Positions 1 through 34,726 of a stretch of 34,726 nucleotides of DNA are shown here, one piece after another (within the stretch, counting starts at the first letter, position 1; each line of letters begins with the position of its first letter). The stretch covers positions 1 to 34,726 of the forward strand of contig CAISWQ010000104.1 of assembly GCA_903889245.1 (NCBI GenBank). The letters run 5' to 3'. Below the pieces are notes generated by a model. That model was not told the origin of the DNA and searched no databases. It saw only the letters and a list, made by a program, of their open reading frames with translations. This DNA comes from an uncultured Lentisphaerota bacterium (lineage in GTDB: Bacteria; Verrucomicrobiota; Kiritimatiellia; CAIQIC01). The translations under genes and the position numbers were made by a program.

Positions 1-73
1 CCCTCCCATGGTTTTGGTTTGCGAAGTAGGGAGGGCGAGCGTACCCGCGAGCCGTAGAACCATTCGGATGGGC

Positions 74-1318
74 CTAAGCACTACGACGCAGGCGATCCAG
101 AAAACCGGCGAGCTTGTGCTCGATCTCGTCCCATTCGGCGGCGGGGTCGGAGTCGCGGACGAGTCCGGCGCCGGTATAAAGCCGCAACGTGCGGCCGGTG
201 AGCAGGCCGCTGCGGATGGCGACATCGAACTCGGCGGCCCCGGCGGAGAACCAGCCGACGGGGCCGGCGTACCAGCCGCGGTCGAACGGTTCCAGCGCGG
301 CGATGCGGCCGCGCGCCAGCGCCGTCGGCGTGCCGCAGACGGCGGGCGTCGGGTGCAGGCGGCGGAGCAGGTCGGCCTCGCCCACGCCGCGCCGCAGCCG
401 GCCGGCGAGCGGCGTGAAGAGATGCTGGACGCTATCAAGCTTGCGCAGGTGCGGCCGGGCGCCAACGGTGAGCCGTGCGCAGAGCGGACGCAGCACGGTC
501 GCGAGCATATCGGTGACAAGCCGGTGTTCCTCGCGCTCCTTGGCGTCGGCGAGCAGCGCGCGGCCGAGGCGGCGGTCCGCGCGCGCATCGCGGCCGCGCG
601 GCCGTGTACCGGCGAGCGCCTCGCTCTCGATGTCGTTGCCGCGGCGGCGATAGAGGCGTTCCGGCGTTGCGCCGAGGAACGTGGCGCCGCCCTTTGTTTG
701 AAAACCGAAAAGGCCGCAGCCGGCGCTGCCCGCCTGCAGCCGGCGCAGCAGCAACCATGGACTACAGGCGGCGGAAAGCTGGAAACGCGAGCAGCGCGCG
801 AGCACCAGCTTGCGCATATGGCTGTGACGGATCAGGCCGGTGACGATCGCGACCTGTTCCAGCCAGCGTTCGCGGCCGGGCGTCTGCGCGACCAACTTCA
901 ACGAAGGCAACGGCGCGACCTTGGCCGACGTCCGCGCGAGCAGTTTTTGCAGTCGGGCAGCGCCGGCAGCGGAAGACACGAACGCCGTTGCGCGTAGCCG
1001 GCCGCGTTCGCGGCACAGCAGCAACTGCGGCAGCTCGAAGCGGCCGGTGCCAAACTTCCGCCAGCGCGCGTCCGGCGCGACGTGGGGATCGAAGCGCAGG
1101 CCGCCGAGGTAGCGGGCGGCGGGCGTGGCAAGCCGGGCCTGCTTCAGCCGGCGCAGCAGCGTGACGGGATCGGCGGCGGTGATTTCATCGGCAACGCCCC
1201 AGCCGGCGAGTTCGAGTACGCCATCGCGCGCGGCCCAATAACACTTGGGGCCGGCGGGTAGGCTCTCGAGCCACACCAGCAAATCCATGTCCGGTGATGT
1301 GAGTTCCATGGCGCGCAT
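74..1318 (-). CDS. menF: Isochorismate synthase (MenF/EntC family)
   Basis: Predicted to convert chorismate to isochorismate, the entry step of menaquinone or catecholate-siderophore synthesis. The 414-residue product carries the chorismate-binding domain: a Lys in RKLVLAR (likely the base that activates water), GATPERL, SEALAGTRPRG, KEREEHRLVTDM, LHPTPAVCGTP, and a C-terminal YTGAGLV followed by EWDEIEHKL, which supplies the metal-binding Glu. HPTPAVCG separates it from anthranilate and aminodeoxychorismate synthases, which have SGAPK-type motifs there. An in-frame ATG three codons downstream (1309) is an equally good start, and neither has a clear ribosome-binding site. No other men or ent gene is in the window, so I cannot decide between the two pathways. 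It is divergent from the next gene. Confidence 0.88.
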   Translation of the reverse strand: MRAMELTSPDMDLLVWLESLPAGPKCYWAARDGVLELAGWGVADEITAADPVTLLRRLKQARLATPAARYLGGLRFDPHVAPDARWRKFGTGRFELPQLLLCRERGRLRATAFVSSAAGAARLQKLLARTSAKVAPLPSLKLVAQTPGRERWLEQVAIVTGLIRHSHMRKLVLARCSRFQLSAACSPWLLLRRLQAGSAGCGLFGFQTKGGATFLGATPERLYRRRGNDIESEALAGTRPRGRDARADRRLGRALLADAKEREEHRLVTDMLATVLRPLCARLTVGARPHLRKLDSVQHLFTPLAGRLRRGVGEADLLRRLHPTPAVCGTPTALARGRIAALEPFDRGWYAGPVGWFSAGAAEFDVAIRSGLLTGRTLRLYTGAGLVRDSDPAAEWDEIEHKLAGFLDRLRRSA

Positions 1319-1453
1319 CGCGCGCCGATGGGAGCAGTAAAACGCAGGCGCGTCAAGCTTGCGGGCCAGGGAATGCGCCCGGCGCTTCGACCGGCTCGCC
1401 GCAGGAGAAAACGGCCCCCTTTCCTGGCGCTCACTCCGGCGTGGTCTGCGGGC

Positions 1454-1481
1454 TTGACGGCGCGGGCTTTGTCTTTATACT
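1454..1481 (+). promoter_or_regulatory. Sigma-70-like promoter of the HAD-like gene
   Basis: TTGACG at 1454-1459 and TATACT at 1476-1481 are separated by 16 bp. The expected transcription start is near 1488, leaving a leader of about 29 nt that contains an AGGAGAG ribosome-binding site before the ATG at 1517. The same -35/16 bp/-10 layout recurs elsewhere in the window. Confidence 0.6.
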
Positions 1482-1516
1482 CCGCCGGCCGTTTCACCCA
1501 CGGACAGGAGAGCGAG

Positions 1517-2221
1517 ATGTCGAACAAAGACGAGAAGAAAGCTGATGCCGGCACCCATGTGATTTCGCCTTTCGCAGTGATTGTGGAACTCGAAGGCGCG
1601 CTGACCGGCGGCCGCCGGATGCTGTTCGAGACCCTGAAGAAACTGCTCAAGAAGGAAAAACTCACTCTCAACGAGGTGACCTTCATTCGCCACGCGCTCG
1701 GCCCCGCGCCACTGGAGGCCGTCCCCGCGCTCATCGAGGCGCTCGACGGCGAGGGCGTCTCGACCGATAAGATGCAGGCGGCGCTGCTCGAAGCGTTGAC
1801 CTCCGGCGAGGTGGAACTGGCCCCGACGCCGGCGCTGCGCAAGCTGATCGAAGCCTGCAAGAAGCAGGGCGTACCCGTCACCGCCGTCTCCTGCCTGCCC
1901 GTCGAAGCCGCGGCGGCCATACTGCAGAAGTCCGGCCTGGAGGAGGCGGGCGTCCAGTTGCAGACCGTCAAGAGCGCCAGTGCCTGCCCGGGCAAGAAGG
2001 ATTGGACCGAGGTGTGTCACGGTTTGAGCCGGATGCCGCACCGCTGTTTCGCGCTCGTCAGCACCGGTGCCGCGTGCCACGCCGCCTTAAGCGTGGATTT
2101 GCGCGTTATTGCTGTCGCGGATGAGTTCACCTCGGCGCAGGACTTCGGCGGCGCGGAGGCGGTCTTCGAATCCGTCGCCGACTTCGACCTCGCCGATCTG
2201 CTCGCGCGCATGACGGTTTGA
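1517..2221 (+). CDS. HAD-superfamily-like protein with altered catalytic motif
   Basis: The 234-residue product resembles HAD phosphatases of the phosphoglycolate phosphatase/beta-phosphoglucomutase type. It has a motif-I-like strand at residues 21-27, a helical cap, a motif-II-like strand (VPVTAVSC, ending Ser-Cys), a Lys-rich segment (PGKKDW) and a late Rossmann strand (RVIAVADEF). The motif-I strand reads VIVELEG where active enzymes have DxDG(T/S), so both aspartates, including the nucleophile, are glutamate. It may therefore be a non-catalytic relative. The start at 1517 is chosen for its AGGAGAG ribosome-binding site and upstream promoter; the open frame extends further 5' but only through promoter sequence. 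It ends 10 bp before mazG and is probably co-transcribed with it. Substrate or partner is unknown. Confidence 0.6.
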   Translation: MSNKDEKKADAGTHVISPFAVIVELEGALTGGRRMLFETLKKLLKKEKLTLNEVTFIRHALGPAPLEAVPALIEALDGEGVSTDKMQAALLEALTSGEVELAPTPALRKLIEACKKQGVPVTAVSCLPVEAAAAILQKSGLEEAGVQLQTVKSASACPGKKDWTEVCHGLSRMPHRCFALVSTGAACHAALSVDLRVIAVADEFTSAQDFGGAEAVFESVADFDLADLLARMTV

Positions 2222-2231
2222 TCTGCGCGCC

Positions 2232-3092
2232 ATGCCGCAGCCTGTTCCAGCGAAACCAACGCGAAAACATCGCGCCAGTGCGGATGCTCTCGCCCACCTG
2301 CTCGCCATCATGGCACGGCTGCGCGCACCTGGCGGCTGCCCGTGGGACCGCGAGCAGACGCACGCGAGCATCAAGCCCAACCTGATCGAGGAGAGCTACG
2401 AAACGCTCGACGCGATTGACTCCGGCGATCCCCAGAAGTTGAAGGAAGAACTCGGCGACGTGTTGCTACAGGTGGTTTTCCACGCGCAGATGGCCGGGGA
2501 ACAGCAGCGGTTCGACTTCGGCGACATCGCCGCCACGCTGGCTGCCAAGCTCGTGCGCCGCCATCCGCATGTCTTCGGCGCAGTCAAGGTGGCCAACTCC
2601 GGCGAAGTCCTGAAGAACTGGGAGCAGATCAAGCGCGGCGAGAAGCAAGCCGCCAGGGAATTTCCCTCGGTCGTCTCCGGCATCCCCCGACATCTGCCCG
2701 CGCTGCTCAAGGCCGAGCAGGTTCAACGCAAGGTCTCACGCGTGGGCTTCGACTGGAAGACCGTCGCGCCCGTGGCGGCCAAGGTCGAGGAGGAACTGGC
2801 CGAAGTCCGCCACGCCGTTGCGCGCCGCCAGCCCGCGGAGGTCCGCGAGGAACTGGGCGACCTGCTGTTCGCCGTCGTCAACCTCGGCCGTTTCCTCGGT
2901 CACAGCGCCGAGGCCGCGCTCGACGGCACCGTCCGTAAATTCGCCCGCCGCTTCCAGGAGATCGAACGCCGCCTGCACGCGCAAAAGCGTGACCTGACCA
3001 AGTGCTCGCTCGCCGAACTCGACGCGCTCTGGGAACAGATCAAGCGCGAGGAAAAGCGGCGGAAGAAAACTCACCGCCAGGGCACCAAGTGA
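2232..3092 (+). CDS. mazG: Nucleoside triphosphate pyrophosphohydrolase MazG
   Basis: An all-alpha NTP pyrophosphatase that hydrolyses (d)NTPs to NMP and pyrophosphate, clearing aberrant nucleotides in the cytoplasm. The 286-residue product has the characteristic GGCPWDREQTH near residue 35, then EESYE and EELGDVLLQVVFH, giving the EExxE and ExxD magnesium-binding signature. A second copy, EEELAEVRHA...REELGDLLFAVVN, lies in the C-terminal half, so it is the full-length tandem-domain form (E. coli MazG is about 263 residues). A basic tail ends the protein. It starts 10 bp after the HAD-like gene, suggesting a two-gene operon. Confidence 0.95.
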   Translation: MPQPVPAKPTRKHRASADALAHLLAIMARLRAPGGCPWDREQTHASIKPNLIEESYETLDAIDSGDPQKLKEELGDVLLQVVFHAQMAGEQQRFDFGDIAATLAAKLVRRHPHVFGAVKVANSGEVLKNWEQIKRGEKQAAREFPSVVSGIPRHLPALLKAEQVQRKVSRVGFDWKTVAPVAAKVEEELAEVRHAVARRQPAEVREELGDLLFAVVNLGRFLGHSAEAALDGTVRKFARRFQEIERRLHAQKRDLTKCSLAELDALWEQIKREEKRRKKTHRQGTK

Positions 3093-3304
3093 AAAGCAGA
3101 AAGTCCTGCCATTCGTTTTCCCGGCCCTGGCACTGGCCCTCCCAGGCCAGTTTCTCTGCATACCGACCGTGCCGTAGACGGTTTCCTCGAGCCGGTGGGG
3201 AGCCGGCACCGGCCGCCATCCCATGCGGCCTGTGAAACACCGGCAGCGCGGAGCAGGATAAAGCACGGATCGCCCAGTCCGATGTTTCCAGAGAGCCACC
3301 GCGG

Positions 3305-3334
3305 TTGACAAGCGCCCCGCCCCCGCCCTACTCT
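3305..3334 (+). promoter_or_regulatory. Probable promoter of the glycosyltransferase operon
   Basis: A perfect TTGACA (3305-3310) is followed after 18 bp by TACTCT (3329-3334). The start codon at 3352 is 17 bp further on. The -10 match is only partial. The rest of the 3093-3351 gap contains no recognisable gene or clear terminator. Confidence 0.45.
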
Positions 3335-3351
3335 GCGCGGCGGAGCGAGCC

Positions 3352-3825
3352 ATGAGCGATCAAACTTTTGAGATCAATACGGCGGGCGTGGACGCGGCGA
3401 AACTCGTCGCCGAAATCCGTGCTGCGGCCGAGAAGAAGATGACCGATGGCGTCTACGCCGAGGCCCGCATTGCCCGCGCCGAACGCCTGAACCTCGCCAA
3501 CCTGCGCGACGCCGATGAGTTCCTGAACTTCTACCTCAAGTGCCTGCGCGACGCCGCCTTCGTGGACATCTCGGACTTCCCCATCCGCGAGCGCCGCGCC
3601 TTCCTCGGCCCCGCGCTAGTTGCGCTCAAGAAGGTGCTCTGGGGCCTGCTCAAGTTCTACACCTACCGCCTCTGGTCACAGCAGAACCAGGTCAACGGCC
3701 TGCTCGTCACCGCGGTCGAGGGCGTGGACCAGAAATACGCCGCGAAAATCCAGGCCTTGGAGCAGCGCGTCCAAGCCTTGGAAAAACAGGTTGCCGAGCT
3801 TTCCAAGGCTGGGGAAGGCACCTGA
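3352..3825 (+). CDS. Small helical protein leading a glycan operon
   Basis: I do not recognise a named family. The 157-residue product is predicted almost wholly helical. It opens with a segment like the VDxxxLVxEIRxxAEKK stretch found at the N-termini of many polysaccharide-cluster methyltransferases and glycosyltransferases. A central region (FLGPALVALKKVLWGLLKFYTYRLW) could lie on the membrane, and a clear heptad coiled coil (IQALEQRVQALEKQVAEL) closes the protein. Its TGA overlaps the ATG of the next glycosyltransferase by one base, so the three genes 3352-6082 are translationally linked. A plausible role is scaffold or membrane partner for the two glycosyltransferases (inference). The last 70 bp contain element-like copies of the window's palindrome (see findings). 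Confidence 0.7.
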   Translation: MSDQTFEINTAGVDAAKLVAEIRAAAEKKMTDGVYAEARIARAERLNLANLRDADEFLNFYLKCLRDAAFVDISDFPIRERRAFLGPALVALKKVLWGLLKFYTYRLWSQQNQVNGLLVTAVEGVDQKYAAKIQALEQRVQALEKQVAELSKAGEGT

Positions 3826-5012
3826 TGGCGCGCGCCGACCGCATCGCGTTCGTCGCGCCGCGCTTCGCCGAGGGCGGCACCGTCGGCGGTGCCGAGACGC
3901 TGTTGAAAAATCTCGCCGAGCACGCCGCGGCCGCCGGGCGCAAAGTCACCTTCCTCACCACCTGTGCGCAGAATCACTTCTCGTGGGAGAATACGCTGCC
4001 GCCGGGCCGGCGGCAGGTCGGCCGCATGGAGGTGCACTTCTTCCCGGTGGATGCCGACCGCGATGTCGGCGCATTTTTGCGCGCGCAGCAGCAGATTGAT
4101 CGCGGCGGCGGCGTGCCCGCGCCGGTCGAGGAAGCGTGGATCAAAAACAGCGTCAACAGCCGCGCGCTCTGTGACTTTCTGAAAGCGCACGGCGGCGACT
4201 TCGACCGCATCCTCGCGGGCCCTTACCTGTTCGGCGTCACCTATCACGCCGCGCAAATCTGGCCGCAAAAAACGTTTCTCGTGCCGTGCCTGCACGACGA
4301 GGTCTTCGCCTACCTTGGCCTCATGCGCTGCATGTTCGGCAGCGTCGCCGGCTGCCTGTTCAACGCCGAGCCGGAGCGCGACCTCGCGCAACGCCTCTAC
4401 AACTTCCCCGCCGCGAAGAGCACTATCGTCGGCATGGGCCTCGACCCGTTCGAGGCCGATGCCACCGCGTTCGCGAAGCGGCGCGGGCTGACCGTGCCCT
4501 ACGTGATGTATTCCGGCCGCCGCGAGCTGCTCAAGGGCACGCCGTTGCTGTGCGGCTATCTCCACGCCTTCCGCGAGCGCACCGGCCGCGACCTCAAGCT
4601 CGTCTGCACCGGCAGCGGCCCGATCGAGGCGCCGCCGGAATTCGTGGACCACATCCTCGATCTCGGCTTCGTTAGCGAGCAGGAGAAGCGCGAGGCGATG
4701 GCCGGCGCCGTGGCGTTCATCCACCCCTCGGTCAACGAGAGCTTCGGCATCGTGCTGCTCGAGGCGTGGCTTGCGCGCACGCCCGGGCTCGTCCACGCGA
4801 AGAGCGCCGTGCTGCGCTGGCAGTGCGAGCAGTCCAATGGCGGCCTGTGGTTCCGCCACTATCCCGACTTCGAGGAAGCCCTGCTGCGCCTGCTCGACGA
4901 GCCCGCGCTGCGCCGCGCGCTGGGGCAAAACGGCCGCGCCTACGTCGAGCGCGCCTACGCCTGGCCCGCGATCATGCAGCGCCTCTTCCAAGCCCTGGAC
5001 CACGCCGGATGA
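3825..5012 (+). CDS. GT4-type glycosyltransferase
   Basis: A 395-residue GT-B fold retaining glycosyltransferase of the GT4 type, expected to transfer a sugar from a nucleotide-sugar donor during surface polysaccharide or lipopolysaccharide synthesis. The N-terminal domain begins IAFVAPRFAEGG with a glycine-rich loop (GGAETLLKNL), the acceptor-side signature. The C-terminal domain has VMYSGRRELLKG, a GSGP turn and the donor-binding EX7E motif as NESFGIVLLE. I start at the ATG at 3825, which overlaps the upstream stop (TGATG). A longer open frame exists 5' but lies antiparallel in phase to the upstream gene and is not credible. Its 3' end overlaps the next gene by 4 bp (ATGA). Donor and acceptor cannot be told. 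Confidence 0.87.
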   Translation: MARADRIAFVAPRFAEGGTVGGAETLLKNLAEHAAAAGRKVTFLTTCAQNHFSWENTLPPGRRQVGRMEVHFFPVDADRDVGAFLRAQQQIDRGGGVPAPVEEAWIKNSVNSRALCDFLKAHGGDFDRILAGPYLFGVTYHAAQIWPQKTFLVPCLHDEVFAYLGLMRCMFGSVAGCLFNAEPERDLAQRLYNFPAAKSTIVGMGLDPFEADATAFAKRRGLTVPYVMYSGRRELLKGTPLLCGYLHAFRERTGRDLKLVCTGSGPIEAPPEFVDHILDLGFVSEQEKREAMAGAVAFIHPSVNESFGIVLLEAWLARTPGLVHAKSAVLRWQCEQSNGGLWFRHYPDFEEALLRLLDEPALRRALGQNGRAYVERAYAWPAIMQRLFQALDHAG

Positions 5013-6082
5013 AAGCGCTCCACCAGCTCGTCGCCGGGTTCGCCAAGGGCGACGCGATCAGCAACGAGGCGCTCGTGCTGCGGAAAATTTTCCGTGGCTG
5101 GGGGCTGGAGAGCGACATCTTCTGCGAGACCAAACGCATCCTGCCCGAACTGCGCCGCGACGCGCGCGACCTCGCCACGCTGCCCGCCGCGCTCCAGCCC
5201 GGCGATGGCGCGCTGCTGCACCTTTCCATCGGCTCGCCGGCCAACGAGGTCTTCCGCCAGCTCGCGTGCCGCAAGGCGCTGATCTACCACAACGTCACGC
5301 CGCCCGACTATTTCCGCGGCATTCAGGAACAGATCGCGCACCAGCTTGCGCTCGGCCGCGACCAGGTCCGCGCGCTCGTCGGCGTCGCCGAGGTCAACCT
5401 CGCCGATAGCGCCTTCAACGCCGCCGAGCTGGAAGGTTTCGGCTATGGCCTCGCCGGCGTCTTCCCGCTGTTCCTCGACTTCGAGCGCCTGCGCGCCGCG
5501 CCCGATCGCGCGACGCTGGCGAAATATGATGACGGCCTGACCAACATCCTGTTCGTCGGCCGCGGCGCGCCGAACAAATGCCCGGCGGATGTGCTCGCCG
5601 CGTTCTACTATTTCCAAAATTTCGTCGAGCCCAACTCGCGCCTGATCCTCGCCGGCTCATTCGCCGGGCTGGAGTTCTACCAGGGGCTGCTGCTCGCGCG
5701 CGTCCACGAGCTGCAACTCGCCAACGTCGAGCTGACCGGCAACATCCCGCAGGCACAGCTCAACGCCTGCTACCAGAGCGCCGACGTCTTCCTGAGCATG
5801 AGCGAGCACGAGGGCTTCTGTATCCCGCTGATCGAGGCGCTGGTCCACGAGGTTCCGATCCTCGCCTACGCCGCCGGCGCGGTGCCGGAGACGCTCGCGG
5901 ACGCAGGCGTGCTGTTTAAGGAAAAACGGTTTGATCTCGTCGCCGAGATGCTCGGCCGGCTGTGCCGCGACGCCGCGCTGCGCGACGCTATCCTCGCCAA
6001 GCAACGCGAGCGCCTCGACCTCTACGAAAACCGCGACCTCGAGGAAGAGCTTCGCGCCCACCTCGCCCCGCTACTGACGTAA
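5009..6082 (+). CDS. GT4-type glycosyltransferase
   Basis: A 357-residue GT-B glycosyltransferase, third gene of the unit and coupled to its neighbour by an ATGA overlap. The N-terminal half (HQLVAGFAKGDAISNEALVLR) is the acceptor domain. The C-terminal half has ILFVGRGAPNKCPADVLAAF, a Rossmann strand RLILAGSF, and the EX7E donor site as EHEGFCIPLIE followed by PILAYAAGAVPET. It resembles glycosyltransferases that extend O-antigen or capsule chains. Start at 5009 is set by the overlap and agrees with the family N-terminus. Sugar specificity is unknown. The operon probably ends here, since a pair of palindromic elements follows. Confidence 0.87.
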   Translation: MKALHQLVAGFAKGDAISNEALVLRKIFRGWGLESDIFCETKRILPELRRDARDLATLPAALQPGDGALLHLSIGSPANEVFRQLACRKALIYHNVTPPDYFRGIQEQIAHQLALGRDQVRALVGVAEVNLADSAFNAAELEGFGYGLAGVFPLFLDFERLRAAPDRATLAKYDDGLTNILFVGRGAPNKCPADVLAAFYYFQNFVEPNSRLILAGSFAGLEFYQGLLLARVHELQLANVELTGNIPQAQLNACYQSADVFLSMSEHEGFCIPLIEALVHEVPILAYAAGAVPETLADAGVLFKEKRFDLVAEMLGRLCRDAALRDAILAKQRERLDLYENRDLEEELRAHLAPLLT

Positions 6083-6111
6083 GCGGGAGCGGGGAAAAGC
6101 AGGGCTTGCGT

Positions 6112-6161
6112 TTTTCCAAGGCTTGGAAAAAACTCCGCCGCGTTTTCCAAGGCTTGGAAAA
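6112..6161. repeat. Phased palindrome array, 2 copies
   Basis: Two perfect copies of the 19-bp element TTTTCCAAGGCTTGGAAAA at 6112-6130 and 6143-6161, centres 31 bp apart. Each has two 9-bp arms around one central base. The array lies between the glycosyltransferase stop (6082) and the exported oxidoreductase start (6230). No gene is visible in this gap. A short hairpin GCGCAC-GGA-GTGCGC follows just upstream of the next ribosome-binding site. Confidence 0.85.
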
Positions 6162-6229
6162 GGTGGAGCGCGACCTCCGGGCGCGCTTCTGAATGCGCAC
6201 GGAGTGCGCGTTCCACCAGAGGAGCAAAC

Positions 6230-7912
6230 ATGAGCGGAGCAAAAATTCTGGCAATGGTGCTGCTGGCGGCGGTGGCGCGCGCGGCGGCGGTCGAGGCCGA
6301 GGTCGTCATCTATGGCGGCACGAGCGCGGGCGTGACGGCCGCGGTGCAGGCGAAGCGGATGGGCAAGAGCGCCGTCATCGTCTGCCCGGATAAGCACCTC
6401 GGCGGACTCTCCAGCGGCGGGCTCGGCTTCACCGATACCGGCGACAAGGCGGTGATCGGCGGGCTGGCGCGCGAGTTCTATCACCGCGTGTGGCTGCACT
6501 ACGACCAGCCGGATGCGTGGACGTGGCAGCAGCGCGCGGACTACGGCAACAAGGGCCAGGGCACGCCGGCGATGGATGGCGCGGAGCGGACGATGTGGAT
6601 CTTCGAGCCGCACGTCGCCGAGCAGATCTTCGAGGCGTTCATCAAGGAGAACCAGATTCCGGTCTACCGCGACGAGTGGCTCGACCGCGCGAAAGGCGTG
6701 GCCAAGGACGGCGCGCGCATCACCGCGATCACGATGCTCTCCGGCAAGACCTTCGCTGGAAAGATGTTCATCGACGCCACCTATGAGGGCGACCTGATGG
6801 CCGCAGCCGGCGTGGAGTTCACCGTCGGGCGCGAAGCGATGAAGACCTACGACGAAAAGTGGAACGGCGTGCAGACCGGCGTGCTGCATCACCGCCACCA
6901 CTTCGGCGCGCTCAAGGAAAAGATCAGCCCCTACCTCGTGCCCGGCGATCCGAAGAGCGGCGTGCTGCCGCATGTGAGCCCCGCGCCGCCGGGCGAGTTC
7001 GGTGCGGCCGATGACAAGGTGCAGGCCTACTGCTTCCGCATGTGCCTGACCGACCGGCCGGAGAACCGCATCCCGTTCCCCAAGCCACCGGGTTATGACC
7101 CGAAGCGCTACGAGTTGCTCGCGCGCATCTACGCCGCCGGCTGGAAGGAGACCTTCGAGAAGTTCGATCCCATCCCCAACCACAAGACTGACACGAACAA
7201 CCACGGGCCGATGAGCACCGACAACATCGGCGCGAACTACGCCTACCCGAACGCCTCCTATGAGCAGCGGCGCACTATCATCGAGGAACACAAGAACTAC
7301 CAGCAGGGCTGGCTCTACTTCATCTGCACCGACCCGCGCGTGCCTGCCGACGTGCAGCAACAGATGCGGAACTGGGGCCTGCCGAAGGACGAGTTCACCG
7401 ACAACGGCGGCTGGTCGCACCAGCTCTATATCCGCGAGGCGCGCCGCATGGTCGGCAAGTTTGTGATGACCGAGAACGAACTGCTCAAACGGCGCGCGAC
7501 GCCGGAGCCCGTCGGCATGGGCAGCTACGGCATGGACTCGCACAACATCCAGCGCTACATCACGCCCGAGGGCGATGTGCAGAACGAGGGCGATATCGGC
7601 GTCTCCACCAAGGGCCCCTACTCCATCGCCTTCGGCGCGCTGCTGCCCAAGCCCGGCCAGGCCGATAACCTGCTTGTGCCCGTCTGCTGCTCCAGCACGC
7701 ACATCGCCTACGGCTCGATCCGCATGGAGCCGGTGTTCATGATCCTCGGCCAGAGCGCGGCGACCGCCGCGGCGCTCGCCATCGAGGGCGGCACCACCGC
7801 GCAGAACGTCACCTATGACCAGCTCCGCGCGCGCCTCCTCGCCGACAAGCAAATCCTCGAAGCCAAACCCGCCGCCAAACCGGCGAAGAAAAAAGCCACG
7901 GCGAAACCGTGA
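6230..7912 (+). CDS. Exported FAD-dependent oxidoreductase
   Basis: The 560-residue product matches the FAD-dependent oxidoreductase family PF12831, sometimes annotated as xanthan-lyase-associated and abundant in Verrucomicrobia and Planctomycetes beside polysaccharide-utilisation genes. A signal peptide (about residues 1-23) leads directly into the Rossmann dinucleotide motif VVIYGGTSAG (Gly29, Gly30, Gly34). A GGLSSGG loop and DATYEGDLMAAAGV follow, typical of the FAD-binding core. The C-terminus closes with a repeat of the FAD site (MEPVFMILGQSAATAAALA) and a Lys/Ala/Pro-rich tail. The ATG has a good ribosome-binding site (AGAGGAG). Substrate is unknown; an oxidative step on exported or imported carbohydrate is plausible. 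Confidence 0.85.
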   Translation: MSGAKILAMVLLAAVARAAAVEAEVVIYGGTSAGVTAAVQAKRMGKSAVIVCPDKHLGGLSSGGLGFTDTGDKAVIGGLAREFYHRVWLHYDQPDAWTWQQRADYGNKGQGTPAMDGAERTMWIFEPHVAEQIFEAFIKENQIPVYRDEWLDRAKGVAKDGARITAITMLSGKTFAGKMFIDATYEGDLMAAAGVEFTVGREAMKTYDEKWNGVQTGVLHHRHHFGALKEKISPYLVPGDPKSGVLPHVSPAPPGEFGAADDKVQAYCFRMCLTDRPENRIPFPKPPGYDPKRYELLARIYAAGWKETFEKFDPIPNHKTDTNNHGPMSTDNIGANYAYPNASYEQRRTIIEEHKNYQQGWLYFICTDPRVPADVQQQMRNWGLPKDEFTDNGGWSHQLYIREARRMVGKFVMTENELLKRRATPEPVGMGSYGMDSHNIQRYITPEGDVQNEGDIGVSTKGPYSIAFGALLPKPGQADNLLVPVCCSSTHIAYGSIRMEPVFMILGQSAATAAALAIEGGTTAQNVTYDQLRARLLADKQILEAKPAAKPAKKKATAKP

Positions 7913-7974
7913 AGAATGATTCACCACCAAGACACGAAGGCACCAAGAAATTTTCCCGAAAATTCGGTCATAAG

Positions 7975-8622
7975 ATGAATACGGAACTAGAGCGATGTTA
8001 CCTGTGCGGTGGGACCGAAAATTTGACTAGGGACCACATTCCGCCCAAATCCTTGTTCCCAGAACCGAGGCCTGCCGACCTCATCACGGTTCCATGCTGC
8101 TACAAATGCAATCAGGCGTATCACAAACAAGATGAACTTCTCCGTCTCTTCGTAAGCGGTGGCTTTAACCGAAACGAACAAGGGCATGCTGTCTGGAAAA
8201 AAGTGGTTGAGAGAACTATCGGGCGCAGACGGCTGAAGCAAAAGGTCCGAGACCTAATCAAGAGCGTTACGATACGCGAGTGGGTCACACCGAAGGGGAT
8301 CCTTCGCATGCCATATGTCACCATCCCGCAGAAAGAGATCAAAGACGGACTGATTCGTATCGTCAAAGGACTTCTCTTTCACCATTTCCCCTTTGTCCCT
8401 CGCGAGGAACTGGAATTCAATTTGATCCAGATAGATCAAATGAAGCTCAACGAGGTCCTTGACCCTCTTCTTCCCTCGCTTCCCCTGTGTTGCGAGAAGG
8501 GAAACGGCGTTTTCAGATACTGGGCCGGACTGGTTCATGAGCAGCCACGCGGTGGCGTGTGGGTCCTCATGTTCTATGACTCAATGGCATTTACAATTTT
8601 CCACGAACCCAAAGAGGGGTAA
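7975..8622 (+). CDS. HNH-endonuclease-like protein, lower GC, probably acquired
   Basis: The 215-residue product begins with a zinc-ribbon HNH-like module: CYLCGG (Cys8, Cys11), RDHIPPKSLF (Asp20-His21), then CCYKCNQAYH (Cys42, Cys45, Asn46, His50). This is the pattern of HNH nucleases of the TRDHIPPK type. The remaining 160 residues match nothing I know. The start at 7975 is preferred. An upstream in-frame ATG at 7909 overlaps the oxidoreductase gene, and the extra residues come from a CACCAAGACACGAAGG-like intergenic repeat (about 7920-7950). Base composition is clearly more AT-rich than both flanks, with codons such as AAA and ATA that are rare in the neighbours, which suggests horizontal transfer. 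No partner methylase or immunity gene is adjacent. Confidence 0.7.
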   Translation: MNTELERCYLCGGTENLTRDHIPPKSLFPEPRPADLITVPCCYKCNQAYHKQDELLRLFVSGGFNRNEQGHAVWKKVVERTIGRRRLKQKVRDLIKSVTIREWVTPKGILRMPYVTIPQKEIKDGLIRIVKGLLFHHFPFVPREELEFNLIQIDQMKLNEVLDPLLPSLPLCCEKGNGVFRYWAGLVHEQPRGGVWVLMFYDSMAFTIFHEPKEG

Positions 8623-8672
8623 GCCAGCGCGTCGAGGCTACAGTGAATCCATGCGGAATTTTTCAGCCTCGT

Positions 8673-8785
8673 GTTTCCAAGTCTTGGAAAATTTGGCGTA
8701 ATTTTTCCAAGGCTTGGAAAAGCGGGGCTTGAAGTTTTCCAATCCTGGGAAAAACCTGTGTCCGCGTTTTCCAATGTCTGGAAAA
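8673..8785. repeat. Phased palindrome array, 4 copies
   Basis: Four copies of the 19-bp element at about 8673-8691, 8703-8721, 8735-8753 and 8767-8785, with centres 30, 32 and 32 bp apart. The first two are near-perfect. The third and fourth have changed core bases (AATCCTGGG and AATGTCTGG). The array lies directly 5' of the exported deacetylase gene. Confidence 0.82.
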
Positions 8786-8844
8786 GGTAGGGCGGCTTCT
8801 CCGAAGCCGCCGCTAGACGGCGCGCTCGGAGAGCGCGCCCTACC
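8786..8844. repeat. Double-hairpin repeat with GGTAG/CTACC outer arms
   Basis: The outer arms GGTAGGGCG (8786-8794) and CGCCCTACC (8836-8844) pair. They enclose two inner hairpins, one with GGCGGCTTC/GAAGCCGCC arms and one with GGCGCGCTC/GAGCGCGCC arms. The folded form is a three-way junction ending 15 bp before the ATG at 8860. It starts at the base next to the last phased palindrome. Confidence 0.7.
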
Positions 8845-8859
8845 ATGTGTGAGAGGAAA

Positions 8860-10197
8860 ATGAACGCTAAAATCCTTGCGGTGGTTTTGCTGGCGACGGC
8901 TGGGGCGTGGGCGGCGGAGCATCCGCTGCCGAGTCCGGGCTTCGAGGGCGATAACGCGAAGTGGTGGAGCCTCGGCGACGACTCGTCGCAGTTCACCGCC
9001 GAGGCCGCGCATGGCGGGAAGCTGGGGCTGCGCATCGGCTCGCTCACCTACAACCCGCTGGGCGCGTCGGTCAGCAGCGCGCGGCTGCCGGTGACGGCGG
9101 GGCAGGAGTTCACGGTTTCGTTCTGGGCCAAGGGCAAGCCGAACTGCTGCGGCGTCTATCTCTGGTTTTTCAACAGCGCGGGCAAGGCAGTCGGCGGAGC
9201 CAACGCCAAACAGCAGATGTGCGGCATCAACAAAAAGGGCGAGGGCTGGAACGAATACTCGCTCAAGGGCCAGGCGCCCGAGGGCGCGGCGCAGGTCGGG
9301 CTGTGGATTCATTCCTTTTCCGGCTCCAACGGCTTGATCGATCTCGACGACTTCGTCATCAGCGGGCTGCCGGCCGACGCGGTCGCGACGCCGCCTCCGC
9401 CGCCGCGCAAGGCGCGCGCGAAGTCCGCCGCCCAGCCCGCGACGCTGCCCGCGCGCAAGGCGCCGCCGGTGATCATCATCAAGCTCGACGACGTGAAGCA
9501 GGTCCGCGACGACGTCCATGCGCAGTGGAAGAAGATGGCCGACTTCTTCCGGGAGCGGAAGTTGAAGGCGGGCTTCGGCGTCGTCTGCCAGACGCTGGCG
9601 GAGGCGCAGCCCAAGTACGTGAAGTGGCTCAAGGAGACCCACGACGCCGGCTGGGTCGAGTTCTGGTTCCACGGCTGGGACCACGGCACGCACTCTGTCA
9701 ACGGTGCGCAGCTCAAGGAGTTCAATCAGCGCACCTACGCGGAGCAGAAGGAGAGGTTCGACAAGTCGCAGCAGGCGGCGCTGGCGAAGCTCGGCTTCCC
9801 GTTCACGACCTTCGGCCCGCCGGGCGGCGGCACCGGCGCCTCGTTCGATGGCAACACCTGCCGCGTAATGCAGGACGACCCACACATGAAGGCCTGGCTC
9901 TATCCGCAGCCGCTCGACGAGGCCGGAAAAAAATTGCAGGCCGCCGGCAAGGTGGTGATCCTCGACCGCGTTTGGGAAGTGAACCTCGAAGGCGCCGTCG
10001 GCGTACCGGACTTTGGCAAGTTCGTGCAGGGCTACGCCGCGCATCCCGAGCGTGACTACTTCGTCCTGCAGGGCCATCCGGCGATGTGGGGCGATGGCGC
10101 GCGCTTCGCCGAGTTCGTGAAGATCATGGATTTCCTCGTCGCGCAGAAGGCGGTCTTCATGAAGCCGACCGCATTCGCCGCTACACAACACAAGTGA
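8860..10197 (+). CDS. Exported carbohydrate-binding plus polysaccharide-deacetylase-like protein
   Basis: The 445-residue product has a signal peptide (MNAKILAVVLLATAGAWAA). It is followed by a jelly-roll carbohydrate-binding-like domain (about residues 20-170; FEGDNAKWWSLG, LPVTAGQEFTVSFWAKG, and a closing GLIDLDDFVISG), a Pro/Ala/Lys linker, and a NodB/DUF2334-like deacetylase domain. The deacetylase side shows the metal-site aspartates in KLDD (Asp210-Asp211) and HGWDH (His271, His275), as in the HxxxH motif of this fold. It probably acts on an extracellular or periplasmic polysaccharide. I choose the ATG at 8860 because GAGAGG lies just upstream and the signal peptide begins there. An ATG at 8845 is in frame. 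Substrate is unknown. Confidence 0.78.
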   Translation: MNAKILAVVLLATAGAWAAEHPLPSPGFEGDNAKWWSLGDDSSQFTAEAAHGGKLGLRIGSLTYNPLGASVSSARLPVTAGQEFTVSFWAKGKPNCCGVYLWFFNSAGKAVGGANAKQQMCGINKKGEGWNEYSLKGQAPEGAAQVGLWIHSFSGSNGLIDLDDFVISGLPADAVATPPPPPRKARAKSAAQPATLPARKAPPVIIIKLDDVKQVRDDVHAQWKKMADFFRERKLKAGFGVVCQTLAEAQPKYVKWLKETHDAGWVEFWFHGWDHGTHSVNGAQLKEFNQRTYAEQKERFDKSQQAALAKLGFPFTTFGPPGGGTGASFDGNTCRVMQDDPHMKAWLYPQPLDEAGKKLQAAGKVVILDRVWEVNLEGAVGVPDFGKFVQGYAAHPERDYFVLQGHPAMWGDGARFAEFVKIMDFLVAQKAVFMKPTAFAATQHK

Positions 10198-10273
10198 CGG
10201 ATGACAAGGGCGGCGCGCTTCTACGGTTGGCGGATTGCGCGGGCGGCGGGCGGCGTGTAGGATGCGTGCCGCC

Positions 10274-11551
10274 ATGGCGCGTTTCATCATCCACGGGCAG
10301 CGGCCGCTCTCCGGCACGGTCGAGATCGTCGGCAACAAGAATGCCGCGCTGCCGATGCTCACTGCCTGCCTGCTGACCGAGGAACCGGTCGTCCTGCAAC
10401 GCGTGCCACATATCCTCGACGTGGCGGTGATGCTGGACCTGCTCGCCTCGCTTGGCGTAAGCGTGGAGCGCAGCGGCGACGCGGTGACGCTTTGCGCGGC
10501 GCGCATCCGCCGGCGCAAGCTCGATCCCGAACTCTGCCGGCGCGTCCGCTCCTCCATCCTCCTCGCCGGCCCGCTCGCGGCGCGGCACGGCCGCGCCGAA
10601 CTGCCGCCGCCGGGTGGCGACGTGATCGGGCGGCGGCGCGTGGATACGCACCTGCACGGCCTGCGCGAGCTGGGCATCCAGGCGGAGTTCGGCCGCAGCT
10701 ATGTTTTCCGCCGCCGTCAGTTGCGCGGCGCGGACATCCTGCTCGACGAAGCGAGCGTCACCGCGACCGAGAACCTGCTGATGGCCGCGACACTCGCGCC
10801 GGGCGTGACGACGCTGCACAACGCGGCGTGCGAGCCGCACGTGCAGGACCTCGGCGAACTGCTCTGCAAGATGGGCGCGCGGATCAGCGGGCTGGGCACG
10901 AACCGCCTGCGCATCGAGGGCGTGGAAAAATTGGGCGGCGCGGAACACACGGTGGGGCCGGACCTGATCGAGCTGGGCAGCTACCTGGCGGCGGCGGCGG
11001 CGACCGGCGGCGAGCTGACGGTCCGCGGCGCGGTGGAGCCGCTGCAACTGGCGGTGATCGCCAAGGCGTTCCGCAAGCTCGGCGTGAGCTGGACGGCGAA
11101 CGCCGACGGGCTGCGGCTGGCGGCGCACAAGACGCTGGCGATCCGCAAGGATTTTGGCGGCATGACGCCGAAGATCGAGGACGGCGCGTGGCCGGCGTTC
11201 CCGTCGGACTTGATGAGCGTGGCGCTGGTGCTGGCGACGCAGGCGCGCGGCAGCATTTTGTTTTTCGAGAAGATGTTCGAGAGCCGGATGTACTTCGTGG
11301 ATCGCCTGCTGGAGATGGGCGCGCATATCGTGCAGTGCGACCCGCACCGCGTCGTCGTCAACGGCCCGGCGCGGCTGCACGGCACGCACCAAACCAGCCC
11401 GGACATCCGCGCGGGCATGGCGCTGATCATCGCGGCGCTGTGCGCGAAGGGCGAAAGCATGATCGAGAACGCGCAGATGGTGGACCGCGGCTACGAGCGG
11501 CTGGACGAAAAACTGCGCGCGCTCGGCGCGGACATGGTACGCGAGGAATGA
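10274..11551 (+). CDS. murA: UDP-N-acetylglucosamine 1-carboxyvinyltransferase, Asp-type
   Basis: First committed step of peptidoglycan synthesis: transfer of enolpyruvate from PEP to UDP-GlcNAc in the cytoplasm. The 425-residue product spans the whole EPSP-synthase-like fold, with GNKNAALPML at the N-terminus (Lys22 equivalent), the active-site loop PPPGGDVIGRRRVDTHL, and the closing TSPDIRAGMALIIAAL. The loop residue equal to E. coli Cys115 is Asp116 here. This change is known from Chlamydia, Mycobacterium and Borrelia and makes the enzyme insensitive to fosfomycin. I start at the ATG at 10274 (MARFIIHG), which matches family N-termini; an ATG at 10262 is in frame. A weak TTGCGC-17-TAGGAT lies at 10235-10263. 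A permease follows 4 bp after the stop. Confidence 0.95.
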   Translation: MARFIIHGQRPLSGTVEIVGNKNAALPMLTACLLTEEPVVLQRVPHILDVAVMLDLLASLGVSVERSGDAVTLCAARIRRRKLDPELCRRVRSSILLAGPLAARHGRAELPPPGGDVIGRRRVDTHLHGLRELGIQAEFGRSYVFRRRQLRGADILLDEASVTATENLLMAATLAPGVTTLHNAACEPHVQDLGELLCKMGARISGLGTNRLRIEGVEKLGGAEHTVGPDLIELGSYLAAAAATGGELTVRGAVEPLQLAVIAKAFRKLGVSWTANADGLRLAAHKTLAIRKDFGGMTPKIEDGAWPAFPSDLMSVALVLATQARGSILFFEKMFESRMYFVDRLLEMGAHIVQCDPHRVVVNGPARLHGTHQTSPDIRAGMALIIAALCAKGESMIENAQMVDRGYERLDEKLRALGADMVREE

Positions 11552-11555
11552 CCGC

Positions 11556-12956
11556 ATGGCGGACCACGAACACCACGAGCCGGTGGATGAATATGAGCGC
11601 ACGCCGGTTCCGCCCGCGGCCCAGCTCGGCCTCAAGAGCTACGTCGGCCAGTTCGCGGGTGAGCACGTCGCCGGCACGGAGCTGATGATCGGGCCGCTGT
11701 TCCTGGCGGCGGGCGTCAGCGCGTTTGATCTGCTCGTGGGCCTGCTGGTGGGCAATCTGCTGGCGGTGTTGAGCTGGACGCTGTTCACCGCGCCGATCGC
11801 GACGCGGGTGCGGTTGACCCTCTATTTCCAGCTCGAAAAAATCTGCGGCCGCAAACTGGTCACGCTCTATAACGCCGCCAACGGCGTCATGTTCACCTTC
11901 CTCGCCGGCGCGATGATCACGGTCTCCGCGACGGCGTTGGGCGTGTGGTTCCAGTTCCCGATGCCCGGCCTCGGCGACCTACTGCCCACGGGCGTCGGCT
12001 GGGTGGTCGCGGTGCTGGCGACCGGCGTGCTCTTCACGCTCGTCGCCGCCTACGGCTACCGCTCCGTCGCGCGCTTCGCGAACCTCGCCGCGCCGTGGAT
12101 GGTGCTGATGTTCGTCGCCTTCGGCATCGTCGGCCTGCGGCAGCTCGGCCTGACCTCGCCCGGCGATTTCTGGAACGTGGCGCAGACGGTGATCTGGAAG
12201 GGCGGCGCGCCGATGGCGGGCCAGGTCAAGTTCACGTTCTGGCACGTGCTGTTCTTCGCGTGGTTCTGCAACATGGCGTGGCACATCGGCATGGCCGATC
12301 TCTCGCTGTTCCGCTACGCGCGCCACGCGTGGTACGGCCTCGCCTCCGCCGCGGGCATGTTCGTGGGCCACTACATGGCGTGGGTCGCGGCCTCGATCCT
12401 CTACGCGGTGCAACTGCATCAGGACCCGGCGAACACCGCGGTGCTGCCCGGCCCGCTGGCCTACCGCGCGTGCGGCCTCGCCGGCCTGCTCTGCGTCGTC
12501 GCCGCCGGCTGGACCACGGCGAACCCGACGCTCTACCGCGCGGGGCTTGCGTTCCAGTCGCTCGTGCCGGGTTCGTCACGGTTCCGTGTGACGATCATCA
12601 CCGGCCTGGTCGCCACGGTCACGGCGGTGTTCCCGCTGGTGACGATGAAGCTGCTCGATTTCGTCGCGCTGTGGGGGATGATTTTGATGCCGATGGGACC
12701 GGTGATCTTCGTGGACTACTGGCTGTTCGGGCGCTGGGGCCTGCGCCGTAATTATGCCGAGGCGACCGGCGGCGGCATCAACTGGGCCGCCGGGCTGACG
12801 TGGTTGTTGACCATGGCCGCGTGCTCGTGGCTGGTGCTCAAGGGCGGCGTGCAAATCTATTTCGTCAGCCTGCCCGGCTGGTTCGTCGCCGCGCTACTCT
12901 ACGTGGGCTTGAGCAAGCTGCTGCAACGCCGTGCGCCCGCGGAGGCCGCCACATGA
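11556..12956 (+). CDS. NCS1-type permease (cytosine/purine/allantoin family)
   Basis: The 466-residue product is a polytopic membrane protein with about 12 hydrophobic segments, consistent with nucleobase:cation symporter-1 permeases. A 35-residue acidic N-terminal tail precedes AGEHVAGTELMIGPLFLAAG, the conserved first-helix region of the family. Later segments include FFAWFCNMAWHIGMADLSLF and a long final helix pair. It starts 4 bp after murA and overlaps the next small gene by 4 bp, so murA, the permease and the small protein may be one transcript. The pairing with murA gives no obvious functional link. Substrate (cytosine, purine, thiamine or related) cannot be assigned. Confidence 0.75.
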   Translation: MADHEHHEPVDEYERTPVPPAAQLGLKSYVGQFAGEHVAGTELMIGPLFLAAGVSAFDLLVGLLVGNLLAVLSWTLFTAPIATRVRLTLYFQLEKICGRKLVTLYNAANGVMFTFLAGAMITVSATALGVWFQFPMPGLGDLLPTGVGWVVAVLATGVLFTLVAAYGYRSVARFANLAAPWMVLMFVAFGIVGLRQLGLTSPGDFWNVAQTVIWKGGAPMAGQVKFTFWHVLFFAWFCNMAWHIGMADLSLFRYARHAWYGLASAAGMFVGHYMAWVAASILYAVQLHQDPANTAVLPGPLAYRACGLAGLLCVVAAGWTTANPTLYRAGLAFQSLVPGSSRFRVTIITGLVATVTAVFPLVTMKLLDFVALWGMILMPMGPVIFVDYWLFGRWGLRRNYAEATGGGINWAAGLTWLLTMAACSWLVLKGGVQIYFVSLPGWFVAALLYVGLSKLLQRRAPAEAAT

Positions 12957-13129
12957 GGCGACTGGCCCAGCTCATTTCGTGGGGCGCGCTGCTCGCCATC
13001 CTGCTGCTCGCCGCGCTCTTCTTTGCCGACCAGCTCACGCTCCCTGCCATGCAGCGCTGGCTGCTCGGCGTCGCGGTACTCTGGTTCATCAGCACGCCGG
13101 TGTGGATGGGCCGCCGCCGTAACGGGTAG
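12953..13129 (+). CDS. 58-residue membrane protein
   Basis: A small product with two hydrophobic segments (LISWGALLAILLLAALFF and WLLGVAVLWFISTPVWM), a short hinge and a basic MGRRRNG tail. Its ATG overlaps the permease stop (ATGA), a strong sign of translational coupling and that it is real. It may be an accessory subunit of the permease (inference). No family recognised. Confidence 0.65.
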   Translation: MRRLAQLISWGALLAILLLAALFFADQLTLPAMQRWLLGVAVLWFISTPVWMGRRRNG

Positions 13130-13241
13130 ATCAGCCCACTGTGGCGACCTGCCCCCAACCAGGCTGGAGAAGAGAGCCTCGAAGGAAAAGACCAGCAACG
13201 CCAACCCTCTTGTTGTTTACCACCCCACACCTGCGCAGGCC

Positions 13242-14609
13242 TCACCGCGAGGCGGGAGTGTCAAACAAACTCTTGTAAGGCGTAGTCGGTTTGAAACTGG
13301 GAGCCAGACTGCCGGGGGTATAACCGCCCGGCGAGAAACTGGGGGTGATGCTGCCGGGCATATATGCAGGCGAGAGCGGGTGGGTGACAGGCGCATTTGC
13401 GGGCGGTGTGGGAGCGATGAAACGACTACCGGGAGTCACATCCGTGGCCTTGAGTAGCTTTGGGCCTTCGACCATGGAACTGGCCGAAACTGGCGGTGGC
13501 GCCTTGCCTGTGGGAGCTTTGAGCCACGTGGGGCCACCGCCGGCGATAGCGGACGCAGGGGGTTTGGTTGCTGTCGTTGACGCTGTTTCATTCTCCATTG
13601 GGCGACGGGTCTCACCCAGACGCGTGACCGTGCCCTCACGTCCCACCGTGACGCGCGCCGGTCCAGCCTTGGCCATCGTTGTATCAGCCGCCGGCGCCGA
13701 AGGGCGGCGCACCATGTCCGCAATGTTCAGCCCCAACTGATAGCGGCCTGTAATATCGGACAACGCCTTGCGTGTCTGGGAGAAATCATTATCGAGAACA
13801 ACCTCGTTCTGGCCCCCATCCTTGCGCGTACGAGTCAGCCCCAGCGTCTCGTTGGTGGTGGTCAACAGCACGGGCAGATCACCCTTTTCGGCTAGGTTCA
13901 TGCCGTCTTTTTTGGCGGTTTTCTCCCTGGCCTCATCCTGCCGGCGGCGCTCTGCTTCCCGCGCCACCTGGTCCTCCACCACCCGCTCCACATTGGCGGT
14001 TGTCGTGCCTGTAACCATCCGGGCGCCACCCAACGGTTCAAAAGCATGGGCTTTAAGGGAGCCGACCTCTGTGCGCTTGGTTTCGTTGGTCTTGGTGTTA
14101 CCCGCCAGCGAATTGGTCCAGCTCTCCTGCTCTGGCGTCGGCTTGCGAATGGCCTCCAGCCGTTGACGCGTCAGGTCGGTTTCCTCGGCAAGCCAGCCCC
14201 ATTTCTTCATTTCGGGATTCGCTTTATTGGTGACGGTGCTGTCGGTGATAAAAAGTGACGTGAAAGGATCTTTCTCCCGCTCCTTCTCCTTATCTTCCTT
14301 CTCGCGCCGCGGGTCTGGCCGGCGCGACGGAATTTTGAGTTTCATGGAAGCGTCCTTGGTCTTTACGCCCTCCATCTGCTTGGTGTCAGTCTGTTCCTTG
14401 ATCAACGCATCTTCTTCACTGGGAGGCGGGGGTGGCAGGTCGGCGGCGGTGCCACCGAGCAACTGGACGCGTCCGCTGTAGCGATGCTTGCGGGGGACAA
14501 TCGGGATGCCATTGGTACTCTGCGCCACGGCCAGATCACCACTCACAACGCAGAGCACCAACGCCGCGCAGCCTGACTTGAAAACCAGCTTGGACAACGG
14601 TGGATTCAC
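13242..14609 (-). CDS. Exported low-complexity protein of unknown function
   Basis: I do not recognise a family. The 455-residue product begins with a signal peptide (LVFKSGCAALVLCVVSGDLAVA, cleavage near AVA-QS). The mature part is mostly disordered: a charged Arg/Lys/Glu/Asp tract in the first third (RRPDPRREKEDKEKEREK), a Thr/Asn-rich middle, and a Pro/Ser-rich C-terminus. That C-terminus has an imperfect repeat of PGSxxPSFxP (PGSITPSFSP, PGSLAPSFKP). The start is the GTG at 14609. It lies 9 bases after the -10 of a good promoter, so the message may be nearly leaderless. Codon use includes more AT-ending codons than the neighbours. A surface or periplasmic structural role is possible. Confidence 0.7.
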   Translation of the reverse strand: MNPPLSKLVFKSGCAALVLCVVSGDLAVAQSTNGIPIVPRKHRYSGRVQLLGGTAADLPPPPPSEEDALIKEQTDTKQMEGVKTKDASMKLKIPSRRPDPRREKEDKEKEREKDPFTSLFITDSTVTNKANPEMKKWGWLAEETDLTRQRLEAIRKPTPEQESWTNSLAGNTKTNETKRTEVGSLKAHAFEPLGGARMVTGTTTANVERVVEDQVAREAERRRQDEAREKTAKKDGMNLAEKGDLPVLLTTTNETLGLTRTRKDGGQNEVVLDNDFSQTRKALSDITGRYQLGLNIADMVRRPSAPAADTTMAKAGPARVTVGREGTVTRLGETRRPMENETASTTATKPPASAIAGGGPTWLKAPTGKAPPPVSASSMVEGPKLLKATDVTPGSRFIAPTPPANAPVTHPLSPAYMPGSITPSFSPGGYTPGSLAPSFKPTTPYKSLFDTPASR

Positions 14610-14618
14610 GACGGCGGT

Positions 14619-14646
14619 AGTATACCAAGCCGCTTCTCCGAGTCAA
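14619..14646 (-). promoter_or_regulatory. Promoter of the exported low-complexity protein gene
   Basis: On the minus strand TTGACT (14646-14641) and TATACT (14624-14619) are 16 bp apart. The expected transcription start (about 14612) is only a few bases from the GTG start at 14609. Confidence 0.65.
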
Positions 14647-14675
14647 ACCGCCACACGGCTAAAATCAGGCTGCCT

Positions 14676-16343
14676 TCAGCGGCCGACTTTGTCCTTGAGG
14701 AAAACCGGGCCATGTTGATCGAGCAGCGCGGCGTTGTTGGTCCAGACGCCGTTGACGAGATCGGCGAGCACCTCGCCGTTGTCGAACGCCAGGCGCGGCA
14801 TGCCTTCCGGCGTGCGCAGCAGCAACAGCACGCGCTCGTTGTTCAAGCGGTAACGGGCCAGGTTGCCCGGCTCGAAAAACTTCGGGTCGAGCAGCCGCGG
14901 CTGATGCTCGCCCCACCAGCGCGCCAGCGCGAAGGTGGCGAACTGTTGCGCGGTGAAACGAGCGCCTTGCTGCGGCGGCAGACCGAAGTTCCGCAGTTCT
15001 TCGCCCGTCAGGAAGGCAGCCAGCGTAAAGCGGTCCGCCGGCGAGAGCTTCTGCACCAGCGTCTGCCACGACGCATCCCTCCCGCCGGCAAAATCTACCA
15101 GCGGCAGCGCCGCCTCCGAGGGTTCGCCCTCGACGCCGAGCGCGACCACCGTCAGCCCGTTCGAGTCGAGTTCCGCGCGCAGCAGCCGGAAAAACTCGCG
15201 TTCCTCCGCCAGTTCGCCACGTACACCTTCCAGCAACAGACCATCGGCCTCCACCGCGCGGACCGCCACCAACGCCAAGCCTGCTGCGGTCTGCCGCGCC
15301 GTGTCGTTCGTCGGCGCGCCAACGGGTAGCCGCAGCATGGTGTGATAGCCAGCGCGCTTGACGCGGCCGCCGATCAGTGCGGTGAACGACGCGGGCGCGC
15401 CGGACTCCGCGCGCCAGTTGTCGCAGCAGAACAACAGCTTGTCGGCATCCACCACGCGCTGGAGGTTATCGAGCCACGCGTGATGGATCTCCAGGCTCTG
15501 CGTCCAGCTCGCGCCCGGCACCGGTGCGCACCACGGCGGATCGTTGACAACAAACACGATGTTCTGCGCCCACGCCGTTGGCCGCTTCTCCGGCGCGATG
15601 AGGCGGAACGTGCGCGTCAGATAGTCCAGCCGGTGTTGCGCGCCCCAGTTCTCCTTGCCGAGGTACTGTTTGATCAGCCAACGCGCCGGCTCCGCGGCGG
15701 CGGCGACCGGCGACGTGCGCAGCAGCAGCGTGCTTTCCTTCCGCCCGTCATCGCGTTCCAGCGCGGCGCGAAAATTGAACTGCGGATCATCGAGCTGGAG
15801 CAGCAGCCCGCCGGCCTTGGCTTGGAGCAAAACGAACCGCTGGCGCAGCGTACCGGCGTCGGCGTGCAGCAGCGTTATCTTGTCGGTCGGCACGCGCACC
15901 GCCCAGACCGACGCGCCCGATAGCGAGAGCGCCGCGGTCGCGTCGTCGGCCTTGCTGAACTCCGCCGCCGCGGCCTCGGGGATCGCCTTGCCGGTGCCGA
16001 AGCGGATTTCCTCGTCGGTCAGCTGACTCTTCCAGCGCGTCAGCCAGCCATCGCGGAACTCCAACTCGAACTGGCCGGAGGTGACGACGCGCGGCTCGCC
16101 CGCCACCGCCACCCCGGCGAGCAACAGCAGCGCCAGTTTCCAGGCCTTGAAAAAAAATCCGGAATATTTTCCAAGCCTTGGAAAAACCAGCGCGGAATTT
16201 TCCAAGCCTTGGAAAGAAGCGGACGGAAATTTCCAAGCCTTGGAAATTATTCCGCGAGATTTTCCAATCCCTGGAAAACCCGCGGAAAAATTTTCCAATC
16301 CCTGGAAAACGCGCGCGGGCTCGGCTGGTTCGGTCTGGCTCAC
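14676..16343 (-). CDS. Exported protein of unknown function, start codon unclear
   Basis: No family recognised. The mature protein of about 470 residues follows a hydrophobic export signal (KLALLLLAGVAVAG). It looks alpha/beta, with beta-rich N-terminal sequence (VVTSGQFELEFRDGWLTRWKS) and a possible barrel region (VADADKLLFCCDNW and DGLLLEGVRGEL are typical of carbohydrate-active enzymes). The difficulty is the start: no ATG, GTG or TTG precedes the signal segment closely. The frame stays open upstream through six copies of the palindromic element. A GTG at 16343, one or two bases after the predicted transcription start, is the first start inside the transcript, giving a 555-residue product with a long unusual leader. 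An ATG at 16436 is in frame but lies upstream of the promoter. The 3' part is secure; the 5' end is not. Confidence 0.6.
   Translation of the reverse strand: MSQTEPAEPARVFQGLENFSAGFPGIGKSRGIISKAWKFPSASFQGLENSALVFPRLGKYSGFFFKAWKLALLLLAGVAVAGEPRVVTSGQFELEFRDGWLTRWKSQLTDEEIRFGTGKAIPEAAAAEFSKADDATAALSLSGASVWAVRVPTDKITLLHADAGTLRQRFVLLQAKAGGLLLQLDDPQFNFRAALERDDGRKESTLLLRTSPVAAAAEPARWLIKQYLGKENWGAQHRLDYLTRTFRLIAPEKRPTAWAQNIVFVVNDPPWCAPVPGASWTQSLEIHHAWLDNLQRVVDADKLLFCCDNWRAESGAPASFTALIGGRVKRAGYHTMLRLPVGAPTNDTARQTAAGLALVAVRAVEADGLLLEGVRGELAEEREFFRLLRAELDSNGLTVVALGVEGEPSEAALPLVDFAGGRDASWQTLVQKLSPADRFTLAAFLTGEELRNFGLPPQQGARFTAQQFATFALARWWGEHQPRLLDPKFFEPGNLARYRLNNERVLLLLRTPEGMPRLAFDNGEVLADLVNGVWTNNAALLDQHGPVFLKDKVGR
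16137..16309. repeat. Phased palindrome array, 6 copies
   Basis: Largest array in the window. Copies are centred at about 16146, 16176, 16207, 16238, 16269 and 16300, so steps are 30, 31, 31, 31 and 31 bp. Three copies have the TTCCAAGCCTTGGAA core, two have CCAATCCCTGG, and the one nearest the gene is CCAGGCCTTG. Spacers differ in sequence. The copy next to the gene merges into the codons of the export signal. Confidence 0.88.
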
Positions 16344-16351
16344 GAGGCGGG

Positions 16352-16379
16352 AGTGTAGGTGCGCGCGGCGCGGAATCAA
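16352..16379 (-). promoter_or_regulatory. Promoter upstream of the six-copy array
   Basis: On the minus strand TTGATT (16379-16374) and TACACT (16357-16352) are 16 bp apart. The array lies inside the predicted transcript, between this promoter and the coding region. Confidence 0.55.
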
Positions 16380-16406
16380 GAATGCAGTTACGGCGGCGTC
16401 CGCACA

Positions 16407-16442
16407 GCTCCCTTGCACACTTGCGCAAGTGTGCAAGGGAGC
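16407..16442. repeat. Perfect 36-bp palindrome
   Basis: The left arm GCTCCCTTGCACACTTGC (16407-16424) is exactly the reverse complement of the right arm (16425-16442), with no loop. It lies 28 bp upstream of the -35 of the minus-strand promoter at 16352-16379. A T-tract typical of a terminator is absent. Confidence 0.8.
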
Positions 16443-16466
16443 CGGGGCCGGCGGCAGAAGGGTTGG

Positions 16467-16539
16467 TGGGCGGGAGCTACAGCACCCGCGCTGTCTCGCT
16501 GCGTTTTGTTAGATTCGCGAGAGCTACAGCTCCCGCCCA
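16467..16539. repeat. Degenerate GGGAGCTACAGC inverted repeat
   Basis: TGGGCGGGAGCT at 16467-16478 and AGCTCCCGCCCA at 16528-16539 are inverted copies around a diverged centre. It is a weaker relative of the intact repeats at 33406-33480 and 34485-34559. No gene is visible in the surrounding 16443-16747 stretch, which holds only this repeat and the hairpin at 16655. Confidence 0.6.
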
Positions 16540-16654
16540 TCCGAGCGTGCCGCAGCTATAGTCAGGTGGGCGTTGACTGGTCCGGCCCAACTCTCGTGCG
16601 GCAGTGTAGATACGCGCCGCGCGGGCTAGGACGGTGGGCCGTGGCGAGTCCATT

Positions 16655-16684
16655 AAATTCCACACTTAGGAAAGTGTGGAATTT
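16655..16684. repeat. 13-bp hairpin downstream of terC
   Basis: AAATTCCACACTT (16655-16667) and AAGTGTGGAATTT (16672-16684) pair perfectly around a 4-base loop. It lies 64 bp after the terC stop and could act as its transcription terminator. A related, inverted copy lies upstream of terC (17555-17587). Confidence 0.65.
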
Positions 16685-16747
16685 GAGTTGGAGCAACCTG
16701 TCCCGCGAAATCCCACGCGTTGCAAGGTGTGAGAGTTCGCCGGCGGG

Positions 16748-17470
16748 TCAGGTGGGCGGCGCGGTGGCGGCCTGCCGGCGGCGGGCGCGGATGTTGAGCA
16801 GCTCGACGCAGAGCGAGAAGAACATCGCAAAGTAGATGTAGCCGCGCTCGATGTGATAGCCGAGGCCATCGGCCACGAGCATGATGCCGATCATCAGCAG
16901 GAAGGAGAGCGCCAGCATCTTGATCGTGGGATGCCGCTCGATGAAGGCGCTGACCGCGCCGGAGAACACCATCATCGCCAGTACGGCGAGCACGACGGCG
17001 GCAATCATGATGGCAACCTGTTGCGCCATGCCGACCGCCGTGATAATCGAGTCGAGCGAGAAGACCAGGTCAATGGCGATGATCTGGCCGATCACCGCGC
17101 GGCCGGCGTGCGGCTTGGGGTCGTGCGCGTGCGGCCGGTCCTCGGTGTGCTCATGAATCTCACGCGTGGATTTGACGAGCAGGAACAGGCCGCCGACCAG
17201 CAGGATCAAATCCTTGCCCGTGAAGCCGTGGCCGAACACGGAGAATAGCGGCTTGGTCAACCCCATGATCCACGTCAGGCACAGCAGCAGCGCGATGCGG
17301 AGGAACATCGCGAGGAACAGGCCGAGGTTGCGCGTTTTCCTGCGCTGCTCCGGCGGCAGCTTGCCCACGAGGATGGCGATGAAAATCACGTTGTCTATGC
17401 CGAGGACGATCTCCAGTCCGGTCAGCGTCACCAGCGCAGCGAGCGCCTGGAAGGTCAGGTAGTCAGCCAT
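16748..17470 (-). CDS. TerC-family integral membrane protein
   Basis: The 240-residue product has seven to eight hydrophobic helices and the two acidic TerC motifs: EIVLGIDNVIF (Glu20, Asp26) in the first helix and DLVFSLDSIITAVG in the middle. A histidine-rich cytoplasmic-type loop (HEHTEDRPHAHDPKPHAG) separates the two halves. Members of this family export Mn2+ or help load metal into exported proteins, and were first named for tellurite resistance. It has its own promoter and is a single gene. It is adjacent to, but not obviously in an operon with, the metal-type RND pump upstream. Confidence 0.93.
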   Translation of the reverse strand: MADYLTFQALAALVTLTGLEIVLGIDNVIFIAILVGKLPPEQRRKTRNLGLFLAMFLRIALLLCLTWIMGLTKPLFSVFGHGFTGKDLILLVGGLFLLVKSTREIHEHTEDRPHAHDPKPHAGRAVIGQIIAIDLVFSLDSIITAVGMAQQVAIMIAAVVLAVLAMMVFSGAVSAFIERHPTIKMLALSFLLMIGIMLVADGLGYHIERGYIYFAMFFSLCVELLNIRARRRQAATAPPT

Positions 17471-17503
17471 GATGCACCTTTGGGTTTGCGCACGAGCGCG
17501 GGC

Positions 17504-17531
17504 AATGTAGAGGTGCGCCGCGCGGAGTCAA
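17504..17531 (-). promoter_or_regulatory. Promoter of the terC-family gene
   Basis: On the minus strand TTGACT (17531-17526) and TACATT (17509-17504) are 16 bp apart. The expected start near 17497 leaves a leader of about 27 nt before the ATG at 17470, with AAAGG (17483-17479) as ribosome-binding site. Confidence 0.6.
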
Positions 17532-17554
17532 GCGGACAGTTGATTCGCCGCAGC

Positions 17555-17587
17555 GCTCCAACTCCACGGTTGAGAAAAGGTGGAATT
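17555..17587 (-). repeat. Inverted relative of the 16655 hairpin, upstream of terC
   Basis: On the minus strand this reads AATTCCACC...GTGGAGTTGGAGC. That resembles the plus-strand sequence at 16656-16694, AATTCCACAC...GTGGAATTTGAGTTGGAGC. The two copies face each other across terC. The arms here are imperfect. Confidence 0.4.
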
Positions 17588-17634
17588 GCAACCTGCGGAG
17601 ACTTGGCCGCGCTGTGATCGGCCTCGCCGCAGTT

Positions 17635-20600
17635 TTATGGCGACGGAACGGGGCGGCGGGCGAAGCGGGCATAGAGCGCTGGCAACAGGAACAGGTTCAG
17701 CAGCGTGGAGGTCACCAGTCCACCCAGAATGACGATGGCCATGGGGCGCTCGATCTCGCTGCCGGGCACGTTACCCTTGAGCACGAGCGGCAGCAGCGCA
17801 AAGGCCGCCGTGGTCGCCGTCATCAGGATGGGCAGCAGCCGCTCCTCGCTGCCGCGCAACACCAGGTCCAGGCCGAAGGCGCACTGTTCTTCCTGTTCAA
17901 GATGACGGTAGTGACTGACGAGCAGGATGCCGTTGCGCGCGGCAATGCCGAGCACGGTGACGAAGCCGACCAGCGAGCCGAGCGAGAGGACGCCGCCGCC
18001 GAGCCACGCGGCCAGTACGCCGCCGATGAGCGCGAAGGGTAACGTGAGGGCGATGAGCAGGACGAGCCGCGGCGACTGGAAGTCGCTCAACAGAATGACG
18101 AGGATGACCGCGAGTGCGGCCAGCGCGAGCCAGCCGAGTTGTTTCTGCGCCGCCTGACGTTCGGCCCACTCGCCGAGAATTTCGGGGTGATAGCCGGCGG
18201 GGAACCGCATCTGCGCGAGGCGCTGTTCGACCTCGCGGGCGACCGCGCCCAAGGCGCGTCCGCTGACGTTGCAGGTCACATCCATCCGTCGCGAGGCGCC
18301 TTCGCGCTTGATGGCGTTGGGCGTGGGCACCATGGCGAGGTCGGCGACATCGGCGAGGCGGACATGGCCACCGGCCGGTGTCCCGATGAGCAACTCGCGC
18401 AACTGGGTGAGGTCGGAGCGGACCTGCGGCTGGCCCCAGACGGTAACGTCATGGACCTGCTGGTCTTGATAGACCTCGCCGACCTTGCGGCCGCGGACGA
18501 GCGTGGTCACCGCCTGCCGTACCTGCCCGGCGGTGAGGCCGTGCAGGGCGGCGAGGTCCGGGCGCAGCCGGATGGTGATCTGCGGGACGAGGGTCTGCGG
18601 CTCCACCTTCAGCGCGCTGACGCCGGGGAGGTCCTTGAGCGCGGCGCCGACGGCCGCCGCCTGCTGGCGCAACACGTCGAGATGGGGGCCGTAGATGCGG
18701 ACAACGACGCTGGCGCTGGCGCCGGTGAGCACCTCCTTGATGCGCTCGCGCAGGAAGGTGAGCAGGTCGCGCACGAGGCCGGGATAGCCATCCACGACCG
18801 CCTGCACTTTCTTGATGGTGCTATCGTAGTCGGCTTGCGGGTCGAGGCTGATCCAGAGTTCCGTGAAGTCGGGGCCGACAACTTCATCGGCCACCTCGGC
18901 GCGGCCGATGTGCGCGCCGTGGTTGCGCACGCCGGGGACGGCGAGCAGGTCCTTGGCGGCGGCGATGGTGATGCGCGTACTGGCGGCGACCGACGTGTTC
19001 GGCTTTTCCAGCCAGTGCATGAGAAAATCGCGTTCCTTGAAGTTGGGCAGGAATTCCTCGCCCAGCCGGCTATGCCAGACCCAGCCGGTGATGGCGAACG
19101 CGCCGACGAGCGCGCCGATGGCCAGCCACGGCCGGCGCGCCAGCGCGGGCAACGCCGCGCGATAGGCCGCCTTGAGGACGCGGGCCAGCCATGCTTCGCG
19201 GTGATCGGTGACCTTGAGGTTCAACAGCAGCAGGCACAGTGCGGGCGTGACCGTGAGCGCGACGGCGAGCGAGGCGGTGATCGCCAGAATATAGGAGAGC
19301 GCCAGCGGCCGGAAAAATGTGCCGGCGAGGCCGGGCAGGAAAAACACCGGCACGAAGACGAGCACGATGATGAGGCTGGCATAGACGACGGCACTGCGGA
19401 CCTCGAGCGAGGCGCCAAGCACGACGCGGAAGGCCGGCGCGGGTTGCGGCAGCAGCCGGTTCTGGCGCAGGCGGCGCAGGATATTTTCCACGTCAATGAT
19501 CGCGTCATCCACCACCTCGCCCAGCGCGATGATCAGGCCGGCGAGGATCATCGTGTTGATCGTCTCGCCGCGCCAGCGCAGGAGCAGCAGCGCAATGGCC
19601 AGCGAGAGCGGGATGGCGGTGAGGCTGATGAGCGTCGTGCGCCAGTTGCCCAGAAACAACGCGAGGATGATGATGACCAGCAGGCAGCCGAGCCAGAGTG
19701 CCTCGGTCAGGTGGTCGAGCGAGAGTTGGATGAATGTCGCGGGGCGGAAGATAGTGCTGTCCAGATCCACGCCGGGCAGGCCGGGCTTGAGCTTGGCGAG
19801 CGTGGCCTCGACGCCGGCGGTGACATCAAGCGTGTTGCCCCACGGCTGCTTCTCCACGATCAGGAGCAGGCCGGGGCCGTCATTGATGATCGCATCGCCA
19901 ATCGGGGCCGGATGGCCGAGGCGCACGTCGGCGACCTCGCCTAAGCGGATGGGCGCGCCATGGCGGAACGCCACGACGGTGCGCGCGAGATCCTCCGGCG
20001 TCGCGATCAGGCTCGACTGCATCACGCCGAGGCGCTGGTTCGGCGTATCCACAAAACCACCGGAGCAAAGCACTGCGGCATCGCCCGCGGCCCGTTCCAC
20101 CGCCTCGAGGGTGACGCCGGCGGCACGGAGCCGCTGCGGATCCACAAGCACCTGGAACTGCTTGTCGCGCTGGCCCCAGATGGCGACGTTGGCGACGCCG
20201 GGCACCGCCATGAGCCGCGGGCGGATTGTCCAGAGCGCCCGCTCGCTAAGCTCCATCTGTGACAGCGTCTTGGAGCTGACACCAATTTTCAGCACGCGGC
20301 TCAAGGAGGAATAGGGCGCCATGAGCACGGGCGGCTTGGTCACGGCCGGCAGGCGAGTCTGCGCGAGGTTGAGCCGCTCCTGCGCCAGTTGTCGCGCCGA
20401 CAGCAGGTCGGTGCCCGCATCGAAAATCAGCACCACCGAGGACAGACCTAGCACGGACTTCGAGCGGATCGTCTTGAGGAACGGCAGGCCATTGAGCGCG
20501 TTTTCCAGCGGCACAGTGACCAGCGCATCCACCTCCTCCGTAGAAAGGCCGAGGGCCTCGGTCTGCACCTCGACCAGCGGCGGGGCGAACTCCGGAAAGA

Positions 20601-20712
20601 CGTCCAGCGGCGCGTGACGGATCGCCTGGATGCCCACCACCAGCAACGTCGCGGCGGCGGCCACGACCAGCACTCGCATATGTAACGCCCATGTGACGAT
20701 GGCTTGCAGCAT
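17635..20712 (-). CDS. Heavy-metal-type RND efflux permease (CzcA/CusA family)
   Basis: The inner-membrane proton antiporter of a tripartite pump. The 1025-residue product has the full RND layout: TM1 ([15 protein letters not shown]), a large periplasmic porter loop starting [21 protein letters not shown]2-6 near residues 330-480, a second periplasmic loop, and TM8-12 at the end. The TM4 signature [19 protein letters not shown] (near residue 405) carries the Asp/Asp/Glu pattern of heavy-metal RND proteins. [22 protein letters not shown] in the second loop is typical of CusA/CzcA relatives. Last gene of a three-gene operon, 6 bp after the adaptor. The metal (Cu/Ag, Co/Zn/Cd or other) cannot be read from the sequence. 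Confidence 0.93.
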
Positions 20713-20718
20713 GTCGGC

Positions 20719-21735
20719 CTATTTCCCCGTCATGAATTCCGTGCCGAACAACTCGGCCGCGCCGTCGGTGACGAGTTTGCTGCCCGCGGCCGGGCCGCTG
20801 CCAAGCACGGCCAGGTCACCGGCGAGCCGTTCGACCTGGATGCGGCGTCGCGTATAGGTGTGTGCGGCGGTTTGTTCATAGACCCACTGCCCGCCGTGGA
20901 TGTCGTGCAGCACGGCGCTGGCGGGCACGACCAAGCGTTCGGCGACGCTATCGCGCAGGGGGATTTCCACGGCGACGCGCTCGCCCACTCGCCAGCCGGC
21001 GCCGGCCGGCAACTCAAAATACCAATCCACGGTGGCGGTCTGCGCGTTGGCGGTGGGCGGACCGGCGACCGGCTTGGCGCTTTGCCCGGCATCGCCGCCG
21101 GTCAGGGTGCGGATGGTGACCGCCGCCTGCGCGTCGAGCCGCGCGGCCTCGCCGCTGTAGATGGCGACACGGACCCAACAACGCTGTACGGCGCCGGTGC
21201 CCGTGACCGGCGCGCCCAGCAGTTCACGCTGGGCCTGCGCCGTGGTCAGCGCGGTGGCGGCGAGCGCCAGCGCCGCGCGGGCTTCGTCCTCGACGCGCGC
21301 GCTGCCCGCCTCTGCCTGGCGCATCTTCTGCGCGCGTTCGAGGGCGAGCTTGGCCGCGTCCACCTGCACCTGCGCCTGGCGCAGACGGCCATCGGCAACG
21401 GCCTGCTGATCGGCCATGCGCAAGGTCTCGTCCAGCGTGCCGCCGAGCACGGGCGCCAGCCGCGCTCCGTCCGCGGCCAGCGGAGTCACGACCTCGCCGG
21501 CCAACAGCCGCGTGGCCGGCACCGCGCGCCGCTCGAGCGGTACAACCTTGAGCCGCAGCCGTTGCTCGGCTTCCGGCTTGAGGATAATGACCATCAGGTC
21601 GGCCTCCTTGGTCACCACCGCCGGTGCAGCACCGGCCTCCGCCGCTGGGGCTGGCCGCGGTGCGAGCAGGAGGGCCAACAGGAACGCGAACAACGAGGAC
21701 GTTTTCATAAGGAATATGCCGTGGGATGGTTTCAT
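20719..21735 (-). CDS. RND periplasmic adaptor (membrane fusion protein)
   Basis: Links the inner-membrane permease to the outer-membrane channel. The 338-residue product has a signal peptide (MKTSSLFAFLLALLLAPRPAPA), a beta segment (QRLRLKVVPLERRAVPATRLLAGEVV), and an alpha-hairpin rich in Ala, Gln and Arg (about residues 105-165) that would contact the channel. The beta-barrel and membrane-proximal parts follow (DWYFELPAGAGWRVGERVAVEIPL, VVPASAVLHDIHGGQWVYE). It is short for the family. The ATG at 21735 overlaps the stop of the upstream gene (ATGA), so I prefer it to the ATG at 21708. No histidine- or methionine-rich metal-binding tail is seen. Confidence 0.87.
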   Translation of the reverse strand: MKPSHGIFLMKTSSLFAFLLALLLAPRPAPAAEAGAAPAVVTKEADLMVIILKPEAEQRLRLKVVPLERRAVPATRLLAGEVVTPLAADGARLAPVLGGTLDETLRMADQQAVADGRLRQAQVQVDAAKLALERAQKMRQAEAGSARVEDEARAALALAATALTTAQAQRELLGAPVTGTGAVQRCWVRVAIYSGEAARLDAQAAVTIRTLTGGDAGQSAKPVAGPPTANAQTATVDWYFELPAGAGWRVGERVAVEIPLRDSVAERLVVPASAVLHDIHGGQWVYEQTAAHTYTRRRIQVERLAGDLAVLGSGPAAGSKLVTDGAAELFGTEFMTGK

Positions 21736-23126
21736 GGGGCGGGTGTGGGTCGAGGCGGTTGGTCATGCGCGGACAGCGTGACGGTGGTGTTTTGCAGCGC
21801 ATCTTCCAGCGCGCCGAGCGCCTGCTGCGCCTGCGTCTCGGCATCGAGTTGCGCCACGGCTGCGGCGGCCAGCGGCAGACGCAACGCGAGCAATTCCGCC
21901 TGCGAAATTTCGCCCGCCTTCAATAGCGCCTGCGCCATGCGTTCACGCCCCTGCGAGAGCGTAACCAGCGAGGTGGTGGTCGCCAGTTTTTCACGCGCGA
22001 GTTCGAGGCCGGCCAGCGCGCGGTCCAGCTCCGCCATCACCGTTGCCTGCAACGCCACAAATTTCGCCGCCGCCTCGGCGCGGCGCGCCTCGGCCTCGCC
22101 GATCGCGCCCTGGTTCCGGTTCAGCAGCGGCAGCGTGAGCGTCAGGCCGAGCGTCCACTTGTTATCGCCCTGATCATATTGATAACCGGGGCCGAGATGG
22201 ATGTCGGGATACTGCTTCGCGATCTCCAGTTGCAGCGCGGACTGGCTGGCGGCGTACTCGGCGAGCGCGGCGAGCAGATCAGCGCGGCGCAGCAGCGCCT
22301 GCCGCCGGAGTTCGGCCGCGGGCGGAGCCTCGGGCAATTTGTCGGCGAACGCGGCTGGCAGTTTGATGTCGCATAACGCAGCCACCGGCATGCCGAGCGC
22401 CCCGGCCAGATGACTGTGCGCCTCGACGATCTTTCGCTGCGCATCGCGCCACGCGAGCTGCGCATTCTGTGCGGCGAGTTGCGCCTGTGACAAGTCGAAG
22501 GCGGAAGCGCCGCCGGCGGCGAGCTGTTTCTCCAGCAAGCGTTGATAATCCAATTGAAGTTTTTGCTGTTCGCACAGCAACGCCTCCACCGCGCGCGCGG
22601 CGAGCAGCGCCACGAAACTGCTGCGGACGCGGCTGCGTACCTGCCAAGCGGTGGCGGCAAGCCGCAGCCGCGCGGCCTCGGCGGCATATCTGGCCTGCGC
22701 CTCGCGGCAGCTACGCTTGCCGGCGGTTTCGATCGGAATGTCGAAGGCAACAAGCGGCATCCAAGGTGTGGGTTCGGCGGTCGTGGTGTTGTAGCCGGGC
22801 GCGAGGGTGAGGCTGGGATTCGGCCGCTCGCCGGCGGTGCGGAGGCCGGCGCGCGCCACGTTCCACTGCGCGCGTGCCACGGCGAGATCAGGGTGATAGT
22901 AGAGCGCCACCAGCGCGAGTTCGTTGCACGACCAGACGTGCGCCGCGTTGGTGGAGACCGGCTGCTGCAATTGCTTGGCGAGAAACTGGAGCAGGCCCGC
23001 GTCCTGCAAACTGCGGCGCTCGAAGGCGGCGGCAGTCTGCTCCGGCTTGAGCGGCTGGTCGTGGAACGTCGCGCAACCCGCGGCGGCGAGCAGCAACAGC
23101 CCTGACGCTGGACCAAGATGCCTCAT
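21732..23126 (-). CDS. TolC-family outer-membrane efflux lipoprotein
   Basis: The 464-residue product is the outer-membrane channel of the pump, first gene of the operon. It has a lipoprotein signal (SGLLLLAAAGC, lipobox AAAGC) and so is probably acylated. Long amphipathic helices typical of the TolC tunnel fill the rest in two repeats (ELALVALYYHPDLAVARAQWNVARAG, and ALLRRADLLAALAEYAASQSAL). PDIHLGPGYQYDQG and TLGLTLTLPLLNRNQGAI mark the beta-barrel strands. Its stop overlaps the adaptor start. The gap to the upstream glycosidase gene is 62 bp with no evident promoter, so read-through is possible. Confidence 0.9.
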   Translation of the reverse strand: MRHLGPASGLLLLAAAGCATFHDQPLKPEQTAAAFERRSLQDAGLLQFLAKQLQQPVSTNAAHVWSCNELALVALYYHPDLAVARAQWNVARAGLRTAGERPNPSLTLAPGYNTTTAEPTPWMPLVAFDIPIETAGKRSCREAQARYAAEAARLRLAATAWQVRSRVRSSFVALLAARAVEALLCEQQKLQLDYQRLLEKQLAAGGASAFDLSQAQLAAQNAQLAWRDAQRKIVEAHSHLAGALGMPVAALCDIKLPAAFADKLPEAPPAAELRRQALLRRADLLAALAEYAASQSALQLEIAKQYPDIHLGPGYQYDQGDNKWTLGLTLTLPLLNRNQGAIGEAEARRAEAAAKFVALQATVMAELDRALAGLELAREKLATTTSLVTLSQGRERMAQALLKAGEISQAELLALRLPLAAAAVAQLDAETQAQQALGALEDALQNTTVTLSAHDQPPRPTPAP

Positions 23127-23188
23127 GGATGGCCAACAGAAACGGCGGCAACTTTATTGCCGCGTTCCTCAAGTGTCGAGCCTGCGCA

Positions 23189-25819
23189 TCACTTGAGGAG
23201 CACGGCGTCGGCGGGCGCGATGTCCAGTGCGCGCGGCTGGCCGCGCCACGGCAGCGTGACGTGTTGCGCGGTGGCGGTCGGATTGGCGAGCACGACGGCC
23301 TCGGTGCCGTCGGCGGCGCGGAAGGCGTTGTGGAAAACAGCGGGCAGCGCGCGCGCGGTGTGGGTATAGCCGGTGCCACGCTTGGAGATCGCCTGATACG
23401 TGTTGGTAACACCTATCAGCGCCGGCGGATGGAGCATGCGGCCGTGTTGCAACCAGGGCCGGCCTTCGCCGTGGTAGAGCGCCACCCAGCGCTGCATCAG
23501 CCGGGCCGCGGGCGAGACGCCGGAGAAAACCACGGGCTTCGTTTCGCCATCGGGCAAAATTTCTTCGAGCGTCATGTCGTCCACCCACGCGCGCGCTGTG
23601 CCGGCGAGGTTGATCATGATGCGCAGCAGGTCGGCGCCTTCCGGGGCGGAAAGATCGGCCGAGACTTTTTGCCAGCCCGCGCCGGCGGCGGGGAACGGCA
23701 GGTGGCCGCCGCGCCCCACGCCCTTGGTGCCGGGCGCGAGGAAGCAAAAGCCGATGGCGTTGGGTTTGGTCATCGCGCCGGTTTTGAGCCACGCGCTCAA
23801 GCGGTATTTTTTTCCAACAGCGAGCCCGTCCACGCTGACCTTCACGTTCTGCGAAACCTGTACAACATCGGACTGCGCGGTGTTGTCGAGGCGCAGGCTC
23901 GCCGCGCCGCCATGCTTCTCCGCCGTATCGCTGGCGGCCTTGCCGGTCCAGTTCTTGCCCTGATAGCTGTGGACTTGGTCCCAGCCGGCGGGGAGCGCGC
24001 GCTGGCCGGGACCCGGCTCGAAGCCGCCGCCCACGAGCACCAACTCCGCGAGGTCGCGGCCGCTCGGCACCATGTGCGGGATTTGTCCATCCACGAGGCA
24101 GTGCGCGGTCATCACAAGGTCGTCGCCGCGCGGGTTGCTTTGGAACGGCGGCAGGAACTCGTGATAGAGGTAGTTGAAGACCGACGCCCACTCGTGCGGC
24201 GCCTCGCAGTCGCGGTAATCCTGGATGCCGACGAGATGATTGAACCACTCGTTCGGCTCCTCGAAGCAGACGACCGCGTCGGGCTGGAGCTTCTTCAGCG
24301 TAGCGTACATCGTCTGCAGTTGCCGCGTGAAATTTTCCGTCTGCCACAGGCCCGGCCCCGCCGGGTGCGGATGCTGCGGGTCGAAGCACGCCGGGAAACT
24401 CCCGCCGACGACCTGGTCCACCTGGATCATTTCGCAGCCGCGCTGCGCCAGCGGCACGCAGATGTCCTCGTTCCACCAGCGCAGCGTCCACGGGTCGCCG
24501 CCACACATGCAGGTCGTGTCGCCGCCGCGCAGCCAGCTCGGCGTGCGCAGGTAGAGTTTGCCGTCGCGCGTCGTGACGGCATGGGCGCGGGCAAGCTGGT
24601 CGAAGCGCTGGCGGTCATCCCACTTGAAGGTCCCGTCGGCCCGCTTGTCGTAGGTCAGCGTCCAGTGATAGCCCGACGGCCACGGGAACGCGTGACAGCC
24701 GAGCGCGCGGCTGCGCGCGACGAGCTGTGTGAACTGCGCGTCGTTTGGATAGACGGGGAAATAATCCGGCGTCACCCAGCTCCCGATTTTCTCCCAGCCC
24801 CAGTAGGCGGTGATCAGCGGCGCGGCCGGGAATTTCTTCCGCCAGTATTCCGCCAGCCAGCGCTCGATGCGCGCGGGCTCCGCGAGCCACTCGCGGCCGA
24901 AGCGGACCATCGCCGGGCCAGCCTTCATCCACGCGGGAATATCGGCGCGCTGCGCGTAGGGGGTCGCGCACCACGGCTGCGTCAGCGCCCACGCCTTATA
25001 AAGATCGGCCGCGTCGCGCCAGTCGGCGGGCGCGCCTGCGGCGCCGGAGAACGTCGTCAGCACCGCGTCATAGTCCTGCGCCAACGCGCCGGTCGCAAAA
25101 CACGGCCGATACCAACTGAACTCGACGCCATCCTTCGCGCGCGTGAACAGCAGTTGCTTGGGATAGCCGCGTCCGTCGAAGGCGGCGGTGAAGACGCCGC
25201 CACGCGGCGCGTACCAGCAGCCGAACTGCGCCGCCATGTTGCCCGGCTGCGCGATGCTCACGCTCGTGCCGGCCTTCAGCGCCGCGGGATGACGGATGAG
25301 GCCGCCCTTGGTCGAGCCGAGCACCACCGCATCGTCGTCGGCCGGCGCGAGACGCAGCGTGACGATCGGGAAGCGCACGGCCTCCAGCACCAGTCCCTCC
25401 GGCACCTGCACGGAAATGCGCCAGCGGATATGCGGATCGCCCGCCGCCGCCTGCGCGGTGCAGACGACGTGCGCCGGCCAGGTCGAGAGGCCAGCGTAGG
25501 TCAGCGTGACGCCCTGCGGCTGTGCGGTGGCGCGAAAACTTTTTGCGTCGCGGCTGGTCAGCGTGAACTTCTCGCCCGGCGGCGTGGATTTTTTTGAGAA
25601 CGTGAGCGCGAAGAGGATGGGCGACTGCGGCACGGCGGCGAGTTCCTCGCCGCCGCTGGCGCGCAGCGAGACGATCGCGCCCTTCTCCTGCTGCGAGAGC
25701 GCCAGCGTCAACCGCTCGTTGCGCAGCTCCAGCGGCGGTTCGGCCGCCCAAGCACTGGCCAACAACAGACAGGCGCAGCAGACGCCGCGTGAGGCTTGTT
25801 CCGCGCCGCGCGGAATCAC
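23189..25819 (-). CDS. Exported glycosidase-like protein (DUF6259 type) with carbohydrate-binding module
   Basis: A large exported protein resembling the DUF6259 glycoside-hydrolase-like family. Order: signal peptide (GVCCACLLLASAWAA), a beta-rich N-terminal domain of about 270 residues, a central TIM-barrel-like domain (YWGWEKIGSWVTPDYFPVY, FPWPSGYHW, CEMIQVDQVVGG, VCFEEPNEW), then a jelly-roll carbohydrate-binding domain (FEPGPGQRALPAGWDQV to ARAWVDDMTLEEI) and a C-terminal beta domain. Acidic residues in VDQ and FEEPNEW are candidate catalytic groups (inference). No ATG lies near the signal peptide. The GTG at 25819 (876 residues) is my choice, though longer in-frame ORFs exist through the upstream repeats. 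It is likely to act on a polysaccharide, but the substrate is unknown. Confidence 0.72.
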   Translation of the reverse strand: MIPRGAEQASRGVCCACLLLASAWAAEPPLELRNERLTLALSQQEKGAIVSLRASGGEELAAVPQSPILFALTFSKKSTPPGEKFTLTSRDAKSFRATAQPQGVTLTYAGLSTWPAHVVCTAQAAAGDPHIRWRISVQVPEGLVLEAVRFPIVTLRLAPADDDAVVLGSTKGGLIRHPAALKAGTSVSIAQPGNMAAQFGCWYAPRGGVFTAAFDGRGYPKQLLFTRAKDGVEFSWYRPCFATGALAQDYDAVLTTFSGAAGAPADWRDAADLYKAWALTQPWCATPYAQRADIPAWMKAGPAMVRFGREWLAEPARIERWLAEYWRKKFPAAPLITAYWGWEKIGSWVTPDYFPVYPNDAQFTQLVARSRALGCHAFPWPSGYHWTLTYDKRADGTFKWDDRQRFDQLARAHAVTTRDGKLYLRTPSWLRGGDTTCMCGGDPWTLRWWNEDICVPLAQRGCEMIQVDQVVGGSFPACFDPQHPHPAGPGLWQTENFTRQLQTMYATLKKLQPDAVVCFEEPNEWFNHLVGIQDYRDCEAPHEWASVFNYLYHEFLPPFQSNPRGDDLVMTAHCLVDGQIPHMVPSGRDLAELVLVGGGFEPGPGQRALPAGWDQVHSYQGKNWTGKAASDTAEKHGGAASLRLDNTAQSDVVQVSQNVKVSVDGLAVGKKYRLSAWLKTGAMTKPNAIGFCFLAPGTKGVGRGGHLPFPAAGAGWQKVSADLSAPEGADLLRIMINLAGTARAWVDDMTLEEILPDGETKPVVFSGVSPAARLMQRWVALYHGEGRPWLQHGRMLHPPALIGVTNTYQAISKRGTGYTHTARALPAVFHNAFRAADGTEAVVLANPTATAQHVTLPWRGQPRALDIAPADAVLLK

Positions 25820-25886
25820 GCGGCCGACAGCCGGCGAATATCGAGCGCCCAACATCGAACATCCAACATCGAACGGGGCGGAAGCC

Positions 25887-25911
25887 GTAGGCCGGGTCTC
25901 CGACCCGGCGC
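25887..25911. repeat. GTAGGCCGGGTCTCCGACCC hairpin repeat
   Basis: A short hairpin (arms GCCGGGTC/GACCCGGC) identical to that at 34325-34349. It lies between an ATCGAACATCCAACATCGAA-type repeat (25840-25875) and the palindrome array. Confidence 0.7.
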
Positions 25912-25914
25912 GCC

Positions 25915-25996
25915 AGTTCCAAGGCTTGGAAAAGGTTGCGGTGAAACTTTCCAAGGTTTGGAAAATCCGGGGAAAAATTTTCCAAGCCCTGGAAAA
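25915..25996. repeat. Phased palindrome array, 3 copies
   Basis: Copies at about 25915-25933, 25947-25965 and 25978-25996, centres 32 and 31 bp apart. It is 5' of the exported glycosidase-like gene. The rest of the gap to 26172 shows only a short GATC.GTCTGA-type repeat near 26019-26040 and no gene. Confidence 0.82.
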
Positions 25997-26172
25997 CCGT
26001 GGGGCGTGAACGCGCATCTGACTGATCCGTCTGATCTGCATCGTGTGCGACAGCCTAAGCTGCTCCTGAAAGAACTGCAGCGGCGCGCCCCAAGCCGCCG
26101 CGACGGGGGCGGATTTACCCCTGCCGAACTGCGATGTTCGCCGGCTCTCGCCACTCGCTCCGCTGGTCCGCG

Positions 26173-26583
26173 TCAGCCGAGCAGGCGCTTCTCGCCGGTA
26201 AGGTCGCGGGCGTCCTCGACATCCTGCGTACATTCCATGCAGCCGATATATTTGCCGGTGTCGTCGCGCAGGGCGTAGAACTCGATCAGGATCTTGTGCT
26301 TCTTGGCGGTGTCGTAGGGGACGGCGAGGTCAATCCAGAAGCGGGCTTTCTCGCGGGTACCGGCCTTCATCTCGGCGACGATCTGCTCGACCATGTGCAG
26401 GCTTTTTTGCGGATGGCAGTTGCGGAAGTTGAGGCCCATGGAGCTCCACGGGCGATGGAAGAGGCGCTTGTCGTGCTGGTTCCAGCCGACCACTTCGTCG
26501 TTGGCGTCAATCACCGTGATCTCGATCGGTACGGTCTCGACCAGGGCCTTGAGCATCGCCGCGTTCATTCGATCCACGAGCAT
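26173..26583 (-). CDS. Stand-alone PAS-domain protein
   Basis: The 136-residue product is almost entirely one PAS domain: ALVETVPIEITVIDANDEVVGWNQHDKRLF, then the NCHPQKSLHMVEQIVAEMKAG segment and ILIEFYALRDDTGKYIGCMECTQDV. The NCHPxKSLHxVE segment is the form found in the PAS domains attached to DUF438 and hemerythrin-like proteins, which suggests a ligand-, redox- or oxygen-sensing role (family knowledge). No output domain is present, so it must signal through a partner. The ATG at 26583 has a GGAGA ribosome-binding site and a promoter at 26615-26642. It is transcribed alone. Confidence 0.82.
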   Translation of the reverse strand: MLVDRMNAAMLKALVETVPIEITVIDANDEVVGWNQHDKRLFHRPWSSMGLNFRNCHPQKSLHMVEQIVAEMKAGTREKARFWIDLAVPYDTAKKHKILIEFYALRDDTGKYIGCMECTQDVEDARDLTGEKRLLG

Positions 26584-26614
26584 GGTAGTTCTCCGGTTGG
26601 TTGTTGCGGCGCGG

Positions 26615-26642
26615 AGTATAGCCACGTTCGTCGCGGTTTCAA
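26615..26642 (-). promoter_or_regulatory. Promoter of the PAS-protein gene
   Basis: On the minus strand TTGAAA (26642-26637) and TATACT (26620-26615) are 16 bp apart. The -35 overlaps the last codons of the upstream tatD-like gene. The leader is about 25 nt. Confidence 0.6.
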
Positions 26643-27415
26643 CGATTGAACAATCGCTGCGCGTTAGACCACGTCTGCGCGGCGAGGTCGGCCTCCGGCA
26701 CGCCGCGCAGTTCGGCGGCGGCGCGCAGGACGTGGACCAGATGGGCCGGCTCGTTGGCGCCCTCCGGTACGCGGCCGGCGAGCACCGGCAGCAGGTCGGG
26801 CGCGTCGGTTTCGAGCAGCAGGCGGTCGGCGGGGACGGCGCACAGCGCGGCGTGCCCGCGGCGGTTGCCGGAGCGTGTGATGGAACCGGAGAACGAAAAA
26901 TACGCGCCGCGCTTCGCCAGCGGCGCGACGAGTTCCGCCGCACCGGAGAACGAATGAATGACGAAGCCCGCCGGGTGTTCTGGGAAACGCGGCAGCAGTT
27001 CCATCAACCGGCCAAACGCGCGGCGGCAGTGCAGCGAGGCTGGCCGGGTCAGCGCGATGCTCAAGGCAAACTGGTCCAGAAAAACATTTTCCTGATCGGC
27101 GAGATCGGCGTCCTCCAGCGCGTGGTCGAGGCCGATCTCGCCGACGCCGGCGCGCGGCTGGGCCGCGAGCAGTGCGCGCAGCCGGTCGAGCCAGCCGGGC
27201 CGCCGCTCGCGGACAGACCACGGATGCAGGCCGAGCGAAACGCGGACCATGGGAAATTTTTCCGCGACTGCGAGTGTCGCGGCCCAATCGCTTTCGGCAC
27301 TGCCGCAGCACATCGCGCCCCGGACACCCGCCGCCGCGGCGCGGGCCAGCACGCCGGCGAGATCGCCCGCCAGCCGTTCATCCTGTAGATGGCAATGGGC
27401 GTCGTAGAGCGGCAT
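26639..27415 (-). CDS. TatD-family metal-dependent hydrolase
   Basis: The 258-residue product has the amidohydrolase-like metal site of TatD DNases: DAHCHLQ (His7, His9), GLHPW, GEIGLD (Glu93), HSFSG and ETDAPDL, plus the NEPAHLVHV motif near the end. Members are 3'-exonucleases or related phosphoesterases acting on nucleic acids in the cytoplasm. The length matches the family (about 260). The ATG is 2 bp after the stop of the DUF4239 gene, so the two are probably co-translated. The exact substrate is uncertain within this family. Confidence 0.9.
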   Translation of the reverse strand: MPLYDAHCHLQDERLAGDLAGVLARAAAAGVRGAMCCGSAESDWAATLAVAEKFPMVRVSLGLHPWSVRERRPGWLDRLRALLAAQPRAGVGEIGLDHALEDADLADQENVFLDQFALSIALTRPASLHCRRAFGRLMELLPRFPEHPAGFVIHSFSGAAELVAPLAKRGAYFSFSGSITRSGNRRGHAALCAVPADRLLLETDAPDLLPVLAGRVPEGANEPAHLVHVLRAAAELRGVPEADLAAQTWSNAQRLFNR

Positions 27416-27416
27416 G

Positions 27417-28202
27417 TCAGTCCACCGGCGGGTGCGAGGCGATGAAGCGCAGGAAGGCGTCGGGCGCGATGTGCGGGTCGCCCCAGAAGGGATTGTCGAA
27501 TTCGTAGATGATGAACAGGATCAGCAGGATCAGGAACGTCACCGCCCACGTCATCAACAGGTGGAAGCGGAAGCGCTCGATGCCCAGGATCAGGATGAAG
27601 CTGATCGTGATCGCGGCCCCGCAGAACAGCAGCTCCCACAGCAGCGGGTTCACCGACTGCTCGGCCGCGAGCAGGCGCATACGCCGCTGGCTCGTGACCT
27701 CGTTGAGCGTGTGCAGCGACTGCTGCAGCCAGACGCGCTGTGTCTCGTTGGTCGGGTGGCTGGTGTAGTAACACCGCCAGAGATTCATGATCGCGTCCTG
27801 CGCGAGCGGGCTTTCCTGGGCGCGGCGCAGCGTGACCCACTCATCCTCGGCGACCGCGTGCGCGTAGGCCAGCAGCGCGCGCCGGATCGGCGCCTGGTTG
27901 GTCGCCGGCAGCGTGTAGGACTTGTAATAGAGGATGCGCAGGTTGACGCCCTCGGTCGTGGCCAGCTCCTCGGTGCGGCTATATTCGCCCCAACTCATCG
28001 AGAGCACGAAGCCCAGCAGGATGCCATAGATGACGCCCACGGCGCTCAACGTGAACCCGATCACATCGTGCTCGCGGCGGACATCGGCGAGCGCCCGCCG
28101 TCCGCGCAGCAGCCACAGGCCGCCCGACGCGATGAGGAACGCCACCACGGCGAGCAGTACGATGTTCACCTCCGCCGACAACCCCATCATAAAATTCAAC
28201 AT
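27417..28202 (-). CDS. DUF4239 membrane protein
   Basis: The 261-residue product matches DUF4239 (bestrophin-like) proteins. It has an N-terminal hydrophobic segment ([21 protein letters not shown]), a second ([19 protein letters not shown]), a soluble helical region of about 120 residues, then two closely spaced C-terminal helices ([20 protein letters not shown] and [21 protein letters not shown]). Function is unknown; a channel role is suggested by homology only. The ATG at 28202 has AAGGAG 12 bases upstream. A much longer open frame continues 5' through the palindrome array and across purE and is not real. The gene is divergent from purE. Confidence 0.85.
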
Positions 28203-28223
28203 GACGCCGCTCCTTTGCCGCGG

Positions 28224-28368
28224 TTTTCCAAGGCTTGGAAAAACGACCGGGAAATTTTCCAAGCCCTGGAACTTCCGGCCTGGTTTTTTCCAGGGCTTGG
28301 AAAACCCTGCGGTGCTTTTTCCCAATCCCTGGAAAAACCGCACCGGCATCTTTCCAAACCTTGGAAAC
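28224..28368. repeat. Phased palindrome array, 5 copies
   Basis: Copies centred at about 28233, 28264, 28295, 28327 and 28359, so steps are 31, 31, 32 and 32 bp. It occupies most of the divergent region between the DUF4239 gene and purE. Cores vary (AAGGCTTGG, AAGCCCTGG, AGGGCTTGG, CAATCCCTGG, AAACCTTGG). Confidence 0.85.
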
Positions 28369-28485
28369 GCCGTCGAGGAAAAAGCCGGCGGCCCGGCTTC
28401 GCCGTTCGCCGTCACCGGGCCAGTTTTTGGTTTCCAAGCGGGGGCGCTTCCGGCATCATCCGCGCGCCAACCAGCGAGGTACACG

Positions 28486-29007
28486 ATGAGCACCGGGCAG
28501 CCAGTGGTCGCCATTTTGATGGGCAGCGATTCGGACTGGGAAACCGTCGCGAACGCGGCCGAGACGCTGAAGAAATTCGGCGTGCCCTTCGAGGTCCGCG
28601 TCTGCTCGGCGCACCGGACGCCGGACGCGGCGGCGGACTTCGCCAAGGGCGCGGCGGCGCGCGGGCTGAAGGTGATCATCGCGGCGGCCGGCAGCGCGGC
28701 GCACCTCGGCGGCGTGCTGGCGGCGCATACGACGCTGCCGGTGATCGGCGTGCCGATGAAGGGCGGGGCGCTCGACGGGCTCGACGCGCTGCTCGCGACC
28801 GTCCAGATGCCGGCGGGTATCCCGGTGGCGACCGTGGCGCTCGGCAAGGCCGGCGCGGTCAACGCGGCGCTGCTCGCGGTCCAGATTCTCGCGCTGGGCG
28901 ACGCCGGCTTGCAGGCGAAATTCGCCGCGCACAAGGCGACGCTCGCCAAAAAGGTCGAGGAAGCCAATCAGCGCCTGCAGGCGGAAGTGAAGAAGATTAC
29001 GCAGTAA
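28486..29007 (+). CDS. purE: N5-carboxyaminoimidazole ribonucleotide mutase
   Basis: Moves the carboxyl of N5-CAIR to carbon, giving CAIR in purine synthesis. The 173-residue product shows the class I PurE pattern: [21 protein letters not shown] (active-site His), and [25 protein letters not shown], then [30 protein letters not shown]. The length is close to the family norm (about 160-170), with a Lys/Gln/Glu-rich tail. I start at the ATG at 28486, with GAGGT just upstream. The open frame continuing 5' runs only through the palindrome array. No other pur gene is in the window. Confidence 0.96.
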
Positions 29008-29009
29008 AA

Positions 29010-29060
29010 CTGTAGCGGCGACCTGCGGGCGCCGTCGGCGGCCATAGGCCGCCGCTACAG
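29010..29060. repeat. Double-hairpin repeat with CTGTAG/CTACAG outer arms
   Basis: The outer arms CTGTAGCGGCG (29010-29020) and CGCCGCTACAG (29050-29060) enclose smaller hairpins, including GGCGGCCATAGGCCGCC. It fills the gap between purE and the S41-like gene, 11 bp before the latter's ATG. It could terminate purE or shape the next leader. Confidence 0.65.
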
Positions 29061-29071
29061 GTGAGGATGTC

Positions 29072-30367
29072 ATGAATAAACACGCGACAATTATTGTAGC
29101 CGGCCTGCTGCTCGCGGGCGCGGCGCGCGCCGCGGGCACGAACGCGCCGGCGGCGCCGGCCAAGCCCCCGGCCGAGGTCGCCGTTTCCGATGACAACGTC
29201 GGGCCGGTGATCCTCGAGGCGATGACGGTGATGCGCAAGGAGGGCCTGAAGTTCGAGGCCAGGCAGGCACAGCGCGCAGCGATCGAGGCCGTGCTGAAAA
29301 CCGCCGACCCGCGCGGCCGCGTGCTGTTGGAGAAGGAACTCGCGGCGCTCAAGCAGGAGCAGCGCGGCATCTTCTTCGATTCCGGCGTGAAGGTCGCCTA
29401 TGGCACCAACGGCTGGCGCGTCGCCAGCCTCCTGCCGAATTCGCCCGCCACGAACACGATGCTCAAACCCGGCGACATGTTGCTGGCGCTTGATGGCGTC
29501 GCCATCTCCAGCCAGAAACTGATGAGCGTCTTCGCGCCGCTGCGCAGCGCGACCGAAGCCGCGGCGCGGCTCAAGATCAAGTGTGCGGCCGATGGCAAGG
29601 AAGTGGACCTCGATATCAAGCGCGCCGCGCTGCCGACGCCCGCCGTGGACTCGACCGAGGCGTGGCCGTTCCAGCTCACCTATATGCGGCTCAACGGCGT
29701 GCATGAAGGCTGCGCCGCCGAGGTCTCCGCGCAGTTCGTGAAGTGGGCCGGCGCGCAGATGTTCGGCCTGATCCTGGATTTGCGCGGCGCGAACGGCACG
29801 AGCCTCACGGATGCCGCGGCCATCGCTGGCCTGTGGGCGGAGAATGGCCAGCCGCTATTCAAGGTCACCGACCGCAAGGGCAAGGAGCTTGAGGGCTTCA
29901 AGGCCAAGCACGACGTCGCGGCGCTCGACCTGACCGTGATCGCGCTCGTGGATGGCGAGACGCGCGGCGCGGCCGAGGCGCTCGCCGCCGCGCTCGCGGG
30001 TACGCTGCGCGAGGGGATGCTCGTCGGCCAGCCGACCGCGGGTGATCCACTTGTCCGCGAATTTCTCGCGCTGCCCTCCGGCCTGCAGCTCTACGTGGCC
30101 ACGCGCCGGTTCGTCACCGGCGACGGCCGCAGCTACGATGGCCAGATCGGCGTCATCCCGGATATCCGCGTCGGCGCGGGCGAGGAAGTGCTCGACTTCG
30201 AGGCCGAGCGGACGAAACCCGACACGTTGCCGGAGGAGAAGCAGGACCGGTTCCTGCGCGGCCGCGTGCGCGGCGATACGACGCTCCAGCGCTCGCTCGA
30301 TATTCTGCGCGGCATCAAGGCCCTGAAACAGCGGTCCACCGACCATGCAAAAGCTCCGGCCCGTTGA
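29072..30367 (+). CDS. Exported S41-type peptidase homologue lacking catalytic residues
   Basis: The 431-residue product has a signal peptide (MNKHATIIVAGLLLAGAARA), a helical stretch, a PDZ domain (about residues 105-185; GWRVASLLPNSPATNTMLKPGDMLLALDGV), and an S41 carboxyl-terminal-processing-protease fold (GLILDLRGANGTSLTDAAAIAGLW, LTVIALVDGE, GQIGVIPDI). The catalytic serine that S41 enzymes carry in SASAxE is replaced here (TRGAAE, Gly299). The Lys of FGKG is also gone (TAGD, Asp325). It is therefore expected to be inactive as a protease and may bind peptide or partner proteins in the periplasm. The ATG at 29072 has GAGGATG-type upstream sequence. Its 3' end overlaps tsaC by 23 bp. Confidence 0.78.
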   Translation: MNKHATIIVAGLLLAGAARAAGTNAPAAPAKPPAEVAVSDDNVGPVILEAMTVMRKEGLKFEARQAQRAAIEAVLKTADPRGRVLLEKELAALKQEQRGIFFDSGVKVAYGTNGWRVASLLPNSPATNTMLKPGDMLLALDGVAISSQKLMSVFAPLRSATEAAARLKIKCAADGKEVDLDIKRAALPTPAVDSTEAWPFQLTYMRLNGVHEGCAAEVSAQFVKWAGAQMFGLILDLRGANGTSLTDAAAIAGLWAENGQPLFKVTDRKGKELEGFKAKHDVAALDLTVIALVDGETRGAAEALAAALAGTLREGMLVGQPTAGDPLVREFLALPSGLQLYVATRRFVTGDGRSYDGQIGVIPDIRVGAGEEVLDFEAERTKPDTLPEEKQDRFLRGRVRGDTTLQRSLDILRGIKALKQRSTDHAKAPAR

Positions 30368-30935
30368 TGCCCGCCAGCCCGACCCGGCGGCCATCGCGGA
30401 AGCGCTAGCTGCCCTGAAGCGCGGCGAACTCGTGATCGTGCCCACGGAAACCGTCTACGGCCTTGCCGCCGATGACCGTAACCCGGCGGCTATGAAAAAA
30501 CTTTTCGAGGTGAAGGGCCGGCCGAAGGACAAGCCCATCGCGCTGCTCGCGGCCGGCGTCGGGGAACTGGAGCGGCACGGGGCCAAACTGCCACCGGCGG
30601 CGCGGCGGCTAGCCGAAAAATTCTGGCCAGGCGCGCTGACGCTGGTGCTTGATTCGCCCGCAGGCTGGCTCGGCTTCCGCATCCCGGACCATCCGGTGAT
30701 GCTGGCGCTGTTGCGCGCGTGGGGCGGCGTGCTCGCGGTGACGAGCGCCAACCGCAGCGGCGCGCCGGCGGCGACCACGGCCGCGGCGGCGCTCGCCGCA
30801 CTGGAGCCGTTCATCGCGCTCGCGCTCGACGCGGGCGCGAGTGCCGGTGGCGTGCCCAGCAGCGTCGTGAAAGTGGATGGCGATCGCGTGGAAATCTTGC
30901 GCGAGGGTGCGGTTGCAAAAGAATTGCTGAAATGA
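30345..30935 (+). CDS. tsaC: Threonylcarbamoyl-AMP synthase (TsaC/Sua5/YrdC family)
   Basis: Makes L-threonylcarbamoyl-AMP from Thr, bicarbonate and ATP for the t6A37 modification of ANN-decoding tRNAs. The 196-residue product covers the YrdC domain: VIVPTETVYGLAADDRNPAAMKKLFEVKGRPKDKPIALL, FWPGALTLVL, and VTSANRSGAP near the end, the usual ATP/threonine-binding signatures. It is the short form without the Sua5 C-terminal domain. The ATG at 30345 lies inside the previous gene, and the stop overlaps the phosphatase start by 4 bp (ATGA), so genes 29072-33096 are linked. Confidence 0.93.
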   Translation: MQKLRPVDARQPDPAAIAEALAALKRGELVIVPTETVYGLAADDRNPAAMKKLFEVKGRPKDKPIALLAAGVGELERHGAKLPPAARRLAEKFWPGALTLVLDSPAGWLGFRIPDHPVMLALLRAWGGVLAVTSANRSGAPAATTAAAALAALEPFIALALDAGASAGGVPSSVVKVDGDRVEILREGAVAKELLK

Positions 30936-31432
30936 AGGAAACGCCGAAACAAATTTTGTTTGTCTGTACCGGCAACATCTGCCGCAGCCCGATGGCGGAG
31001 GTGATCGCGCGCGCGCGGCTCGGCGAGAAATCCGGCTGGAAGGTGGCCAGCGCCGGCGTCGCCGCGATCCACGGCGAGCCGGCGAGCGGGGAAGCGGTCG
31101 AGGTCTGCCGCGAACTGGGCTTGGACCTGCGCCAGCACGGCAGCCAGCCGGTGACGCGCGAGTTGCTGGAGCAGGCGCGCTGGATCATCGTGATGACCCA
31201 GATGCACCGCGAGGTGCTGGCGCGGCGCTTCCCGGAATACCATGCGCGCATCCGCCTTCTGAAATCATTTGGCTTTCCCAAGGGTTTCGAGGATATTCCC
31301 GACCCGATCGGCAGTTCTCACGATGTCTATCGCACCGTGCGGGACGCGATTGAATCCGCGATTTCGGATTTGGTAATTTTTCTGATGGAACAGGACGGCC
31401 GGCTGAAGCACGGCAAGGAGCATAAGCAATGA
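30932..31432 (+). CDS. Low-molecular-weight protein phosphatase
   Basis: The 166-residue product has the LMW-phosphatase P-loop CTGNICRS (Cys12 nucleophile, Arg18) and the acid loop DPIG (Asp124). The gene stands where ywlE stands in Bacillus subtilis. YwlE is an arginine phosphatase whose specificity depends on Thr11 in the P-loop (CTGNTCRS). Here that position is Ile16, as in tyrosine-specific members. By that rule it should be a phosphotyrosine rather than a phosphoarginine phosphatase (established rule, inference for this protein). It is coupled by ATGA overlaps to tsaC upstream and the rpiB-glyA gene downstream. Confidence 0.88.
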
Positions 31433-33096
31433 AGATGGCGATTGGCGCCGATCACGGCGGCTTTGAACTGAAGGAACTGCTGAAGAAACAGCTCGCGGAG
31501 CGCAAGCTCGAGGTCGAGGACGTCGGCGCGTTCAGCAAGGAATCCACCGACTATCCCGACTATGCGCGCGCCGTGGCCGAGCGTGTCGTTGCGGGCCGCG
31601 CCGACCAGGGCCTGCTCGTCTGCACCACTGGCATCGGCATGAGCATCACCGCGAACCGCTACGCCGGCGTCCGCGCCGCGCTGTGCGACGAGCCGCGTCT
31701 CGCCAAGGCCGCGCGCCAGCACAACAACGCGAACGTCCTCGTCCTCGGCGGCAGCGTCGTCGGCCCGGCGCAGGCGACCGCGATCCTCGACGCGTGGCTC
31801 GCCGCGACGCCGGACACCGCCGAGCGCCACGTCCGCCGCGTACAGAAGATGGACACGTGCTGCATCGGCGGGCTGGCCGCGACCGATCCCGCGATCTTCC
31901 AGGCGGTCAAGGACGAGGAGCGCCGCCAGCGCGACAATCTCGAACTGATCGCGTCGGAAAACTACACCAGCCGCGCCGTCTGCGAGGCGCAGGGCTCTGT
32001 GCTGACCAACAAGTATGCCGAGGGTCTGCCCGGCAAGCGCTGGTACAGCGGCTGCGAATACGTCGATGTGGCCGAGCGCCTCGCCATCGAGCGTGCGAAG
32101 CAGCTCTTCGGCGCCGAGCACGCCAACGTCCAGCCGCACTGCGGCAGCGCCGCGAACATGGCGGTCTACTTCGCCATGCTCCAGCCCGGCGACACCGTCC
32201 TCGCCATGAGCCTCGCGCACGGCGGCCACCTGACGCACGGCCACCCGATGAACTTCTCCGGCCGCCTCTTCAAGATCGTCCCCTACGGCGTGGAGGCGAA
32301 GACCGAGCAGATTGATTACGATGTCCTCGCCCGCCTCGCCCGCGAGAGCAAGCCCAAGCTGCTGCTCGTCGGCGCCAGCGCCTATCCGCGCGTCTTCGAC
32401 TTCCCGCGCCTGCGCGCCATCGCCGACGAGGTCGGCGCGCTGCTGATGGTGGACATGGCGCACATCGCCGGCCTCGTCGCCGGCGGCGTGCATCCCAGCC
32501 CCGTGCCCTATGCCGATTTCGTCACCAGCACCACGCACAAGACCCTGCGCGGCCCGCGCGCCGGCCTCGTCCTGTGCCGCGCCAAGTACGCGGCCGATAT
32601 TGACAAGACCGTCTTCCCCGGTTTGCAGGGCGGCCCGCTCGAGCACGTCATCGCCGCGAAGGCCGTCTGCTTCCACGAGGCGCTGCAGCCCGCCTTCAAG
32701 GACTACGCGCGGCAGATCGTCGCCAACGCGAAGGTGATGGCCGGCGCGCTCGCCGCGGGCGGCCTGCGCATCGTCTCCGGCGGCACCGATAACCATCTGA
32801 TGCTCGCCGATGTCACCACGCTCGGCCTCACCGGCAAGGACGCCGCCGCCGCGCTCGACAAGGCCGGTATCACGGTCAACAAGAACGCGATCCCGTTCGA
32901 CACGAAGAGCCCGTTCGTCACCTCCGGCATCCGCATCGGCACGCCCGCGGTCACCACGCGCGGCATGAAGGAGCCGGAGATGGAACTGATCGCCACGTGC
33001 ATCCGCGAGGTGCTCGCCGCGCCCGCCGACGAGGCCAAGCTCGCCGCCGTCCGTGCCAAGGTCCTCGCGCTCACCGCGCGCTTCCCGGTGCCGTGA
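31429..33096 (+). CDS. Fused ribose-5-phosphate isomerase B and serine hydroxymethyltransferase
   Basis: One 555-residue frame encodes two complete enzymes. Residues 1-140 are RpiB (ribose-5-P/ribulose-5-P isomerase): [26 protein letters not shown] (Cys65), [13 protein letters not shown] (His98). From about residue 150 the rest is GlyA (Ser + THF to Gly + methylene-THF): [43 protein letters not shown] and [13 protein letters not shown] (PLP Lys371). No linker separates them, and there is no stop or frameshift between. Met141 could serve as an internal start (ATG at 31849) for a separate GlyA, but no ribosome-binding site precedes it. The ATG at 31429 overlaps the previous stop. In Bacillus the same two genes are neighbours but separate. 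Confidence 0.93.
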
Positions 33097-33192
33097 AGCA
33101 GGGGCGAGTGGCGAGGGACGAGGGGCGGGGGAAGGGTTGTGAGTGTCGCGGATTCGCCCATGCCGAGCCTCCGGCGGGCAAACGAGTGATGG

Positions 33193-33304
33193 CTTTCCAC
33201 GCCTTGGAAAAAAGTTTGGGAAATTTTCCAAGGCCCGGAAAAATTTCAGCGAAATCTTCCAAGGCTTGGGAAAACTCCTGTTTCCGCTTCCCATCCTTGG
33301 AAAG
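33193..33304. repeat. Phased palindrome array, 4 copies
   Basis: Copies centred at about 33202, 33233, 33264 and 33295, 31 bp apart each time. These are the most diverged copies (ACGCCTTGG, AAGGCCCGG, AAGGCTTGGG, CATCCTTGG). It lies about 100 bp after the fusion gene's stop and before the direct repeat. No gene is visible in the gap 33097-33584. Confidence 0.8.
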
Positions 33305-33350
33305 CGCCCGCGCCGAACACATCCTCCACGCCTACCGAAGCTTCAAAGAC

Positions 33351-33481
33351 GAAACTGCGGAAGTGCTGATCAACTGACCGCCGGCGCGCACATGGCTCTT
33401 CGTCCTGTGGGCGGGAGCTACAGCTCCCGCGTGCTTCAGCTTGAGGGTTGATTACGCGGGAGCTGTAGCTCCCGCCCACAA
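33351..33481. repeat. 131-bp direct repeat, left copy
   Basis: Nearly identical to 34430-34560, with about five differences in a short variable stretch. It contains a large inverted repeat with 25-bp perfect arms at 33406-33430 and 33456-33480. Each arm is itself a palindrome, GCGGGAGCT-AC-AGCTCCCGC. Confidence 0.85.
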
Positions 33482-33584
33482 GATTTCGTAGGGTCTGAAT
33501 GAGCGATAGTGGTGGATGTTGCGAACGCGGCGGGAGCATGGCACTATCTGCGTGCGGCAAGGCACAAGTGGGTGCTTGTTCATC

Positions 33585-33770
33585 ATGGATGCCGAACAAA
33601 AGAGAGTGCTGCGCGCCAAGACGCCGGCCGAAAAACTCGCCTTGGCGGAGCAGCTCTATTGGCTGGCCCGCGACGTGAAGGCCGCCGGCCTGCGCGCGCT
33701 GCACCCCGACTGGAACGAAGAACGCGTCGTCCGTGAAGTGAGGGCCATTTTCCTTGCAGCCCACACCTGA
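33585..33770 (+). CDS. Small helical protein paired with nucleotidyltransferase
   Basis: A 61-residue product, MDAEQKRVLRAKTPAEKL at the N-terminus, then ALAEQLYWLARDVKAAGL and HPDWNEERVVREVRAIFL. It is wholly helical with no recognised domain. Small proteins with a similar LYWxAR...HPDW...V(R/K)xIFL pattern are often found directly upstream of a nucleotidyltransferase gene (recollection, not checked). Its 3' end overlaps the next gene by 17 bp. The start at 33585 is the first in-frame ATG inside a sensible length; an upstream ATG at 33516 would add 23 residues with no recognisable pattern. No clear ribosome-binding site. Confidence 0.55.
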   Translation: MDAEQKRVLRAKTPAEKLALAEQLYWLARDVKAAGLRALHPDWNEERVVREVRAIFLAAHT

Positions 33771-34320
33771 TCTGCTGCTGGCGTTCATCCGCCCGTTGAA
33801 CCGGCTGGGGTTGGATTACATGGTCACCGGCTCGATGGCCGTCATCGTCTATGGTGAACCGCGCCTGACGCACGATGTAGATATTGTTTTGGTGCTGCCA
33901 GCAAACGCCATTGCTCAACTTCATGACGCCTTCCCGCTGGATCAATTCTACTGTCCGCCAGTGGAAGTTTTAGCCACGGAGGCGCGCCGGGTGGAACGCG
34001 GGCACTTCAATCTGATTCACCACGCCACAGGCTTCAAAGCCGATGTCTATCTGGCTGGCGATGACCCCTTGCATCGCGCCGGCTTGAGCAAACGGCGGCG
34101 CATCGAGGTCGGCGGCGAGGCTGTACAGGTCGCGCCACCGGAATACGTCATTGTGCGCAAGCTGGAATACCATCGCGAGGGCGGCTCGGAAAAGCATCTG
34201 CTCGACATCCAGAGCATGCTGGAACTTTCGGGCGAACAAATTGATCTGGCCGAAATCCAGACGTGGGTCACTCGTCTGCATCTGCAAGCCGCGTGGGAGA
34301 AGATTGCACCGACAGCCTGA
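33754..34320 (+). CDS. Nucleotidyltransferase-fold protein (MNT/AbiEii-like)
   Basis: The 188-residue product has the minimal nucleotidyltransferase signature: VTGSMAVIVYG (Gly26-Ser27) and, 14 residues later, HDVDIVLVL (Asp41, Asp43), followed by a helical region. Such proteins act as toxins or antitoxins in MNT/HEPN and AbiE-type systems, or as uncharacterised transferases. The start is TTG at 33754, chosen because it overlaps the upstream small gene and gives a family-like N-terminus; ATG at 33820 would cut into the fold. The two genes sit between 131-bp direct repeats, so they may form a movable cassette. No HEPN partner with its RxxxxH motif is seen. Confidence 0.7.
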   Translation: MQPTPDLLLAFIRPLNRLGLDYMVTGSMAVIVYGEPRLTHDVDIVLVLPANAIAQLHDAFPLDQFYCPPVEVLATEARRVERGHFNLIHHATGFKADVYLAGDDPLHRAGLSKRRRIEVGGEAVQVAPPEYVIVRKLEYHREGGSEKHLLDIQSMLELSGEQIDLAEIQTWVTRLHLQAAWEKIAPTA

Positions 34321-34322
34321 CC

Positions 34323-34382
34323 TTGTAGGCCGGGTCTCCGACCCGGCGCACAGAGCGCCCGGTGAGGTCACCGGGCCTACAA
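34323..34382. repeat. Double-hairpin repeat with TTGTAGGCC/GGCCTACAA arms
   Basis: The outer arms TTGTAGGCC (34323-34331) and GGCCTACAA (34374-34382) enclose two hairpins: one CCGGGTC/GACCCGG and one CGCCCGGTGA/TCACCGGGC. It follows the nucleotidyltransferase stop directly and could act as terminator. A half-unit with arms CCGCGTGA/TCACGCGG follows at 34411-34428, ending at the start of the right direct repeat. Confidence 0.68.
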
Positions 34383-34429
34383 CAATCAGAAAATTATTGG
34401 CCACTGTAGGCCGCGTGACCTCACGCGGC

Positions 34430-34560
34430 GAAACTGCGGAAGTGCTGATCAACTGACCGCCGGCGCGCACATGGCTCTTCGTCCTGTGGGCGGGAGCTAC
34501 AGCTCCCGCGTGCTTCAGCTTGTGGTTTGATGGTGCGGGAGCTGTAGCTCCCGCCCACAA
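34430..34560. repeat. 131-bp direct repeat, right copy
   Basis: Partner of the copy at 33351-33481, starting GAAACTGCGGAAGTGCTGAT. It contains the same 25-bp inverted repeat (34485-34509 and 34535-34559). The stretch 34561-34658 holds no gene other than the possible insertion-sequence end. Confidence 0.85.
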
Positions 34561-34607
34561 AGCTTGTAAAGGCTGCGCATGGGAAAAAGCGTGCGCCCGC
34601 GCCGAAC

Positions 34608-34658
34608 TGAGCTTGCCCCAGTTTGACGGACTCGCGGGGGATGATAAAAGGACCCCGC
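34608..34658 (+). mobile_element. Probable left end of an IS3-family element
   Basis: The segment from TGAGCTTGCCCCAGTTTGAC to the transposase start has the look of an IS3-type terminal inverted repeat (begins TG, followed by a CCCC run) and leader. The other end is outside the window, so the boundary is a guess. Confidence 0.35.
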
Positions 34659-34726
34659 ATGAACACAGAAACGCAGAGCAAGACAACGCGAAGATACGAC
34701 GCGGACTTCAAGCGGCAGGCTGTCGA
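34659..34726 (+). CDS. IS3/IS911-type transposase OrfA, N-terminal part
   Basis: Only the first 22 residues are in the window: MNTETQSKTTRRYDADFKRQ and on. RRYDADFKRQAV is the typical opening of the helix-turn-helix OrfA protein of IS3-family elements, which binds the element's ends and, by frameshifting, forms the OrfAB transposase. AAAGGA lies upstream as ribosome-binding site. The gene is cut by the window end. It sits right after the right-hand direct repeat. Confidence 0.75.
   Translation, partial: MNTETQSKTTRRYDADFKRQAV

Follow-up and report, generated by a model that had tools for sequence, protein, structure and literature searches.

A MenAT1-like toxin-antitoxin gene pair between 131-nt direct repeats as a candidate case of insertion with long target duplication

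The window analyzed in this study, a whole contig of 34,726 nt from an uncultured Lentisphaerota bacterium, carries two overlapping genes that are enclosed by a pair of 131-nt direct repeats (Table 1). Judged by sequence, gene order and predicted fold, the enclosed pair is a MenAT1-like toxin-antitoxin (TA) module, and we consider it probable (roughly 60%) that the pair arrived here through an insertion in which a long target tract, made up of about 52 nt of unique sequence and the adjoining hairpin, was duplicated. Related modules lying between duplicated ends of neighboring genes suggest that small addictive modules need no transposase to insert into chromosomes, and that a long stretch of the target is duplicated in the process.

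Table 1. Coordinates in the window of the gene pair, the framing repeats and their parts.
Feature	Position	Strand	Basis or remark
Left copy, 131-nt direct repeat	33351..33481	+	52 nt unique segment and 79 nt hairpin repeat
Unique 5′ part of the repeat	33351..33402	+	two genome copies only
REP-like hairpin repeat, dispersed family	33403..33481	+	about 45 genome places; conserved arms, variable loop
Inserted segment between the repeat copies	33482..34429	+	948 nt
Small antitoxin gene, MenA1-like (Rv0078B family), 61 aa	33585..33770	+	Pfam PF18993, E = 8.8e-7, above cut-off
Nucleotidyltransferase toxin gene, predicted MenT1-like, 188 aa, TTG start	33754..34320	+	conserved catalytic residues, predicted fold
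GTAG-type second hairpin repeat family, three units	34323..34429	+	insert ends on the right with the last unit
Right copy, 131-nt direct repeat	34430..34560	+	repeat comparison

The original prediction that the repeats enclose a small gene and a nucleotidyltransferase gene was confirmed: the two reading frames overlap by 17 nt, and both can be regarded as real genes, because the same overlapping order of small gene followed by transferase gene recurs in 71 of 76 related loci. The Rv0078B-related antitoxin family to which the small protein was assigned is also matched by 31 of the 37 members of its protein family. For the transferase, whose named relatives come largely from Verrucomicrobiota-type genomes, the Pfam matches were weak, and the one to AbiEii (DUF1814; E = 0.011) stayed below the cut-off; the same family is matched at E ≤ 0.01 by 13 of 46 transferase relatives. 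A profile search with the transferase retrieved MenT1 (8an4) at 4e-5 and 5uvd at 2e-9. Alignment of 46 sequences revealed that T39, D43, K136 and D151 are invariant and that D41 is conserved in at least 90% of them, with R37 also among the invariant or nearly invariant residues. These six positions correspond to R37, T39, D41, D43, K137 and D152, the catalytic residues of MenT1 (PMC10435456, PMC11375011). The AlphaFold2 model of the transferase reached a pLDDT of 92, and its top three structural matches were all MenT1 entries (8an4, 8an5 and 8rr5; Z 16.5 to 15.1), the next entry scoring 12.5.

The pair thus resembles MenAT1 (Rv0078B-Rv0078A) of Mycobacterium tuberculosis in having a small antitoxin gene directly upstream of the toxin gene, an antitoxin of the same Pfam family, the catalytic residues, and a predicted fold whose best structural match is MenT1 (Z 16.5, 20% identity). 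It differs in that sequence identity is only about 20%, in that the host belongs to a distant bacterial group, and in that the TTG start of the toxin gene lies inside the antitoxin gene, with the two genes overlapping. The earlier suggestion of a possible toxin-antitoxin pair is supported, in MenAT1-like form, by PF18993, the MenT residues and the predicted MenT1-like fold, and a MenT1-like tRNA nucleotidyltransferase toxicity that is checked by the small protein would be expected. The alternative suggestion of a phage-defence pair was not supported and was rejected: PADLOC and NCBIfam searches returned no match, and no relative was found in phage records. On plasmids, only four relatives were found, which are distant and all cyanobacterial.

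The two repeat copies, predicted to be near-identical, agree at 126 of 131 positions (96%) at a spacing of 1079 nt, and the repeat extends to 132 nt when the preceding C, common to both copies, is included. Each copy contains the expected 25-bp inverted repeat with self-palindromic arms. All five mismatches (33444, 33447 and 33453–33455) lie within 12 nt of the hairpin loop, a clustering with p = 1.6e-4 under random placement, which argues for two separate copies rather than a single sequence doubled by the assembly. Two parts make up the unit. Nucleotides 1–52 occur at two places only in the genome, identical in both, whereas the 3′ 76–79 nt (nucleotides 53–131) form a hairpin of two inverted 25-nt arms, each palindromic, whose family occupies about 45 places in the 5.26-Mb genome and is present in many copies in two of three other genomes of the genus; its arms are conserved and its loops vary. 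The unit as a whole is therefore not a dispersed palindromic GTAG REP element, as only nucleotides 53–131 are dispersed. Scattering of the repeat without framed genes, named at the outset as an observation that would speak against a framed cassette, was accordingly found for the hairpin part and not for the 52-nt part. Two hairpins alone could meet by chance; since the 5′ segment of about 52 nt is found in these two copies only, the framing is, on the evidence of the sequence, a real local duplication of DNA. The 52-nt segment matched no gene end in Pfam and genome searches; positions 33351–33377 may represent the tail of an open frame (...DETAEVLIN stop), for which Pfam gave no match.

Analysis of related loci indicated where such repeats can come from. 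Three relatives have repeats, of 28, 80 and 104 nt, that duplicate the 3′ end of the gene adjacent to the pair. The longest, at locus L140 of genome G627, comprises the final 104 nt of a radical-SAM gene, and the sister genome G612 (L170) has one such gene end, followed without any pair by the DNA that follows the far copy in G627. Both copies in G627 carry GACTCG, which is absent from three sister genomes; this shared strain-specific variant argues that resident DNA was duplicated, and a donor origin of this gene end was rejected after alignment. The 80-nt repeat, at locus L123 of genome G125, corresponds to the 3′-terminal 80 nt of an Ldh-family oxidoreductase gene; genome G869 has a single Ldh-family gene end and then, with no pair, the native downstream DNA, which in G125 follows the displaced copy. 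The shortest (L102 in G334) is the last 28 nt of purL. A decayed MenAT-like remnant was found in a sister genome (G607, L169, 3599–3765), downstream of the radical-SAM gene whose end is duplicated in G627, indicating that a single insertion does not account for the whole history of the site in that genus and that sister sites lacking the pair may represent either the ancestral state or precise excision. A further locus (L148) has a VapC-like (PIN) toxin gene between 104-nt repeats that read as a cysN 3′ end.

Relatives with a single repeat and no pair, which the original prediction had proposed to look for, thus exist for L140 (G612) and L123 (G869). For the contig's own locus, no comparable single-copy pair-less site was found among the relatives examined. 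The gene upstream of the left repeat copy (31429–33096) is a single open frame apparently encoding a fusion of ribose-5-phosphate isomerase B with serine hydroxymethyltransferase (RpiB-GlyA), for which full-length matches were obtained in all six family genomes searched; near it, no trace of the 52-nt segment was seen in the other five family genomes, all of which have this gene, and in one genome (G004) only a hairpin repeat lies downstream of it. Behind the RpiB-GlyA gene, positions 33194–33303 hold four palindromic units of the TTCCAAGG type at 31-nt spacing, and similar motifs lie near 28.2 kb and beside other hairpin copies. The idea of a cassette gained or lost by recombination between the repeats is consequently upheld in part: the framing marks an inserted cassette, the same type of pair is framed elsewhere and two pair-less single-copy sisters exist, but gain or loss was not observed at the contig's own locus, for which no relative carrying the 52-nt segment turned up.

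To place this locus in context, 79 pairs of the MenAT1-like type were collected from about 1,100 genomes, 77 of them with enough flanking sequence, and a pair was counted as framed when direct repeats lay on both sides at blastn E ≤ 1e-5. The results showed that 11 of 77 pairs were framed, compared with 9 of 330 control genes from the same loci (p = 2e-4), 28 of 548 controls when smaller genes were included (p = 0.005), and 16 of 558 when flanks were narrower and HEPN-MNT genes were set aside (p = 1e-4); control rates thus ranged from 2.7 to 5.1%, and p values from 0.005 to 1e-4. No direct repeat was detectable around 86% of the pairs, and the framing repeats are unrelated between loci. In 7 of the 11 framed cases, the framing is due wholly or partly to repeats with more than two copies in their own locus, and in only 6 of the 11 is a framing repeat present just twice in the locus, the others being dispersed or low-complexity repeats. 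By inspection, many of the repeat-framed controls are themselves of TA type (VapC-like, HEPN, MNT and HigB-like), suggesting that repeat framing is wider than MenAT1-like pairs. Framing was recorded for 10 of 35 non-MenAT TA genes versus 7 of 542 non-TA genes, a biased comparison in that the TA seeds were partly taken from repeat-positive genes; for HEPN-MNT cassettes, whose seeds were not chosen for repeats, it was 3 of 19 (p = 0.02, weak alone). In one locus (L131; G475, contig C73), small genes at 12–19 kb are separated by a 96-nt hairpin element present at least eight times; several of these genes are of TA type (MNT, HEPN, HigB-like and AbiEii-like), and the region resembles a TA-rich cassette array. 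In another (L125; G129, 9.1–11.1 kb), the short motif AAGGYCTGACYCCGG recurs between neighboring nucleotidyltransferase cassettes.

Insertion with duplication of a long target would yield the observed order of repeat, pair and repeat, and the direction of the event would be insertion rather than excision. The 948-nt insert holds no transposase or integrase, as its long open reading frames are the pair and overlapping or antisense frames only, and the length of the repeat varies between loci (28, 80, 104 and 131 nt). Together these two features favor break repair or illegitimate recombination over a transposition that makes staggered cuts of constant spacing, and a resident source for the DNA duplicated in G627 is in keeping with such repair or recombination as well. 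The pair may have been captured as filler within a short tandem duplication during such repair or recombination. Post-segregational killing would then prevent loss of the pair through recombination between the repeats, and duplications round TA pairs would persist while others were lost. Several points speak against insertion: no empty site was found for the contig's own locus, most pairs show no direct repeat, most of the framed pairs involve multi-copy repeats, and the contig's own repeat is mostly a dispersed hairpin, two of which could flank a gene without any insertion event.

Among the other routes, the one that survives best, though we consider it unlikely, is recombination of Campbell type or homology-facilitated illegitimate recombination with donor DNA, acquired for example by natural transformation, in which the pair lay beside a homologous gene end. 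At L123, TTCAGC for TTCAAC, GTC for GCC and other changes in the pair-proximal gene end are seen in none of four aligned relatives, and the displaced copy has its TAA stop and downstream DNA in common with the sister genome; as far as these alignments go, a donor origin of that proximal gene end is possible. On the other side, the displaced copy has drifted too, and the strain-specific variant in both L140 copies favors duplication of resident DNA.

Movement of the hairpins themselves was judged improbable and is already disfavored by the data. Two REP repeats might have inserted independently beside an old resident pair, or REP-associated transposases (RAYTs), which are thought to mobilize GTAG REPs (PMC3733652), might have moved the segment. 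Consistent with this, the 3′ 79 nt of the unit belongs to the dispersed hairpin family and the insert begins and stops at hairpin ends, the one on the right being of the GTAG type. However, no other hairpin copy carries the 5′ 52 nt that the two copies of the unit share without a mismatch, which rules out an origin of the unit from two independent hairpin insertions, and the 80-nt and 104-nt repeats at L123 and L140 are coding gene ends, not REPs.

Site-specific integration seems about equally improbable. Integrative elements often insert behind stop codons and duplicate gene 3′ ends, and the insertions directly after stop codons with duplicated gene 3′ ends would be accounted for if the pair were a minimal passenger whose att sites copy gene 3′ ends, with an integrase acting in trans and the repeats as attL and attR. 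Against this, the repeats differ between loci in sequence and length with no common core seen, the insert is without an integrase, and the same host-specific substitution in both G627 copies points to host DNA duplicated on the spot. An integron gene cassette was rejected, as the attC core motifs RYYYAAC and GTTRRRY are missing on both strands of both repeat copies.

An IS-linked composite, in which the IS3-like element near the right copy (left end at about 34608, multiple genome copies) moved or created the unit, is very unlikely, because 47 nt separate this element from the right repeat, the left side showed no second IS, and at the gene-end-framed loci L140 and L123 the pair alone lies between the repeats. 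The IS3-type element reported to begin beside the right copy is thus present, but it does not adjoin the repeat, and its membership in the repeat-framed unit was rejected since it sits outside. The contig ends inside this element, whose first 119 nt or so are common to six other contig ends. An identical 15-nt sequence, GCGCCCGCGCCGAAC, is located exactly 32 nt outside each repeat copy (33304–33318 and 34593–34607), and its right occurrence abuts the left end of the IS3-like element.

Direct-repeat scars together with pair-less sister alleles offer a handle on the insertion event, and thereby on the question of how small TA modules of chromosomes can move in the absence of plasmids, phages or transposases. 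More tentatively, with odds that we put somewhat below even, TA cassettes in general (MenAT1-like, HEPN-MNT and VapC) may spread by transposase-free insertion that duplicates 30–200 nt of target, often a gene 3′ end; addiction would keep the otherwise unstable duplication, and TA pairs would thereby preserve recent insertion scars. This predicts that TA function should guard the scar against recombinational loss.

MenAT systems and REP elements are already known, as is insertion with long target duplication. GTAG-tagged REP elements, e.g., those of Opitutus terrae (PMC3733652), are palindromic, dispersed intergenic repeats like those found here within the repeat unit and where the insert ends on the right; in contrast, the 131-nt unit carries 52 nt of non-REP sequence, and REP mobility by itself is not enough to explain the unit. 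For restriction-modification systems, insertion with long target duplication has been described (Nobusato et al., 2000, Gene 259:99, as cited in PMC1643837 and PMC3031569). In a limited literature search, no application of it to TA modules was found, and in the TA-focused papers checked the phrase appeared in reference lists only. As far as these citing sources describe it, the likeness lies in an addiction-type module framed by long target repeats of variable length without a transposase inside, and in single-copy, module-free alleles in relatives of two loci (L140 and L123). It differs in that the cargo here is a TA pair and not a restriction-modification system, that another bacterial group is involved and the repeats are often gene 3′ ends, and that the contig's own locus has the repeats and the pair, the empty allele being seen at L140 and L123 only. 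Restriction-modification and TA modules would both keep their repeats, because recombination between the repeats would delete the module and kill the cell or slow its growth. If the reading proposed here is true, insertion with long target duplication would extend from restriction-modification systems to TA modules.
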